A DNA stretch of 64,000 nucleotides from Noviherbaspirillum denitrificans (GTDB lineage Bacteria > Pseudomonadota > Gammaproteobacteria > Burkholderiales > Burkholderiaceae_D): the NCBI RefSeq assembly GCF_002211445.1, contig NZ_LSTO01000001.1, positions 563,626 through 627,625 of the forward strand, written 5' to 3'. A program made the translations under genes and the position numbers. The notes under the pieces were generated by a model, which was given only the letters and a program-made list of their open reading frames with translations, had not been told where the DNA came from and did not search any database. Numbering within the stretch: the first letter of the stretch is position 1; every line of letters begins with the position of its first letter. Below, piece after piece: positions 1 through 64,000 of this stretch.

Positions 1-21
1 AAAAAGAAAGCCGCAATACAA

Positions 22-726
22 ATGACCGAACACAAGAGACGGCGCGTCTACTTGATGCGCCATGGCAGCGTCACCTATTTCGACGACCAGGGAAAACCCT
101 TCCTCCCGGAGCAGGTTCCACTCAACGAACTCGGCCGCGCGCAAGCGACGGCAGCAGGCAAGGTCTTCGCACAGGCGGGCCTGAAGTTTGACCGCGTGAT
201 CGTTTCCGGCCTGCCCCGCACCGTCGAGACAGCGACTCGAGTACTTGCCGAAACCGGCCAGCAGATCGAACTCGAACGCTGGCAAGACATGGAAGAACTG
301 CGCGGCGGCAAACTGTCGGCCATCCCGGATGAAAGCTTGCGCGAAGCCTTCGTCGGCGCCTTCGACGGCCTGGTGCCGGAAGAGCAGCAATTCCTCGGCG
401 GCGAAACCATTGGCCAGCTGATGGACCGCATCCATCCCTGCATCGACCGGCTGCGCGAGGACAAGTCCTGGGACACCGTCCTGCTGGTCCTGCACGGCGG
501 CGTCAACCGCGCCATCCTCTCCTACGCGCTGACCAACCAGCGGCTCTTCCTCGGCAACCTCGCCCAGACTGCCGGCTGCATCAACGCAATCGATGTCGGC
601 GATGCGCAGTCCGACTGGGTGGTACGCATCGTCAACTACTCGCCGATCTCGGAACTCCAGGGCGAAACGCGCCACACCACGATGGAAGTCCTGCTGGATC
701 AGTACAAGAAATCACGGGGCCTGTAA
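22..726 (+). CDS. Histidine phosphatase family protein
   Basis: This 234-residue protein belongs to the phosphoglycerate mutase-like histidine phosphatases. The signature LMRHGS lies at residues 11-16, with His14 as the expected phospho-acceptor, and a second conserved His is in LHGGVNR near residue 158. Family members dephosphorylate small molecules, and the substrate here cannot be read from sequence. It lies just upstream of an APH-type kinase and an acyl-CoA dehydrogenase on the same strand. I infer a role around a phosphorylated acyl intermediate or CoA thioester. The 88-base gap to the next gene holds a motif shared with the promoter region of another acyl-CoA gene (744-756). Confidence 0.85.
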   Translation: MTEHKRRRVYLMRHGSVTYFDDQGKPFLPEQVPLNELGRAQATAAGKVFAQAGLKFDRVIVSGLPRTVETATRVLAETGQQIELERWQDMEELRGGKLSAIPDESLREAFVGAFDGLVPEEQQFLGGETIGQLMDRIHPCIDRLREDKSWDTVLLVLHGGVNRAILSYALTNQRLFLGNLAQTAGCINAIDVGDAQSDWVVRIVNYSPISELQGETRHTTMEVLLDQYKKSRGL

Positions 727-743
727 GCCCCGCCCCAGGAATC

Positions 744-756
744 GCACGACCGTACG
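744..756. promoter_or_regulatory. Candidate operator GCACGACCGTACG, shared with 9082-9094
   Basis: This 13-base motif upstream of the kinase/acyl-CoA dehydrogenase pair matches 12 of 13 bases of the motif upstream of the minus-strand acyl-CoA dehydrogenase at 9053. Both lie in short promoter-sized gaps before fatty-acyl genes. A TetR-type regulator site is one possible reading, but no regulator gene is in the window. Confidence 0.35.
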
Positions 757-813
757 TTTTTCTGTTGTAGAATGTGGCGATAACCATTTCGCTCGTTTCG
801 CAAAGGAGACAAG

Positions 814-1872
814 ATGTTCGAAGAATTCATGGGCACACGTCCGGTATCCGACCGCCAGAAGTTCGATGTCGGCGCCATGCAGGACTACATGCGCAAGCAC
901 GTCGAGGGCTTCAGCGGCGAGCTGGCTGTTGAGCAGTTCAACGGCGGCCAGTCGAACCCGACCTTCAAGCTGACCGCGGACGGCAAGAGCTACGTGCTGC
1001 GCACCAAGCCCGGCCCGGCCGCCAAGCTGCTTGCCTCCGCCCATGCGATCGACCGCGAATTCCGCGTGATGGACGCGCTCAACAAGGCCGGCTTCCCGGC
1101 TGCCAAGCAGTACGCGCTCTGCCTCGATGAATCGATCATCGGCCGTGCGTTCTACATCATGGAATTCGTGCAGGGCCGTGTCCTGTGGGACCAGTCCATG
1201 CCCGGCATGACGCCGGCCGAGCGCGCCGCGCACTACGACGAAATGAACCGCGTCATTTCGCAGCTGCACACCATCGATTACGCCGCCATCGGCCTGGCCG
1301 ACTACGGCAAGCCGGGCAACTATTTCGTCCGCCAGATCGACCGCTGGACCAAGCAATACAAGGCATCCGAGACCGAGAAGATCGAGGCGATGGACAAGCT
1401 GATCGAATGGCTCCCCGGCAATATCCCGCCTGGCGACGACACCAGCATCGTCCACGGCGACTACCGCCTCGACAACATGATTTTCCACCCCACCGAGCCG
1501 CGCGTGCTCGCCGTGCTGGACTGGGAACTGTCGACGCTGGGTCATCCGCTCGCCGACTTCTCCTACCACTGCATGAGCTGGCATATCGCGCCCGGCCAGT
1601 TCCGCGGCATCGGCGGCCTCGACCTGAAATCACTCGGCATCCCATCGGAAGAGGAATACATCGCGAAATACTGCGAGCGCACCGGCAAGACCATCCGCAA
1701 GGAAGATTTCAACTTCTACCTCGCCTACAACATGTTCCGCATGGCGGGCATCCTGCAAGGCATCATGAAGCGTTACGTCGATGGCACTGCATCGAGCGAG
1801 CAGGCACTGAAGGCCGGCAAGTCGGCGCGCCCGATGGCTGAAATGGGCTGGAAATACGCATCCGGGGGATAA
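814..1872 (+). CDS. APH-family phosphotransferase (acyl-CoA-linked kinase)
   Basis: This 352-residue protein has the aminoglycoside phosphotransferase/choline kinase fold. The catalytic loop HGDYRLDN is near residue 214 and the metal-binding VLDWE near 235. It is not expected to be an antibiotic kinase, because its partner is the acyl-CoA dehydrogenase 23 bases downstream. In mammalian ACAD10/11 these two domains are fused, and in Pseudomonas LvaA/LvaC they phosphorylate and then eliminate phosphate from 4-hydroxyacyl-CoA. The same chemistry is inferred here. The start has an AAAGGAGAC ribosome-binding site. Confidence 0.85.
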
Positions 1873-1895
1873 ACCCTAGAAAACGAGGAGACAAC

Positions 1896-3158
1896 ATGGA
1901 ATTCGAATACTCAGACCGCTGCAAGCAACTCCAGGAAAAGCTGCTGCGTTTCATGGATGAGCATGTCTATCCGAATGAGAAGTCTTTTGAAGCGGAGGTC
2001 GACCGCAACGGCCGCGAAAAAGGCAACCGCTGGATCCCGACGCAGATCGTCGAAGACCTGAAGCCGAAGGCACGCGCCGAGGGCCTGTGGAACCTGTTCC
2101 TGCCGAAGTCGGCCCGCGCGCCGGAAGGCCTGTCCAACCTCGACTACGCGCCGCTGTGCGAAATCATGGGCCGCGTGCCCTGGGCGCCCGAAGTGTTCAA
2201 CTGCTCCGCCCCTGACACCGGCAACATGGAGACCATCGAACGCTACGGCACAGAAGAGCACAAGCGCCAGTGGCTGGAGCCGCTGCTGCGCGGAGAAATC
2301 CGCTCCGCCTTCGCGATGACTGAGCCGGCCGTCGCCTCCTCCGACGCCACCAACATCGAGACGCGCATCCAGCGCGACGGCGACGAGTACGTCATCAATG
2401 GCCGCAAGTGGTGGATCTCGGGTGCCGGCGATCCGCGCTGCAAGGTGTTCATCCTGATGGGCAAGACGGATCCGGATGCGCCGCGCCACGCGCAGCAATC
2501 AATGATCCTTGTCCCCGTCGATACCAAGGGCGTCACCATCAAGCGTCCCCTGTCGGTGTTCGGTTACGACGATGCGCCGCACGGCCATTGCGAAATCCTG
2601 TACGAAAATGTGCGTGTGCCCGCGTCGAACATCCTGCTCGGCGAAGGCCGCGGTTTCGAAATCGCCCAGGGCCGCCTCGGCCCAGGCCGCATCCACCATT
2701 GCATGCGTTCCATCGGCGTCGCGGAGCGTGCACTCGAACTGATGTGCAAGCGGCTGAATGAGCGCGTCGCCTTCGGCAAGCGCATTTCCGAGCAAAGCAT
2801 CTGGCACGAGCGCATCGCGGAATCGCGCATCATGATCGACACCGCGCGCCTGCTCACGCTGAAGGCCGCCTACATGATGGATACAGTCGGCAACAAGCAT
2901 GCGAAGGCCGAAATCGCGATGATCAAAGTGCTGGCGCCCAACGTCACGCAGAAGGTGCTCGACTGGGCCATCCAGGCCTATGGCGCGGGCGGCGTCTGCG
3001 ACGACTTCCCGCTCGCGGGCCAGTGGGCAGGCAACCGCACCCTGCGCCTGGCCGACGGCCCGGACGAAGTGCACCGCAACGCCATCGCCAAGCTGGAGCT
3101 GGCCAAGCACATCCCGATGCCGAAGAAGGACCTCGAACTGCCGATCACACGCTCCTGA
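1896..3158 (+). CDS. Acyl-CoA dehydrogenase, ACAD10/11-like
   Basis: This 420-residue flavoprotein has the usual three-domain acyl-CoA dehydrogenase layout. FAD/substrate-binding motifs [15 protein letters not shown] and [11 protein letters not shown] are in the middle, and the C-terminal helical domain contains [14 protein letters not shown] and the family-typical [11 protein letters not shown]. The N-terminal region is longer than in short-chain dehydrogenases, as in the ACAD10/11 group. Adjacency to the APH-type kinase suggests it acts on phosphorylated 4-hydroxyacyl-CoA rather than in ordinary beta-oxidation. The ribosome-binding site is GAGGAGACAAC. A strong hairpin follows the stop. Confidence 0.9.
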
Positions 3159-3168
3159 GCATCGAAAA

Positions 3169-3200
3169 CAAAACCGCTGCATAATCATGCAGCGGTTTTG
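3169..3200 (+). terminator. Hairpin terminator after the acyl-CoA dehydrogenase
   Basis: CAAAACCGCTGCAT (3169-3182) and ATGCAGCGGTTTTG (3187-3200) form a perfect 14-bp stem with a 4-base loop. The T-run is short and sits inside the stem. It separates the kinase/dehydrogenase pair from the glutathione transferase gene. Confidence 0.75.
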
Positions 3201-3222
3201 ATTCCAGTCCAGGAGAACAATA

Positions 3223-3915
3223 ATGATCGACGTTTACTCGGCCGCCACGCCCAACGGCCACAAGATCCACATCATGCTCGAGGAATGCGGTTTCCCCTAC
3301 CGGGTCCACTACGTCAACATCCGCGAGGGGGACCAGTTCAAGCCCGACTTCCTCGCGATTTCCCCCAACAACAAGATTCCCGCCATCGTCGATGCCGATG
3401 GTCCCGACGGCAAGCCGATCTCGCTGTTCGAATCCGGCGCGATCCTCGTTTACCTCGCCAGCAAGGCCGGAAAATTCCTCGGCAAGACCGACCGTGAGAA
3501 ATTCACGACGCTGCAATGGCTGATGTTCCAGATGGGCGGTGTCGGCCCGATGCTCGGACAAACGCACCACTTCCGCGTCTACGCGCCCGAAAAGATCGAC
3601 TACGCAGTCAACCGCTACACGAATGAAGCGAAGCGCCTGTACGGTGTGATCGATACGCAACTGTCGAAGCACGCCTACCTTGCCGGCGACGAATACACGA
3701 TCGCCGACATCGCCACCTTCCCGTGGCTGCGCTCATCGAAGAACCAGGGCATCGATTGGGACGATTACCCGAACGCGAAGCGCTGGTTCGACGAGATCGC
3801 CGCACGCCCCGCAGTCGTGCGTGGCGTGCAGGTGCTGGCATCGGACAGCAAGCCGATCACCGACGAGAAGTCGCGCGAAATGCTGTTCGGCGCGACGCAG
3901 TACAAGCGTCACTAA
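3223..3915 (+). CDS. Glutathione S-transferase family protein (YfcG/Ure2p-like)
   Basis: This 230-residue cytosolic protein has an N-terminal thioredoxin-like domain (MIDVYSAATPNGHKIHIMLEE, with FESGAILVYLA binding glutathione) and an all-helical C-terminal domain ending in YPNAKRWFDEIAARPAVVRG. The TPNG start and LGQTHHF segment are typical of YfcG-type enzymes, which reduce disulfides with glutathione. It has its own AGGAGAAC ribosome-binding site after a terminator-like hairpin, so it may be a separate transcript or a read-through gene. Confidence 0.88.
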   Translation: MIDVYSAATPNGHKIHIMLEECGFPYRVHYVNIREGDQFKPDFLAISPNNKIPAIVDADGPDGKPISLFESGAILVYLASKAGKFLGKTDREKFTTLQWLMFQMGGVGPMLGQTHHFRVYAPEKIDYAVNRYTNEAKRLYGVIDTQLSKHAYLAGDEYTIADIATFPWLRSSKNQGIDWDDYPNAKRWFDEIAARPAVVRGVQVLASDSKPITDEKSREMLFGATQYKRH

Positions 3916-4300
3916 GGATAAAAAAACCGGGGCGCAGGTCTCGCGCCCCTGCTTTCTGTTTCGCACTCATGGTGCCGGCGCCGCATCCCGCCTCACGTCA
4001 TTAACCGGCACCGCTGACAACGTCACCTTTGCCGCCTCCCGCCGGAGTTGGACGCCGGCATCCGTTTCGAACACGCTTTCCATCTAGTTAATACCCGAGG
4101 CAGTTGCCCCCATCTTCATCCAAACGCATTTGCCTGAGCGCCGATGTGGCCGTGGATTGTGAACATTTCCTCTTGCAGACGTGCGGCAGAGTTTTTATAA
4201 TTGATTCGTATTGTACAACCAAGGTGTACATTGTACAACCACACTGCTCGGTGGCTTAATTTGTGAGCCCCGCCCGCAACGCAACGACCAGGAGAGTACC
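3916..4300. other. Intergenic region with terminator and GntR-type boxes
   Basis: No gene is supported in these 385 bases. They hold a GC-rich hairpin (GGGGCGC 3929-3935 with GCGCCCC 3943-3949) that probably ends the glutathione transferase transcript. Two TTGTACAACCA boxes lie nearer the transporter start. Confidence 0.6.
4211..4241. promoter_or_regulatory. Two TTGTACAACCA operator boxes upstream of the MFS gene
   Basis: The 11-base sequence TTGTACAACCA occurs at 4211-4221 and 4231-4241, exactly 20 bases (two helical turns) apart. TTGTACAA is palindromic and resembles GntR/FadR-subfamily operators. An imperfect palindrome GGTGTACATTGTACAACC spans the middle. A repressor responsive to the transporter's substrate would be expected; it is not encoded in this window. 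Confidence 0.55.
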
Positions 4301-5653
4301 GTGCAGCACGCGATGGAGACTTTACCGACACCGCTGGAGGTGTCGACGATGCGAAAGGTAACGCTTCGTCTCGTTCCCTTTCTGATGCTGTGCTATTTCT
4401 TTGCCCTGCTCGACCGCGTCAATGTCGGGTTCGCATCACTGGAAATGAACAAAGACCTCGGCCTTTCGGCTGCAGTTTTCGGATTGGGCAGCAGCTTGTT
4501 CTTCGTGTCCTACTTCTTCTTCGAAGTACCCAGCAATCTCGCGCTGGAAAAGTTTGGCGCAAGGCGATGGATCGCCCGAATCATGGTTACCTGGGGCATC
4601 GTCTCCGCATGCATGGCACTGGTAGTCGGCCCGTACTCTTTTTACGGCATGCGCTTGATCCTCGGCGCGGCGGAAGCTGGCTTCTTCCCGGGCGTGCTCT
4701 TGTTCCTGACGTACTGGTTTCCCGCCGCTTACCGCGCGCGGATTGTCGCCACATTCATGGTGTCGATCCCGGTGGCCAGTTTCGTCGGCTCGCCGATCTC
4801 CGGCCTCCTGCTCGGACTGGATGGCCTTTGGGGTATGAAGGGCTGGCAGTGGCTATTCATTATTGAGGGCGTGCCGACCGTCCTCCTGGGTACGATGTGC
4901 TTCTTCTTTTTGACGGATCGCCCGGCAAATGCCAAATGGCTGACCGCGGAGGAGCGCGAGTGGATCACGACGCGCTTGCAGCATGACGTGAAAAAGGAGA
5001 AGACGAGCAGCGGTCATCTCTCCATGTGGCAGCTGTTCCGCAACAAGCATTTCCTCATCATGGCCATGGTTTGCGCAGGCGCTTCGGCAACAGGAAGCAG
5101 CCTGTCGATCTGGCAGCCGCAGCTGATCAAGTCGTTTGGCCTGACCAACTTCGAAACAGGATTGATCAACTCGATCCCCTATGGCGTGGCTTCAATCCTG
5201 ATGATCCTGTGGGGCCGCCACTCCGACCGTACCGGTGAGCGTCGCTGGCATACGGCGCTGGCGCTTCTCCTGATCGCATGCGGGCTGGGATCACTGTTTT
5301 TTGCCAAGTCCATGCTGGCTGCCACCATCTTTGCACTAAGCGCGGTGCTTATCGGCGCCTATTCCTTTAAAGGCCCGTTCTGGGCGCTTTCGTCCGGATG
5401 GCTCGCCCCTTCGACGGCGGCAGCCGGCCTGGCCGGTATCAATGCCATCGCCAATCTGGCAGGCGGCGGCGCAATTTCCCTGGTTGGCGTCATCAAGGAA
5501 GCGACCGGAAGTTATGGAATCGCCATGCTGCCGCTGGTCGCCCTGACAACCATCGGCGCCATGTGCGTCCTGTACATCAGCCGGCCGCAGCGCGCCGGCG
5601 CGGCAGTCAGGACGACGGCGGAGACATCGCAAGGAGAGCGATCCGCCGCTTGA
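4301..5653 (+). CDS. MFS transporter, anion:cation symporter (ACS) type
   Basis: This protein has about 450 residues and roughly twelve hydrophobic segments. An N-terminal LDRVNVGFA motif in the first helix region and a DRTGERRWH loop between the halves mark the ACS/phthalate-permease branch of the major facilitator superfamily. These carriers import organic anions such as aromatic or sugar acids with protons. I place the start at GTG 4301 because GGAGAG precedes it by a normal spacing; the frame stays open upstream into the operator boxes. A bidirectional terminator follows. Confidence 0.85.
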   Translation: MQHAMETLPTPLEVSTMRKVTLRLVPFLMLCYFFALLDRVNVGFASLEMNKDLGLSAAVFGLGSSLFFVSYFFFEVPSNLALEKFGARRWIARIMVTWGIVSACMALVVGPYSFYGMRLILGAAEAGFFPGVLLFLTYWFPAAYRARIVATFMVSIPVASFVGSPISGLLLGLDGLWGMKGWQWLFIIEGVPTVLLGTMCFFFLTDRPANAKWLTAEEREWITTRLQHDVKKEKTSSGHLSMWQLFRNKHFLIMAMVCAGASATGSSLSIWQPQLIKSFGLTNFETGLINSIPYGVASILMILWGRHSDRTGERRWHTALALLLIACGLGSLFFAKSMLAATIFALSAVLIGAYSFKGPFWALSSGWLAPSTAAAGLAGINAIANLAGGGAISLVGVIKEATGSYGIAMLPLVALTTIGAMCVLYISRPQRAGAAVRTTAETSQGERSAA

Positions 5654-5702
5654 TCATTTCGACGGCGAGGTTGACTGAACAACGCGAATTGCCGCGATAA
5701 AA

Positions 5703-5737
5703 AAAACCTCCGCCCCTTTGAAGGTGGCGGAGGTTTT
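5703..5737. terminator. Bidirectional terminator between convergent genes
   Basis: AAAACCTCCGCC (5703-5714) and GGCGGAGGTTTT (5726-5737) form a perfect 12-bp stem with A- and T-runs at both ends, so it can work on both strands. It lies between the MFS gene and the oppositely oriented MaoC gene. Confidence 0.9.
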
Positions 5738-5750
5738 CATTTCCTGAAGC

Positions 5751-6206
5751 TTATTCGTAGCGCCGCACAATCGACTCCGCCACGCACACCGGCTTGTCGC
5801 CGCCTTCGCGTTCCATCGTCACCAGCCAGCTGACCTGCACGCCGCCCTCGATGTCTTCCACATCCTTCAGCGTCATGCGCCCGCGCACCTTGCTGCCGAC
5901 CGGCACCGGTGCGGGAAAGCGCACCTTGTTCAGCCCGTAGTTCACGCTCAGCTTTGCTTCCGGCATCGATATGGCACTCTGCACGATCATCGGCAGCAGC
6001 GACAGCGTCAGGAATCCATGCGCGATCGTCGTGCCGTACGGCGACTCCTTCTTGCTGCGCTCGACGTCGAGATGGATCCATTGATGGTCGCCGGTCGCTT
6101 CGGCGAACTGGTTGACCCGTTCCTGGTTGACGGTAAACCAGTCGGTGACCGCGACTTCCTGGCCGACCAGCTCCCTCAGCTCCTGCACTGATGCGATATG
6201 CCGCAT
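5751..6206 (-). CDS. MaoC family (R)-specific enoyl-CoA hydratase
   Basis: This 151-residue hot-dog fold protein has the hydratase-2 motif ATGDHQWIHLD around residues 37-47, where Asp and His activate water on trans-2-enoyl-CoA. AHGFLTLSLLP forms the substrate tunnel. I start it at ATG 6206 (MRHIASVQEL), preceded by AGGAGACAAC; a longer in-frame extension would overlap the upstream gene. It is last in an operon with a second MaoC protein and two acyl-CoA dehydrogenases. Confidence 0.88.
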   Translation of the reverse strand: MRHIASVQELRELVGQEVAVTDWFTVNQERVNQFAEATGDHQWIHLDVERSKKESPYGTTIAHGFLTLSLLPMIVQSAISMPEAKLSVNYGLNKVRFPAPVPVGSKVRGRMTLKDVEDIEGGVQVSWLVTMEREGGDKPVCVAESIVRRYE

Positions 6207-6225
6207 GTTGTCTCCTGTCTGTTTT

Positions 6226-6684
6226 CTAGTTTTGCGGGCGGCGCCCGAACATGCCCATGCCCTTGATGGTCGCCACCACCTCTCCGTGCTGGTTCTTCGC
6301 CTCCCACAGCGTGACGACGACACCCCGGTTCGGCTTGCTTCCGGACGGCCTGACTTCGAGCGCGGTGGTCGTTACGTGCAAGGTATCACCGCCGCGCACG
6401 GGCTTGATCCAGCGGATCTCGTCTACACCCGGCGAACCAAGGCTGGCCGCCTGGTTGAGGAAGCCGTCGACCATCAGCCGCATTATCATCCCGCAGGTAT
6501 GCCACCCGCTGGCGATGATGCCGCCGTACATCGACTTTCCCGCCGCGACCTTGTCGATGTGAAAAGGCTGGGGGTCATACTTCGTTGCGAACTCGATGAT
6601 CTCTTCTTCTGTTACGGTCAGCGTTCCAACCTCGATGGTCTTGCCAGGCTCGAAATCTTCAAAGTACCACTTCACCTGCGACAT
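6226..6684 (-). CDS. MaoC family dehydratase (second, paired)
   Basis: This 152-residue hot-dog protein has YDPQPFHIDKVAA near residues 37-49 and GGIIASGWHTCGMIMRLM, a MaoC variant with the Asp/His dyad embedded in DPQPFHID. It lies 19 bases upstream of the other MaoC gene and downstream of two acyl-CoA dehydrogenases. Such an arrangement often encodes a dehydrogenation plus hydration cycle on an unusual acyl-CoA. The substrate is unknown. Confidence 0.85.
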   Translation of the reverse strand: MSQVKWYFEDFEPGKTIEVGTLTVTEEEIIEFATKYDPQPFHIDKVAAGKSMYGGIIASGWHTCGMIMRLMVDGFLNQAASLGSPGVDEIRWIKPVRGGDTLHVTTTALEVRPSGSKPNRGVVVTLWEAKNQHGEVVATIKGMGMFGRRPQN

Positions 6685-6703
6685 ATATGCCCCCTTTCGG
6701 ACG

Positions 6704-7843
6704 TCAGGCTGCCTTGCGGAAGCCGGGCAGCGAGGCGAACCGGGCCAGGTGGTGGTCAGTATCGCCCAGCGTCAGTTCGATCATGGTCAGGCGCTTGAAA
6801 TGGTGCGCCGCCGGCAGTTCATTGGTCACACCCATGCCGCCGTGCAATTGCACCGCCTGCTGGCCGACGTATTTCAATGCCTGCCCCACGCGCGCCTTGG
6901 CAGCGGACACGTTGCGGCGGCGTTCGTTCGCGTCCGGCGACGAGACCTTGACCGCGGCCAGCGTGGCCATCGAACGCGCCTGTTCCGCCTGCATGAACAT
7001 TTCCGCCATGCGGTGCTGCAGCGCCTGGAACTTCCCGATCGGCACGCCGAACTGCTGGCGGGTCTTCAGGTATTCGAGCGTCGCACCATTGAGCGCATCC
7101 ATGGCGCCGACCGCTTCTGCGCACAGCAGTGCGCAGCCGTAATCGGCAGCGGCATCGAGGATCTCCCAGCCCGCTCCTGCCTTGCCCAGCAGCGCCGATG
7201 CAGGAACCCGCACATTAGCGAACGTGATGTCAGCAGCATGCTGGCAATCGATCGTGCGATAGTCCTTGCGGGTCACGCCGGCAGCATCGCCGTCAACGAG
7301 GAACAGGGACACGCCTTCGGTATCGCGCTGGCCCCCGGAAGTGCGCGCGGACACGATGATCTTGTCCGCTTGCGCGCCGTGGATCACGACGGTCTTGGTG
7401 CCATTGAGGACGTAACCGTCGCTGTCTGCCTTCGCCGTCGCGGCGATGTCGAACAGTTCGTGGCGCGACTGTTTTTCACCGAGTGCGGCCGCCAGCTTCA
7501 GCCCGCCGCCTGCAACCTGCTCCAGCAGCTCGTCATGCCCGCCCGCCAGCTTCAGGAATTGCACGCCGAGCACGGTGGCGAAGTACGGCTCGATGACGAT
7601 GCCGCGTCCCAGTTCCTGCATCACGACCATCATGTCGACGGCGGAGCCGTTGAAGCCTCCCTGCTCTTCAGGAACCGGCAATGCGGTCATGCCCAGCTCG
7701 GCCAACGTGGCCCAAGCTTCGTCGGAGACGCCTTTTTCAGAATGCACGATCTTATTGCGATGCTCGAAGGTGTAATCCTTGTCGATGAAGCGGCGCAGCG
7801 CATCGCGGAATTGTTGCTGCTCGGGGGTGTAGTTGAAGTCCAT
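6704..7843 (-). CDS. Acyl-CoA dehydrogenase, subunit-like (379 aa)
   Basis: This flavoprotein of the acyl-CoA dehydrogenase family has an N-terminal helical domain (MDFNYTPEQQQFRDALRRFI), a middle beta domain, and a C-terminal domain with LHGGMGVTNELPAAHHFKRL. The canonical C-terminal nucleotide-binding stretch of the GTxEIQ type is absent and the sequence is divergent in the middle domain. It is immediately downstream (13 bases) of a second, more canonical dehydrogenase. The pair resembles the heteromeric FadE28/FadE29-type alpha2beta2 dehydrogenases; this relationship is inferred from layout only. Confidence 0.87.
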   Translation of the reverse strand: MDFNYTPEQQQFRDALRRFIDKDYTFEHRNKIVHSEKGVSDEAWATLAELGMTALPVPEEQGGFNGSAVDMMVVMQELGRGIVIEPYFATVLGVQFLKLAGGHDELLEQVAGGGLKLAAALGEKQSRHELFDIAATAKADSDGYVLNGTKTVVIHGAQADKIIVSARTSGGQRDTEGVSLFLVDGDAAGVTRKDYRTIDCQHAADITFANVRVPASALLGKAGAGWEILDAAADYGCALLCAEAVGAMDALNGATLEYLKTRQQFGVPIGKFQALQHRMAEMFMQAEQARSMATLAAVKVSSPDANERRRNVSAAKARVGQALKYVGQQAVQLHGGMGVTNELPAAHHFKRLTMIELTLGDTDHHLARFASLPGFRKAA

Positions 7844-7856
7844 TATTGTCTCCGCC

Positions 7857-9053
7857 TCACAGTCCCAGGATCATCTGGGAGATGATGTTTTTCTGAATTT
7901 CGTTGGAACCGCCGTAGATCGATGTCTTGCGGAAGTTGAAGTAGTACGGCGCCAGCGGTGCGGCATCGTCGTCCTGCGTGACGCTGTGCTCGTGCTCGCC
8001 TTCCAGGTAGGCCGGATCGAAAGGCATTGCATACGGGCCCGCGGCTTCGACCATCAGTTCGGTCAGCGCCTGCTGCACTTCCGTGCCCTTCACCTTCAGC
8101 ATCGACGCTTCCGGTCCCGGGCCGCGCTTGGCGCTTTCCTGTGACAGCACGCGCAGTACGGTCATTTCGAGTGCCATGATCTCGATTTCCAGGCTGGCGA
8201 CCTTGGCCGCGTAGACCGGATCTTCCAGCAGCGGCCTGCCCCCCTTCATCTGCTTGCCGGCGAGACGCTTCAGGAACACCAGCTCGCGCTTGGCGCGGCC
8301 GACAGCGGCAATGTTGGTGCGCTCGTGGCCGAGCAGGTATTTCGCGTAGGTCCAGCCCTTGTTTTCCTCGCCGATCAGGTTCTGCACCGGCACCTTCACG
8401 TTGTCGAAGAAGACTTCGTTCACCTCATGCTCTTCATCGAGCATGATGATCGGACGCACCGTAATGCCCGGCGTATGCATGTCGATCAGGAGGAAGGAAA
8501 TGCCTTCCTGCTTGCGCGCATTCGGATCGGTGCGCACGAGGCAGAAGATCATGTCGGCATGCTGCGCCAGCGTGGTCCAGGTTTTCTGGCCGTTGACGAT
8601 GTAATAGTCACCGTCGCGCTCGGCGCGGGTCTTCAGCGATGCGAGGTCGGAGCCGGATCCCGGTTCGGAGTAGCCCTGGCACCACCAGTCGTCGCAGTTG
8701 AGGATGCGCGGGAGGTAATGGCGCTTCTGCGCTTCGTTGCCGAAGGCCATGATGACCGGGGCAACCATGTTCACGCCGAACGGCAGGATCGCCGGCGTAC
8801 CGGCGTGCGCGCATTCTTCTTCCCAGATGTGGCGCTGCACCGGCGTCCACCCCGTGCCGCCGTATTCGACCGGCCATCCTGTGCCGACCCATCCCTGCTT
8901 GGCGACGATCTTGTGCCAGCGGACGAAGTCTTCCTTCGACAGGCGCTTGTGGTTGAGTACCTTTTGCTGCAGATCTTTGGGGAGGTTCGCTTCGAGGAAG
9001 GCGCGAACCGTGTCGCGGAAGGCCAAATCTTCCGCCGTGTAGTTCAAATCCAT
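7857..9053 (-). CDS. Acyl-CoA dehydrogenase (398 aa), first gene of the operon
   Basis: A full-length acyl-CoA dehydrogenase with WCQGYSEPGSGSDLASLKT (FAD/substrate loop), TWTTLAQHADM, and the C-terminal IYGGSNEIQKNIISQMILGL. At the place where medium-chain enzymes carry their catalytic Glu in YEGTSxIQ this protein has Gly (YGGSNEIQ), as in several side-chain-degrading dehydrogenases. It leads an operon with a second dehydrogenase and two MaoC hydratases. A motif at 9082-9094 lies about 30 bases upstream of the start. Confidence 0.9.
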   Translation of the reverse strand: MDLNYTAEDLAFRDTVRAFLEANLPKDLQQKVLNHKRLSKEDFVRWHKIVAKQGWVGTGWPVEYGGTGWTPVQRHIWEEECAHAGTPAILPFGVNMVAPVIMAFGNEAQKRHYLPRILNCDDWWCQGYSEPGSGSDLASLKTRAERDGDYYIVNGQKTWTTLAQHADMIFCLVRTDPNARKQEGISFLLIDMHTPGITVRPIIMLDEEHEVNEVFFDNVKVPVQNLIGEENKGWTYAKYLLGHERTNIAAVGRAKRELVFLKRLAGKQMKGGRPLLEDPVYAAKVASLEIEIMALEMTVLRVLSQESAKRGPGPEASMLKVKGTEVQQALTELMVEAAGPYAMPFDPAYLEGEHEHSVTQDDDAAPLAPYYFNFRKTSIYGGSNEIQKNIISQMILGL

Positions 9054-9081
9054 GCTGTCTCCTAGTTGTCCCGGCTTAATA

Positions 9082-9094
9082 GCACGACCGTTCG
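9082..9094. promoter_or_regulatory. Candidate operator GCACGACCGTTCG
   Basis: Twelve of 13 bases match the motif at 744-756. It lies just upstream of the acyl-CoA dehydrogenase operon and may be a common regulator site linking the two acyl-CoA gene groups. Confidence 0.35.
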
Positions 9095-9189
9095 AAAACG
9101 ATTATACAGCGGATTTTTCCGATATGTGTCGAATTAAAAATAGCGGAAAATCAAGCGTGGACAACTTGTCAACGCGGAGTGGCGAGAAC

Positions 9190-9609
9190 CTACTGGAGAG
9201 GCTGCTTCAGGGCGTCGGAAATGGGAAGCGGAAGAACGTCGATGCCTTCCTCGGAAAGCGCAGCAAATTCCTGAGCCGACGCGACACCGCGAATGGCGCG
9301 GTCCGGTGCTTCGTTGTAATGAATGCGGCGGGCTTCTTCCGCAAAGCGCTCGCCGACGTCTTCAGTGTTGGCAACGATCTTGCGAACCATTTGCAGGAAT
9401 TGCTTCTGCACCTGCTCCACCTCGGACTTGGCCGCCTGCATACCTGACAGGCTCAGGTGCGGTGCCGACGGCAGCTTCTTTATGGCATGGCTTTCACACA
9501 CGGGGCATCCGATCTGGTGTGCTTCATTCTGGGACTTGAAATCTTCTTCCGAAGAAAACCAGCCTTCGAAGCGGTGATCGTGCTCGCAGATGAGGTTATA
9601 GACTTTCAT
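9190..9609 (-). CDS. DUF1178 family protein
   Basis: This 139-residue protein is of the widespread DUF1178 family. Its N-terminus MKVYNLICEHDHRFEGWFSS with Cys8, followed by CPVC near residues 35-38, looks like a small zinc-ribbon. A coiled, charged middle and the LPLPISDALKQ tail are typical of the family. Function is unknown. It stands alone between the acyl-CoA module and a small hypothetical gene. Confidence 0.85.
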   Translation of the reverse strand: MKVYNLICEHDHRFEGWFSSEEDFKSQNEAHQIGCPVCESHAIKKLPSAPHLSLSGMQAAKSEVEQVQKQFLQMVRKIVANTEDVGERFAEEARRIHYNEAPDRAIRGVASAQEFAALSEEGIDVLPLPISDALKQPLQ

Positions 9610-9726
9610 GCCGTGGTGCGGATGGAGGGGAAGCGCGTGTTACATGGCAAACCATGCTTGCATTCTACTTCCTTCCTGCTCTATCCGCTCGGCACAACTC
9701 CATGACGCGCCGCGGCAAGGGAGGGA

Positions 9727-10011
9727 TTATTGCTTGAATTCGAATTGCTGCTGGCCGTGGTCCAGCAGGCCTGGAAGGCGCTGCGCCAACAGCACGGCCT
9801 TGGCACGCCGGCGTGCGGAATGCGCCTCCAGCACTCCAGTGAGGCGCCGGACGTTTTCCTTTATTTCAACAACCTGCTCCGCCTTGGCAAGCCGCACGAG
9901 ATTGCGCAGGTTTTCACGAAAAAGGTGTCGTTGCCGCGCAGGCGCATCTAGGCCAAGCGTGGCTGCGATCAGGTTGTCGATGACATCGTCGGTATCAAGC
10001 TTTCTTTTCAT
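9727..10011 (-). CDS. Small hypothetical protein
   Basis: This 94-residue protein is rich in Leu, Arg and Ala (MKRKLDTDDVIDNLIAATLG...), predicted mostly helical, with no recognisable domain. The start is plausible and the sequence is not opposite another supported gene, so I keep it as a hypothetical gene. Codon use resembles its neighbours. Confidence 0.5.
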   Translation of the reverse strand: MKRKLDTDDVIDNLIAATLGLDAPARQRHLFRENLRNLVRLAKAEQVVEIKENVRRLTGVLEAHSARRRAKAVLLAQRLPGLLDHGQQQFEFKQ

Positions 10012-10405
10012 GGCCTGGCGCTAACTCGTGGTGGGGAGAAAAGGTAATTTTCTGAGCTGCAAGTATGCGGAATTTGCGGTGGGGAATGATTGAGAAATCT
10101 CAACGCACATGTAAGAAGGTGTAACGAGAAAGCATCATGTAAGAAACACCAAAAAAAATGCCCGCACGCTGGCGGGCAAGTACTTCCTGGGAGGCTTAAG
10201 GGGCCGAGTTCATCCTACATTTCCCGGTTCCCGCCACATTTGCGATTACGCAATGATCTTTGCAGGCAAAACCTCGGTGTTGATCCTTGTCATAAGTTAT
10301 CCACGGCAACTGTGAAGAACCTTGTTGATAACACTGTTGATAGTGCTCCATCCTCCTGATTTAAAAGGAGAAACTTCGGGGGCGATTCCAATAGGCAACG
10401 AAGCG
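10012..10405. other. Intergenic region with terminator and DnaA-box-like repeats
   Basis: No gene is supported. The region carries the terminator at 10152-10179. It also carries three DnaA-box-like nonamers: TTATCCACG (10297-10305), and on the other strand TTATCAACA (10323-10331) and CTATCAACA (10335-10343). Confidence 0.5.
10152..10179 (-). terminator. Rho-independent terminator of the gcv-lipA operon
   Basis: On the minus strand a 7-bp stem (TGCCCGC/GCGGGCA) is followed by a run of T residues. It is about 230 bases downstream of lipA on the same strand. Confidence 0.75.
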
Positions 10406-11410
10406 TTACTCTTTCGGAATCGCCTTGAATTCGCCCTTCGCCTGCAAGTCCGCGTGATAGGAGGAGCGCACCATCGGACCGGACGCGACATGCGTGAACC
10501 CCATCTTCTCGCCGGTCACGCGCAATTGCTCGAATTCTTCCGGCGTGACATAGCGCGCCACCGGCAAGTGGTGCGCGCTGGGCTGCAGGTATTGCCCAAG
10601 GGTCAACATGTTGATGCCATGTGCCCGCATATCGCGCATGACCGCTTCCACCTCTTCCAACGTCTCGCCCAGCCCAAGCATCAAACCCGACTTGGTCGGC
10701 ACCGACGGGTGCTGTTGCTTGACCTGCTCGAGTAAGTCGAGTGACGTGTCGTAGTCAGCCCCAGGACGCGCCTGCTTGTAGAGGCGCGGCACCGTTTCCA
10801 GGTTGTGGTTGAAGACGTCAGGCGGCGTCTGACCCAGGATCTCGAGCGCCTTGTCCACCCTGCCGCGGAAATCCGGCGTCAGGATTTCGATGACGATGCC
10901 CGGATTGATGCGGCGGGCCTCGGTAATGCAGGCGGCGAAGTGTGCGGCGCCGCCATCGCGCAGGTCGTCGCGGTCCACCGATGTGATCACCACGTATTTG
11001 AGCCCCATGGCACGGATAGTCTCCGCCATGTTCTTCGGCTCGTCGGGATCGAGGGGATTCGGGCGTCCGTGGCCGACGTCGCAGAACGGGCAGCGGCGGG
11101 TGCAGATGTCGCCCATGATCATGAACGTCGCCGTGCCGCTCTTGAAGCATTCGCCAAGGTTCGGGCAGTTCGCTTCCTCGCACACGGTATGCAGCTTGTT
11201 CTCGCGCAGGACCGCCTTCAGCCGCTGCACTTCGCGCGATCCGGTGAATTCCGAGCGAATCCATTTCGGCTTGCGCAGGTACTGAGAGGGCTCGGTCGGA
11301 ACGACCTTGATCGGAATGCGCGCCATCTTCTCCGCGCCGCGCAGTTTCTCGCCAGCCTTCACGCTTCGCTGCTCAGGCTGGTCACCCGTCGTGGCCTTCG
11401 TGTCGCTCAT
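10406..11410 (-). CDS. lipA: Lipoyl synthase
   Basis: This 334-residue radical-SAM enzyme inserts two sulfurs into the octanoyl chain on lipoyl domains. It has the auxiliary cluster cysteines in [12 protein letters not shown] and the radical-SAM CTRRCPFC (CxxxCxxC) motif, followed by [13 protein letters not shown]. The C-terminal [10 protein letters not shown] supplies the Ser ligand of the auxiliary cluster. It lies 3 bases after gcvT at the end of the glycine-cleavage operon, where its product would lipoylate GcvH. A roughly 50-residue N-terminal extension precedes the core. Confidence 0.96.
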
Positions 11411-11413
11411 GGC

Positions 11414-12538
11414 TCAGCCGCGGTAGTAGCGTTGCGGTGTGAACGGCGTCTTTGCCACTTCCACCGGAACAGGCTTGCCGCGCACGATCGCCTGCAGCGC
11501 GGTGCCGAGCTTCGCATGTGCGGTTTCCACATAGCCCATCGCAATCGGGCCGCCCACGGTCGGCCCGAAGCCGCCGCTGGTCACCTTGCCAATGACTCTG
11601 CCCTCGGCATCCACAAGGTCCGCGCCTTCACGCACCGGCATCCGGTCCTTGACCAGCAAGCCGACGCGCTTGCGTGCAACACCCTCAGCCAGGTTGCGCA
11701 GGATGACGTCCGCGCCGGGATAGCCACCGGGACGCGCGCCATCCGCACGACGCGCCTTGGACAGCGCCCACCCGAGGCTGGCCTCGACCGGCGTCGTGCC
11801 GGTGTCCATGTCGTGGCCGTACAGGCACAGTCCCGCTTCGAGGCGCAGCGAATCACGCGCACCGAGGCCGATCGGCGCCACTTCTGGCTGCGCGAGCAGC
11901 AGGCGCGCCAGCTCCTCTGCCTTGTCATTCGGCACGGAAATTTCGAAACCATCCTCGCCCGTGTAACCGGAGCGGCTGATGAAGCACTCGGCACCAACGA
12001 GGGTCACCTTCCCCGTATTCATGAAAACCATCCGCGCGGTCTCGGGAGCCAGGCGCGCCATCACGGCGCCGGCTGCCGGGCCTTGCAGTGCCAGCAATGC
12101 GCGGTCGGAAAGTTCCTCCACCTTGCAGCGGCTTCCTATTTGCTTCTTGAGATGTTCCACGTCCTGCTGCTTGCAAGCGGCGTTGACAACGACGAACAGA
12201 TGGTCGCCGCCATTGGACACCATCAGGTCGTCCATAATGCCGCCCTGCTCGTTCGTGAACATTGCATAGCGCTGCATGTTGACCGGCAGGTCGACGATAT
12301 CGACCGGCATCAGCGATTCAAGTGCAGCCGCTGCATCGGGGCCGGACAAGCGGACCTGGCCCATGTGCGAGACGTCGAACAGGCCAGCCTGGGTACGGGT
12401 ATGCGCATGCTCCTTCAGCACGCCGGTCGGGTACTGCACCGGCATTTCGTAACCGGCAAACGGAACCATGCGCGCGCCGAGTTCGACATGCAGGTTGTAC
12501 AGCGGCGTACGGGAAAGTGCTTGCGTGGCTTCCATCAT
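11414..12538 (-). CDS. gcvT: Aminomethyltransferase (glycine cleavage T protein)
   Basis: This 374-residue T protein transfers the aminomethyl carbon from GcvH to tetrahydrofolate. It starts [25 protein letters not shown] and has the folate-binding core [12 protein letters not shown] and [18 protein letters not shown]. Length is typical. It is unusual in lying downstream of gcvP and sdaA rather than heading the operon. Confidence 0.95.
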
Positions 12539-12573
12539 TCCATTCCTTTTTTATTGAATCGCTACAGATCGAA

Positions 12574-13953
12574 TCAGCACTCGATCACATTGACCGCGAG
12601 CCCTCCGCGCGCAGTCTCCTTGTACTTGATCTTCATGTCGGCACCGGTCTCGCGCATGGTCTTGATGACCTTGTCCAGCGAAACGAAATGGTGCCCGTCG
12701 CCGCGCAGCGCCATCCGTGCGGCATTGATTGCCTTGATCGAACCCATTGCATTGCGCTCGATGCAGGGTACCTGCACCAGTCCCCCAATCGGATCGCAGG
12801 TCAGGCCGAGGTTGTGTTCCATGCCGATTTCAGCGGCGTTTTCCACCTGCGCCGGCGTGCCGCCCATGACTTCCGCAAGCGCACCTGCGGCCATCGAACA
12901 CGCGACGCCGACCTCGCCCTGGCAGCCTACTTCCGCCCCCGAAATAGACGCATTTTCCTTGTACAGGATACCAATGGCCGCAGCGGTCAGCAGGAAGCGG
13001 ATAACCCCCTCCTCGCTCGCGCCCGGAACAAAGCGATGGTAGTAATGCAGCACCGCCGGAACGATGCCCGCAGCGCCGTTCGTCGGCGCGGTCACCACGC
13101 GCCCGCCCGCCGCATTCTCCTCATTGACGGCCAGCGCATACAGGTTCACCCAGTCCAGGGTCGTCAGCGGATCGCGCAAGTTGGCCTCCGGCTGGCTGGA
13201 CAGCTTGCGATAGAGTTCGGCCGCGCGGCGGTTCACCTTCAAACCGCCGGGCAAGGTGCCCTCCTTCTCGCATCCACGCTTGACGCACTCCTGCATCACC
13301 TGCCAGATCCTGAGCAAGCCGCGCCGGGTTTCTTCCTCGGGACGCCAGGCCTTTTCGTTCTCCAGCATCAGCTGGCTGATGCTCATGCCCTTGTCACGGC
13401 AAGCGGCAAGCAGCTGTTCCGCACTCTTGAACGGAAACTGAACCTGCGTGGTATCCGGCACGATACGATCCGCGCCGACAGCATCTTCATTCACCACGAA
13501 GCCGCCGCCAACGGAGTAATAGACCTTGTTCGCGATTTCGGCGCCGCTGCTATCGAACGCAGTGAAACGCATCCCGTTGGGATGGTGCGGCAGCGACTGC
13601 CGCTTGTAGAGCAGCAGGTGTTCGCTCTCGATGAACGGCACCGGGGCTTCGCCCAGCAGGGCGATGTGCTTCTCGCTCCTCACCTGCGCAAGCTTTGCAT
13701 CGATCGTTTCGGTATTGACCAGGTCGGGCGCCTCGCCCAGCAGGCCGAGAATGACCGCCTTGTCGCTGCCGTGCCCCTTGCCCGTCGCACCCAGCGAACC
13801 GTAGAGCTCCGCCTTGACCTGCGCAACCTCGTTGAGGCGACCAGCTTCCTTCAGGCCGCTGACGAACTGCAGCGCGGCACGCATCGGGCCCACGGTATGC
13901 GAACTCGACGGCCCGATGCCAATCTTGAACAACTCGAAAACACTGATGGCCAT
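12574..13953 (-). CDS. sdaA: L-serine ammonia-lyase (4Fe-4S)
   Basis: This 459-residue single-chain L-serine dehydratase makes pyruvate and ammonia. [18 protein letters not shown] is at the N-terminus and the cluster-binding cysteine segments include [20 protein letters not shown] choose ATG 13953 (MAISVFELF) because the family begins there; an open upstream stretch is mostly non-homologous. It sits between gcvP and gcvT, so glycine made into serine could be deaminated directly. Confidence 0.95.
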
Positions 13954-14042
13954 GTCACCGCCTTTGCCACCGGCCGGAAAGCGCGGCGGCGTATACCGTT
14001 CAAAACCAGGCTGCCGCAACTCGCACGGCAGCCCATCCGGTT

Positions 14043-16910
14043 TTACTCGTAGTCCGACATCGGCGGGCAGGAGCAGACCAGGTTGCGGTCACCGTAGACG
14101 TTGTCGACGCGACCGACCGGCGGCCAGTACTTGTTACCGCGCAGCGAAGCAACCGGGAAGGCCGCCAGTTCGCGCGTGTACTTGCGGTTCCACTCGCCGG
14201 AAATGATGTCCGACGCAGTGTGCGGTGCATAACGCAGCACGCTCTCTTCCGCGGTCATCTCGCCATTTTCGACGGCGCGGATTTCCTTGCGGATCGCAAT
14301 CATCGCGTCGCAGAAGCGGTCAAGCTCGTCCTTGGCCTCGCTTTCCGTCGGCTCGATCATGAGCGTACCCGGAACCGGGAAGGACATGGTCGGCGCATGG
14401 AAACCGTAGTCCATCAAGCGCTTGGCCACATCATCCACGGTCACGCCGGTCGCATCCTTCAGCGGACGCAAGTCGACGATGCACTCGTGCGCGACGATGC
14501 CGTTCTCGCCCGCGTACAGGATCGGGTAATGCGGCGCCAGGCGCTTGGCGATGTAATTGGCGTTCAGGATTGCTACCTGGCTCGCTTCCTTCAATCCCTG
14601 GCGGCCCATCAGCTTGATGTAGGTCCAGCTGATCGGCAGGATGCTGGCGCTGCCCCAAGGCGCGGCCGAAACCGGTGCGACATGGTTTTCCATGGCGCGA
14701 TGGCCAGGCAGGAAAGGCGCGAGGTGCGACTTCACCGCAACCGGACCGACACCCGGTCCGCCACCGCCGTGCGGAATGCAGAAGGTCTTGTGCAGGTTCA
14801 GGTGCGATACGTCGCCGCCGAACTTGCCGGGTGAGCACAGGCCGACCATCGCATTCATGTTCGCGCCGTCGATATACACCTGGCCGCCGTGCGAATGCAC
14901 GATTTCGCAGATTTCACGCACCGCTTCCTCGAACACACCGTGTGTCGACGGATAGGTAATCATGATCGCTGCGAGGTCGTTCGCATGCTTCTCGGCCTTC
15001 GCCTTCAGGTCTGCAACGTCCACGTTGCCGCGCTCGTCGCAAGCGACGACCACGACCTGCATGCCGGCCATCTGCGCGGTAGCCGGATTGGTGCCATGCG
15101 CTGAACTGGGGATCAGGCAGACATTGCGGTGCGCTTCACCGCGGCTCTTGTGATAGGAGCGGATTGCCAGCAAGCCGGCATATTCGCCTTGCGAACCGGC
15201 GTTCGGCTGCAGCGAGACGGCGTCGTAGCCGGTGCAGGCAGCAAGCATCTGCTCGAGTTCGTTGATCAGCTGCTGGTAGCCCTGCGCCTGGTCGAGCGGT
15301 GCGAATGGATGAATGTTGCCGAATTCCTTCCAGGTGACCGGAATCATCTCGGTCGTCGCATTCAGCTTCATCGTGCACGAACCGAGCGGAATCATCGTGC
15401 GGTCGAGCGCCAGGTCCTTGTCGGCCAGCGCGCGCAGGTAGCGCAGCATCTGGGTCTCGGAATGGTGGCTGTTGTAGACCGGATGGGTCAGGTATGCGCT
15501 GGTACGCGCGAGCGCGGACGGAATGCGATCGATCGCATCCACTTCGCAGGTAGCGAAGGAAGGCGCCGGCTTCGCGCCGGCAAAGACTGTCCAGAGCGCT
15601 TCGACATCTTCACGCGTCGTCGTCTCGTCGACGGAAACGCCAATGGTAGTCGCATCAACTTCGCGCAGATTGATCGAGCGGCTGCGTGCAGCAGCGTGGA
15701 TTTCCTGGGTGCGCGCGCCAGTGCGGACGATAAACGTGTCAAAGAAAGACACCGTAGGCACGTCAAAGTCCAGCTTGCGCAAGCCTTCGACCAGGGTCGT
15801 GGCGACGCGATGCACGCGCTGCGCGATCGTCTTCAGCCCTTGCGGACCGTGGTACACGGCATACATGCTCGCGATGTTGGCCAGCAGGACCTGCGCTGTG
15901 CAGATGTTGCTGGTTGCCTTCTCGCGGCGGATATGCTGCTCGCGCGTCTGCATCGCGAGGCGGTACGCCTTGTCGCCGTGGCTGTCAATAGACACGCCCA
16001 CGACGCGGCCAGGCATCACGCGCTTGTTTTCATCCTTGGTCGCAAAGTAGGCAGCGTGCGGGCCGCCGTATCCGAGCGGCACGCCGAAACGCTGCGCCGA
16101 ACCGATGGCCACATCCGCGCCGAATTCGCCGGGCGGCGTGAGGACGGTCAGGGCCAGCAGGTCCGCTGCAACGACCACCAGCGCATTCTTGGCATGCGCC
16201 TTCGCCACGGTATCGGCGTAGTCGTTGATCTCGCCGTTCAGTGCCGGGTACTGCAGCAGGACGCCGAAGCATTCGGCATTGTCGAGGTCCTTGCGATGAT
16301 CGCCGACGACAACTTCCACGCCGATCGGCTCGGCGCGCGTGCGCACCACATCGATGGTCTGCGGGAAGCAATCCTGCGACACGAAGAATACCTTGCTCTT
16401 GCTCTTCGACAGACGCTGGCAGAAGGTCATGGCTTCGGCCGCCGCCGTCGCTTCATCGAGCAGCGACGCATTGGCGATCGACAGGCCGGTCAGGTCGGAA
16501 ATCATGGTCTGGAAGTTCAGCAGTGCTTCCAGGCGGCCCTGCGAAATTTCGGGCTGGTAAGGCGTGTACGCGGTGTACCAGGCCGGGTTTTCGAGCAGGT
16601 TGCGCAGGATGACGGTCGGCGTGTAGGTGTTGTAGTACCCCATGCCGATGTACGACTTGAACACCTTGTTCTTCGATGCGATCTTCTGCAGCTCGTCGAG
16701 CACTTCCGGCTCGCTGCGCGCGCCGTCCAGGTTCAGCGGGGTTTCGGAGTGAATCGCGTCGGGAATCACTTTCCGGATGAAGGCATCCATCGACTCGAAG
16801 CCCAGCGTTTCCAGCATGGCCTTCCTATCGCCCTCGCCGGGACCGATATGCCTGTCGATGAAATCCGTGTGCTGCTGCAAATCCTCGAAGGCAGCCCGTT
16901 TCTGAACCAT
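14043..16910 (-). CDS. gcvP: Glycine dehydrogenase (decarboxylating), P protein
   Basis: This 955-residue homodimeric-type P protein spans both halves of the alpha-beta form. The PLP-binding Lys lies in [16 protein letters not shown] in the C-terminal half, with [15 protein letters not shown] before it. It decarboxylates glycine and loads the aminomethyl group on the lipoyl arm of GcvH, which is encoded directly upstream. Length is the family norm. Confidence 0.97.
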
Positions 16911-16974
16911 GGTTTCCTCTCAATACTTGAAAAATCGGTGTGCCGCGCGGGGGCGCGGCGCGGTCGCGGACAGA

Positions 16975-17355
16975 TCAGCCCTGCGACTCGACGAAAGCCT
17001 TGTAGCCTGCCTCGTCCATGAGACCGTCCAGGTCGCTCGCCTGGCTGACCTTGAATTTGAAGAACCAGCCTGCGCCCATCGGGTCTTCATTGACCTTGCC
17101 CGGCTCGTCGGCCAGCGTACCGTTCACTTCGGTGACGACGCCTGCTACCGGCATGTTGATCTCACCCGCAGCCTTCACGGATTCGATGACCGCAGCCTCG
17201 TCACCCTTGGCGAGTTCCTTGCCGGCTTCCGGAAGCTGAACGAATACGAGGTCGCCGAGATGATCCTGGGCGTAATCGGTGATGCCAACCGTAACCAGAC
17301 CATCCTCCTCAATGCGCAGCCATTCATGTTCCTGCGTGTACTTGGTCTTGCTCAT
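16975..17355 (-). CDS. gcvH: Glycine cleavage system H protein
   Basis: This 126-residue lipoyl-carrier protein has the lipoylated Lys61 in IESVKAAGEINMPVAG and the start KYTQEHEWLR. It is the first gene of gcvH-gcvP-sdaA-gcvT-lipA. The ribosome-binding site is GGAGATAAG. A structured leader lies upstream (17417-17467). Confidence 0.97.
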   Translation of the reverse strand: MSKTKYTQEHEWLRIEEDGLVTVGITDYAQDHLGDLVFVQLPEAGKELAKGDEAAVIESVKAAGEINMPVAGVVTEVNGTLADEPGKVNEDPMGAGWFFKFKVSQASDLDGLMDEAGYKAFVESQG

Positions 17356-17734
17356 CTTCTTATCTCCAAAAAATTGATTGAACAGAATGCCGTCGGCAAT
17401 AGGGAAAAACGATGGGCTGCTACGGAAATGCGCGGTTTAGCCAATGGCGCAACCTCAGCCGTAGCAGTTTATTCATGCGGCAAAATTTTAGAGGGTTCCA
17501 TGTCTTTATTGTGCTCAATACACCCGCCAAAACATTTAACTTTTTAAATTTTTGCAGATGCTTTGATTATTTATGAAAATTCGACCGCGGAATTTTTCAT
17601 TGCCGAAAGCGCAAAATGCATCCGCATTTTGGGATCGAAAAGACAAGGAAAAGCCAGCCAAGGACAAGTGTGCCCATGTATGACACATGGACAGGAATGG
17701 ATGTTCCAGAGGGAAGTAAGGATGTGTGGTGACT
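17356..17734. other. gcvH upstream region, no gene
   Basis: This holds the gcvH leader hairpin and AT-rich sequence before the prophage boundary. I saw no coding region and no glycine-riboswitch signature. Confidence 0.5.
17417..17467 (-). promoter_or_regulatory. Structured 5' leader of gcvH (candidate attenuator)
   Basis: CTGCTACGG and CCGTAGCAG form a perfect 9-bp outer stem around 33 bases. Within it, on the transcribed strand, GGTT/AACC and GCC-ATT-GGC could form nested inner stems. A T-run begins about seven bases after the 3' arm. This could be an attenuator or a ligand-sensing leader. I could not match it to a known glycine riboswitch. Confidence 0.4.
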
Positions 17735-17750
17735 TGGTGCCCGAGACCGG
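17735..17750. repeat. attL core (displaced tRNA-Leu 3' end)
   Basis: TGGTGCCCGAGACCGG is identical to the end of tRNA-Leu at 53886-53901. Flanking bases differ on both sides. It marks the left prophage junction, where the original tRNA tail was displaced. Confidence 0.8.
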
Positions 17751-17900
17751 AAACCGAATTCCTTAATAATCAATGACCTTGCATGAAGATTCGTAGATCT
17801 TTCGTAGGCGCATGGAAACTTCCAAATGTGAAATGCGTCGAAATGCGAGAGGTTTCGGGATTCGGTGCGGTTCCCATATAAACAGGTACTAGGTATACCT

Positions 17901-18623
17901 CTAAGGCGCGCTCTTCAATGGAGGCGGGGCAGAAATCGCTCCAGCCGCTTTTACACCCGCCTTTGCTTGAGCTGCTGCAATTACTTTTTGCATGTGTTGT
18001 TCACGCTCGTAGCGATGGACATACCACTCCTCCAAAAGGACCTCGATCAGGCCGATCAGCAATTCGGCTTCATCCGGGTCGACATCTACAACAATGTTGA
18101 TGTCCTTTTCCATATGCGCGCCGATATTCCCAATCTTTCTCACTGCATCGATTGCATCCCATGTAACGGAATCAATTTTTCCCGATAGTGCATCAATTTC
18201 GTCAACTAGGCGGGCCTTCTTGATATTCCAAAAATCACGGATGATGCCTTGCAGGCAACGCCGGGATAACGTAGCGGACGCTTTAGGACTAAGCGATGCA
18301 ATCTTGCACGCTTCTTCATAGTCTTGACGAATTGCCTCCGGAATATAAGCGGGGAAAGATTTCGCTTTTGAGTCCGGCTTCAGACTCCATGTGAGCAACG
18401 GGGAGCCGACGACTGATCTGTTGGGGGCGTACTTTATTCGGTATAGCGCAGCTTCAATTGTATATTCCTTGCAATCTCCATTCGGGCAGACAATTACGCT
18501 CGTATGAATGCCCAGATCCCCTTCTTTGTTGTCGCAATTAAAATAATGAATGTTGCCACTGCGATTGGCGTCGATAATCGTTGCGTTTTGTTTGCAATAA
18601 GGACACGTCCACACATTTGCCAT
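17901..18623 (-). CDS. DUF4145 protein, prophage left-end cargo
   Basis: This 240-residue protein begins with a zinc-ribbon-like segment (CPYC near residues 8-11, later FNCDN and VCPNGDC), followed by a helical DUF4145 domain (RRCLQGIIRDFW...IGNIGAHMEKD). DUF4145 domains occur alone or attached to restriction-type proteins, and no molecular function is established here. It lies between attL and the lysis genes, the classic place for lysogenic-conversion genes. Codon use looks less GC-rich than neighbouring host genes. A defence or superinfection-exclusion role is only a guess. Confidence 0.8.
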   Translation of the reverse strand: MANVWTCPYCKQNATIIDANRSGNIHYFNCDNKEGDLGIHTSVIVCPNGDCKEYTIEAALYRIKYAPNRSVVGSPLLTWSLKPDSKAKSFPAYIPEAIRQDYEEACKIASLSPKASATLSRRCLQGIIRDFWNIKKARLVDEIDALSGKIDSVTWDAIDAVRKIGNIGAHMEKDINIVVDVDPDEAELLIGLIEVLLEEWYVHRYEREQHMQKVIAAAQAKAGVKAAGAISAPPPLKSAP

Positions 18624-18828
18624 GGCTCACTCTTTCTAGATAGCCCAAAAGGCAGACTGTACTATACTTTCTCTCGATCCCCCCTTAGTTCAAGGGATAG
18701 AATCCCGCACCAGCACTGGCTTAGCGCCGACCCCGTATCACTCCCGTATCACTCGAATTTCTCAGCAACAAAATGAGTTGCTTCGCTTTTCCCTACGAGT
18801 AACCACCAGGCGCGACAATGGATTGCCG
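18624..18828. other. Prophage left-end spacer
   Basis: There is no supported gene. It holds a short tandem repeat CCCGTATCACT-CCCGTATCACTC and a degenerate tRNA-5'-half-like stretch. Promoters for the DUF4145 gene probably lie here. Confidence 0.4.
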
Positions 18829-19050
18829 TCAGCGCTTGTCGGGAGAGCCCGTATGCAAGTGCGCGGCCGAGTTCCGGCGAGGATCTCCGCCAACCCGGCG
18901 CTCCTCGCGTGATGCCTCGACCAGCTCGATCTCGCCATAACGCGCCCTGGCATCGGCTTCGGTGAGCTTGTACCGCGTCACCGCTTTCCGCTTGCGGACT
19001 GGATCGAAGTAGCGGACGAAGTAGACGATTTCAATGCGCTCGGGATCCAT
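18829..19050 (-). CDS. Small prophage protein of unknown function
   Basis: This 73-residue protein starts MDPERIEIVYFVRYFDPVRKRK and is rich in charged residues. No domain is recognised. It is last in the late operon after the holin. The compact sequence and position on the late strand make it a likely real gene. Confidence 0.55.
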   Translation of the reverse strand: MDPERIEIVYFVRYFDPVRKRKAVTRYKLTEADARARYGEIELVEASREERRVGGDPRRNSAAHLHTGSPDKR

Positions 19051-19126
19051 GGCGAAATACTGTATAAAAGATCAGTATAGTAGCGCCACGAAACCCCGCA
19101 GGCAATCAGGAAGATCGTGCCGGCGC

Positions 19127-19651
19127 TCACCTTGCGCCGCTCCCTTGCGCCAGCATTCGCGTCTTGTTCTGCGAGTCCGAGCTGGACCCGTAGTAGAAAT
19201 TGACCACCGCGCCCCAAGCTGCGCCGAGCGCACCGAGCATGATGAGCAGCGCCTGGTTCTCGGACGTCTTGAGCATGCCGCTCATCATGCCGAGCAGAAT
19301 GCCGAAAAACCCGACCGTGATCAGGATTGCCAGCGCGCCAGGGATTCGGCTGCTGGTCGTCATTTGCATGGTCCGAGCACTGGCGCGATCGTCGGCCGCA
19401 ATCTTCTCCAGGGCCTGCACGTTCTGGAAGCCCAGCTCCTGCATGCGGACCGCGAACTCGGAATCCGCCTTTTTAAGTGCGAGCATCTGCTCCGGCGTCG
19501 CGCCCGACAGCGCCTGCTTTAAGGCGGCCTCCGTCTTGTCAGGCAGGCCGAACGCGTCCGCGATTGCGGAGACGGCCATCCCTCCCAGCGGCCCGCCGAG
19601 AGCGGTGCCGATCCATGGCGCAACGGCCGAGACAATGCTTTTCCATTCCAT
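19127..19651 (-). CDS. Phage holin, 3TM (GTA-holin-like)
   Basis: This 174-residue protein has a hydrophobic N-terminal stretch (WIGTALGGPLGGMAVSAIA), a charged amphipathic middle, and two further membrane segments (IPGALAILITVGFFGILLG and LLIMLGALGAAWGAVVNFYYG). This pattern fits the 3TM holin family that makes membrane holes at lysis. It follows the endolysin gene directly. Confidence 0.8.
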   Translation of the reverse strand: MEWKSIVSAVAPWIGTALGGPLGGMAVSAIADAFGLPDKTEAALKQALSGATPEQMLALKKADSEFAVRMQELGFQNVQALEKIAADDRASARTMQMTTSSRIPGALAILITVGFFGILLGMMSGMLKTSENQALLIMLGALGAAWGAVVNFYYGSSSDSQNKTRMLAQGSGAR

Positions 19652-20143
19652 TTATGCATCCTCCGCTTGATACCGCAAATTGCCGGCGACTCGACGCGCC
19701 CACCCCTTGCCGAACTCCGGCCAGGTGGACAGCTTGGTGTAGAACTCCAGCCGCTCCGCGTTGAAGCGCGACAGGACGTCCGTGATGCTCATTGCCTTGA
19801 GCGCGGCCAGGGAGACCGGCCCGAAGTGACCATCATCGGCGACGCCGATCGCGCGCTGCAGGAACCGGACGGCCGTCTCGATTCCATGGTTGTAGGCCGC
19901 ATCGAACACCTGGAACCCGATCGCGCCGTCATACTGGTCCGCCTGGACGCGATCCCAATACGCCGCCTTGGCAATCTCCCGCGCCTTTTCCCGGCTGAGC
20001 GTGCGCATCGGTCCGGAATAACCGTGCGCACGCGCAACCCTTGCCGTCACGCCGAACATCGTTTCCCCGCCGGGATCGGACGGATGGTTCACATATCCGC
20101 CCTCATGCCCGATCAGGCGATCAAATGCCTGGTTGAAATCCAT
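19652..20143 (-). CDS. Endolysin, GH108 muramidase
   Basis: This 163-residue lysozyme-like enzyme has the catalytic Glu14 in HEGGYV, followed by SDPGGETMFGVT and the C-terminal peptidoglycan-binding-3-type domain (AIGVADDGHFGPVSLAAL). No signal peptide is visible, so export through the holin is expected. It is adjacent to the holin gene. Confidence 0.92.
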   Translation of the reverse strand: MDFNQAFDRLIGHEGGYVNHPSDPGGETMFGVTARVARAHGYSGPMRTLSREKAREIAKAAYWDRVQADQYDGAIGFQVFDAAYNHGIETAVRFLQRAIGVADDGHFGPVSLAALKAMSITDVLSRFNAERLEFYTKLSTWPEFGKGWARRVAGNLRYQAEDA

Positions 20144-20155
20144 TCCCGCTCTCTC

Positions 20156-20476
20156 CTATTTAGACGGCCAGTTGCCGTGCAGGATCTGCCACATCATCAA
20201 GCCAAATCCATAGAGCGCCGTGCCGGCGGCAGCGATGCCGCCGAGCCACTTCGCCCCGGTCCCGATCCAGCCAAGCACGCGGAACCCGCCCTTGACCGCG
20301 TTGAACACTTCCAGAAATTCCCTGGTGTCCGCCTTGAGTTCCTCGGTCAACCTGGTGTTTTTCTGGATCTCGGCCGTATTGGCATTGATGCCGGCCTCCA
20401 GCTTGTTCATACGCTCAGTGCCATTGCGAAATGACTGTGCGACGTAGTTTTTCCAATCATCTTCGGTCCTCGGCAT
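20156..20476 (-). CDS. Small membrane protein of the lysis region
   Basis: This 106-residue protein has a charged, probably coiled-coil N-terminal half and a hydrophobic C-terminal segment (WLGGIAAAGTALYGFGLMMWQIL). It resembles XhlA-type lysis accessory proteins in layout only. I start at ATG 20476 (MPRTEDDW) because GGGGG lies just upstream. Confidence 0.65.
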   Translation of the reverse strand: MPRTEDDWKNYVAQSFRNGTERMNKLEAGINANTAEIQKNTRLTEELKADTREFLEVFNAVKGGFRVLGWIGTGAKWLGGIAAAGTALYGFGLMMWQILHGNWPSK

Positions 20477-20522
20477 ATCGTCCCCCTGCAGCTGCTCTAC
20501 CACATAGCCCCCCGTTGCCTAT

Positions 20523-21026
20523 TTATGTTTGCCCAGCAGGTATGGCCCCGCCGCTCAGCCCTCGGTGATCGGAGTGGTCGACGCGCCGGATCCACCTGCT
20601 GCCAGGCAGGCGCTCGCAGATGCGCGCAAAACTGTTTGGATTGAAGCGCCAGGCTTCAGAGAGGCCGCCGGCCGTGCCGACCGCTTCATTGCAAAACCAC
20701 TTTCGAATAGCCTGCCGAAACGGTGCCGACGTCGCCAGCAAGCCGACCAGGTCATAGCCATCGCCCCTGTGATCGGCAAACCAGCGCAGCGCGTCCTCGC
20801 CTGACATGGCCGGGACGTCGAGCAGGTCCCAGTGCTCCGGATCCAAGGTCATCACCTTTTTGCGCACGCCCCCGTCCATGTAGGAGGACGACCAGCAAAG
20901 CACGGCTCCGGTCATGCCGCTTCCAAGCTCGAAGACCGCCTCGCAGTGCGAGTAAGGTCCCGATGTCCACCAGGACACAAACCTGTTAAACAGGCGACTC
21001 TTACCCCGGTAAAAGGCGATCAACAT
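20523..21026 (-). CDS. NlpC/P60-like (YiiX-type) cysteine hydrolase
   Basis: This 167-residue protein begins MLIAFYRGKSRLFNRFVSWW and has a SHCEAV segment with a possible catalytic His and FCNEAV with the Cys. This resembles permuted papain-like NlpC/P60 proteins that trim peptidoglycan or act at the tail tip. It replaces the lambda gpK position in the tail-to-lysis stretch. Confidence 0.7.
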   Translation of the reverse strand: MLIAFYRGKSRLFNRFVSWWTSGPYSHCEAVFELGSGMTGAVLCWSSSYMDGGVRKKVMTLDPEHWDLLDVPAMSGEDALRWFADHRGDGYDLVGLLATSAPFRQAIRKWFCNEAVGTAGGLSEAWRFNPNSFARICERLPGSRWIRRVDHSDHRGLSGGAIPAGQT

Positions 21027-21029
21027 GAC

Positions 21030-21494
21030 TCATCCTCCATAGATCGACGGCCAGCCGGCACTAAAGTCGTAAGTAGCGGGGTTCGCTGCCGCCTCCATTG
21101 CCGCCTTGTGCTGCTCGGCCTTGGCGAAAACCGCCTGATCGTGTGCCGCCACCGCTTGGAAGATCTGCGCTGCGAGCGCCGGCGTCATCGCAATGAAGGA
21201 GCCGTCCATCGTCTTCCACTGCAGGCCGGCGGGAATATTCGCCCCCATCATCACGAGGCCGATCTGCTGGATCCGACTCGTATCGTCCGAGTGGAACCAC
21301 TTGTCACCCACCCTCACGCCGCCAACCTTGCGCCTGTCGCGCTCCTCCTTGATCCGCTCCCACACGACCTGCGATGCCACTTCTGCAGCGCGAGCAATAC
21401 GCGCCTCAATCTCGGCATTCTCGTCCGGAGTAGCGTCACGTTCCTTTTGCACCTTTTCAACCGCGTCCCAATAGCAAACTTTGTGGGTCATCAT
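21030..21494 (-). CDS. DUF4376 domain tail-associated protein
   Basis: This 154-residue protein has a C-terminal DUF4376-like domain: GGVRVGDKWFHSDDTSRIQQIG, LQWKTMDGSF, and TPALAAQIFQAVAAHD. Phages encode this downstream of tail fibres, where it may aid fibre assembly. It is 8 bases from the fibre gene. Confidence 0.75.
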   Translation of the reverse strand: MMTHKVCYWDAVEKVQKERDATPDENAEIEARIARAAEVASQVVWERIKEERDRRKVGGVRVGDKWFHSDDTSRIQQIGLVMMGANIPAGLQWKTMDGSFIAMTPALAAQIFQAVAAHDQAVFAKAEQHKAAMEAAANPATYDFSAGWPSIYGG

Positions 21495-21502
21495 TTCACC
21501 TG

Positions 21503-22543
21503 TCAGGTATTGTTGTAGCCGTAGATGCGGATCTTCCCCGTCGCCGCGAAGTTATTCCCGCTACCCCAAAAGAAGCGGACTCCTGAGATTACATTTGCCG
21601 CTGGATACGCCGTATGAGCACCATTCAAAACAAATGTTGGAGTCCCGGCGTTTTGCCAAATCACCTTTCCCCCTAGCACCTTCAGGCTTGCCGCATCGTT
21701 GGCGTTCAATATTTGTAGAGCAAAACTACACCCTTTTCCTGTCGAGACGACCGATGCCCCACTCGTCAGGACTACGCCTGTAGTAGCTGCAGAAATTGCA
21801 CCTCCTGCCTCACCACTTTGGTTGTAGTAGTTCGAACCGGCATCAGCAGCACCTGCAACGGCAAATCGAAGTTGAAGCGAGTCGCTAGCCGCCGGCAAAA
21901 TTCCTTGCCCGAGAATCAGGTAATTGTCGTATGCCGCCGTAAAGACATTTAGTGCGTCAACGTTTGCAGCTGCAGTTGGCGTAAGCACTGCGAGCGGAGA
22001 TGAAAGGCCATTCTGCGCGGAATCACCCTTGTCTCCCTTTGCGGTGAAATATGCAACGAGAGGATCTCCATTAACGAATGGATTTGCAGCGCTCGACGCC
22101 ACCGGAGCAACCGTGATGTTCTTGTAGCCGGCCGGAGATGCAATCGACGAGACACTGAAAATCAACCACTTCGTTGCATCCGTAGCCTTTACCAATCGAA
22201 TGAAGCCCTTGATTGTGCTGGTCGAGTCGTCCCATGTATCAATCACGCTAGTCCACGTCGAGCCATCAGATCCCGCGACGTCGAGGCGAATTACTGTCGA
22301 TGTGTTTTGCGTCGCGCTGCTCAGTCGCAGCTTTCCCGCGCCGGGATCTGCGTCGCTAGTGGTCGAATCAAACGTATACGGAATAGTCATCGCACCACCT
22401 GCAACCATCGCAGTTATGGCCGCGGCCAAGGCATTTGCCTCGGTCACAAAGGTCGGCAGCGCGGCCAGGAGGCCGTCAGCAAGTGCGGCAAAGGTCGAAG
22501 GATTCGATGTGCTAGGCGGTGTCGGAAGCGACGTAATCGGCAT
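21503..22543 (-). CDS. Putative tail fibre protein
   Basis: This 346-residue protein has the N-terminal MPITSLPTPPSTSNPSTFAAL start seen in tail fibres, then repeated Ser/Thr/Ala/Gly beta segments. The C-terminus is low in charge and likely the receptor-binding tip (FFWGSGNNFAATGKIRIYGYN). It ends the short tail-tip stretch. The receptor is unknown. Confidence 0.65.
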   Translation of the reverse strand: MPITSLPTPPSTSNPSTFAALADGLLAALPTFVTEANALAAAITAMVAGGAMTIPYTFDSTTSDADPGAGKLRLSSATQNTSTVIRLDVAGSDGSTWTSVIDTWDDSTSTIKGFIRLVKATDATKWLIFSVSSIASPAGYKNITVAPVASSAANPFVNGDPLVAYFTAKGDKGDSAQNGLSSPLAVLTPTAAANVDALNVFTAAYDNYLILGQGILPAASDSLQLRFAVAGAADAGSNYYNQSGEAGGAISAATTGVVLTSGASVVSTGKGCSFALQILNANDAASLKVLGGKVIWQNAGTPTFVLNGAHTAYPAANVISGVRFFWGSGNNFAATGKIRIYGYNNT

Positions 22544-22545
22544 GT

Positions 22546-23601
22546 TTAAATTTCCTCCAGCTCAAGGCTGATAACTGCATGTTGAGGGTGTCTGAGGTTG
22601 ATACTGAATCGCTTGTAAATCCCGAGAATCAGGAGCGCCTCGAAGTAGTCGTCGGAACTGTCATCCAGGCCTGCCCATACGGCCGGCGTTGCGTTGAGCG
22701 CATCCCGCAAGTCGCGCACGCGGTTGACGCGGCTCTTTTCAAGCCAGATCTGCTGAACCGTCTTTGGCACGTTCCGGCGCGGCACCAGTTCGCTGCTGCC
22801 GTCGAAATTCCGCGTCACCGTCGAGAAGTTCAAGACGTCGGACTCCGCCGAATACTGGACATCCCCAATGTATTCATAGGACCCGAGCACGCACGCGCCA
22901 CACTGCACATTTCCGGACGTTGCCGTGAGCGTGACCGTGATTACTGCGCCGGTATATGGCGGGAGGTCGAATAAGGCAAGGCTAGGTTGCGTCGCAAATG
23001 CACGGAAAAAGTAGTCATACCAGTCCAACACCTCGCGCTTGTTCAGGTCCTTGGTGATCGTGTACACGGTCGAACCACCGTTTGTCACCGTTATGGTTGC
23101 CGAGTTGGCGACTACGCCAAGCAAGGCAATTGAGTCCACGCGCCGCCCCGGCGTGATCACCACCGTCAGCGAACCAGGGACGGACGTTGCCGTGTTCCGC
23201 AGGACGTCGAACATCGCCCATTTGTTCGTCGGACCGATCTCCAGCCACTTTGTCGTGTTTGTCAGCGCGTTCCCTGTATTACCGGCGGCCAGCGACTCGT
23301 AGACCAGGTGCGCCGTCGCATCGATCACCCTATCGCCTAGCGCATAGGTCGCACCACCGGAATAGGTTTGATAGGTCGTCCCGATGACCGTCCACCAGCT
23401 CGGCGAACTCGCTGGCGTGTTACCGGTATTGCCGCCTTGCAGCGACTTATAAATGGTGAGCAAGCCCGCGCTGCCAGCAACACTGGCCGTTGCATCAAGC
23501 GCATACGTTGTCGCCGCATTGTAGGCAGCCGGCGCTGTCTCAACGACGGTGCTGCTCGTCAGCATCACATCCGTAATATCGAGAGGAGGAATTACATTCA
23601 T
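22546..23601 (-). CDS. Tail protein with duplicated chitin-binding-like repeats
   Basis: This 351-residue protein carries two related AYNAATTYALDATAS/TYALGDRV...YESLAAGNTGN segments at residues 25-120, resembling carbohydrate-binding modules of the chitinase C type. The rest is beta-rich and ends in a charged LRHPQHAVISLELEEI. It overlaps the tape-measure stop by a few bases and probably forms the distal tail or baseplate. Confidence 0.65.
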   Translation of the reverse strand: MNVIPPLDITDVMLTSSTVVETAPAAYNAATTYALDATASVAGSAGLLTIYKSLQGGNTGNTPASSPSWWTVIGTTYQTYSGGATYALGDRVIDATAHLVYESLAAGNTGNALTNTTKWLEIGPTNKWAMFDVLRNTATSVPGSLTVVITPGRRVDSIALLGVVANSATITVTNGGSTVYTITKDLNKREVLDWYDYFFRAFATQPSLALFDLPPYTGAVITVTLTATSGNVQCGACVLGSYEYIGDVQYSAESDVLNFSTVTRNFDGSSELVPRRNVPKTVQQIWLEKSRVNRVRDLRDALNATPAVWAGLDDSSDDYFEALLILGIYKRFSINLRHPQHAVISLELEEI

Positions 23602-26600
23602 GCCGTCACCGTCACGTTAATCGACGCTCCGTCCGGAGAGATCCGGCGGAAGAAACTTTCTTGCGCATTCGAGCTCGCCGCAATGCGCTCTAACGCCGCT
23701 TGCTGTTGCTCGACCTTTTGCGTCAGGCGCTCAACGGCGCCAGCGAGAACCGCGCTGCCACCGCTGAGAATTTCCTGCGTCTTGGCCGCATTGAAGATAC
23801 GCGCCGCACCGGTATTGATGATTTCCGGACCGTCCTCACCAACCAGCGCGATGCCGGCTGGCTTATCACCTCCACTGGCATAGCCGCGCACGGCCTTCAC
23901 ACTGTCCCGGAATGCCTGCTCAATTTCGGGAAGCGGGATTCCCTTATTGAACTGGCCAGCCCAGTACGCTCCGCCCTCCTCCGTCAAATAGGACATGTCA
24001 CTAAAGGTCGCATAAAGTCGTTCGACGGCAGACAGCTTATCGGTCGCGCCCTGGCCATTCGCAGCGCCGCCGTATCCGCCACCTGCACCGTAACCGGATC
24101 CACCAAACACGGCGCTATTGGCTCCGCCGCCGGTCGCACCTGCTACCGTCGCGCCCGCGATCGTGGATTTGAAGGAAGTGAGCGCATCAGCCACCGACAT
24201 GATTGACGTGTCGATTCCCCTCAACACGTCAATCTGTTGCTTCGCCGAATTGACAATGTCATCCAGTCGCTGAGTCTCGGCGCGGTAACCATCCTCTGTC
24301 GCCTTCTTCTGATCCTCCAGCGCCTTGAGCGTCTTTTCCTCAACAGAGAGTTGCGCATCCGTCAGACCGGCCAACTCCTCAATGTTGTTGCGGTCGCGCA
24401 TGAAATCGCGACGGAAGTCAGTGAGCGTCGCATACAGCTGCTCGTTCGGCTGCGCCACGGTGTCCAGCGCGCCCGCCAGTACATCAGCGTCCGGAAGAAC
24501 GCCGCCCGCCCTGGCGATTGCAAGAGCGGCTGCGATCTGCGCCGAAGCCTGCGCACGGCCAGCCGCAGAATCGGCCGGGAGCCGCATCCGATCCACCGTG
24601 GATTTCAACGAGCTGGCCAGGCTCGACAGCTTGCCGATCCTGCCATTGACCGTGTCAATGCTGACGCTCAATCGCGCCATCGCATCTTCATATGCCTTGG
24701 CGACGGTGTCTTTCTGCGCCTGGACGGCACGCTGCAGCGCAGAGAATGCACCATCGACGGCACCCATCGCCTTGTCCAGCGTAGGCTTGCTAACCTTTTC
24801 CGCCGATTCCATCATCGTTGCAAACGCACCGGACACCTTGAGAAGCGCCGCCACTGCAGGAGCGCCAGCTTCACCGAGCGCCATCTCTGCATCGACCAGG
24901 GCACGGAATTGCTTCTTCGTCTCCGGCACGGTCAGGCCGACTTCCTGCAGGACGTCGGCAATCTGCTTCATCGTATTGGCACGCTTCTCTTCGTCGGAAT
25001 AGAAGTTGTCATAGTACGAACCCGCCGCGCTCGCCAGCGCATCGATACCCCCTGCCGCCTTGATCAGTGTGGAAACCGCCTTGTCACTCAGATTCGCAAA
25101 TCCCTTGAGCGTATCGCCCATGATGACGAGCGCCCTCTGCGTCGCGTTGATCTTGTCGACCACCGTAGCGAGATCAGCAAGCGCCGGCGAATCGCCGAGT
25201 TGGTCGAGCATCGACTTCGCCCAGTCCGGCAAACCGACGTCATTGAGCGCATCGCGCACGGACCGGCTCAACGCGGCCAGGTACTCGTTGCGACCGGCTT
25301 CGCCGTCGTTGAATTCCCGAGGTGCCCAACGGCTCTGGCGATTGCTGTCCCAGTCGATCAGCGTCTGCCCCATCTTCTGCACCAGCAGCGCGCCCCATGC
25401 GCCATCCTTGCTGGTGTCGTCGGCAAACGCGGTTGCGGCCGAATAACCGGCCGACTTCCCGAAGGTCTCGGCGGTGCTGTTGAGGATGCCGGCAATGCTG
25501 GAGGCCAAGCCGGAGACCATTGCCTCCGATTCCTTTGCGGTCGCAATGTCCATAAAGCCGAGCGACCGTGCGTCGATCAGCGCTGTCCCGAACTGGTCGG
25601 AACGCGCAGCGCCGCCGGTGTGCTTAGTGCCGGAGTCGTCCAGATGCTTAACCAGAGCCACTACCGCACCGATGCCAAGTGCAATCGGTCCGAGGTAGCC
25701 CGCAACCTGCCCGAGTGCCGTCGATAGCGAGCCCGCCCCGACGTCGAGCGCCGACGACAAGGCCGACAGCGGATTGACCCCGGCCGTCAGCTGCGCGAAT
25801 CCCGCAGAGATCCCGCTCCCGAAGTTGCCGGCAAGTGCACCGATGCCCGACATGATCCCGCCAACGTTGCCAAGCGCCCCGGCCTCGCCGGCAGCGCCGG
25901 CCGTTGCCGCGCTGGCAGCGCCTGCTCCGCCCATGACGCCCGACATCACGCCCTGGATCGCAAACTTGAGGCCATTCGTTTTGACGTAGTTGCGAATACC
26001 GTCCCAGAATGACTTAAAGAAGCCCTTCCCGGCTTCAAAGCCACGATATAGGGAATCGGTCAGGCCTTGGCGGACGCTGTCATTGAACTTGGTCCACTCT
26101 TTGGCCGCTTCCTCCGCCTCATCGGCGAGAACCTGCTTTGCAGCCCCGTCACGCTTCGCGTTTGCCAGCTTGTTCTTGGCAGCGGCCGCACGCTCCAGGT
26201 CAGCCGCATACTGCAGATAGGCGTCGTGCAGAGGTCCGGCATAATCCGCCGCCGCTCGAAGAGCCGCAGCGGCCTCTCGATCGGAGGCCGCCTCCAGGTC
26301 GATTTTTTCCGCAATCAGGTCGGCGATCTGCTCCTTGCTCAGACCGATCTCTGCGTTGTGCTCGCGCTGTTTTTCCAGCTCGTCCTGAACCTTTTTGACT
26401 TCCTTCTCACCGACGGCAATCAGCTCGTTTGATGCCTTGGCCATTTCGCGCTTGATCGCGACATTGCGCTCGGACACAACCAGCGTGTCGAGCAACTGCC
26501 GGACGCGCGCCTCTTCCTTCTCTGTCAGGCTGATTGTATTGTTTTCCAAGTCAGCGTTGACCTTGGCAAGCAGCTTCTGCCCGTCCGTCGCCTTCTCATC

Positions 26601-27827
26601 GATCCGCAACTCCATCTCCTGGACCGAGATTTTTTCCTTGAGCGTCGCGACCAGCTTCTGATAGTCGGAAATGCTTTCCTTCTTGTCCTTGTCCTTGTCG
26701 TTGATGTTCGTAAAGTCGAGCTTCTTCTTCACGCCCTCAGCAGCGGTCCCAGCGGCCGCCATGTCTGCGATCCGCGCCCGGAGCTTCTGACCAAGGGTTT
26801 CTTCGGACCAGGTTTCATCCAGGGTTTGCTTCAAGCCGTCCCAGATCGCCTTACCCCGCACGCCGCCGGCCTCGAAGGCTTTCAGCGCGCCGGAGAAATC
26901 GCCACGCTTGACGGCGTCGAACACTTCGGCGACCGTCGTAAATTCGCTGCCGAGCTTGGCCGCCACAGCACCAATGATCTCGCCCAGGCTGAGGACCACG
27001 CGCTTGACACCGGCAAAGGCATCCATGACATAGGTTGCACCGGTAATCGCGTTCTGCGTCCAACGCGCAATGCTGCCGTCGGCCGACAGTCTCCGGATTT
27101 CTTCCCGCAGTCCGCCGGTCCCGTTCGTCACATCGAGGAACGCCTGCAGCCCGATATTGAGCGCAGGGATCATGCCGACGGCCAATTCCTTCTTCCACGC
27201 CCCGCCGCTGCTCGTCAACTTCGTCAGGTTGTCGCCGAAATTGTCCGCTGCGGCAGCCTGCTCGGTCGTGATCTTTGCCTGCAGGTCAGCAGTTTCCGCG
27301 AGATCTTTCATGAAAGGCAGCATCTGCGCGCCTTCCTTGCCGAGCAGCGCCATTGCAACAGCCGCTTTGCCGGAGCCGTCCTCGAACTTGTTCATTGACT
27401 CAGCAATGGTGCGCATCTGCTGGTCGGGACTGAGGTTTTTGAAGGTGTTGAAATTGATACCAAGAGCTTCGAGCGCCTTGCCAGCGCCCTTGCTTTCCTC
27501 GGTCGCGCCGGACATGTTCTTGGCCAGCTTGTTCATCGAGCCGGCGATCTGCTGGACACTGACGTCGCTGTATTTGCCGACTGACGCAAGGCCCGACAGC
27601 GCCTCGACAGATGCACCAGTCTGGATGCTCAGGTCGTGCAGCGCACCGGCCGCCTCGGTTGTGTCCTTGACGATGCCTGCAAAGGCCGCGATCGAAAGGC
27701 CGCCACCGATTGCAGTAAGGCCGGCGATCGACGCGGACACCTGGCCGATCCGGTCCCCTACCTGCTTCAAACCGCCCATCACGGTCTGAACGCCTTCCAA
27801 TGCCAACTTGATTTTTGTTTCAGCCAT
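23598..27827 (-). CDS. Tail tape measure protein
   Basis: This 1409-residue protein is the length ruler of the tail. It has long helical stretches, an N-terminal TMP-type domain (MAETKIKLALEGVQTVMGGLK) and a hydrophobic Gly/Ala-rich centre (FAIQGVMSGVMGGAGAASAA) that may insert into the membrane during ejection. Its size suggests a long non-contractile tail, as no sheath gene is present. It follows the frameshifted chaperone pair. Confidence 0.93.
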   Translation of the reverse strand: MAETKIKLALEGVQTVMGGLKQVGDRIGQVSASIAGLTAIGGGLSIAAFAGIVKDTTEAAGALHDLSIQTGASVEALSGLASVGKYSDVSVQQIAGSMNKLAKNMSGATEESKGAGKALEALGINFNTFKNLSPDQQMRTIAESMNKFEDGSGKAAVAMALLGKEGAQMLPFMKDLAETADLQAKITTEQAAAADNFGDNLTKLTSSGGAWKKELAVGMIPALNIGLQAFLDVTNGTGGLREEIRRLSADGSIARWTQNAITGATYVMDAFAGVKRVVLSLGEIIGAVAAKLGSEFTTVAEVFDAVKRGDFSGALKAFEAGGVRGKAIWDGLKQTLDETWSEETLGQKLRARIADMAAAGTAAEGVKKKLDFTNINDKDKDKKESISDYQKLVATLKEKISVQEMELRIDEKATDGQKLLAKVNADLENNTISLTEKEEARVRQLLDTLVVSERNVAIKREMAKASNELIAVGEKEVKKVQDELEKQREHNAEIGLSKEQIADLIAEKIDLEAASDREAAAALRAAADYAGPLHDAYLQYAADLERAAAAKNKLANAKRDGAAKQVLADEAEEAAKEWTKFNDSVRQGLTDSLYRGFEAGKGFFKSFWDGIRNYVKTNGLKFAIQGVMSGVMGGAGAASAATAGAAGEAGALGNVGGIMSGIGALAGNFGSGISAGFAQLTAGVNPLSALSSALDVGAGSLSTALGQVAGYLGPIALGIGAVVALVKHLDDSGTKHTGGAARSDQFGTALIDARSLGFMDIATAKESEAMVSGLASSIAGILNSTAETFGKSAGYSAATAFADDTSKDGAWGALLVQKMGQTLIDWDSNRQSRWAPREFNDGEAGRNEYLAALSRSVRDALNDVGLPDWAKSMLDQLGDSPALADLATVVDKINATQRALVIMGDTLKGFANLSDKAVSTLIKAAGGIDALASAAGSYYDNFYSDEEKRANTMKQIADVLQEVGLTVPETKKQFRALVDAEMALGEAGAPAVAALLKVSGAFATMMESAEKVSKPTLDKAMGAVDGAFSALQRAVQAQKDTVAKAYEDAMARLSVSIDTVNGRIGKLSSLASSLKSTVDRMRLPADSAAGRAQASAQIAAALAIARAGGVLPDADVLAGALDTVAQPNEQLYATLTDFRRDFMRDRNNIEELAGLTDAQLSVEEKTLKALEDQKKATEDGYRAETQRLDDIVNSAKQQIDVLRGIDTSIMSVADALTSFKSTIAGATVAGATGGGANSAVFGGSGYGAGGGYGGAANGQGATDKLSAVERLYATFSDMSYLTEEGGAYWAGQFNKGIPLPEIEQAFRDSVKAVRGYASGGDKPAGIALVGEDGPEIINTGAARIFNAAKTQEILSGGSAVLAGAVERLTQKVEQQQAALERIAASSNAQESFFRRISPDGASINVTVTA

Positions 27828-27844
27828 GATGGGAGTCTTGTCCG

Positions 27845-28216
27845 TTATTGTGCCGCTTGCTCTAACTCGTCAAGGTATGCCGCCTCCATCGCGCGCAACC
27901 CGTCAAACAGCTCTTTTCGCTTCTTCTTCGGCACCAGGAGGACGTCTTTCATGTACGCCACCACCGAACCGTAATCCAGACCTTCCTTGCCGTTCACCCC
28001 TACGCGCCACTGCGTCTGAACCTGCAACCAAAGATTGAAGTTTTCGACGCATTCAGGCCATAGGGCAAACTCCTCTTCGACCTCCAACCGCCCCTCAGGA
28101 GACAGACCGAAGAAGGCGGCCGCGGCGTTGACCTCCGCCTCGGGCTCGGGGTCGCTGCCATCCCTGGACGGAATTCGCAGCTTCCCGCGTGCCAGAAGCG
28201 CCGCCGCGCGCCTTAG
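27845..28216 (-). CDS. T-part of tail assembly chaperone (DUF1799-like), reached by -1 frameshift
   Basis: This is a frameshift-dependent extension of 123 residues read in the -1 frame after the slippery heptamer at 28216-28222. The C-terminal part ENFNLWLQVQTQWRVGVNGKEGLDY matches the DUF1799 tail protein pattern. No start codon or ribosome-binding site of its own is convincing; an in-frame upstream extension is low-complexity Arg-rich. With the upstream frame it makes a 235-residue GT-type product that should connect tail tube and tape measure. Confidence 0.75.
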   Translation of the reverse strand, partial: LRRAAALLARGKLRIPSRDGSDPEPEAEVNAAAAFFGLSPEGRLEVEEEFALWPECVENFNLWLQVQTQWRVGVNGKEGLDYGSVVAYMKDVLLVPKKKRKELFDGLRAMEAAYLDELEQAAQ

Positions 28217-28551
28217 TTTTTTTCCTTCGCTCCACACTCCTTGAGGTAGGAGTTGAAGGCGACGGCGGGCAGGCCCGGCAGGCTGAGCATGACGTCGAAC
28301 GCTTCGGCGCTGAAAGGAACCGGATTGTTTTCGTCGTCGATCACCAGGCGCTGATCGCTCCAGTTCCGCGTGACCCCCTTCATGAAGTCCGAAATCAAGC
28401 CATCGCCCTGCTTGGTCTTGGCCGTGATTTCGTTCTGCATCAAGCGGGCGCAATCGAGCGAGAAGTTGTGCTGCTCCTCCTTGCCGGCGTTGTTGACGGT
28501 GAACTTCACCGGCACGATCACGGTGTTGGCTACTGCGAGTTTGAATGCCAT
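28213..28551 (-). CDS. Tail assembly chaperone, G-part
   Basis: This 112-residue protein begins MAFKLAVANTVIVPVKFTVN and ends AKEKN just at a stop that follows A AAA AAC. Its place between tail tube and tape measure and the shifted second frame match lambda G/GT. Most ribosomes would terminate at 28213, and a fraction would slip into the frame of 27845. Confidence 0.85.
   Translation of the reverse strand: MAFKLAVANTVIVPVKFTVNNAGKEEQHNFSLDCARLMQNEITAKTKQGDGLISDFMKGVTRNWSDQRLVIDDENNPVPFSAEAFDVMLSLPGLPAVAFNSYLKECGAKEKN
28216..28222 (-). other. Slippery heptamer A AAA AAC for -1 frameshift
   Basis: On the minus strand the codons GAA AAA AAC TAA contain a canonical X XXY YYZ heptamer. A slip by one base skips the stop and joins the 28551 frame to the 27845 frame. 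Confidence 0.8.
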
Positions 28552-28591
28552 GTTGTTTTGTCCTGGTTATGTAACTGGTTGAACCCGCCGC

Positions 28592-29554
28592 TTACACGCA
28601 GGCGAGACGGAATTCGTCGTTGCCGGACTGCGGCACGAAGCGCATATCGAAGCCGATGAGGCGACGCCCATTCTTGTCGACCTTCTTCGGATTGATCAGC
28701 TGCACCGCCGGCGCATGGATGATCATCTTGTAGCCGGTCGCCGTGCCGATCGTGAAACCAAGGCTTTGCAACGTGTTGGCCTTCACGCTGGTCATCAGCG
28801 TGACTTCCTGTGCGGCCGTCAGGTCCAGCTCAGTAGATCCGGTTACCTGCCGATCGGTAATGTCGACGGTCTCCGAGCCAAGCAGCGCGGTGAAGTTGAC
28901 CGAGTTGCCCAGGTTGATCTCGATGCCGGAGCTGGAGTAAGCGGTGCCGCCGGAGAGCGCCCCGGTTGCGTAGCTCGCGCCAAGCGTCACATCGACCACG
29001 TTGCTCATCTTCATTGCCACCGGAGCCTTCCACGCGGTATAGGTCGGCGTTGCGTTTGCGGTCGCAGTCACGCCGCCGTCCACGCCGACGACGTCGAATT
29101 TGAGAACCGGACGCTCGCCCACCTTTGCGCTCAGCGTCACGTTGCCCATTACGCCGAGCAGCTTGTGCAGGACGCCGTCGTCGTAGTAGTAGACGGTCGC
29201 CGTCTTCAAGGACGAAGAGACAGGCGTGTATTCGACGCGTGCCGGTGTCGCGAGAATGCCTTCGGCGATCGCGCATGCCTGCATTGCAGCACCCCATGCC
29301 GGAGCCGTGCCTGCAGCGCCAGAGCCGGCAAGTTCCAAAGTGAAGGATGCCTTGACGCTTGCGACGCCTACCAGCTGCTCACTCGCTCCGAAGTAGCCGC
29401 GCATCAGGTTGCGGTCGACGTTCTGCGCATCCAGCGGCGCGATGCTCATGTCACTGACGAGCAGCGCATTCGCGGCACCAGTCGGAACGGCATCGGTGCC
29501 CGCAGTAACTTCATTTTTCAGCAGGATGACGGTGTTGCGAATATAGCGGGGCAT
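28592..29554 (-). CDS. Major tail tube protein
   Basis: This 320-residue protein starts MPRYIRNTVILLKNEVTAGTDAVPTGA, typical of a long-tailed phage tube family, with beta-rich repeats and FTLELAGSGAAGTAP. It polymerises into the tail tube around the tape measure. It lies between the small gene at 29558 and the chaperone pair. Confidence 0.85.
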   Translation of the reverse strand: MPRYIRNTVILLKNEVTAGTDAVPTGAANALLVSDMSIAPLDAQNVDRNLMRGYFGASEQLVGVASVKASFTLELAGSGAAGTAPAWGAAMQACAIAEGILATPARVEYTPVSSSLKTATVYYYDDGVLHKLLGVMGNVTLSAKVGERPVLKFDVVGVDGGVTATANATPTYTAWKAPVAMKMSNVVDVTLGASYATGALSGGTAYSSSGIEINLGNSVNFTALLGSETVDITDRQVTGSTELDLTAAQEVTLMTSVKANTLQSLGFTIGTATGYKMIIHAPAVQLINPKKVDKNGRRLIGFDMRFVPQSGNDEFRLACV

Positions 29555-29557
29555 GAT

Positions 29558-29737
29558 TTACTCCTCGGTTTGGTTCGTCGGTTCAGTCGGCTGCTCGCGC
29601 GGAATCCATTGCTTTGCATCGTCATCCCACGTCCAGCTTCCGCCGCCAGGCGGGTTGGGAATCGTTTCAGGCTGTTGCTGAATCGTTTCGGGCTGTTGCG
29701 GAATTGCCTCCGCCTGGCTGTTTCTCGATTTGCTCAT
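29558..29737 (-). CDS. Small tail-region protein (59 aa)
   Basis: This short reading frame begins MSKSRNSQAEAIPQQPETIQ and contains GGGSWTWDDDAKQWIPRE, a short Trp-rich motif. The stop precedes the tail tube ATG by three bases, and its last codons GAG GAG serve as the tail-tube ribosome-binding site. This tight fit supports it as a gene. Function is unknown. Confidence 0.6.
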   Translation of the reverse strand: MSKSRNSQAEAIPQQPETIQQQPETIPNPPGGGSWTWDDDAKQWIPREQPTEPTNQTEE

Positions 29738-29739
29738 GG

Positions 29740-30174
29740 TCAGTCCAGTGTTGAGTTGTTGGTACGGTGCTCGACCGGATACATCATCCGAATCCAGCCT
29801 GTTTTCTGCCCCTTCGAGTCATACTCCGCGTCGATCGACGGAATGCCAACATAGGCAACAACACCGCCGAGCGTCGGATCTGCTGCGATGCGCTCATAGA
29901 CACCCTTAAGCAGCGGATCAACTGCGAGGTCCCCCGTCTGCGCGGTGCTCTTTGCATACAGTTCGACAGAGATCATCGAAATCCAGTCGATTGGAGCGCC
30001 TGCGATCGTCGACTCTTTCGGCCTCGCCCCGTCGAATTGCACATTCACGGCATTCGTATGTTGCTCGGCGATTTCACGCGGCATCGCGCGTAAGACGTTG
30101 CTCGACACCGAGGGGCTTTCCTCTAAGCGAGAGACGAAGGCGGCAACGATGCCGGCAAAGATGGTATTGCTCAC
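29740..30174 (-). CDS. Putative tail terminator protein
   Basis: This 144-residue protein (MSNTIFAGIVAAFVSRLEESPSVSSN) has the gpU-like layout and sits just before the tail tube, where tail terminators are found. It overlaps its upstream neighbour by 4 bases. It should cap the tail at assembly completion. Confidence 0.65.
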   Translation of the reverse strand: MSNTIFAGIVAAFVSRLEESPSVSSNVLRAMPREIAEQHTNAVNVQFDGARPKESTIAGAPIDWISMISVELYAKSTAQTGDLAVDPLLKGVYERIAADPTLGGVVAYVGIPSIDAEYDSKGQKTGWIRMMYPVEHRTNNSTLD

Positions 30175-30449
30175 GCCGTTTCCTCCAGCAGGAGAATGCT
30201 CATGCCAGTCCCGTCCGGATGGTGCTCAGCGATCGCATACGTCACGCTGCCCACGATAAGCAGCTTGCCAACGGGATTTGCAGGAACGCTCTCGGTGCCC
30301 AGGGTGAAGGCAGGGTTTGATACGGCCATGCCGACACCAGCGCCGGCATGGCTGTAGGCGTTGTCGAAAATACCGCGCACGGAGACGCCGTCGAGCATGG
30401 CTGCGACGCCGAAATCAGAGAAGAACGGAGCGGTATTTTCAACAAACAT
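30171..30449 (-). CDS. Head-tail joining protein (gpFII-like)
   Basis: This 92-residue beta-rich protein (MFVENTAPFFSDFGVAAMLDG...VGSVTYAIAEHHPDGTGMSILLLEE) has the pattern of the FII-type attachment protein. It links head neck and tail. It is translationally coupled to the next gene. Confidence 0.7.
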   Translation of the reverse strand: MFVENTAPFFSDFGVAAMLDGVSVRGIFDNAYSHAGAGVGMAVSNPAFTLGTESVPANPVGKLLIVGSVTYAIAEHHPDGTGMSILLLEETA

Positions 30450-30736
30450 TACTGACCGCCTGCGCCGGTGTTGTCGTTTTCGTTGCCGCCGTTGCCGTTG
30501 GCGCTGCCGTCATTGCTGCCGGTCTGTCCGTCCTGCTGCTGACCGCTCGCGCCGTCCGTCGTCGCGCCCTTGGCAGCGCTCTTTGCAGACCCCTTGGCCT
30601 CGGCCTTGACGTACTCGGCACGACCCATGCCGACAACAACGGCCGCGTCATCCACGTCCACCTCGACCTTGACGCCGCGTGCGTAGGACTGGCCGCCGAT
30701 CATCACCGGCTCTTTGATCTTGATCATCGCTTTCAT
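30449..30736 (-). CDS. Small structural protein with Gly/Asn/Ala-rich tail
   Basis: This 95-residue protein has an N-terminal domain (MKAMIKIKEPVMIGGQSYARGVKVEVD) and a low-complexity acidic tail rich in Gly, Asn, Gln. I start at ATG 30736. It follows the capsid gene and may be a decoration or neck protein. Confidence 0.55.
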   Translation of the reverse strand: MKAMIKIKEPVMIGGQSYARGVKVEVDVDDAAVVVGMGRAEYVKAEAKGSAKSAAKGATTDGASGQQQDGQTGSNDGSANGNGGNENDNTGAGGQ

Positions 30737-30797
30737 TGCTTGCCCTCGATTGGTTTGGAAAATGGCGGACGCCTGGTTAAAGCGTCCGCCGTTCAAA

Positions 30798-30813
30798 GTG
30801 CAGACGTCTGCAC
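30798..30813. repeat. 16-bp palindrome GTGCAGACGTCTGCAC, copy 1
   Basis: It lies in the 92-base gap between the capsid gene and the 95-aa gene. With flanks AAG/CTT it is a perfect 20-bp palindrome here. Three other copies lie in the prophage. Confidence 0.8.
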
Positions 30814-30828
30814 TTGTGGCTTGGTCAA

Positions 30829-32697
30829 TTACGAGGTCAGGCCGTCAGTCATCGCCGAGAAGCTGGCAGCCAGACGTACTGCCACGTCGATGTACTGGTT
30901 CGCAGTGAGGATCACTTCGCCCGTGCCTGCTGCGGTGTACGGATCCACCACGATGTCCAGGCCGCCAAACAGACCGATTACCAGGTCCGACCAGTCGGAG
31001 CCGAACGCCAGCGAGGAGCAAACGCCGTTCGCCGTGCCCTTGGTGCCAGTGCTGGACATCGTGTTGGTCACGGCAGCGCGGTAGCCGTTGAGCGGCTGCG
31101 CAGCGTTTTCCCAGATGAACGGCAGGTTGGCGGCCTTTTGCTTCTGCTTGAGCCAGCCGCGAGTCTTGGTGTTGACGATGTAGCCGGAACGCTGGTCAGG
31201 CTCCGCATTCGCGTTCGCGCATGCGGTTTCCAGACCAACGATGTGGCTCCAGTCGATCTGCGCGCCGTTCGTGCCGCCAATTACCGAGCCGATGCCAGCA
31301 GTTGCCAGCAGGCCGCGCGCCTCGTTGCCGGTAGCGGTGCCGTTGATCGCCTGGTCCTGAATCTTGACCGCGATCGTCTGCGTGAGGTCGTCGCGCAGCA
31401 TTGCGTCCACGTCGAGCGAGCCCTGGAGGAGGGCTTGCTTGGAATACGGGACCTTGCCGGTCACGCGCTTCGGATTGAGCGCGATCTGGTTGGTTGCAAC
31501 CGAGCCGGACGATGCGTTGCCGTTTTCACCCGGCATGTTCACGGTGGAGCCGGATGTCTTGCGCGGAATGGCAATGTTGCCGGTGAGGCCGCCCAGGAAG
31601 CGGACGCCCATCGCAGCCAGGACCATGTTGTTGCGCAGAACGTCGACGAACTCGTTACCCAGGACCGAGGTCTGGATCAGATTGCCGCCTTCGGCTGCAG
31701 TGCCTGCAGCAAAGCTGCGAGTAAAGCTGTCGACGGGCACAAAGAATCCCTCCGGCGTCATGCCGGCGCGCTTCGCGACCGCTTCCGATGCGGCACGCTC
31801 CAGACCGGCCTTGGACCAGTCGCCGGAAAGCTGAGCCTGCACGGCGCGCAGGATGCTGTACTGCTTGCGCTCTTGCGCGCTGAGACCGATCTCGGCCTCG
31901 GCCGCGCTGGAATGACGCGAGGAGATCTTCTCCATGAGCGCATCCTTGAACTGCTCGACCGTCTTGCCGCCGCGAATGAAGTCAGCGACCATTTCGCGAG
32001 CGCCGAATTTTTCGTAGGAGTCCGCGATCGCGAGCAGATCTGCGGTGCGTTTTTGTTCGGCCTGACGGCCTTGTGCGACTGCGTTGTCATCCATGACAAT
32101 GACCCTTTCAGGTGTTGGGGTTGTGGGTTGGGAACGGACTTCGACAGCAGGCGGAGTCGCCTCCGGCCGCTCAATGATGGTTTCGACGTCTTCGGCTCCC
32201 GCCGATCTGCCTACACCGACAGTGGGATCCGCAGGAACAGCAACCAAGCTGATTTCCATCGGCTCCCAATCTGTAACTCGATACACTTCTTTTTTGAACT
32301 CGGCCTCTTCGAGCACCATCTTGTGCACGATGTAACCGACCGAGATGCAGGAACGGATGCCGTCAACGACATCCTGGAAAATCTCTTCTGCCCGCGCGCT
32401 TCGCGAGAAGCGAACGATTGCGCGACCGACGCGGTCCTTGTCGATCCACGCTTTCTCGATGACGCCGATTTGCTCGGAGGTCCGGTGATCCAGCAGGAAC
32501 GCGCAGCAGCCCGAGGCTAAGCGATCGAGGCGGACGGACTTCGGGCCATGGTCAAGAATCTCGGTGCCGAAGTAGCGCTCATACGGCTCCTCCGAAGAGA
32601 AGGCGACAGGAACAGTGCGCGCCTCCTGGTCGACCCCGTCGCGTTGCAGGCTAAAGTCGCGATACAGAGTTCCGGTCTTGATTTTCGACGTTGTCAT
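30829..32697 (-). CDS. Fused prohead protease-major capsid protein (HK97 fold)
   Basis: This single 622-residue protein combines an N-terminal HK97-type prohead protease (FGTEILDHGPKSVRLDRLASG, FLLDHRTSEQIGVI, FSVGYIVHK-like core) with a C-terminal HK97-like capsid domain (VPVDSFTRSFAAGTAAEGGN, NTMSSTGTKGTANGV). The linker is a Pro/Arg-rich stretch near residues 170-200. The catalytic His and Ser are in the protease half. Self-cleavage would release the capsid subunit. No separate scaffold or protease gene is nearby. Confidence 0.88.
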   Translation of the reverse strand: MTTSKIKTGTLYRDFSLQRDGVDQEARTVPVAFSSEEPYERYFGTEILDHGPKSVRLDRLASGCCAFLLDHRTSEQIGVIEKAWIDKDRVGRAIVRFSRSARAEEIFQDVVDGIRSCISVGYIVHKMVLEEAEFKKEVYRVTDWEPMEISLVAVPADPTVGVGRSAGAEDVETIIERPEATPPAVEVRSQPTTPTPERVIVMDDNAVAQGRQAEQKRTADLLAIADSYEKFGAREMVADFIRGGKTVEQFKDALMEKISSRHSSAAEAEIGLSAQERKQYSILRAVQAQLSGDWSKAGLERAASEAVAKRAGMTPEGFFVPVDSFTRSFAAGTAAEGGNLIQTSVLGNEFVDVLRNNMVLAAMGVRFLGGLTGNIAIPRKTSGSTVNMPGENGNASSGSVATNQIALNPKRVTGKVPYSKQALLQGSLDVDAMLRDDLTQTIAVKIQDQAINGTATGNEARGLLATAGIGSVIGGTNGAQIDWSHIVGLETACANANAEPDQRSGYIVNTKTRGWLKQKQKAANLPFIWENAAQPLNGYRAAVTNTMSSTGTKGTANGVCSSLAFGSDWSDLVIGLFGGLDIVVDPYTAAGTGEVILTANQYIDVAVRLAASFSAMTDGLTS

Positions 32698-32732
32698 GCG
32701 TGCTCTCGCTTTCGTGTGTTACGTCTGGCCGA

Positions 32733-32972
32733 TTACTGCGCCGGAGTGAAGTCGACGTAGAACTCCTGCCCAAGACCGAATTGCTTGCCGGCCTCACCGT
32801 TGATCGTTGCGAGTTCGATCTGACCGCTCGGCGTCGCAGCGTAGAACGCTGCGTTTTCCTCACTGCCAGACGTAACAGGTGCCAGACGGACCGTCTGGAT
32901 CTCACCCTTCGCTTTGTCCCAGTGCTCTTGCCTGGTGATGCTGGTGACTTTGAACTTTGCGCGGACGGTCAT
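32733..32972 (-). CDS. Small phage protein (79 aa)
   Basis: This begins MTVRAKFKVTSITRQEHWDKAKGEI and is beta-rich, with no recognised domain. GAGGGAAAC precedes its ATG. It follows copy A of the duplicated 50-bp element. A capsid-accessory role is a guess from location. Confidence 0.6.
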   Translation of the reverse strand: MTVRAKFKVTSITRQEHWDKAKGEIQTVRLAPVTSGSEENAAFYAATPSGQIELATINGEAGKQFGLGQEFYVDFTPAQ

Positions 32973-33005
32973 TTGTTTCCCTCAATAATCACGTTGACGA
33001 TGTCC

Positions 33006-33055
33006 GGCATGATGCGTGTTGCCGCGTGACATTTTTAGGGAAGGATGTCACTTTC
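33006..33055. repeat. 50-bp duplicated dyad element, copy A
   Basis: It is identical in 48 of 50 bases to 35336-35385. It contains GTGACAT (33026-33032) and ATGTCAC (33045-33051), a 7-bp inverted repeat with a 12-base loop. On the minus strand it starts 2 bases after the stop of the 33058 gene. Confidence 0.7.
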
Positions 33056-33057
33056 GA

Positions 33058-33228
33058 TTAGTCGTAGCGGATCGGCACCCGGATGACGCCCCCGGAAATC
33101 CGCTCGATACTGCGGTCATCTGGCAGGTTGGCGGTCAATGGTTTGCGATTGGGACAGTCGACGTGTGAGCATCCAATCTCGAATTGCTTATTGCACACGG
33201 GGCACGGCTGCTGCTTCGTCTGTCCCAT
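33058..33228 (-). CDS. Small zinc-ribbon-like protein (56 aa)
   Basis: The frame MGQTKQQPCPVCNKQFEIGC continues with HVDCPNRK, giving Cys9, Cys12, Cys20, Cys25 and His22. This looks like a small metal-binding finger. It lies between the portal gene and the duplicated element, and the start is 5 bases after the portal stop. Confidence 0.6.
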   Translation of the reverse strand: MGQTKQQPCPVCNKQFEIGCSHVDCPNRKPLTANLPDDRSIERISGGVIRVPIRYD

Positions 33229-33233
33229 ACGCT

Positions 33234-34775
33234 CTACTCCTCGGCCGCCGGCGCAGGAGCCGGATCCGGAGTCGGAGGAACGGGCTCGCCGCTGAGATTG
33301 ATCTTGAGGCGCCGCGCCTCTTCCTCCTCGGCGGCCAGCTGCTGGAACACCTCATCGATGTCGCCGCCCTGCTCCGTGATGATCTGCTTGCGACTCTTGA
33401 GCCCGCCGCGCACGGCCGCCATGTTGGCCTCGACGTCCTTGAGCGGATCCACCCACGCCCAGCGACGGCTCTGCCATGCGTGCGCGCCGAACTTCTCCAG
33501 CTTGGCGATCGGCAGCGCGCTCCCGTTCGGCATCGTGATCGCGCCCCGCATGAGCGCCATCTGCAGCCAATCCATGAACACTGGCTCGCAGAAGGACTCA
33601 ACCATCCAGGCCTGCAGCGCCATCCACACGTCACGCTCCTCCAGGAGGCCGGCACGGATGGAGCTAAAGTTCACGCCCTCCAGATCGTTGGCAAGCGAGT
33701 TGTAAGAGACCAGGAGGCCGCTCGCGATCCCACGCAGGCAGAGTTTGATAAAGACATCCGTGTTTTGCGCCGGATAGTCCGGATCCCATGCCTTGAAGTC
33801 GTAGCCCTTCGGAAGGACGCTGAACGTTCCCGGATCCGCGTCCGTGACAAATTCGCCCTCCTCGTCCTCGCCGTCGGAAAGCGGTTCGGCATCGCCGTCC
33901 GGACTGGTGAAAAAACCCATCTTTGCCGCGCCGGTGCGGGCCGCGACAACAACGGCCTCCTCATAGCCGGCCAGCATGTTCATGCGCAGCATGGCCGCAT
34001 GCGCCCAGGGAATCCCGCGAGACTGCTCCAGGAGCTCCGGCACGAAGCAATGGAAGATGTCATCGGCCGGCACGCGCTCGACGCGGACAGACTGCCCGTT
34101 GATCGTCACCGGCATGCTCTCGCCTGGATGCAGCGTGAGGAGGTGATAGGCAACCGGCCGCCCGTAGGAGTTCATCTCGATCCCCATACGGATGAAATTG
34201 CCGTTGGAGAGCGTCTGATTGAACGCGACCGGCAAGCGGGAGATGTCCAGCACCTGTAGTGCATAGCCGAACGCATTGACCGTCTTGCCGCGCACGCGCC
34301 GGATCAGGATCTCGCCATCGCGGGCGACCGACTTGATGAACAGCTTTTGAATGTCGACGAAGCTGAGACGCCCCGTCACATCGCAGACGCCGCGCTTTGC
34401 CCACTTGAGAAACGCTGCCTCAATCGCATTGTTGGCCAGCTCGTCCTTTTTCCCGCCCGGATCCGTGACTTGGCACTGCAGCTGGTGCCCCTTCGGGCCG
34501 ACAACGCCATTGCCCACCATGTTGAGGAACTTGCGGAAATAGTCGTTGTTGTTGCCGAGGTCCCTCGATCGCGCCCGCATGACGTCGAGCGATCGGAAAA
34601 TATCCGCGTCCGCGCTCACGTTGCTGACATTCCATCCTGCAGTAAGGCGCGAGCTCGACGCAGCGGCAAAGGTGCGGACCCGAATCGGACGCAGGACCGG
34701 CTCGGTCCTGACGATTGCCGGCTGCTCTTTCACGTAGCCAAGGCGCGAAGCCAGGCGCGTTAATACATTTGCCAT
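33234..34775 (-). CDS. Portal protein, lambda family
   Basis: This 513-residue protein of the lambda portal family includes LRARSRDLGNNNDYFRKFLNMVGNG-type N-terminal helices, RVPADDIFHCFVPELLEQSRG and a C-terminal tail rich in Glu/Ala/Pro. It forms the dodecameric gate for DNA. Length is typical. Confidence 0.92.
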   Translation of the reverse strand: MANVLTRLASRLGYVKEQPAIVRTEPVLRPIRVRTFAAASSSRLTAGWNVSNVSADADIFRSLDVMRARSRDLGNNNDYFRKFLNMVGNGVVGPKGHQLQCQVTDPGGKKDELANNAIEAAFLKWAKRGVCDVTGRLSFVDIQKLFIKSVARDGEILIRRVRGKTVNAFGYALQVLDISRLPVAFNQTLSNGNFIRMGIEMNSYGRPVAYHLLTLHPGESMPVTINGQSVRVERVPADDIFHCFVPELLEQSRGIPWAHAAMLRMNMLAGYEEAVVVAARTGAAKMGFFTSPDGDAEPLSDGEDEEGEFVTDADPGTFSVLPKGYDFKAWDPDYPAQNTDVFIKLCLRGIASGLLVSYNSLANDLEGVNFSSIRAGLLEERDVWMALQAWMVESFCEPVFMDWLQMALMRGAITMPNGSALPIAKLEKFGAHAWQSRRWAWVDPLKDVEANMAAVRGGLKSRKQIITEQGGDIDEVFQQLAAEEEEARRLKINLSGEPVPPTPDPAPAPAAEE

Positions 34776-35332
34776 TAGAACCTCACGCGGATTTTGTTCT
34801 TGGGTTTCTGGCCGCTGGCAATGCGCGCTGCGCGATCCTCGGCGTTGACTTTGTTCTGCCAGTATTCGATCTGGTTGAGGATCTCGACGGCCGAATGGAA
34901 CTTCATGCGACGACCGGCAATTTCATACTCAGCGACGTGCGCATTGCCGCCGGTGATGTATGTCTGATACGCGGCCTGCAGGGCCTCCAGGGACTTGCGC
35001 GCATCGGAGCGGCCGTCGTAGGTATTGAGCGTCGCAAGGTTCGGCTTGACGATCATGCGGCTGGACGCCACGGTCAGGCGCTCAGCTCCAGCCTCGACCC
35101 ATGCGGTCCAGTCATACGCACCGGCCGGATAGTCCTTGCTCGTTGCGGCCGGAATCTGCACCAGGTGATCCGCGCCGGACGCACCGGCCGTGATCTCGAT
35201 CTTGGCCGATGCGTTAAGCAGGCGATACTTGAGCGTCCAGCCGGAGGTTGCCGGGAAGTCGGCCAAGGACCGCAGCCAGGAGATGGTGTCGCCGGCGACG
35301 ATGATCGCGGGCTCTGTAGTCGGAGTCGTCAT
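34775..35332 (-). CDS. gpW-like head-completion protein
   Basis: This 185-residue protein sits where lambda has W. The C-terminal HVAEYEIAGRRMKFHSAVEILNQIEYW resembles gpW-type helical motifs, and the N-terminal half is beta-rich. I start at ATG 35332 (MTTPTTEPAIIVAG); an upstream ATG at 35362 lies inside the duplicated element and has no ribosome-binding site. Confidence 0.6.
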   Translation of the reverse strand: MTTPTTEPAIIVAGDTISWLRSLADFPATSGWTLKYRLLNASAKIEITAGASGADHLVQIPAATSKDYPAGAYDWTAWVEAGAERLTVASSRMIVKPNLATLNTYDGRSDARKSLEALQAAYQTYITGGNAHVAEYEIAGRRMKFHSAVEILNQIEYWQNKVNAEDRAARIASGQKPKNKIRVRF

Positions 35333-35335
35333 GCG

Positions 35336-35385
35336 GGCATGATGCTGGTTGCCGCGTGACATTTTTAGGGAAGGATGTCACTTTC
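35336..35385. repeat. 50-bp duplicated dyad element, copy B
   Basis: This is the counterpart of 33006-33055 (two mismatches). It abuts the stop of the Mor-like gene and the start of the gpW-like gene. The same GTGACAT/ATGTCAC inverted repeat is present. Confidence 0.7.
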
Positions 35386-35671
35386 AAGCCGCTCGCGGTT
35401 TGGCGTGCACGATGCGCCGGATCTGGCGCTCGTTAAGTTTGAAACGCTTCCCGAGCTCAGCATAGTTCGCGCCGGTAAACAATGACCGGATCAGCCCGTC
35501 ACGCTCGGCGCGGCTCTGACTTCCGCCCACCTTCGGAATGTAAATCTTTTCCCCGCCCAAGTTGGTCCGCAGTTGCTCCTCCAGCACCGTAGCGACGACA
35601 TCGGCAACGGCCTTGGTGAAGGCAGGATGTTGCACCACGCGCTTAGCCAGGTCCTTGATAAAGTCGCTCAT
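35384..35671 (-). CDS. Mor/C family transcription activator-like protein
   Basis: This 95-residue protein has the family pattern GGEKIYIPKVGGSQSRAERDGLIRSLF and a C-terminal HTH (ANYAELGKRFKLNERQIRRIVH). In Mu the Mor and C proteins activate middle and late promoters. Its location between terminase and portal is not standard for Mu. A late-gene activator acting on the duplicated element next to it is my inference. Confidence 0.75.
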   Translation of the reverse strand: MSDFIKDLAKRVVQHPAFTKAVADVVATVLEEQLRTNLGGEKIYIPKVGGSQSRAERDGLIRSLFTGANYAELGKRFKLNERQIRRIVHAKPRAA

Positions 35672-35674
35672 TGG

Positions 35675-37732
35675 TTATCCCCTCCAGCCCTGAACAAATC
35701 CTGATTGCCGCACCTTGCGGGTTTTTGTCTTGCGTGCCGGCGCGGCCGGCGCTTGCTCCGTCGCGCCCTGGTCGACCTGCTCGGCCGTCTCCTGCGCCGC
35801 CTCTCGCTCGATCGGCGGCTCCGGCAGCGCGAAGAGATCGCCCGTCGGAGGCTGGACGATGGACTCCAACTTGTCCCACATCTTCTGCGTGTATCGATGC
35901 AGGTCGAGCGCGTGCGCGGCAAAGGTTGCATAGACTGTGCAGTCCAGCACCTCATTGCGCACGCCGGCGCTTTTCTTCACCCATCGATAGACCTCGCCGA
36001 CAGCGGTGCGCTGCAGGATCCGGATCTCCGCCGTGAGCTGCGTATAGAACTCGTCCGGCAGCTCTTTCGAGAAATGCACGAATCCGGGCCCCGGCGTCAT
36101 CACCTTGAGCTGTCCATGGATCAAGTCCTTGGCCGTGTCGGTGCCAACAAACCACAGTTTGACGCCGCGCTTGATCACCTTGCCCTTGCTGTTGACGTCC
36201 TGCATCGAGGCCTTGCCCTTGATCGGCACCCCTTGCTTGTTGTCACCCTTGACGGCGAAGATCCGCCGGCGCGCGCGCATGCGGCAGAAGTCATACACCT
36301 GGTGCGTGAAGTGACCGCCGGTGTCGATCGCCGCGGCCTCGATCGCGAGCAGCTGGCCGCTCGCGTGCCGGAACTTGGTCTGCAGGTACGTGTCGAGCTT
36401 TTCCCAGTCCCGCTCATCGGCAGGATTGGCCTGCAGGACGGTGTAGTCAATCGTCCACCGCTCCATGCCTCGCCCCCATCCGTAGACGGTGATCTCGAAT
36501 CGGTTGTCCTGGACGTCGACGCCGGCCGTCAGCACCAGACAACCCATCGGCACGGTGCGCAGCGCAAACGGCTCGGCGCGCAGCTTGAGCTCGTTCTCGT
36601 CCGTCTGCTCGACCTCCTCCTCCCAGGACTCGCCGAGCGTCGTGTTGACGAAGGTCTTGAGCTCGGCCTTGTCGCCGGCTTTTGCCTTGGCAACTGCGGA
36701 GAGAAACTCGCGCACGATCTGCGCCCAGCTCGTCATCGGGCTATAGGCCGTCCAGATATGGAACGCGACCGAGTGCGGAGCCGGGACCAGGCTTCCGTCA
36801 CGGTCCCGGAAGTTGCCCTCCTGGTCGATCCAGACGCCCTCGCGATCGACCCACCGGCCGCGCTTCCAGACTGAGAGATACTCCGCCTGCGTGTAGTGCA
36901 CCCCGCAGGCCTCGCAAAGGTGCGTCACGGTCTCCGGATCGTCGTTGATCCACTTGAATCCATACGGCAGAGGCTGATCGTTCTTGTCCTTGCCGCCCCA
37001 TCGGATCGTGTGCTCGGTGCCGCAATGCGGGCAAGGGATGTTGAACCGGAAACTGCGCTCCGCCTCCTGCTCACGCGCCTCGATCATGCTCAAGTGCTTG
37101 AGCTTCGGTGTGCTGCCGCCGATCTGTTTCGGGAACGTCGCGCCCTCGATCCGCTTGCCGGACAACGTGATCGGACTGCCCTCTTTTTCAATGTCCGTAT
37201 CGAATCCGTCGACCTCATCAAGGATTGCGACATCAACCGACAGTCGCCGGTAATTCTTCGCAGCCTTCCCGCCGCGAATATGCAGCACGGAGCCGAGGAA
37301 AGTCTTTTGCCGCAGCGTGTTGTTCTTGTGCCTGGACAGGTACTCAGGGAACACGCGCTGCATGGTCTTGACGTCGCGCAGCATCGGATCGACATCCGTC
37401 TTTACAAAGTCGTCCGCGTCGTCGTCTGTCGGCTGCCAGACAGCCTGGTTCCGCCGCTTGTGCTCGGCAAAGTACGCCATGGCCGCAAGGATGATCTTCG
37501 TGTAGCCGACGCGCGCCGACTTGCGGACCCATACCTCCCTGATGTCGTCGTTGCTGATGCAGTCCATGATCCCGATCTGATACGGGAAGGCGGACCACGC
37601 CTGCTCGACATAGCTCGACTCGGCCGAAAGGTAGAAGTGCTCCTCCGCCCACTGCGACAGGCGCACAGGCGGAGGGACCTCGAACGGGGACAAGCCCCGG
37701 TCAATCGCTCGCTGAATTTCCGACAAGTCCAT
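35675..37732 (-). CDS. Terminase large subunit (GpA family)
   Basis: This 685-residue ATPase/nuclease packages DNA. It has a Walker A-like RKSARVGYTK and Walker B VAILDEVDGF in the N-terminal half, a Zn-binding CPHCGTEH and CEACGVHY pair, and the C-terminal nuclease region. GpA-family enzymes cut cos or pac sites. The start overlaps the small subunit frame. Confidence 0.95.
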   Translation of the reverse strand: MDLSEIQRAIDRGLSPFEVPPPVRLSQWAEEHFYLSAESSYVEQAWSAFPYQIGIMDCISNDDIREVWVRKSARVGYTKIILAAMAYFAEHKRRNQAVWQPTDDDADDFVKTDVDPMLRDVKTMQRVFPEYLSRHKNNTLRQKTFLGSVLHIRGGKAAKNYRRLSVDVAILDEVDGFDTDIEKEGSPITLSGKRIEGATFPKQIGGSTPKLKHLSMIEAREQEAERSFRFNIPCPHCGTEHTIRWGGKDKNDQPLPYGFKWINDDPETVTHLCEACGVHYTQAEYLSVWKRGRWVDREGVWIDQEGNFRDRDGSLVPAPHSVAFHIWTAYSPMTSWAQIVREFLSAVAKAKAGDKAELKTFVNTTLGESWEEEVEQTDENELKLRAEPFALRTVPMGCLVLTAGVDVQDNRFEITVYGWGRGMERWTIDYTVLQANPADERDWEKLDTYLQTKFRHASGQLLAIEAAAIDTGGHFTHQVYDFCRMRARRRIFAVKGDNKQGVPIKGKASMQDVNSKGKVIKRGVKLWFVGTDTAKDLIHGQLKVMTPGPGFVHFSKELPDEFYTQLTAEIRILQRTAVGEVYRWVKKSAGVRNEVLDCTVYATFAAHALDLHRYTQKMWDKLESIVQPPTGDLFALPEPPIEREAAQETAEQVDQGATEQAPAAPARKTKTRKVRQSGFVQGWRG

Positions 37733-38198
37733 CGATCTCGTCCCAGTCCAGTTTTAGTGCGGCCGCCATGTTGCGCGCCTTGGCAATTTCATCGGTGATC
37801 AGTCTCAGGTCCTCACTGCTGAGATTCTTTGCTGCGCGCTTGATCTGGATCGGCAGCGCCTCCAGGACGCCGGCGACTTGCCGCGCCATGTTCGCCAGGA
37901 CCAGCTCGATCAACGAGATCGGCGCGAGCTCTTTGCGCGTCTGCGCATTGACCATCGCGAACTTGTCCGCTTGTTCCTTGGCCAAGCGCGCGCGCTCCTG
38001 GACGAGGTCGAGCCCGCCCTCGGAGGCTCGGCCGGCGGCCTGCTCCCGGAGGTTGGCGCAATACGAATGCAGCCACGCGCCAGCGGGATCCCCGTTTTTT
38101 AGGACGCCTTTTGCGACCAAGGCGCTCACTGCAGGCTGAGAGATCCCGACCATGGCAGCGAACTCGCCTTGAGTGACGCGAGACGAAAGGTCAGGCAT
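37701..38198 (-). CDS. Terminase small subunit (Nu1-like)
   Basis: This 165-residue protein has an N-terminal HTH (TQGEFAAMVGISQPAVSALVAKG) for site recognition and a helical C-terminal portion (QERARLAKEQADKFAMVNAQTRKELAP). I choose ATG 38198 because GGGGG is 8 bases upstream; the ATG at 38204 would be too close. It overlaps the large subunit by 32 bases. Confidence 0.85.
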   Translation of the reverse strand: MPDLSSRVTQGEFAAMVGISQPAVSALVAKGVLKNGDPAGAWLHSYCANLREQAAGRASEGGLDLVQERARLAKEQADKFAMVNAQTRKELAPISLIELVLANMARQVAGVLEALPIQIKRAAKNLSSEDLRLITDEIAKARNMAAALKLDWDEIDGLVGNSASD

Positions 38199-38292
38199 AA
38201 ACATAACCCCCTAGGAAAAATGCCATGACTAGAACGCGCTCGAGGACTGAATTACCCTCAGGCGGACGCTGTAGGAAGGACCCGCGCATAAC

Positions 38293-39066
38293 TCAGAACA
38301 ATCCCTGTTGTTGTGTCGGCATGGCGGTCCTCATTGCCTTTTCGAGTTCACGCTCGAAGTGAATCGGCAGGCGCTGCTCAGCAACGCGGCTGGCCACCCC
38401 GAAGAAGTCGAAGCGCTTCGCGTATCCGGCCTGCGACGTGAAGATAAAGACCGGCCTGATTGCAGAGCCGCGCGAGAACCGCTTCTTCAAGTAGATGCCC
38501 GGCTTCAACCCTCGCACCTGTGTTGGCAGCGCGAAGTAGGTAACACCTTGCCGCGCAACGGTCCGCCTCGATGCCGCGCTGTTACTTCGGCGTGACTCAA
38601 AGCCTGACGCCATCTGCACCCGCAGCTGTGAAAGGATCTGTACGATCTGGCTCCGCTTGACGTTGCCGAAGGCATCGAGCTGCGCGCCTGCCGCAGGGAT
38701 TGCGTAATCGCCCGACCGCATGAGACCTGCTGCCTGCAGTGCGCGCTCCATCCCCTTCTGCGTCCGCGCCCCCCCGTAGATCTCGGGCCCGAGGTAGCGA
38801 TCGGCAGGCGTGCCGCTCCCGAAGGTGTTGTCCTTGACCCATACCTGCGCCTCCAGGTTGTCTCGCGTTGCGCGCCGGAGGAAGAGACTGTTGAGCGTGT
38901 ACGGTGTCGGCTTATCGAACTTCCGCGCCATCTCGCTCTTGAGCTCATCGCGAACGTCCTGCCCTGTCTTGGTCAACGCCACCGCTGCCGCGTATCTCGC
39001 CTGCTTGCCGATATCGGCGATCTTGGACTTAATCTCGTCCAGGTTGTGGGATACGGTGATCTTCAT
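38293..39066 (-). CDS. Phage virion-morphogenesis protein (gpZ-like position unclear)
   Basis: This 257-residue protein begins MKITVSHNLDEIKSKIADIGKQARYAAAVAL with an N-terminal helix followed by a beta-rich middle. The layout resembles minor tail proteins of the Z type, but it lies before the terminase, not in the tail cluster. Function is therefore uncertain. Confidence 0.55.
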   Translation of the reverse strand: MKITVSHNLDEIKSKIADIGKQARYAAAVALTKTGQDVRDELKSEMARKFDKPTPYTLNSLFLRRATRDNLEAQVWVKDNTFGSGTPADRYLGPEIYGGARTQKGMERALQAAGLMRSGDYAIPAAGAQLDAFGNVKRSQIVQILSQLRVQMASGFESRRSNSAASRRTVARQGVTYFALPTQVRGLKPGIYLKKRFSRGSAIRPVFIFTSQAGYAKRFDFFGVASRVAEQRLPIHFERELEKAMRTAMPTQQQGLF

Positions 39067-39455
39067 GCCTGCTGTCCTCCTGACTTTGTGCAGACGTCTG
39101 CACTACTCGTGAATACCTTGCGCAGCTCATCCGCCTCGCGCTTGACGTCGCGATAGTCCGCCTGGTTGGCCGGACGGATGGTGATGCCGCGCCGCTTGGC
39201 ATCGTCCCTCGCGAGCTGGATCCACTCAGGCTCGCGGGATTGAGCGATGCCGCGCTCATCCCAGTACGTGATCGAGGTGATCTCCAGGTTGTGCTTGGTG
39301 CCGACCTGGTGCCCGTTCTCCTCGGCATAGAAGACCGGCTCACCCCTCAGACTCCGCCGGATCTGGCCGTCAACGAACTCCTGCCCGAACACTTCCCGCA
39401 AGTGATCGACGACTCCTGCAACCCAGGGCATTTGATCTCTCAGACTTGTGCTCAC
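39063..39455 (-). CDS. Hypothetical protein (130 aa), start in an RBS hairpin
   Basis: I take GTG 39455 (VSTSLRDQMPWVAG) as start because AGGAGG lies 9 bases upstream; the longer open frame is low-quality, repetitive and not protein-like. The product contains FGQEFVDGQIRRSLRGEPVFYAEENGHQVGT and no known domain. The second palindrome copy lies in its 3' end. Its RBS sits in the hairpin at 39456-39484. Confidence 0.65.
   Translation of the reverse strand: MSTSLRDQMPWVAGVVDHLREVFGQEFVDGQIRRSLRGEPVFYAEENGHQVGTKHNLEITSITYWDERGIAQSREPEWIQLARDDAKRRGITIRPANQADYRDVKREADELRKVFTSSADVCTKSGGQQA
39088..39103. repeat. 16-bp palindrome GTGCAGACGTCTGCAC, copy 2
   Basis: An exact copy inside the 3' end of the 130-aa gene; its coding frame reads ADVCT there. 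Confidence 0.8.
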
Positions 39456-39484
39456 TTTGTCCAACCTCCTATTGGTTGGACAAA
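39456..39484 (-). promoter_or_regulatory. RBS-containing hairpin upstream of the 130-aa gene
   Basis: TTTGTCCAACC (39456-39466) and GGTTGGACAAA (39474-39484) form an 11-bp stem with a 7-base loop. The minus-strand AGGAGG occupies 39465-39470, partly in stem and loop. This could block translation or be a protein-binding site. Confidence 0.6.
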
Positions 39485-39816
39485 AGGTTGGACGGCTGAA
39501 ACCCGCTTGAATGCTGGTCCTGACCAACCTCCCAACCTGCCCAACCTGTTTTGAAGTTTTGCCGAAAAGGAAAAGACGGAATCCTCCCGTCGCGTATACG
39601 CGTGCGTGCGTGTGTGCGCGTGTCCGGAATCGGTTGGCGAGGTTGGGAGGTTGGCGGAGCCAATAACCACGCGGGTTTGCGCCGTCCAACCTCGAAAACA
39701 GAAGGTTGGACGACGTCGGACGAAAGCCCATCGAACCAGACCCAATGCCCTTTTCCGCCCGCAGCAATGCCGCGCACGATCCCTGGTGCAAAGTTGTCCG
39801 GTTCATCACCGATTGA
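39456..39816. repeat. Origin-like repeat cluster (CCAACCT/AGGTTGG)
   Basis: This non-coding stretch downstream of the primase has nine CCAACCT or AGGTTGG heptamers (39461, 39485, 39524, 39532, 39541, 39640, 39648, 39686, 39703). CCAACCTCCCAACC (39524-39537) is the exact inverse of GGTTGGGAGGTTGG (39641-39654). Between them lies a 33-base alternating pyrimidine-purine tract (39591-39623). A phage replication origin with iterons is likely but unproved. Confidence 0.55.
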
Positions 39817-42294
39817 TTACAGCGGGAGAGCAACATCGTTCTCCTCGCTGACTTGTTGGACAGGTGCGGCCGGCGGAACTGGACGCTCATAGAAGCGCTC
39901 ACGCGCCCCGTCCGTCTCCCGTCCCTTGGTCCACCCCAATTTGCGCATGCAGGCCGCGATCCGCATCGTCTCCTGCTTGGCAGGACCGAGCTTGCCGATC
40001 TCGATATGCAGCGCCCTGGTGAGCAGCTCCCGGCATGTCACGCGGTTTCGCTTGCCGAGTGTGGTCTCGCCGTCTGCGTCGATGCCCTGCACGTAGTCAT
40101 AGATCCGGCCGAGCCATGGATCCGCGATCTCGCGCTTTTCCTGCTCCGGCGTGATGAGCGTTGCCTGCTCGTCCGGTGTCGGATACCAGAGCTCGCCCTG
40201 GCGCATCAGGTGCACGGCCTCGCCGAGCAGCTGCTCGCGATCGCGCCGCAACCCCTCCAGGTCGATCCTGCCGGTCTCCACCGGCCAGAATCGCCGGTTG
40301 CCCGTCGTGTCCTTGAAGTATTCGGCCTCGTTGGTCGTCGCAGCGAACACGGTCCGCCGCGCAACGTTCTTCATGCGCCGGCCGTATGGCTCGCGATAGC
40401 GGTCCGTCTGGCTCGACATAAAGGCCTTGATCGCCGTCACCTCGGAGCGGTTGAACTGCTCCAGCTCGGCGATCTCATACAGGAGGATCCCCTGGATCGA
40501 GAGGAAACCGTCCTTGTCTCCCATCTTGAACGGCGTATCAGCAAACCACTGTCCGCCGAGGATGGAGAGCGCTGTCGACTTGCCCTGCCCCTGGCCGCCT
40601 TCGAACACCGGCGCATAGTCATGCTTGACGCCAGGATGGAAAGCGCGCTTGGCCAGGCCGACGAAGAACATGAGCGAGATGAGCTGCAGGTACTCGGACT
40701 CGACCGCGCCCCAGTACGTTGAGAACGCATTGACGACACGATGCTGCCCGTCCCACTTGTCCGCACACTCCTCCAGGAGATCCGTGACCGGATTGAAAGC
40801 GTTCTCCCTGGCGGACTGTGCAACGGCTTTCTCGATCTCGCTGACCGAGGCCATCACCAGCGAATACGTATTCGCGAGGTACATGCCGAGGTGGAAGTCA
40901 TCGCCCTCGGTCCACTCCCCCGGCTCGGACGGCCAGGGAGGACTCTTGCGCTTGACCTGCAGCTGCGAAAACTGATCGAGCGCGACGAGGCCGATCAGGC
41001 GCGGATCATTCTGCAACGCGATGTAGACGTTCTCGCGGCAACCCTTCACGCCGCCGCTCGCGGTCCCGATCATCATCGCTCGGATCTGCTGGAACGTCTT
41101 GCGTGCGCCAGCCGGCGGAGCGGTAGAAGCGCCCTCCGGCGGAGGTGCATCCATGTAGTCCGGGATCTCGTCCGCCGGCGCTGCCTCGACGTCCGGCAGC
41201 GGCCGCAGCTTGTCCAACCATGCCGCGACGTCGTCCGGTGTCGCACCCTCGCCGAGGAGGTCCGCGATGTCCCATCCGTCCGGCTTCACGCCAGGCGCAG
41301 GAATGTCGATGAGTCGCACCTCGCAACCGATACCGGCGAGGATCTCGCTGATCTTCGTCGCTGCAACCATCCCCGGCTGCTCATGCTCCGGCCGGATCTC
41401 CCCGGCCTGCGGATGTCCGTCCTTGTAGGTCTTCGCGTCCGCGTCCGCCCAAATGATCACCTTGCGGCCTGCGAGCGGAGACCAATCGGCTTTGCTCACG
41501 GCCTTGCCGCCGCCTGGCCATGACACGACGTCGACCAGGTGTCCGAGGACATCGAGCGCCGCGTCTGCGCACTTCTCGCCCTCGACCACCAGGACCGGGA
41601 AACCCTCGCGCAGCGGTGCCGGCAAATAGAGCGGCCTTGGCTCAGGGAAAGACAGCCAGCGCCAATCTGCTTTGCCGGTGACGGCATGGCGCGCATAGAC
41701 GCACGGCAGGACTTCCTTGCCGCCGTCCGAGGTCACAAAGCGATAGATCACGCCGAGGAGACGGCGCTCCTGGTCACGATACTCCCAAAGGCGCTCCGGC
41801 TTGCCGCGCACCACATGCGCACGCGGATACGGTCCAGCATTTTCCGGCACCGGCAGGACTGGAACCCACTCCGTCCGCGCTTTCTTCGGAGCCTCTTCCA
41901 CCCCTTTTGCCGCTTGCGCAGGCGCTGGTTTCTGTTGATTTTTTGGCTTCGCCGAGGAGGCCGCGGGTTTGCCGGTGTAGTTCGGATCTGGCGTGAGCTC
42001 AATGCCGAGATCGCGAGCGACCGCTGCGCAGGCCTTGCCCTGGCTGAGATCGTTGACATAGGCATAGAGGGAGATCAGATCGCGGCCGGCTTCGCCGTCC
42101 ATGGCAAAGTCAGACCAGTATCCGGCCTTGTGGCCGGATAGACGAATACGCATTGATTTGCCGGCTTCGCCGGACTTAGAACCAATACAAAACTCGTTCC
42201 CGTCGCGCACGCCCTGCGGAAACCAATCCGTGAGCAGGCTCTCGATTGACTGGAGAGCTGCGTTGGCTACGCGATCAAAATCGTCAAGGTTCAA
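39817..42294 (-). CDS. Primase/helicase, VapE family (Toprim-like plus SF3-type ATPase)
   Basis: This 825-residue protein has an N-terminal domain, a Toprim-like LVVEGEKCADAALDVLG near residue 240 and the VapE ATPase with Walker A GGQGQGKST near residue 565, then TRRTVFAATTNEAEYF and the DRYREPYGRRM-type segments. It probably primes and unwinds phage DNA. The HTH gene at 42310 precedes it, 15 bases apart. The origin-like cluster lies directly downstream. Confidence 0.88.
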   Translation of the reverse strand: MNLDDFDRVANAALQSIESLLTDWFPQGVRDGNEFCIGSKSGEAGKSMRIRLSGHKAGYWSDFAMDGEAGRDLISLYAYVNDLSQGKACAAVARDLGIELTPDPNYTGKPAASSAKPKNQQKPAPAQAAKGVEEAPKKARTEWVPVLPVPENAGPYPRAHVVRGKPERLWEYRDQERRLLGVIYRFVTSDGGKEVLPCVYARHAVTGKADWRWLSFPEPRPLYLPAPLREGFPVLVVEGEKCADAALDVLGHLVDVVSWPGGGKAVSKADWSPLAGRKVIIWADADAKTYKDGHPQAGEIRPEHEQPGMVAATKISEILAGIGCEVRLIDIPAPGVKPDGWDIADLLGEGATPDDVAAWLDKLRPLPDVEAAPADEIPDYMDAPPPEGASTAPPAGARKTFQQIRAMMIGTASGGVKGCRENVYIALQNDPRLIGLVALDQFSQLQVKRKSPPWPSEPGEWTEGDDFHLGMYLANTYSLVMASVSEIEKAVAQSARENAFNPVTDLLEECADKWDGQHRVVNAFSTYWGAVESEYLQLISLMFFVGLAKRAFHPGVKHDYAPVFEGGQGQGKSTALSILGGQWFADTPFKMGDKDGFLSIQGILLYEIAELEQFNRSEVTAIKAFMSSQTDRYREPYGRRMKNVARRTVFAATTNEAEYFKDTTGNRRFWPVETGRIDLEGLRRDREQLLGEAVHLMRQGELWYPTPDEQATLITPEQEKREIADPWLGRIYDYVQGIDADGETTLGKRNRVTCRELLTRALHIEIGKLGPAKQETMRIAACMRKLGWTKGRETDGARERFYERPVPPAAPVQQVSEENDVALPL

Positions 42295-42309
42295 ATCTGC
42301 ACCATTCCC

Positions 42310-42663
42310 TTAAGCGGCCGCAGCAAGCGATGCCTGGAGCGCCTGCCTGGACTGCTCCATGAGCCACTGCGTGACAGTCGTGTTGCCGACTGCAGCCTCG
42401 AATGCCGGCAGGTATTTCGCCGGCATCTCGCGCCGCTCTTTCCCGTTCTTGTCGTGCCCCTCGGTCGACAGGTAATCACTGATATGGGACGGCCGCATGC
42501 CGGTCCGCTCGGCGAGCGTCGCCTGCGTCATGCCCTTGATGCGACGATGCGACCAGGCTGCGACAACGGCCTCACGATAGGTCCGCAGCTTCGCGATCTC
42601 GGACGCCGGAACGGCGCCAGGGCCTTCCAAGCAGCCCAACAGGCTCAATTGCAGCTGATCCAT
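42310..42663 (-). CDS. HTH DNA-binding protein of the replication module
   Basis: This 117-residue protein has an XRE-like HTH (GMTQATLAERTGMRPSHISDYL). I start at ATG 42663 (MDQLQLSLLG), with AGGAGG 6 bases upstream. It may load the primase at the origin or regulate the leftward operon. Confidence 0.75.
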   Translation of the reverse strand: MDQLQLSLLGCLEGPGAVPASEIAKLRTYREAVVAAWSHRRIKGMTQATLAERTGMRPSHISDYLSTEGHDKNGKERREMPAKYLPAFEAAVGNTTVTQWLMEQSRQALQASLAAAA

Positions 42664-42719
42664 GATTCCCTCCTGACGCATCCCAGTGAGTTACCCAGTG
42701 ACCTTGCGGCCAAATTTTT

Positions 42720-43217
42720 TTACTTGCTTCCCTCGGCGCGTGCGCGATACCGCTCACGCAGCTCGACGATCGCGGCAAGCGCCTCCTGCGTTTCCTTCTC
42801 CAGCTGGTCCAGCTCGGCCGCCGTGACGCGACCGTCCGCCAATGCCGAGGACGCGCTCGCGGTGACGTCGCTGCATTCCTTCATTGCGCGGCAAAGCGCG
42901 TGCGTGAGGTCGTCGTCGGAGAGGTGCTGGACTGCCGGCATGGGGAACGCAATGAGGCCGTGCCGGTAGTTCTTCGCGATGAGCGCACGGCACGGCTCCT
43001 CGACGTTGGCCTCCTGGCTGAATTCGATGATCAGGGAGTCCTCTTCGTCGTTGACGTGGTGCGTCTTGATTCCCGGCGCGAGCTTGTTGCGGAGGACGGC
43101 AACAGACATGCCCATCCGCTTTGCCAGCATTTCGATACCGCCGGGATATTCCCGCGCCAGGTTGTAGCGTGCGTCGTGCTGATTGATGTCGGAGTAGCGG
43201 TAAGTCACGGTAAACAT
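42720..43217 (-). CDS. Phage regulatory protein CII family (CP76)
   Basis: This 165-residue protein begins MFTVTYRYSDINQHDARYNLAREYPGG and has the LAKRMGMSVAVLRNKLAPG HTH typical of the CP76/CII regulators of P2- and lambda-like phages. It is the first gene of the leftward early/replication operon. Confidence 0.85.
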   Translation of the reverse strand: MFTVTYRYSDINQHDARYNLAREYPGGIEMLAKRMGMSVAVLRNKLAPGIKTHHVNDEEDSLIIEFSQEANVEEPCRALIAKNYRHGLIAFPMPAVQHLSDDDLTHALCRAMKECSDVTASASSALADGRVTAAELDQLEKETQEALAAIVELRERYRARAEGSK

Positions 43218-43260
43218 CCCCTTTTATTAACGTCGCGCAACTCTTGCGAGACGGATAACC

Positions 43261-43276
43261 TTTGAATCAGTTCAAA
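43261..43276. promoter_or_regulatory. Inverted repeat TTTGAA-TCAG-TTCAAA
   Basis: A short palindrome in the divergent gap between the CII-like gene and the plus-strand 103-aa gene. It could be an operator for one of the regulators. Confidence 0.35.
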
Positions 43277-43335
43277 CAACAACACAAACGACGGCCGGAG
43301 ATCCAAAGTGCGAGCAACGACCAAAAGGACAACGA

Positions 43336-43647
43336 ATGACCTCAACACCTCATGTGCAAGCGATCGGCATTCCCTGGTATCGATCGGAGGACTACTCGCG
43401 CCTGCGCGCCCTCTTCACGGACGGCGATCGTCTGCCGGCGACATTCAGGCAATGGGAGAGTCGTGCCGAGGAGGTGCGCAAGAGATACGCGAGCAAGGGA
43501 CACACCGTGATCAAGGCCTACATCGACCCGCAGACCTTCCCGGCCTGGTGCGCGGCCAACGGTTGCACGCTGGACGTAGACGGCCGGACGAAGTTTGCGA
43601 ACGTCGAGGCCTACCGCGCCCTCATGGAGTCGAAGAGTCGCCGCTGA
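43336..43647 (+). CDS. Hypothetical prophage protein (103 aa)
   Basis: A soluble protein (MTSTPHVQAIGIPWYRSEDYSRLRALF...AWCAANGCTLDV) frequently seen in Burkholderiales prophages, to my recollection; no defined domain. AAAGGAC precedes its ATG. It is oriented opposite to the CII gene. Confidence 0.7.
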   Translation: MTSTPHVQAIGIPWYRSEDYSRLRALFTDGDRLPATFRQWESRAEEVRKRYASKGHTVIKAYIDPQTFPAWCAANGCTLDVDGRTKFANVEAYRALMESKSRR

Positions 43648-43649
43648 CA

Positions 43650-43790
43650 TCACGCGCCTTTTATCGGTCTGACCGACGCAACCACAACGACCGCATCCTC
43701 CTGGACGTCCGCTCCGGCCGTGACGACCGCATAACGATCGAGCGCCGGACGGATAAGCCAGAGGAGGAGCCGTGCATACATGGCTTTCAT
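43650..43790 (-). CDS. Very small hydrophobic protein (46 aa)
   Basis: From ATG 43790 the frame reads MKAMYARLLLWLIRPALDRY, one probable membrane segment, ending PIKGA. GAAGGTGG lies just upstream. Small phage membrane proteins of this type exist, but the evidence is modest, as is the alternative frame with a strong RBS on the other strand. Confidence 0.4.
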   Translation of the reverse strand: MKAMYARLLLWLIRPALDRYAVVTAGADVQEDAVVVVASVRPIKGA

Positions 43791-43875
43791 ACGACCACCT
43801 TCAAAAAATGGGCGGGAGGTTCCAGCGTGATAAATTGCAGTTTCCACACAACAACGATCAACAAGGGAACTCCCA

Positions 43876-44109
43876 ATGCAACTGGTTTGCTTTTGGCCGA
43901 CACGAGTCGGCACGGCGAAGATTCTTTTCAATCAATCGACCCGTCGCTTTCAAGTCGCCGTGGACGACGAGGTTCTTGGCGACTACCTGACTGCACAGCA
44001 GGCAGTGGACGATTTTTGTGGTGGGCATACGTTCAGTCACTCGTCCGGAGTCGACACGTCCACACTCGGCGCTCCGGACGACGTTGGGGATTGGCAGCGG
44101 ATGAGGTAA
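43876..44109 (+). CDS. Small conserved hypothetical protein (77 aa)
   Basis: This begins MQLVCFWPTRVG and ends GGHTFSHSSGVDTSTLGAPDD, a pattern recurrent in small proteobacterial proteins of unknown function. AAGGGA precedes the start. Its 3' end overlaps the oppositely oriented gene at 44037. Confidence 0.6.
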   Translation: MQLVCFWPTRVGTAKILFNQSTRRFQVAVDDEVLGDYLTAQQAVDDFCGGHTFSHSSGVDTSTLGAPDDVGDWQRMR

Positions 44110-44369
44110 TACTCGAGATCCGCAATCATTCCGCGCACATCCATGACACCCAGGCGCAACCGCACGACCTCGTCTCCCACATTGAAGCCGATACCGATCT
44201 CGTTGTAAGCGGCATCTACCGGAGTCACATTGCGCAAGCCGGCCGCGAGATAGCTGCTCGGTATGCGCCGCTTTGGCTGCTCATCCGACAGCACCTCTGC
44301 AACTGGAGCGCTCTTGCACGGTTTCGCCCCCTCAGCAGGAGGGACAAGGCACGACTTGATGGTTTTCAT
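44037..44369 (-). CDS. Hypothetical protein coupled to the Cro-like gene
   Basis: A 110-residue protein with no recognised domain (MKTIKSCLVPPAEGAKP...GMIADLEYYLIRCQ). Its ATG overlaps the Cro-like stop by ATGA, which supports translation coupling. It overlaps a convergent small gene at its 3' end. Confidence 0.6.
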   Translation of the reverse strand: MKTIKSCLVPPAEGAKPCKSAPVAEVLSDEQPKRRIPSSYLAAGLRNVTPVDAAYNEIGIGFNVGDEVVRLRLGVMDVRGMIADLEYYLIRCQSPTSSGAPSVDVSTPDE

Positions 44370-44632
44370 GCAGGCACCTGCTCAGGACAGTTCACGACCG
44401 CTGCAGGCAACTGAAGGAGCTGCTCGCGAGTGCACTCGAACTCTGTGCCCTTAGATGCTTCGGCGATAAGCGCTGCGTAATTCGTCTCGCCGGTCCACTC
44501 GGTACGCGGCAAGCGACCTTTTTTCAGCCACTTGTAGACAGCAACTGGAGAGACGGAGCAAATCGAAGCAAGCACCGGCACGCCGAGCACCTCGGCTGCT
44601 TTCTTGATCGGAGGAATGATGGTCGTTTCCAT
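44366..44632 (-). CDS. Cro/YdaS-like HTH regulator
   Basis: This 88-residue protein has an HTH near residues 8-35 (PPIKKAAEVLGVPVLASICSVSP...YKWLKKGRLPR). I start at ATG 44632 (METTIIPP). It faces the CI-like gene across an 82-base operator region. A promoter TTTACA-17-TTTAAT would begin transcription close to the ATG. Confidence 0.8.
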   Translation of the reverse strand: METTIIPPIKKAAEVLGVPVLASICSVSPVAVYKWLKKGRLPRTEWTGETNYAALIAEASKGTEFECTREQLLQLPAAVVNCPEQVPA

Positions 44633-44640
44633 GGCGCAAA

Positions 44641-44657
44641 TTAAACCACAGGTTAAA
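44641..44657. promoter_or_regulatory. Operator 1 TTAAACC-ACA-GGTTAAA
   Basis: It lies between the Cro-like and CI-like genes and overlaps the putative Cro-like promoter -10 region. It shares AACC-N3-GGTT with two sites upstream of the rightward operon. Confidence 0.65.
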
Positions 44658-44714
44658 TTCGCTGTAAAGCACCGGTTGGTTGAGTCATCAAATAGATCCT
44701 TTGACAATCACCTC

Positions 44715-45095
44715 ATGGCACATCCGCTCGGAATCATCATTAAAGACAGGCTTAAAAGCCTGAAGAAGACGCAAGGCTGGCTCGCAGAGCAAGCCAACGT
44801 CTCGGATACAGCCGTATCAAAATGGATTGCTACAGGGAAGATTTCTCGCGAGAGCGCGAAGGATGTTTCCCAAATCCTCGGCATTTCGCTCGACGTCCTG
44901 CTCGGCGTGTCTGAGGATGCTCTCGCCCAAAGTCAGCCGTCGCTTTCCCTGGTCTATGTTGACGCCGAAGAACTCCGGCTGATTACCGCTTATAGAGAGT
45001 CGACCGCTATCGGCAAGGCCCTCATTTCAGCAGCTGCCGAGGGAGCCCCACGAAGCGAGTCACTTGACATTATTCCGACTCGACACAAGTCGTAG
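44715..45095 (+). CDS. CI-like phage repressor (XRE HTH, no peptidase domain)
   Basis: This 126-residue protein has an HTH_3 domain near residues 8-60 (GIIIKDRLKSLKKTQGWLAEQANVSDTAVSKWIATGKIS). It lacks the C-terminal S24 LexA-type domain, so RecA-driven cleavage would not inactivate it. I start at ATG 44715 (MAHPLGIII). It probably binds TTAAACC-N3-GGTTTAA. Confidence 0.78.
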   Translation: MAHPLGIIIKDRLKSLKKTQGWLAEQANVSDTAVSKWIATGKISRESAKDVSQILGISLDVLLGVSEDALAQSQPSLSLVYVDAEELRLITAYRESTAIGKALISAAAEGAPRSESLDIIPTRHKS

Positions 45096-45248
45096 CGGGC
45101 TCTGCGGCCGGAGCGGGAACTGCCTCCTAAACCGCTGCGCCGCCTCCATCAGTACCATTCTCGCCTCCGGCACCATCCCCCGGTAGGAATCACTCAGCTC
45201 CAAGATCTCCGCTTCGAGCGCGCTCGCATCGTTCAGCTTCGTTTTCAT
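45060..45248 (-). CDS. Possible small protein (62 aa)
   Basis: A frame MKTKLNDASALEAEILELSDSYRG that overlaps the CI-like gene at its 3' end. The residue pattern is protein-like, but the RBS is weak (GAGAG directly before ATG). Low confidence. Confidence 0.35.
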   Translation of the reverse strand: MKTKLNDASALEAEILELSDSYRGMVPEARMVLMEAAQRFRRQFPLRPQSPLRLVSSRNNVK

Positions 45249-45350
45249 CTCTCTACTCGTTGTTAATCGGAATTTACACTTAGCACATTGCTAAATGGCA
45301 ACAAATCCCATGAACATGAGATAAGTAAAGGTTAAAATTTTCCCCCAATA

Positions 45351-45367
45351 TTAAACCCTAGGTTGAC
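45351..45367. promoter_or_regulatory. Operator 2 TTAAACC-CTA-GGTTGAC
   Basis: It overlaps the -35 element (TTGACT, 45363-45368) of the rightward early promoter. Confidence 0.65.
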
Positions 45368-45392
45368 TATAAAAATAAACCCATGGTTTAAT
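45363..45392 (+). promoter_or_regulatory. Rightward early promoter (PR-like)
   Basis: TTGACT (45363-45368) and TTTAAT (45387-45392) are spaced by 18 bases. Operator 2 covers the -35 and operator 3 covers the -10, so repressor occupancy would block transcription of the operon starting at 45427. Confidence 0.55.
45376..45390. promoter_or_regulatory. Operator 3 TAAACC-CAT-GGTTTA
   Basis: A perfect palindrome apart from the 3-base centre, 25 bases from operator 2 and overlapping the -10 region. Confidence 0.65.
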
Positions 45393-45426
45393 TTGCCCCG
45401 TCGCAACCTTATTGACGGAGCGCAAA

Positions 45427-45681
45427 ATGGGAAATCAGAAGCCGCAGTACCGCAACACCTTCCGCCGCATCCGGCCGGTGACAGTGCGCGCAATGCTGTC
45501 ACTCGCCATCAAGCCCGCCGCCAACCGGATCCGCCGCTGGCTCATCAATTTCGAGCTGCAGCACAACGAATACCAGCTCGGACACATCCAGGAGAACCGG
45601 CTCAACGACTTCCTCGTTGAGGGTGAGCTCCACAAGCGCCAGGTGCACCTCAAGTCCGAACTCCGCCGCCTGGAGGCGTGA
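45427..45681 (+). CDS. Hypothetical protein, first gene of the rightward operon
   Basis: This 84-residue basic protein (MGNQKPQYRNTFRRIRPVTVRAM) has no recognised domain. GGAG precedes the ATG by 7 bases. It begins the early operon under the double operator. Confidence 0.65.
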   Translation: MGNQKPQYRNTFRRIRPVTVRAMLSLAIKPAANRIRRWLINFELQHNEYQLGHIQENRLNDFLVEGELHKRQVHLKSELRRLEA

Positions 45682-45980
45682 TGATCGCGGCCGAGCTCCC
45701 CGTTCAAGCAGACGACACCGCAGCCGCGAGCAAGATCGCCGTCATTCTGGAACGCGTCACCGACCCGGAGGCGCGTTCCAAAGTGCTGGCAATCGGATCC
45801 CGCATCGCCGCCATGGAGTCCGCCGGCTACCAGGTCAGCACTCCCGTCCGCGTCCGTCCCCGCACGCAATACGTCTTCGCCGAATGGCACCTCCTCGTCA
45901 AGAACGCCGGTTTCCGGTGCGTCCTGTCCTTTTTCATCAATGAGGCCTTCGAGCCCACTCCGAAAGCACGCCGCAAATGA
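45681..45980 (+). CDS. Hypothetical protein (99 aa)
   Basis: It begins MIAAELPVQADDTAAASKIA and ends FEPTPKARRK; no domain is recognised. It overlaps the preceding gene by one base (TGATG). Confidence 0.6.
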   Translation: MIAAELPVQADDTAAASKIAVILERVTDPEARSKVLAIGSRIAAMESAGYQVSTPVRVRPRTQYVFAEWHLLVKNAGFRCVLSFFINEAFEPTPKARRK

Positions 45981-46528
45981 ATCTCGAAAACTGCATCCTC
46001 ACCTACTCCGGCCGCTACGTGAACCTCCTCAAGCCGGATCCGACAACGATCCACATCACCGACATTGCACACGCGCTGTCGCAGATCAACCGCTTTGGAG
46101 GCCATACGCGCCGCTTCTACAGCGTCGCGCAACACTGCGTCCTGGCATCGCACCTGGTGCCGCTCAAGTACCGTCTCCATGCCCTCCTCCATGACGCCGC
46201 CGAGGCCTACTTCGGCGACATGGTCCAGCCGCTCAAGCGCCTCGACGGCAGCGCCCAATACCGCACATGGGAAAGCATGATGCAGGCCGAGATCTTCGAC
46301 CGCTTCGGCCTCGGCATGGAGCAGTCCGACGAGTGCAAGGCCTGCATCCAGGAGGCGGATCTCATCATGCTCGCCACAGAGCGCCGCGATCTCATGCCGC
46401 CCGATGCAACGCCGTGGGCAATCCTCGAAGGTGTCAAGCCGCGCAACGGGAACATTAGTCCGGTGTCCTCGCACCTGGCCGAGTCGATGTATCTGTCCCG
46501 CTTCAAAGAGCTCGCCGGAGTCCTGTGA
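45977..46528 (+). CDS. HD-domain phosphohydrolase
   Basis: This 183-residue protein has metal ligands HCVLASH and LLHDAAEAYFGDM, typical of HD-superfamily nucleotide hydrolases (YfbR-like). It may act on nucleotides or nucleic acids during early infection. It overlaps the previous gene by four bases. Confidence 0.85.
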   Translation: MNLENCILTYSGRYVNLLKPDPTTIHITDIAHALSQINRFGGHTRRFYSVAQHCVLASHLVPLKYRLHALLHDAAEAYFGDMVQPLKRLDGSAQYRTWESMMQAEIFDRFGLGMEQSDECKACIQEADLIMLATERRDLMPPDATPWAILEGVKPRNGNISPVSSHLAESMYLSRFKELAGVL

Positions 46529-46758
46529 TGATCGCTACAGCCGTCGCATTTAGCGAGAACGACCTGGTCGAATGGGACAGCTCTATCGACGGGACGAACA
46601 CTGGCGCTGTGCGCCACCTCACCCGCAGCATCGAGAACGGGCAGGCCTTTGCGGTCGTCGAGGTGGACCATGAGCTACCGGGAATCCTGGAGTGCGTTCC
46701 CCTCAACCAGCTCCGCAAGACCAAATTTGGCAAGCCTCGGCAGGAGGCATCCAAATGA
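46528..46758 (+). CDS. Hypothetical protein (76 aa)
   Basis: A short acidic protein starting MIATAVAFSENDLVEWD, overlapping the HD gene stop. Early operon gene with unknown function. Confidence 0.6.
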   Translation: MIATAVAFSENDLVEWDSSIDGTNTGAVRHLTRSIENGQAFAVVEVDHELPGILECVPLNQLRKTKFGKPRQEASK

Positions 46759-47087
46759 AACGCAAAGACCGTCAAACGCTTGCCCTGCTCCACTTAAAAG
46801 ATCACGGCCGCACAACCGGCAAATCCCTTTCCGAGTCCATCGGCGTGACCACAAAGAATATCGCTACGGTCATGAAGCCCCTCATTGCCGCACAGGCTGT
46901 AATCAAGGGACGTGACAAGGCAACGCAGTCCTCCACCTACACCATCACGAAAACGGGCCTCGCCGCACTTGTTCGCAAAGATCCTCCGGTCGAGGCCCCT
47001 CGCTATAACCCGTCGGATCCGTTCGGTTTGCTCGCAAAGCTGCGTGCTGCACAGACCTCCATCCCCACTGTCGCATCCCATCGTTGA
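46755..47087 (+). CDS. Winged-helix-like DNA-binding protein
   Basis: This 110-residue protein has a helix-turn-helix/winged-helix pattern (RQTLALLHLKDHGRTTGKSLSESIGVTTKNIATVMKPLI). ATG 46755 follows AGGAGG by 7 bases and overlaps the upstream stop. It may regulate the early operon or replication. Confidence 0.65.
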   Translation: MKRKDRQTLALLHLKDHGRTTGKSLSESIGVTTKNIATVMKPLIAAQAVIKGRDKATQSSTYTITKTGLAALVRKDPPVEAPRYNPSDPFGLLAKLRAAQTSIPTVASHR

Positions 47088-47097
47088 AGGAAAAGCC

Positions 47098-48966
47098 ATG
47101 ACCGCAACCCAAACCAATTTTGCAGAGCCCCACTTCGGCACTATCCCCCTTGCGTGCGTGATTCCCTCCAAGACCAACCCGCGCAAACACTTCGACGAGT
47201 CCGCACTGCATGAGCTCGCCGAGAGCATCCGGCAGGTTGGCGTCGCACAGCCGATCCTTGTCCGTCCGCTGCCGACCACCGAGAGCATGATCGACTGCGT
47301 CGAGATCGTCGCCGGCGAGCGCCGTTACCGCGCCTCCAAACTGGCAGGCCTGCAGTCCATCCCTGCGATCGTGCGCGAACTCACAGACGTCCAGGTGCTG
47401 GAGATCCAGGTCATCGAGAACCTGCAACGCCAGGACGTGCATCCGATCGAGGAGGCGGAGGGATACGACCAGCTCATGCGCCAACACGACTACACCGCAG
47501 AACAGCTGGCCGACAAGGTCGGCAAGAGCAAGGCCTACATCTATGGCCGCTTGAAGCTGTGCTCTCTCGCATCCGAAGCACGCGAGGCCTTCTTCGCCGG
47601 CAAGATCAACGCCTCGATTGCAGAGCGAATCGCCAGGATGCCGGTCCTCGCCCTGCAGGCAAAGGCAACGCAGGAGATCGTCCACAACTACGGACAACCC
47701 GAGCCGATGTCATTCCGCCGCGCCGTCGAGCACCTCCAGGCGCGCTACATGCTCGATCTCGCTCACGCAAAGTTTGCGATCAAGGACGCCAAGCTCGTAT
47801 CAGCTACTGGATCCTGCCTCTCCTGCCCAAAACGGACCGGTAATCAGCCGGAGATCTATCACGACGTCGATGCAGACGTCTGCACTGATCCGGATTGTTT
47901 CGAATCAAAGGTTAACGCACACAACGAGCGCAAAGCCGCAGCCGCGCAAAAGTCAGGTCTGCCGATTTACGCAGACGGCATGGAGGCCTATACCAAGCTC
48001 CGGGAAAACAACCAGGTGTCCGCATATGACGGCCTCTACAAGATGGACCGGTTGGCCAAGTCCTCGATGTCCAACACGCCCATTGAGGACGTCATCCCCG
48101 CCGACCAACTGCCGAAGCCTGTCGCGTATGTCAAAGGCAATGACGGCGAAATTGATGCGGTGTATGAAAAGTCCGCTATCCAGTTCGCCTTGGAGAAGGC
48201 GGGCCTCTGCCTCACCCTGGAGAAGCACAATGCGCTCTTGCAGGAAAAGATGAGCGGCAACGCACGCGATCCGAAAGTCTCGGAGAAGGAAAAGCAGGCC
48301 GAGGCTGAGCGTCGCGAGCGCACGAAAAAGGCCGAGCTGGAGACAACAATCCGGAAAGCGGTATATGCAGAGGTCCGCAGCAAGATCCTCCAGGGAGACG
48401 GGCACTTAACCGCCCTACGTCATATCGCAAAGCGTCTTTGCGACGAATGGTCTTTCCCACACGTCATTGCGAGCGACTACAAGTTCAACGTCCTCAACTT
48501 CAATGAAGCTGCGAAGTTCATCGATTCCGCCAGTCTCGAAGAAGTTGTCGCCTTTATCCTCGGAATGACGATTGGCGAGTGCGTCCAGGTTGACGCCTTC
48601 GACATGGACGACGACGAGCACCTTGAGAATCCTTGGTATCTCGGCCTCCTCGATGTTGCAAAGGCCTGCGACATCGAGCACGACAAAATCCGATCGGAAC
48701 ATACCCCGAAACCTGCAGAGCAGCAGGATCTGCCAGTCGCAGCTGAAACGCCGAAGAAGAAGGGGCAGCAAAAGACTGCAGAAACGGCCGCAGAGGCACC
48801 GAAAATGGCCGAGACGACCAAGGATGCCACCGACACGAAAAAAGCGGCTCCAGCGAAGCCTACGCCAGCCAAAAAGGCCGCGGCAACAAACGCAAAGACC
48901 GACGAGGTCCCCGCTACCGCATGGCCGTTCCCCACCGCCGCGGAAATGGCCGCAAAGGGCAAGTGA
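47098..48966 (+). CDS. ParB-family protein with cysteine-rich and Lys/Ala tail
   Basis: This 622-residue protein starts MTATQTNFAEPHFG (ATG 47098). ParB N-terminal signatures include NPRKHFDESALHELAESIRQ and VAGERRYRASKLAGLQ, then an HTH YTAEQLADKVGKSKAYIYGRLK. Near residues 240-265 a cysteine cluster (CLSCPKR, DVCTDPDC) may bind metal. The last part is Lys/Ala/Pro-rich. It could be a CTP-dependent DNA clamp acting on the repeated palindromes. No ParA gene is seen. Confidence 0.82.
   Translation: MTATQTNFAEPHFGTIPLACVIPSKTNPRKHFDESALHELAESIRQVGVAQPILVRPLPTTESMIDCVEIVAGERRYRASKLAGLQSIPAIVRELTDVQVLEIQVIENLQRQDVHPIEEAEGYDQLMRQHDYTAEQLADKVGKSKAYIYGRLKLCSLASEAREAFFAGKINASIAERIARMPVLALQAKATQEIVHNYGQPEPMSFRRAVEHLQARYMLDLAHAKFAIKDAKLVSATGSCLSCPKRTGNQPEIYHDVDADVCTDPDCFESKVNAHNERKAAAAQKSGLPIYADGMEAYTKLRENNQVSAYDGLYKMDRLAKSSMSNTPIEDVIPADQLPKPVAYVKGNDGEIDAVYEKSAIQFALEKAGLCLTLEKHNALLQEKMSGNARDPKVSEKEKQAEAERRERTKKAELETTIRKAVYAEVRSKILQGDGHLTALRHIAKRLCDEWSFPHVIASDYKFNVLNFNEAAKFIDSASLEEVVAFILGMTIGECVQVDAFDMDDDEHLENPWYLGLLDVAKACDIEHDKIRSEHTPKPAEQQDLPVAAETPKKKGQQKTAETAAEAPKMAETTKDATDTKKAAPAKPTPAKKAAATNAKTDEVPATAWPFPTAAEMAAKGK
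47871..47884. repeat. 14-bp core palindrome TGCAGACGTCTGCA, copy 3
   Basis: The core is exact; with flanks it is one base different from GTGCAGACGTCTGCAC. It lies inside the ParB-like gene where the coding frame reads ADVCT. Confidence 0.75.
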
Positions 48967-48968
48967 CC

Positions 48969-49148
48969 ATGTCTCAGAAGTTCAATTTTCTGGCACGCCG
49001 CACCGCCTCGACGAAAGCCGAGCAGGAGCTGCGTCGCCAGTTCCCCAGGCGCTCCCGCGCCTGGATCTCAGCCAAGGCCGCAAGAATTGCGGGCAACACT
49101 GACATCACCAGCGAGCTGCGCGCTCCAACACGCGCAGAAGTGAAATGA
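48969..49148 (+). CDS. Small hypothetical protein (59 aa)
   Basis: It reads MSQKFNFLARRTASTKAEQ and is basic. It sits 2 bases after the ParB-like gene and overlaps the AlpA-like gene. Function is unknown. Confidence 0.55.
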   Translation: MSQKFNFLARRTASTKAEQELRRQFPRRSRAWISAKAARIAGNTDITSELRAPTRAEVK

Positions 49149-49420
49149 GCGAAACCGAACTCCTCACCAAGCTGGCCGACCTCCTCGGCAAGCAACTCCG
49201 TCCGGCGCTCCCGGTTGACATTGACCTTTGGGACGTCTCGACGATCGCCCAATTCTTGAAGCGCAGCGACTCCGCCGTCCGCGAGCGGATCTGCCCGCTC
49301 CCCGACTTCCCGAAGGCGATCCGCCTCCCGTCGCAAGGCGGCCGCGGTCATCCGCTCTGGAAGGCAAAAGAGGTGATCGAGTGGGCGGAGAAATATCGCG
49401 AAATTAGGACGAGAAATTAA
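49145..49420 (+). CDS. AlpA-like/excisionase-type regulator
   Basis: A 91-residue protein with a MerR/AlpA-like HTH (VSTIAQFLKRSDSAVRERI) and the beta pattern PDFPKAIRLPSQGGRGHPLWKAKEVIEW. Such proteins act as excisionase or prophage activator. The integrase lies on the other side of the cargo cassette. Confidence 0.7.
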   Translation: MSETELLTKLADLLGKQLRPALPVDIDLWDVSTIAQFLKRSDSAVRERICPLPDFPKAIRLPSQGGRGHPLWKAKEVIEWAEKYREIRTRN

Positions 49421-49435
49421 TCGCCAATGACCAAT

Positions 49436-50269
49436 CTAATTTACCGGTATTTCTAGAGTAGTGATGAGCAGCTCATCCTCTTTTTTCGGTGCTTTAGTAC
49501 TGTATTGGAATGCCTTATGTACATGGTTGTGATCGGCATACAAACCCTTAATCACGTCATGACTGTCATAGCTCAATATCCAATTGAACTTGGCACTTTT
49601 AAGAGAAGAGGATAGCGCCACATGGTCCTTCAGCTTGTAGTGATGACGATAAAGCTTACGTCCCTGAATAAAATAGGGTGGATCCACATAGAAAAGGCTA
49701 GTAGTTCTTCGCTTGTATTCCGTAATTACGTCGAGCGCATCTCCATACCGGACTTCCACTCGGTCTGCGAGATCACTGAGTCTTTTAATCTTATCGATCA
49801 AATCTTCTTTATTGAAGCGACAATCAATGCTATAGGCAGACGACTGCTTTTGCCCGCCGATCGGCCCCGAATGCAAGACTCCTGAGAAGTTTGTTCGATT
49901 AAAGAATAAGGCCGCAAACGCCAGCTGAACTTCATCTTCTTCTGATGGCTCTTCGCACTTCAGCAAAGGTTGAAGTTCATGCCACGTTTTGAGTGAAACG
50001 GTCACATTCTTGATTTTTTTTATGAGCTTATCTGGATGCTCAAATGCAACCTTCCAGAAAGAGTACATGAGGGGATCGCGCTCCGAAATTACTGCTTCCG
50101 AGCAAACTTTTTCTGACAGGAGCGCTAACGTTACAGCTGCGCTTCCGGCATAGGGTTCCACGAGCTTCTTCCCCTCGAGCCCGTTATAAATGATCAGGTC
50201 CTTAATTACCTTTGTAAACGACGATTTACTTCCGGGGTAGCGGAAGGGAGTTTTGACAATCTCGGTCAT
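49436..50269 (-). CDS. D12-class DNA adenine methylase
   Basis: This 277-residue protein has the SAM-binding FRYPGSK near residues 8-14, LVEPYAGSAAVTLALL, and the catalytic DPPY near residue 195 (FYVDPPYFIQ). It is a Dam-type N6-adenine methyltransferase; the recognition sequence is unknown. It overlaps the upstream gene by ATGA and is the third gene of the cassette. A host-restriction-avoidance or defence role is possible. Confidence 0.92.
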   Translation of the reverse strand: MTEIVKTPFRYPGSKSSFTKVIKDLIIYNGLEGKKLVEPYAGSAAVTLALLSEKVCSEAVISERDPLMYSFWKVAFEHPDKLIKKIKNVTVSLKTWHELQPLLKCEEPSEEDEVQLAFAALFFNRTNFSGVLHSGPIGGQKQSSAYSIDCRFNKEDLIDKIKRLSDLADRVEVRYGDALDVITEYKRRTTSLFYVDPPYFIQGRKLYRHHYKLKDHVALSSSLKSAKFNWILSYDSHDVIKGLYADHNHVHKAFQYSTKAPKKEDELLITTLEIPVN

Positions 50270-51279
50270 GCCGTGGCAGCCTGCTTCAGCTCTGTGATTC
50301 GTTCAGTAACCCAAGCGGCTATCTCAGGAAAATCAGTGGTACGTTCAACTGTAAGTCTTTGATCTGCCGTTAGTCCCAGCCCCCTGTAGGCAAGTACTGG
50401 GATCATATATCGATAGTAGATCGCGCCATACCTCTTCGTTAGCACATGCAACTGTTGCTTGAGTGTCGCTCCACCGGTGAGTGGGATACAGAATGGGATG
50501 AAGAGTGCGGCCGTCGGCTCGGAAGCTGGTATTTCTGAAAACCAGTTCTCGTGAAATGGACGGAAATATTCGAGTACGCTCTTACTTGGCCAGTTGCCAC
50601 CGGAAGCCGCTTGCCCAAGCATATAAAAGGTGCCTGCTGCATTATCGTTTCGAGGCTTCCATGCGATGACGTCAATACCTTCATCTTTGGGATTTGTTGA
50701 TACCCCTGGCAGAGGAGCTTCCCGTACAGTGCCCTCCCCAAACAGTGCATAAGTTGAACGCAGTTTGTCCAGGTAGGGAGATCCATCTGGACGAGGAAAT
50801 CCGAATGCTATAGCACAGCCTTCAAGTGCTCCGGCTGCTGCCCAAGTAGCGCACGCCTGAAACAAGTCTCGAATCCTGTTATTTAACTCAAAATCAAAGC
50901 GATCAAGCTCGAAAATCTCGGAACTCTTTACGCTCGACAGGAAGAGGCAGAAAAGATAAAGCATCGCCCCGTCGGATATATCGTTTTTCAGGAGTAGCTC
51001 TTCCTCAGTGTCGTTAAACTGGAAGGGATAATGATCACCCAAGCATTCCATTCGCTTTTGGAATTCTGCAAGTATCTCTTCCAAAAACTGCTCATCCGGA
51101 GCGCCGTCTTCTAACGCGCGCCCTTCTGGATCTGAGCTTTCGGAGTTTCGCCTACGGTCCCATGCTCTTTGCAAACTCCGGAGCTGACCAACCGAGTACT
51201 CAGAACATAAGACATGAAATTCAAACCAATCTGCGATTACGTGAGGATCGCGATCCAACGGAATTTGGGCTAACGGCAT
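50266..51279 (-). CDS. Putative PD-(D/E)xK nuclease (cassette middle gene)
   Basis: This 337-residue protein has no family match known to me. Around residues 199-225 it has DEGIDVIAW...LGQAASGGNWPSK, like restriction-endonuclease cores with Asp, Gln and Lys. The rest is helical. Between a ParB-N-domain gene and a methylase, a restriction role is plausible but not shown. Active-site assignment needs structure modelling. Confidence 0.55.
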   Translation of the reverse strand: MPLAQIPLDRDPHVIADWFEFHVLCSEYSVGQLRSLQRAWDRRRNSESSDPEGRALEDGAPDEQFLEEILAEFQKRMECLGDHYPFQFNDTEEELLLKNDISDGAMLYLFCLFLSSVKSSEIFELDRFDFELNNRIRDLFQACATWAAAGALEGCAIAFGFPRPDGSPYLDKLRSTYALFGEGTVREAPLPGVSTNPKDEGIDVIAWKPRNDNAAGTFYMLGQAASGGNWPSKSVLEYFRPFHENWFSEIPASEPTAALFIPFCIPLTGGATLKQQLHVLTKRYGAIYYRYMIPVLAYRGLGLTADQRLTVERTTDFPEIAAWVTERITELKQAATA

Positions 51280-51290
51280 TTGCGGTTACT

Positions 51291-52469
51291 TTACTTCTTT
51301 TGGAGTGGCTTTTTTGTGCCTGGAGCACCCTTGCTTTTCGGCGTCGCCGGAGGATTTACTTCTGCACTTTTCTTCTTCATTACGGTAAGGAGAATATCAG
51401 CCTGCTGCGAGATCTCACGCGCTATCGCGAGGAGGTTCGGTTCACCATTGTATTTTGGTAGCGCATCTATAACAGAACTGAGCCGCACATGGGCTTGCGC
51501 CAACACTTCGCTAAACACGTCGTAAGGCGAGCGCACCTCGTTATAAGCGACACTAAGCTTCTCCCCGGTGCGAATTCTCTCGAGAGCAACTGGGTGGGCA
51601 ATTACCTCACCCACATGCTTCAAGTCAGGGTTTTGAGACTTAACTAATGGTTGAGCGTCATCTCGTTTGTCGCCGTAAAGATAAAGTAAAACCTCTTTTA
51701 GCTTGCCCTCATTTGCTCTTGGAACTGGCGAAGTTACAGGCTCCTTGCTCCACCCTTTGTCAAGTCCGAGGAAGTCCTGATATTCCGTCCGTCCAAGCGC
51801 GGTATACAAATGCGAAAACGCGAATTTTCCTTTGTTATACCGGTTCTTAATGTCAAAAAGTTTACGTCCCTCTGCTTGCTCCAGTACGAAGATGCTAGAG
51901 ATGTACGCGCGAATAGTATCGTTATCATCACCAAGCTGCCGCGCGATTTGATCGATAGTGAGTCCATTCTCGCGCTCGCGCTTATACCAATCTGACACGA
52001 AGCGTGCCTTGGCATAAGCATCCCATCGACTAGGGCCGTTAATATGCTTAAAGCCAATGAATGCCTGTGCGTCGCTCTCTTTGTCGACACGCCAGACTGT
52101 GACTTTTTCAACGGACCTGCGAACATCCGCGCGTATCCTTGGAAGGGAAATTCTGCATTTCGCCGCCAGGTCCGGATCTTTTATTAGCTTTATCGATGCA
52201 AGCCGGCGATTGCCCTCTAGGACTCTATACGGCCCCCCATTGGGTCCCATTACAATTAGAGGCTCAAAGTCTAAGTAAGTATTGGTGCAAATCGACGTAA
52301 TGACTTCGTCGAGAGGTGAGATCTCGTTCAACGCCGAGATAATGTCCTCATCGTTCGAAGTGCTGTAGTCGTTTCCATTCAGTAGACGAGGATTTTGGCG
52401 GTCAAACTCGAGAAGGTCCGTTGGACAGCCACGAGTTGGCGCTCCTGATATCGGCGAAAAGGCGGGCAT
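51291..52469 (-). CDS. ParB N-terminal domain protein (cassette first gene)
   Basis: This 392-residue protein has the ParB-N/sulfiredoxin-fold segment VLEGNRRLASIKLIKDP (in place of GERR), then IGFKHINGPSRWDAYAKARFVSDWY, typical of defence-island ParB-like proteins, and a Lys/Pro/Ala tail. It precedes the nuclease-like gene by 11 bases. A candidate promoter has a -10 TACAAT on the minus strand at 52510-52505. Confidence 0.75.
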   Translation of the reverse strand: MPAFSPISGAPTRGCPTDLLEFDRQNPRLLNGNDYSTSNDEDIISALNEISPLDEVITSICTNTYLDFEPLIVMGPNGGPYRVLEGNRRLASIKLIKDPDLAAKCRISLPRIRADVRRSVEKVTVWRVDKESDAQAFIGFKHINGPSRWDAYAKARFVSDWYKRERENGLTIDQIARQLGDDNDTIRAYISSIFVLEQAEGRKLFDIKNRYNKGKFAFSHLYTALGRTEYQDFLGLDKGWSKEPVTSPVPRANEGKLKEVLLYLYGDKRDDAQPLVKSQNPDLKHVGEVIAHPVALERIRTGEKLSVAYNEVRSPYDVFSEVLAQAHVRLSSVIDALPKYNGEPNLLAIAREISQQADILLTVMKKKSAEVNPPATPKSKGAPGTKKPLQKK

Positions 52470-52679
52470 AATTTCCCAATATTATCTTGTTTTTGCAGGC
52501 GGCTATTGTACCGGTAGGCCACAAAACCTTAAAGTACACTGTTACACAACTTCGGATACGATTGTCCTTCAGCAAAGTAAATGGGTCGGGAAGCTGACTT
52601 TTCGTAAGGATTAGGTTGTGCAGACGTCTGCACTTCTTCCGGGTAGCACTTGCGAATTTCCGCATACGCCATTCAGTTG
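52470..52679. promoter_or_regulatory. Cassette promoter region with palindrome
   Basis: This 210-base gap between the integrase stop and the ParB-N-domain start is AT-rich and holds copy 4 of the palindrome (52618-52633). No gene is supported. Confidence 0.5.
52618..52633. repeat. 16-bp palindrome GTGCAGACGTCTGCAC, copy 4
   Basis: Exact match, positioned upstream of the cassette's first gene and 47 bases from the integrase stop. Confidence 0.8.
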
Positions 52680-53732
52680 CTAGTCAAGGCGACTGGCAAT
52701 TTCAGCGGCCGTCGCGTTGTAGTAGATCTGCAGCATCCTCAAGTCCCTATGCCCCACCATTCGGGCCAATTCCAGAACGTTCAATTTCTTCGCCAGGCGC
52801 GTGATCGCCTCATGTCGCGAGTCATGGAAAGTCAGGTCCGTGATCCCGCATCGATCCTTGGCCTTGCGGAATAACGCATCGAGGGACTTCGAAGTGATCC
52901 CGAAAACGGTCCCACCCTCCTCCGGCTTCGGCAAATAGGACAGCAGCTCGACGGCACGCTTGGAGAGCGGCACATCCCGCTTTGTCCCGTTCTTCGTCTG
53001 CGGCAAGTGCGCAACCTGCCCCTGGACGTGCTCCGGCACCAATGCGCAGATCTCGCCGGCACGCATTGCAGTCTCGATTGCAAAAAGGAACGCAACAGCG
53101 ACGCGTTGACTCACCGTCATCGCCGGTCCGTCATCGAAGCCGAGCGACAAGCACAGGCGCTCGATCTCGTCCTCCCGGATCCGCCGATCGCGAGGAGGCG
53201 GGTTTTTCGGCCGTCGGACGTCTTTCGTCGGACTTTCGGCAAGCCACTTCCACTCACGCCGCGCCGTGTTGAAAACGTGCGACAGGAGGTTAAATTCACG
53301 GTTGACGGTCGATCCGCTCACGGTCCGGATCGGTGCCGGATCCGCCCTCTCGATCTGCCGCTGCGCGACCTCCATACTCATGCGGGCATCACGCAACATG
53401 CCAAGATGCTCAGACGTCAGATCGGATAGCTTGATGTCGCCGAACTTGACCGGCCGCTCACCGACCTCGATCTCGGCCAGCACGCCCATCCGGAGCGCCT
53501 CGTATCGGTGCCCGCGCTTCGTCCTGGAGACTTCCTTCTCATACCGGTGGAACGCGTCACGGACGGTCTTGCCGGCAATGACCGCGGTTGACTTGTTCTG
53601 CCGGAGCTCCGTCTCACGCTGCGCCGCCCAAGCTTGCGCCTGCGCCTTGGTCTGGAATGTGCCGGAATCGCGCTGCCCTTTGACATACACCTGCACGCGC
53701 CACACGTTGCCGTCTTTTTTGAAGCTCGCCAT
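52680..53732 (-). CDS. Tyrosine-type phage integrase
   Basis: This 350-residue enzyme recombines attP and attB in tRNA-Leu. Catalytic residues are the Arg in AMRAGEIC, HxxR in HDSRHEAITRL, the His in GHRDLRM and Tyr in YYNATAAEI near the C-terminus. It has the N-terminal Arm-binding domain (SGTFQTKAQAQAWAAQRE). The gene is 154 bases from the tRNA end. Confidence 0.95.
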   Translation of the reverse strand: MASFKKDGNVWRVQVYVKGQRDSGTFQTKAQAQAWAAQRETELRQNKSTAVIAGKTVRDAFHRYEKEVSRTKRGHRYEALRMGVLAEIEVGERPVKFGDIKLSDLTSEHLGMLRDARMSMEVAQRQIERADPAPIRTVSGSTVNREFNLLSHVFNTARREWKWLAESPTKDVRRPKNPPPRDRRIREDEIERLCLSLGFDDGPAMTVSQRVAVAFLFAIETAMRAGEICALVPEHVQGQVAHLPQTKNGTKRDVPLSKRAVELLSYLPKPEEGGTVFGITSKSLDALFRKAKDRCGITDLTFHDSRHEAITRLAKKLNVLELARMVGHRDLRMLQIYYNATAAEIASRLD

Positions 53733-53818
53733 TTCGTAAATCTTTCGGAGATTTTTCGTAAATGGTAGCAGTAAAACGCGGTATTTTTAGGGGATTTGCG
53801 AGTCGCGCCGAAAATGCA

Positions 53819-53861
53819 AAAAGGCCGTAAACCCTTGCATTTACTTGGATTGCGGCCTTTT
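53819..53861 (-). terminator. Hairpin between integrase and tRNA-Leu
   Basis: AAAAGGCCG (53819-53827) and CGGCCTTTT (53853-53861) form a 9-bp stem with a 25-base loop. It would stop transcription from tRNA-Leu entering the integrase gene. Confidence 0.5.
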
Positions 53862-53885
53862 AACTGAATACTGGAAATATGCTGC

Positions 53886-53901
53886 TGGTGCCCGAGACCG
53901 G
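53886..53901. repeat. attR core (phage-restored tRNA 3' end)
   Basis: TGGTGCCCGAGACCGG, also at 17735-17750. Confidence 0.8.
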
Positions 53902-53978
53902 GGTCGAACCGGTACGCCCCCTCTCGGGTAAGCGGCGGATTTTAAGTCCGCTGTGTCTACCAATTTCACCACTCGGGC
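53886..53978 (-). tRNA. tRNA-Leu(UAA) with encoded CCA; attR overlaps the 3' end
   Basis: The cloverleaf has acceptor GCCCGAG/CTCGGGC, a long variable arm, anticodon loop CTTAAAA with UAA, and 3' ACCA. The last 16 bases are the attR core (53886-53901). It is the leuZ equivalent. Confidence 0.95.
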
Positions 53979-54008
53979 CTGTGCGTACGATAGACCGGAC
54001 GTACAAGT

Positions 54009-54035
54009 AAAAAAAGCGCACGCGGCGCTTTTTTT
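54009..54035 (-). terminator. Hairpin between tRNA-Cys and tRNA-Leu
   Basis: AAAAAAAGCGC (54009-54019) and GCGCTTTTTTT (54025-54035) form an 11-bp palindromic arm pair with loop ACGCG and T-runs on both strands. Confidence 0.65.
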
Positions 54036-54042
54036 GAAAAAC

Positions 54043-54116
54043 TGGAGGCGGGGGTCGGAATTGAACCGGCGTAGACGGCTTTGCAGGCCGCTGCATAACC
54101 ACTTTGCTACCCCGCC
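54043..54116 (-). tRNA. tRNA-Cys(GCA)
   Basis: Acceptor GGCGGGG/CCCCGCC with 3' TCCA, anticodon loop CTGCAAA, anticodon GCA. The 74-base length includes CCA. Confidence 0.95.
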
Positions 54117-54150
54117 ACGGGGAGGTTATTTAACCACAAAATCGAAAAAC

Positions 54151-54226
54151 TGGAGCGGGAAAAGGGTCTCGAACCCTCGACCTCAACCTTGGCAAGGTTG
54201 CGCTCTACCAACTGAGCTATTCCCGC
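54151..54226 (-). tRNA. tRNA-Gly(GCC), copy 2
   Basis: Acceptor GCGGGAA/TTCCCGC with TCCA, anticodon loop TTGCCAA, anticodon GCC. It is identical to the copy at 54312. Confidence 0.95.
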
Positions 54227-54274
54227 GTAATGCTGTGTTCACAATTCGGGCGAAAGCCACCTAACCTTGTGAAA

Positions 54275-54303
54275 TAAAAAAGGAAGCTTGCGTAAGCTTC
54301 CTT
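54275..54303 (-). terminator. Hairpin between tandem tRNA-Gly genes
   Basis: AAGGAAGCTT (54280-54289) and AAGCTTCCTT (54294-54303) form a 10-bp stem with loop GCGT, followed on the minus strand by a T-run. Confidence 0.65.
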
Positions 54304-54311
54304 CGAAATCT

Positions 54312-54387
54312 TGGAGCGGGAAAAGGGTCTCGAACCCTCGACCTCAACCTTGGCAAGGTTGCGCTCTACCAACTGAGCTATTCCCGC
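54312..54387 (-). tRNA. tRNA-Gly(GCC), copy 1
   Basis: Identical to the gene at 54151-54226, with the same anticodon GCC and encoded CCA. Confidence 0.95.
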
Positions 54388-54449
54388 GTCGTTCACAACA
54401 GACGCACATTATAGAGACCTGTCTTTTTTTGTCAAGCATGGCCAAACAA

Positions 54450-55034
54450 TCAAGCGCGCGACTCTGCCTTCTCCTTGATCAGCGGCCATGCCTTCTGGAG
54501 ATAGTAGAACATGGACCATACCGTGAGCACAGCAGCAATCACAAGCAGCCACGCGCCCCACAGACGGGTATCGACGAAACCGAACAGCGTATCGCTATAC
54601 AGCAGCATGGGTATCGCAATCATTTGCGCCGTCGTTTTGATCTTGCCGATCGAACTGACGGCCACCGACTTTGACGCCCCGATCTGTGCCATCCATTCGC
54701 GCAGTGCGGAAATGGCAATCTCGCGGCCGATGATGATGAACGCGATGACCGCATTGACGCGATCGAATTCGACGAGGACCAGCAACGCCCCTGCGACCAT
54801 CAGCTTGTCTGCCACGGGATCGAGGAAGGCGCCAAATGCGGATGTCTCGTTCCACCGTCGTGCAAGGAAGCCGTCAAACCAATCCGTTACCGCTGCAACG
54901 ATGAAAATCGCCGTCGACGCAATGCCTTTCGCCTCGGATGAGAGCCAAGTGTCTGGAAGATAAAAGACGCCGACCACGAGGGGGATGAGTGCCACACGCA
55001 GCCAGGTCAGCAGAATCGGAATATTGAAGGGCAT
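54450..55034 (-). CDS. pgsA: CDP-diacylglycerol-glycerol-3-phosphate phosphatidyltransferase
   Basis: This 194-residue inner-membrane enzyme makes phosphatidylglycerol phosphate. It has the CDP-alcohol motif DWFDGFLARRWNETSAFGAF followed by LDPVADK, and several membrane segments. Start ATG 55034 (MPFNIPILLTWLR). It lies downstream of uvrC as in many Proteobacteria. Confidence 0.95.
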   Translation of the reverse strand: MPFNIPILLTWLRVALIPLVVGVFYLPDTWLSSEAKGIASTAIFIVAAVTDWFDGFLARRWNETSAFGAFLDPVADKLMVAGALLVLVEFDRVNAVIAFIIIGREIAISALREWMAQIGASKSVAVSSIGKIKTTAQMIAIPMLLYSDTLFGFVDTRLWGAWLLVIAAVLTVWSMFYYLQKAWPLIKEKAESRA

Positions 55035-55095
55035 AATGACGATTATCGCGTGGAAACAGCCCTTCCCGCAAATCACTGCGCGGCAGGCGCAACGG

Positions 55096-56961
55096 TCAAT
55101 GCAATTGCTTGTAGATCTCTTCCGCCAGCTTGCGCGAAATACCCTCGACTGAAGCCAGTTCTTCCACGCTTGCATCCGCCACGCCGCGCAGTCCGCCAAA
55201 GCGGGCAAGAAGCTTCTGCCGGCGCTTGGCGCCAATTCCTTCGATATCCTCCAGCCTGGAGCTCTGCCGTGCCTTGGCACGCTTCGCGCGCATGCCGGTA
55301 ATCGCGAAGCGGTGGGCTTCGTCGCGAATCTGCGCAATCAGCATGAGCGCGGCCGACTCCTTGCCCAGTTCAAGCGGCGCCCGGTCATCGGCAAAGATGA
55401 GTGTTTCGAGGCCAACCTTGCGCCCTTCCCCCTTCGCCACGCCCACGATCAGCGAGATATCGAGACCGAGTTCGCTGAACACCTGGCGCGCCATTTCGAC
55501 CTGCCCCTTGCCGCCATCTACCAGCACGATGTCCGGCATGACACCGTCTCCGTTCGCCACCTTTTCGTAGCGCCGCGTCAGTACCTGTCGCATCGCCGCA
55601 TAGTCGTCACCCGGTGTGATGTCGTTGATGTTGAAACGTCGATACTCACCGTTCTGCATGGCGTGATGATGGAAAACGACGCAGGATGCCTGCGTTGCCT
55701 CACCCTGAGTATGGCTGATATCGAAACATTCGATTCGCAGTGCATCGATATCCGTGGAATCAAGCGCAAGGGTATCCGCCAAAGCGCGTGTACGTGCCTT
55801 TTGCGAACCTTGCTCCGACAACAGGCGCGCTAGGGCAATCTCGGCGCCTTTCTGGGCCATTTCCAGCCATTGCCGGCGTTGCCCCTGCGGCTGGAACACG
55901 AGCGAGATACGATGCCCGCACTGCTCCATCAACGCCATCATCAACGCTGGTTCGTCCAGCTCGATGTTCAGAATGATGATCGACGGCACAAAGGTGTCGA
56001 TGTAATGCTGTGCCAGGAAAGCCTTCAGGACTTCTGCCTCGACGCCTGCATCCGTATCAGCAAGCACGTCGTCGACATGCGAAGGGAAATACGCCCGGTC
56101 ACCGAGATGACGCCCTCCTCGCACCATTGCAAGGTTGACGCAAGCGCGCCCGCCCTGGACGACCACCGCGAGGATGTCGATGTCGGCGTCGCCCACGGTC
56201 TCCATGGCCTGCTGGTGGAGCACCCGGGACAAGGCCGCGATCTGGTTGCGCACGGCCGCCGCCTGCTCGAATTTCAGTTCCGCAGCGAACGCATGCATCT
56301 TGGTCTCCAGCTCGTCGAGCACCTCTTTCTGCCGCCCGCGCAGGAATTTCGCCGCATTTTCTACGTCGTGCGCATAATCCTCGTTGCTGATTGCGCCGAC
56401 ACAAGGCGCGCTGCATCGCTGGATCTGGTGCAACAGGCAAGGCCGGGTACGGTTAGCAAACACGGTATCTTCGCAAGTGCGCAACTGAAAGACCTTCTGC
56501 AGGATCTGGATGGATTCCTTGACCGCCCAGGCGCTGGGGAACGGACCGAAATAGTGGTTTTTCTTGTCCACTGCGCCACGGTAATAGGCCATACGCGGCA
56601 CATCCTGCGCAGTGATCTTCAGGTAGGGATAAGACTTGTCATCCCTGAACAGGATGTTGTAGCGTGGTTGCTGCGTCTTGATGAGATTATTCTCGAGCAG
56701 CAGCGCCTCTGCCTCACTGCGGGTAACGGTCGTCTCCAGCCGCGCAATGCGCTCGACCATCATTGCTGTGCGCGGGCTGGTTAGCGTTTTCTGGAAGTAG
56801 CTGGAGACGCGCTTCTTCAGGTCGCGCGCCTTGCCCACATACAGAAGCTTGCCTTCGGTATCGAAATAGCGGTACACACCGGGCAGGTGCGGCAGCTTTG
56901 CGACGGTGTCGAGGATGACCGCGCGCGGATCCGGGACTTCAGGTTCGACTGCTTCGGACAT
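55096..56961 (-). CDS. uvrC: Excinuclease ABC subunit C
   Basis: A 621-residue repair nuclease with N-terminal GIY-YIG domain ([18 protein letters not shown]), central UVR motif, RNase H-like C domain ([21 protein letters not shown]), and HhH region ([21 protein letters not shown]). It makes the two incisions in nucleotide excision repair. Confidence 0.97.
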
Positions 56962-56970
56962 CTTGCCTCT

Positions 56971-58029
56971 TTACGCTCCCGTCAGCGTCTCCGCCGTGGC
57001 CTTTGACGCACGATAGCGCGGATCGTCCTGCAGGTCTTCCCAGTGCATGGCAGAAGACTGCGGGACGAGCGCTGCAATGCGCGACGCCGACGCCTTGGAC
57101 GCCGGCGTCGCCTTGACCTTCAGGCCCTGCAGCAATTCGTCGGCCTTGTCGGGCGAATTGCAGATGAGGACCATGTCACAGCCGGCTGCCAGGGCGGCAT
57201 TTGCACCGTCGACGACGCCGCCCGCGACGCTGGCACCTTCCATGCTCAGGTCGTCGCTGAAGATGACACCTTGAAAACCGAAATCGCGCCGCAAGATCGA
57301 CAGCCACTTCTTCGAAAAACCGGCGGGATTCTTGTCGACCTTCGGATAGATCACGTGCGCAGGCATGACACCCGCCAGTCCAAGCCCCAGCCAGCCATAG
57401 GGCGCAGCATCGTCAGCCAGGATTTCCTTCAGGCTGCGTTCGTCGACGGGAATGTCGACGTGCGAATCGGCCTTGACGAATCCGTGGCCGGGGAAATGCT
57501 TGCCGCAGTTCGCCATGCCGGCAAGCGTCAGGCCATGGTTAAGGCTCTTGGCCAGCACGCTCACCACACGCGGATCGCGATGGAATGCGCGGTCGCCGAT
57601 GACTCCGGATGCGCCGTAATCGAGGTCGAGCACCGGCGTAAACGACAGGTCGACGCCACAGGCACGCAATTCAGCCGCCAGGACGAAACCGACGTCGGTG
57701 GCCGCCTTGATCGACGCCAGGACATCGGCATCCCACAACTCGCCGAGTTTGCGCATGGCTGGCAGGCGCGTGAAACCATCGGTCCTGAAGCGCTGCACGC
57801 GGCCGCCCTCATGGTCGACGGCGATCAGCACGCCCGGACGGACGTCATGAATCGCCCGGGTCAATGCCACGAGCTGCTTGCGGTCTTCATAGTTGCGTGC
57901 AAACAGGATGACGCCGCCGGTCAGCGGATGCTGGATGCGCCGGATGTCGTCATCCGATAAGACCGTTCCTACCACGTCCAGCATGACCGGACCGAGCTGC
58001 TGCTTAGCGTTGACCGCTACATTGTTCAT
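56971..58029 (-). CDS. nagZ: Beta-N-acetylglucosaminidase (GH3)
   Basis: A 352-residue cytosolic GH3 enzyme of peptidoglycan recycling. The catalytic loop [14 protein letters not shown] and SDDLSMEGA with the nucleophile Asp are present. It overlaps acpS by four bases. Confidence 0.95.
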
Positions 58030-58418
58030 TTCTTCTCCACTAATACGAAGGCCACCGCATAATCGGCTTCATCGGTAATCGATACCTGGGCGGTGAGCCC
58101 GTTCTGTTCCATGAAATCTTTCAGGACGCCGCTGGTCACGACGACCGGCTTGCCGCTCGGGGCATTGAGCGTCTGCATCGCTCGCCAAGTCATCGGCATG
58201 CGCATTCCCAGGCCGATAGCCTTTGAAAACGCCTCTTTAGCGGCAAAGCGCGAGGCGAGGAAACGGACGCCTCGTGCCTCTACCTTTGACTTGCGCCGGT
58301 GGTATTTATCCAGCTCTTCCTTCCCGAGAATCTTCTCGGCGAACCGGTCGCCGTGACGGGTGAGCGCGTCTTCGATGCGCGAAATCTGGATGATGTCGGT
58401 GCCGATGCCGTAGATCAT
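58026..58418 (-). CDS. acpS: Holo-[acyl-carrier-protein] synthase
   Basis: A 130-residue phosphopantetheinyl transferase with [12 protein letters not shown] at the N-terminus and [15 protein letters not shown]. It attaches the pantetheine arm to ACP and overlaps pdxJ by four bases. Confidence 0.96.
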
Positions 58419-59182
58419 TTCTTGTGAAGACCGAGCCGGGCGGCGACCATGATCGCCTTCATTTCCTTCACGGCGTTCTTCCAGCCGACAAAGACAGCCT
58501 GTGCAACGATGGCATGCCCGATATTGAGCTCGGCGATTTCCGGAATGGCAGCGACTGCCTGCACATTGGTGTAGTGCAAGCCGTGGCCGGCGTTCACCTT
58601 CAGGCCGAGCTTGACGCCTTCAATTACCGCCGCCTGGACACGCGCCAGCTCCTGCTGCTGTCCCGTCTCGCCGGACGCCTCGGCGTAGCGGCCGGTATGG
58701 ATTTCGACGACCGGCGCGCCGGCTTCGGCGGAAGCACGGATTTGTTCTGGATCCGGGTCAATGAAAAGGCTTACGCGAATGCCTTCCGCCTGCAATTGCC
58801 GCACGGCTGCCTGTACATCTGCAAAATGCCCGGCGACATCGAGTCCGCCCTCGGTCGTAACTTCATTCCGGCGCTCCGGCACCAGGCACACATCCTGCGG
58901 ACGGATACGGCAGGCAAAATCGAGCATTTCAGCCATGATGGCCGATTCCAGGTTCATCCGTGTACGTAGCTGCGGACGAATCGTCTCCACATCCGCATCC
59001 TTGATATGTCGGCGGTCTTCTCGCAAATGCAAGGTAATGCAATCCGCCCCCGCCTCCTCCGCCAGCAAGGCTGCCTGGACCGGGTCGGGATAGGTCGTGC
59101 CTCTCGCGTTGCGCAGCGTGGCCACATGGTCGATGTTGACGCCAAGGTCGATTACCGGAGTGTTGGGATGTAGGAGGCTCAT
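58415..59182 (-). CDS. pdxJ: Pyridoxine 5'-phosphate synthase
   Basis: A 255-residue TIM-barrel enzyme for vitamin B6 synthesis, with [36 protein letters not shown] and [12 protein letters not shown]. It condenses 1-deoxyxylulose 5-phosphate with aminoacetone phosphate. Confidence 0.96.
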
Positions 59183-59205
59183 GGCTTGGGATGGTCTTGA
59201 GTGGA

Positions 59206-60060
59206 CTATAACTGCATCAAATCTATCAGAATCTGCCGCGTATTGAGCGGTGCGCCACCCAAATGATGCGCCAGCAGGAACCGCATGAGGAACTTGCTCT
59301 GCATCTGCGTCCTACTGTCGCTGTAGTCCTCCCGCTCCATGTCCAGCAGTGTCTTGCCGCTGACGCGCGGCGTGTTATCGGCAGGATGAGCGAGTCTCGG
59401 GCCGCGCTCAGGATCGACGACGTAGATTGCCTCCGCTTCGACAGCGCTTCCGCTCGACGCACAAACCGAAAAATTGCCGCCCACGCCGGTTTCTTTCAAG
59501 AGTGCGCGCTCGAACTTGCGAAGCACTATCGGTGCCGGTTCGTCATGTGCAAGCTGGTTGAGGGTGGCGATGTAATGGTCGAACAAGGCGGGATGGGCAT
59601 CGTCGCGCGCAAGAAGCTTCACCAGCAGTTCGTTCAAGTAGAAGCCGCATAACAGGGCTGATTTCTCCAGCGGCAACAATCCGCCGATCCACTCCGCGCC
59701 AGTGAGGGTGCGCACTTCAGCCTTTCCACTCCAGCTCACGGTCAGTGGCTGGAAGGTCTGCAGCACGGCGCGCAATTTCGAATGCGGACGCTTGGCTCCT
59801 TTGGCCACTAGCGCAACGCGTCCGTAGTCACGCGAAAACACATCCATAATCAGGCTCGTTTCCTTGTATGGATAGCTGTGCAAGACGAACGCAGGCTGGG
59901 AAGATACCCTGTATTCCTTTTCGGGGGACTTCGAGTGGCTGCCGCCGCGCCTGGACTGGCCATGGGTCGGGCGGGCAGCAATGGAAGCTTGTTCCTCTAG
60001 CCGGGACCCCGTCGGACTATCGGTCAGCCCATCGTCTTCATTCGTCAGCGGAAAGGCCAT
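59206..60060 (-). CDS. recO: DNA repair protein RecO, N-terminally extended
   Basis: A 284-residue protein; the RecO OB-fold starts near residue 51 ([29 protein letters not shown]). The first 50 residues are low-complexity and rich in Ser, Arg and Gly. I use ATG 60060 ([11 protein letters not shown]). It loads RecA with RecR. Confidence 0.9.
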
Positions 60061-60104
60061 GTGAAAAGGTCTCGCCCTTGCAAAGTCGGGACTGGCAGCC
60101 TGTC

Positions 60105-61007
60105 CTATTCGTAGCCGTAGGCGCGCAGGCCGGCCTCGTTGTCCGCCCAACCGGACTTGACCTTGACCCAGATCTCGAGATAGACCGGGCCGCCGAATAG
60201 CTTTTCCATGTCGAGCCTGGACTGGGTGGAAATTTCCTTCAGCTTCGCCCCCTTTTGCCCGATCACCATCGCCTTGTGACTGTCGCGGTCAACAAGAATG
60301 GCCGCGAAAACACGCCGCAAATTGCCCTCCTGCTCGAACTGCTCGATCACCACCGTGCTGGTGTAAGGCAATTCGTCGCCGACATAGCGGAATACCTTTT
60401 CCCGTACGATTTCAGAGGCAAGGAAGCGTTCGCTGCGATCCGTGATGTCATCCTCATCGAACATCGGCGGATTCATGGGTAGGAGCTTGCAGATTTCGGA
60501 TTCCAGGACATTGAGCTGGAAGCGCAGCTTGGCCGATACCGGCACGATGGAAGCAAAATCATGCTCAGCCGCGACTTTCTGCGCGAATGGCATCATGACT
60601 GCCTTGTCCTTGGTCCGGTCTGCCTTGTTAAGGACCAGGATACATGGAACGTTTTTCGGAATCAGGTCAAGTACCAGCTTGTCCGCCGGTCCAAAGGTTC
60701 CGGACTCGATCACGAAAAGAATGACATCCGCCGCGGTCAGCGTATTCGTCACCGTCCGGTTCAGCGTCTTGTTGAGTGCGTTCGAATGCCGGGTTTGGAA
60801 TCCGGGCGTGTCGATGTAGACGAACTGGGCTTGTGCAGTGGTCTGGATACCGGTAATACGGTGGCGCGTGGTTTGCGCCTTGCGAGAGGTAATACTCACC
60901 TTGGCGCCGATCAGGGCGTTCATCAAGGTCGATTTCCCCACATTGGGGCGGCCCACGATAGCGATATATCCGCAGCGAAATTCCTCGCGGGAGTCTGAAG
61001 TGGTCAT
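60105..61007 (-). CDS. era: GTPase Era
   Basis: A 300-residue ribosome-assembly GTPase with G1 [10 protein letters not shown]3 DTPG, G4 NKAD, and a C-terminal KH domain with [15 protein letters not shown]. It overlaps rnc by four bases. Confidence 0.97.
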
Positions 61008-61966
61008 GCAGTTTTCGAATGGTTGGATGATGCCGTCTGCCCTGCGGTTTCGGCAACCGGAGCCGGATTTTCACTTGCCTTGCCCGCCGCCTCATGCTGC
61101 GGCTCGGACTTCAGGTCCAGTTTGCTCTGCGCGGCATCGTCCTTGGCATCATGCTTGATATCGGCCTTTGCCGCCTTTGCGATCTTCTTGCTGTCATCTT
61201 CAACGGGGGCATCGGGCTGAATCGTTGCTATTCCAGCCAGCTTGAGCTGCGACGCCCTCGGTCTGCTCTTGCGACCTGATGAAGCCGACTTCGCTAGCGC
61301 ATTTTGCACCGCTTCAAGCGCAAGTTTGGCAGCGGCCTGTTCGCCGGCGCGCCGGCTGCCACCTGTCCCAAAGACCTGGATTTCGAGCTTGGGTACCAGG
61401 CATTCGACTTCGAATTCCTGGTTGTGTGCGGCACCATGGGTTGCGACGACATTGTATTGAGGTAAGGCAATTTTCTTTCCTTGCAAGAATTCCTGCAGGA
61501 GAGTTTTTGCATCCTTACCTAATGTCCTAGGGTCAACCGTGTCGAGGATGGGGATGTAGAGCGATCGAATGACATCCCGTGCTGCATTGAACCCTGCGTC
61601 CAGAAAAATCGCTCCGAAAAGCGCTTCCAGGGTATCGGCAAGAATGGAGGGACGACGGAATCCGCCTGACTTGAGTTCGCCTTCCCCCAAACGCAGGAAC
61701 TGGGATAGTTCAAGGCGCTGGGCGATTTCGTACAGCGATTGCTGCTTGACCAGATTGGCGCGGAGCCGGGAGAGATCACCCTCGTCAATCTTGTTATAAC
61801 GTTCAAACAGCAGGGAGGCGACAACGCAATTCAGGACGGAATCACCAAGAAATTCAAGCCTTTCGTTATGCAGGCTGCTATGGCTGCGGTGCGTCAAGGC
61901 CTGCTGCAGCAATGCAGTGTCCTTGAACGTGTGGCCCAGCTTATCCTGCAATAACTTGAAATCCAT
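61004..61966 (-). CDS. rnc: Ribonuclease III with long C-terminal extension
   Basis: A 320-residue protein. The RNase III signature [11 protein letters not shown] is near residue 37, and a double-stranded-RNA-binding domain follows near 155-225. The last 90 or so residues are low-complexity, rich in Ala, Lys and Asp. The common length is nearer 230, so the tail is an added disordered part. Confidence 0.95.
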
Positions 61967-61990
61967 CTTGTTTCGCGCCCAACCAGGTCA

Positions 61991-62377
61991 TCAAGGTTTC
62001 GGTTTCTTTGCAGCGCCACCGGTCGCCGCTTCGTATTCAAGCAAAAGGCTGGCGGGGCCAAACAGCGCAATCTTCTTTTGATACGCCACGCTCACATCCC
62101 AGCCGTCACTGGTACGGGTAATTTCAAGATCCTTGCCCGTCACGGACTCAATATAACTGGTGTCCCTCTGACGGTCGAAGGAGTCCTGGATTTCCTTGAC
62201 AGTCGTCCCTGTGTTCCTGGCGTTAGTCATCGCCTTCTTGATTGCCGTGAACTCAACGACCGTCGGCACCACCTTCATTCCAAGGACTGCGAGCAGCGCA
62301 ACAATAATGATGCCAAACAGAAAACCCACCAGCGAAAGACCCAACTGCCTGTTTCCGGAACAATTCCGTCGCTCCAT
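61991..62377 (-). CDS. DUF4845 membrane protein
   Basis: A 128-residue protein with one strong N-terminal membrane segment (LSLVGFLFGIIIVALLAVLGM) and a periplasmic C-terminal part. It regularly lies between lepB and rnc in betaproteobacteria. Function is unknown. Confidence 0.85.
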   Translation of the reverse strand: MERRNCSGNRQLGLSLVGFLFGIIIVALLAVLGMKVVPTVVEFTAIKKAMTNARNTGTTVKEIQDSFDRQRDTSYIESVTGKDLEITRTSDGWDVSVAYQKKIALFGPASLLLEYEAATGGAAKKPKP

Positions 62378-62398
62378 CCGCTCACTCCCTTTTATTTG

Positions 62399-63310
62399 TT
62401 ATTGAAAACTGCCAATCCGTTTCAGATTGCCAAGGTTCATCCAGACGAAAAATGCTTTTCCGACAATATTCTCATCCGGAACGAAGCCCCAGTACCTGCT
62501 ATCGAGGCTGTTATCCCGATTATCCCCCATCATGAAGTAATGTCCAGAGGGGACGGTACAGGTGAATCCTTCCAGGTTGTAGCTGCACAGCTCGCGCTTG
62601 GGGAACGGATCCGGATTCTGCACATAGGCAGGAGCCCTGTCATCGTTGAGGATCCGGTGTGGCGTGGCCGACAACCCTTCCATGTATTGCTTCGAGTAGC
62701 TCAAATGCTCTTCGTCGAGGTAGTCCGGCAAAGGCTCATAAGAAATTTCTTTACCATTCACCGTTAAGCGCTTGTTTTTATATACGATTTTATCACCTGG
62801 AACACCAACCACGCGCTTGATGTAGTCAAGCGAAGGATCTTTCGGATATTTGAAGACCATGACATCACCACGTTGCGGATCGTTGATGTCGATGACTTTC
62901 TTGTTGATGATCGGCAGGCGAACCCCGTAGGTGAACTTGTTCACCAGGATCAGGTCACCGATGACCAACGTTGGCACCATGGAGCTCGATGGGATCTTGA
63001 AGGGTTCATACAAGAAGGAACGCAAGAAGAACACCAACGCAATTACTGGGAAAAAACTGCCCGAGTATTCGATCCATGTCGGCTGACGGAGGATGTCGGC
63101 CTCCAGCTTGCTTCGGTCCCCCTCTTCAACCTTGAGGCCCTCGGCCTGGAGACGGGCGCGGCGGGCATCGAACTCGGCCAGTGCCGCGTCAGCCCGCACC
63201 CGACGCTGCCGCGCCAGATGAAAGACGTCCAGGAACCAGATGATTCCGGTTCCGACAGTGAGAATGAACAGGATTAATGCGAAGTTGCCGAGAATTGCTT
63301 GCAAACTCAT
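62399..63310 (-). CDS. lepB: Signal peptidase I
   Basis: A 303-residue membrane protease with two N-terminal membrane segments. The nucleophile Ser is in PSSSMVPTL and the general-base Lys in YIKRVVG. It cleaves Sec signal peptides. It overlaps lepA by four bases. Confidence 0.95.
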
Positions 63311-64000
63311 TTATCTTCCACTTGTAAAATCGCCAGGAATGCCTCTTGGGGCACCTCAACCGAACCTACCTGTTTCATGCGTTTCTTGCCCGCCTTCTGC
63401 TTTTCGAGCAGCTTGCGTTTACGCGAAATGTCGCCACCGTAGCACTTGGCGAGCACGTTCTTGCGCATCGCCTTCACGTTTTCGCGAGCGATAATGTTCG
63501 CCCCGATGGCGGCTTGGATGGCTACGTCGAACATCTGGCGCGGAATCAATTCGCGCATCTTCGCTGCCACGGCACGTCCGCGGAACTGGCTGCTGGCACG
63601 GTGAACGATGATGGCGAGCGCATCGACCTTCTCGCTATTGATCAGCATATCGACCTTGACGACGTCGGCCGCGCGATATTCCTTGAACTCGTAGTCCATC
63701 GACGCATAGCCTCGCGAAGTCGACTTCAGCTTGTCGAAGAAATCGAGGACGATCTCGGCCATCGGCATTTCGTAGGTAAGCATTACCTGCTTGCCGTGGT
63801 AGGTCATGTTGACCTGGACGCCGCGCTTCTGGGTGCACAAGGTGATGACCGAACCGACGTACTCCTGCGGCATGTAGAGGTTGACGGTGACGATCGGCTC
63901 ACGGATCTCGTCGATTTTCGGCGGCTCGGGCATCTTCGATGGATTATCCACCATGAGGATCGTACCGTCGCGGAGGACTACTTCATACACAACCGTTGGA
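63307..64000 (-). CDS. lepA: Translation elongation factor 4 (partial)
   Basis: Only the C-terminal 230 or so residues are in the window; the frame stays open to the edge. Family segments include [42 protein letters not shown] and the unique [24 protein letters not shown]. It is a ribosomal GTPase. Confidence 0.95.

Follow-up and report, generated by a model that had tools for sequence, protein, structure and literature searches.

Several described systems combine components that recur in the locus analysed here. PD-Lambda-5 figures as a tested defence system in the sections of PMC9519451 that deal with it. Defence systems of the GmrSD type also bring together a ParB fold and a nuclease, which in the pertinent part of PMC12839542 is an HNH nuclease. 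Proteins of the ParB fold, according to the passages of PMC12704722 that treat the ParB, Noc and KorB CTP switches and their orphan relatives, bind CTP, ATP or GTP, and sequence does not predict which. The locus to be compared is a cassette of three genes, here called A, M and B, in a prophage of Noviherbaspirillum denitrificans; the window, referred to throughout, is the whole stretch of contig NZ_LSTO01000001.1 that was analysed (64,000 nucleotides). In our best reading, which draws on sequence comparison and predicted structures, the cassette is a real, conserved three-gene module of the defence type with a function that is predicted, a variant that stands close both to PD-Lambda-5 and to type II restriction-modification. 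Like a type II system it sets a methylase next to a predicted PD-(D/E)XK nuclease, in tandem or convergent layout. In contrast to type II systems, the ParB-fold protein stands beside the nuclease in every inspected record and the class of the methylase changes around one A-M core. Compared with the GmrSD type, the cassette encodes its nuclease-like protein, of PD-(D/E)XK type, apart from the ParB fold and adds a linked methylase.

All three genes lie on the minus strand. Gene A (51291..52469) encodes a 392-aa orphan ParB-fold protein with a ParB N-domain, an HTH region and a helical C-terminus; gene M (50266..51279) encodes a putative nuclease of 337 aa, with a predicted winged helix and a PD-(D/E)XK-like domain; and gene B (49436..50269) encodes a predicted D12-class adenine-N6 DNA methyltransferase of 277 aa. 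Eleven bases separate A from M, and M and B share a 4-base overlap (ATGA). The GC content of A, M and B is 0.50, 0.50 and 0.45, respectively, against 0.59-0.63 in seven comparison genes (five prophage genes, uvrC and gcvP), and the difference widens in GC3 (0.47-0.51 against 0.72-0.83 in the same seven). An earlier note on this DNA had described three AT-rich minus-strand genes with just this gap and overlap, beside an integrase, and the ORFs and GC values agree with it exactly. The prophage extends over about 36 kb (~17735-53901); one copy of a 16-bp repeat stands at 17735 and the other at 53886, in tRNA-Leu. The cassette occupies its integrase end, flanked by a rightward gene that ends at 49420 and by the integrase gene itself (52680-53732, minus strand). 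The same genome carries the cassette twice, the other copy being identical and located on a 37-kb contig that matches the window at 17751-53901 with zero mismatches. The 210-bp gap upstream of A (52470..52679, minus strand) is the likely promoter region. No minus-strand sigma70-like site was found in that gap, promoter-like sites and consensus terminators occur in the cassette region at chance level, and a repeat search of the region yielded nothing useful.

The link to PD-Lambda-5 is made by the N-terminal part of A and by B. The former matches PD-Lambda-5_A profiles at 6e-16, and hhalign aligns this ParB-fold N-domain with a V. maritimus PD-Lambda-5_A at a probability of 98.6% over 155 columns, covering 14-177 of 513. 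Among the 24 PD-Lambda-5_A models listed, which are up to 592 long, the best stretches all end at position 233 or earlier, so that A lacks the C-terminal part of PD-Lambda-5_A. (The idea that M is this C-terminal part, split off, was rejected; the comparison gave a probability of 0.1%, with two sequences on the PD-Lambda-5 side.) B belongs by sequence to the PD-Lambda-5_B family, which it matches at 7e-88 over residues 5-274 of 277, but the P2-type relatives that were inspected have a C5 methylase instead. We therefore regard the cassette as partly related to PD-Lambda-5 and do not file it as a member. A PADLOC candidate, PDC-M38, is also similar in part: PDC-M38A, a profile of 715 positions, finds A at 1.7e-15, and the match is longer in relatives (41-316 of the A protein of phage 12474III, 2e-21), but M has no match to PDC-M38A. 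A literature search for the name PDC-M38 found nothing. Among the papers listed by the literature searches, none was recognised as describing the combination of ParB-fold protein, M and methylase. The earlier note's word "new" needs qualifying, since the N-domain of A and B belong to families known from PD-Lambda-5.

Gene A has no significant match in Pfam or NCBIfam, with ParB_N absent even up to E 1; phrog_3694 matches most of its length at 1.6e-78. Its sequence profile nevertheless reaches Spo0J (3.4e-5), though it matches the canonical ParB protein of the same prophage at a probability of only 12%, and its predicted model (pLDDT 80, pTM 0.54) finds KorB by Foldseek (8.1e-6) and, by VIA, Noc (Z 9.6, rmsd 4.1, 198 aligned) and the KorB DNA-binding domain (Z 8.4). 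EGNRR (52203..52217, minus strand), which is the ParB-fold phosphate motif of GxxR type, is kept in 25 of 25 relatives, and NPR, EGNRR, H142 and W149 are invariant in all 25 sequences. These matches support the ParB-type fold that the earlier note had proposed for A. The likeness to ParB, Noc, KorB and the orphan proteins of PMC12704722, as far as the relevant passages of that paper go, comprises fold, GxxR motif and HTH region; the difference lies in the genes linked to A, which encode a nuclease-like protein and a methylase and not ParA. By analogy, the fold suggests that A loads on to DNA in a nucleotide-dependent manner. The assignment of B is likewise supported, by PF02086 (2e-17) and by sequence relatives that include 7m6b and M.DpnII (2dpm): it is a D12 methylase, as had been claimed. 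The motifs quoted at the outset for the three proteins (FRYPGSK and DPPY in B, EGNRR in A, DEGIDVIAW...GQAASGGNW in M) are all present.

M is harder to place. It is matched by phrog_14650 (9.3e-35) and phrog_3984 (1.2e-8), both families of unknown function, and has no significant match in Pfam, NCBIfam or PADLOC (the best in PADLOC 2.0.0, at E 0.004, is to an unrelated candidate; four other M proteins gave none at 0.001). Searched by sequence against the PDB, the M profile found no relative, only one chance match at E 0.72. An AlphaFold2 model built from 17 sequences (pLDDT 73, pTM 0.79) has no Foldseek match at 1e-3, the best being the nickase Nt.BspD6I at E 0.10. The 50 rows listed by VIA-align, sorted by their titles and by family knowledge, fall into two sets. 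Nineteen align M ~7-99 with winged-helix proteins and mark a predicted winged-helix domain (residues 8-100; 50980..51258, minus strand). The other 31 align M ~100-300 and mark a predicted PD-(D/E)XK-like nuclease domain (residues 101-303; 50371..50979, minus strand): all 31 are nucleases of the restriction-endonuclease fold, at Z 5.0-6.7, representing only 15 different enzymes. The best of those listed is MspJI (Z 6.7, rmsd 4.6, 144 aligned, 14% identity); others are EcoT38I (Z 6.6), Nt.BspD6I (6.3) and the Shedu nuclease (5.9), and the remainder of the 15 are AgeI, Bse634I, Cfr10I, BsaWI, AspBHI, FokI, Card1, NgoMIV, SgrAI, Can2 and BstEII. Every one of these Z values is below 8, a range in which, the tool warns, a match can be a common arrangement.

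An alignment of 25 M sequences adds to the structural comparison. It defines a core motif, D199-x3-D203 ... Q223-x9-K233 (50581..50685, minus strand), and eight invariant residues (D17, E20, R76, Y84, P85, D203, Q223 and R290); D199 is D in 24 sequences and E in one. Nucleases of the MspJI/Mrr type have a D...QxK core, which the D...Q core of M resembles. They cut modified DNA and, to our knowledge, normally lack a cognate methylase. The M protein of the window does not have the QxK motif: its position Q+2 is not K, and its conserved W and K come later. The lysine of M sits 10 residues after the Q, where the usual spacing is 2. Of the 25 rows, 24, the window included, have A, G or T at position Q+2, and only L052 has K there; K233 is K in 24 of 25 and H in that same L052. 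The loss of the late lysine in the one sequence that has a lysine at the usual place suggests that both positions do the same job. Given the uniformity of the structural matches and the invariance of residues such as D203 and Q223, we take M to be probably PD-(D/E)XK-like in spite of the low Z values. The predicted domain, with its invariant core residues, supports the putative nuclease that had been surmised from the sequence.

The same A-M-B order occurs on four other contigs (L001-L004), with identities of 57-60, 50-52 and 49-51% for the three proteins, which argues that the set is more than a chance assembly. The A-M pair is more widespread and reaches distant bacteria as well as phages: A adjoins M in all 39 inspected records that contain M or part of it (the window, L001-L006, L011-L016, L018, L019, L028-L045 and L048-L053). 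Apart from the window these comprise 32 records found through M alone and 6 found through A; L017, L020 and L021, also found through A, are without M and were left out. The counts likewise exclude copies of the cassette itself (L008-L010, L022, L027), short versions of L048-L053 (L023-L026, L046, L047) and L007, a local match of 41 residues that was judged spurious and that overlaps an opposite-strand ORF of 546 aa. The conserved neighbourhood that the earlier note had suggested looking for thus exists.

One of the 39 records, L033, ends inside M, and in 33 of the 38 that can be assessed a methylase adjoins the A-M pair, a count that includes many P2-type phage records almost identical to one another; with the fewer loci used for the tree the figure is 20 of 24. 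The class and placement of this methylase vary. A D12 methylase lies downstream on the same strand in the window and L001-L004, converges on A-M in L011, L049 and L050, and lies upstream in L052. C5 methylases accompany A-M in the P2-type phages, L014, L043, L051 (a 223-aa part only) and L053, and N4/N6-class methylases do so in L012 and L048. These enzymes were recognised by Pfam in the window, L011, L012, L043, L048, L049, L051, L052 and L053, by similarity to B in L001-L004, by annotation in L013, L014 and L016, and by sequence motifs alone in the others, which are mostly of P2 type. On a concatenated A+M tree, for which 24 loci supplied 25 A-M pairs once P2-type records that were nearly identical had been removed, the methylase class changes at least two times, methylase-less rows not being counted, and nine changes are required when orientation and absence are treated as further states. 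Support is good for 13 of 22 inner branches, several deep ones not being among them, and L019 and L015b form long branches. The five assessable records with no adjacent methylase (L005, L006, L015, L018 and L019) are awkward for a strict restriction-modification system and are the most serious objection to the reading proposed below. These loci may depend on a methylase elsewhere (in L019 a split C5 methylase lies ~6 kb upstream of A-M) or be inactive, or the trigger may not be simply missing methylation.

Restriction-modification logic explains why a nuclease-like protein should travel with methylases of changing class. We think it probable, if by no means secure, that the cassette is a prophage-borne, three-component restriction-modification-like defence module near PD-Lambda-5. 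B would methylate adenine at the target and so mark the DNA of host and prophage as self. A, the orphan ParB-fold protein with its HTH, would bind nucleotide and DNA as sensor or loader, and M, with its winged helix and PD-(D/E)XK-like nuclease, would be its partner, presumably in a complex, and would cut DNA that lacks the mark. The absence of methylation would be the trigger, and the lysogen would gain protection from other phages. The computed basis of this proposal consists of gene order, the conservation of the A-M pair, the changes of methylase class, predicted folds, conserved residues and the hotspot location of relatives. The earlier note had offered methylation-guided defence or counter-restriction; methylation-linked defence has held up as the best reading, because A-M is accompanied by methylases of several classes and is found in defence contexts, and nothing favouring the alternative was found. 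If the proposal is right, a restriction nuclease is constantly accompanied by a ParB-fold protein in a module that occurs in phages, on plasmids and in bacterial genomes, this module lies outside the models of PADLOC 2.0.0, and PD-Lambda-5 is linked to a version that has its nuclease-like part as a separate gene. The exchange of m6A, m5C and N4/N6-class enzymes around A-M would then offer a direct way to ask how one core reads different marks.

How self is read might be imagined differently. A, as a nucleotide-switched protein of the ParB type, would load at unmethylated sites, close, slide, and deliver or license a separate M, with the exchangeable methylase blocking the loading; the clamp, and not the nuclease, would then do the reading. 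We put this forward tentatively and consider it somewhat unlikely.

The methylase-less A-M pairs also speak for abortive infection, in which A would sense an event caused by the phage (inhibition of the methylase, an altered nucleotide pool and phage DNA intermediates are the triggers proposed) and switch on an M that cuts self DNA too, the methylase serving as guarded partner or off-switch. We judge this unlikely: changes of methylase class fit the marking of DNA better than the guarding of one enzyme, and since M has no similarity to the C-terminal part of PD-Lambda-5_A, the outcome of that system cannot be transferred to the cassette.

The settings of the relatives bear on the defence reading and on the remaining alternatives. 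In phage 12474III (L013) and E. coli AR_0137 (L057) the set has portal gene Q on one side and replication gene A on the other, and in Wphi (L016) only the replication-gene side of the set is in view. In P2 the interval between portal and replication genes is a defence hotspot (PMC9519451 and PMC9122126, in the parts concerned with it), so that both E. coli-type loci whose two flanks are in view fall in a known P2 defence hotspot; the E. coli version of the set may be listed in the hotspot tables of PMC9122126. By contrast, the set adjoins a tail gene in Pseudomonas phage D14A (L014). In L052 a type I restriction operon encloses D12-A-M, which is flanked there by hsdM-type and hsdR-type genes. 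On a Neorhizobium plasmid (L019) A-M follows the split C5 methylase, DUF262, Z1 and a gene with a PD-(D/E)XK motif and precedes an HNH-like gene that is below its Pfam cut-off. That orphan methylases are carried by phages is established knowledge, and B might accordingly shield phage DNA from host restriction, with A and M as regulators or as helpers in replication or packaging. For phage ParB-fold fusions, some of them to methylases, PMC12704722 suggests anti-defence or phage-host roles in the passages that discuss them. The set also occurs on bacterial genome contigs and plasmids, however, twice with genes of restriction or defence around it, and such a role has no need of the conserved nuclease-type residues of M; we hold counter-restriction to be improbable. 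That A is a ParB protein serving, with its neighbours, the plasmid-like maintenance of the prophage is very improbable indeed, in spite of its closest solved folds (ParB, Noc, KorB) and of the putative partition systems that occupy the P2 hotspot in about a fourth of P2-like phages (in the section of PMC9122126 on that site), because the genes adjacent to A are M and the integrase gene and not parA, its constant partner is M, and the prophage, besides having an integrase and an att repeat in tRNA-Leu, encodes a different, canonical ParB_N+HTH_ParB protein.

A tblastn search with M against 50,697 phage records gave none at 1e-5 and, when E values up to 10 were admitted, a single weak record; phage relatives were therefore reached through A, which led to 13 phage records, five of which were inspected. 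No relatives emerged when viral contigs were scanned with M from L011, L012, L018 and L015. Among complete E. coli genomes 84 of 5426 have a relative of M (one was inspected). The family is rare, in 5 of 398 genomes of a phylum sample and 3 of 369 of a class sample, the genome of origin being counted in both, and in a genus sample of 15 it is the only one with the family. Vibrio phage ValB1MD-2 (L017) has three genes that resemble the cassette at first sight but turned out to be PD-Lambda-5_A in two ORFs together with a methylase.

In one relative (L052:618-12529), a type I restriction operon encloses a D12 methylase together with A, the ParB-fold gene, and M, the putative nuclease gene, and the interval between M and the hsdR-like gene is occupied by a gene with Schlafen/AlbA_2 and Fic-like C-terminal domains. 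C5 methylases adjoin A-M in two other loci (L013:7063-8001 and L043:4988-6001); their top PADLOC methylase models are DruM, of the Druantia defence system. On a Rhizobium plasmid (L021:4920-7170), a DndB-family gene adjoins a ParB-fold gene that is distantly similar to A.

Immediately 5' of A, each of two related contigs has a 425-aa gene (L004:3511-4788 and L005:3523-4800), for which, in the L005 copy, no Pfam match was found; one of these contigs has the methylase and the other lacks it. A phage contig carries two converging A-M pairs (L015:4974-9813), with no methylase recognised nearby. In a relative of Pseudomonas phage D14A (L045:3998-6139), a 281-aa ORF on the opposite strand is inserted in M, leaving it in two pieces.

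The minus-strand DUF4145 gene at 17901-18623, at the end of the prophage opposite the cassette, matches the PD-T7-4 defence model (7.8e-12) and may therefore be a second defence gene in this prophage. A protein separate from A, 684 aa long and encoded on the plus strand at 46912-48966 in the rightward operon, contains canonical ParB_N and HTH_ParB domains.

The prophage, which spans about 17735-53901, is also represented on contig 6 of the N. denitrificans assembly (L054 and L055), where 17751-53901 of the window is present with 0 mismatches. Possible explanations are excision of the prophage, the presence of a second copy, or a scaffolding artefact. The prophage sequence on contig 6 stops precisely at the right att core, and a run of N links it to 1.1 kb of other DNA.
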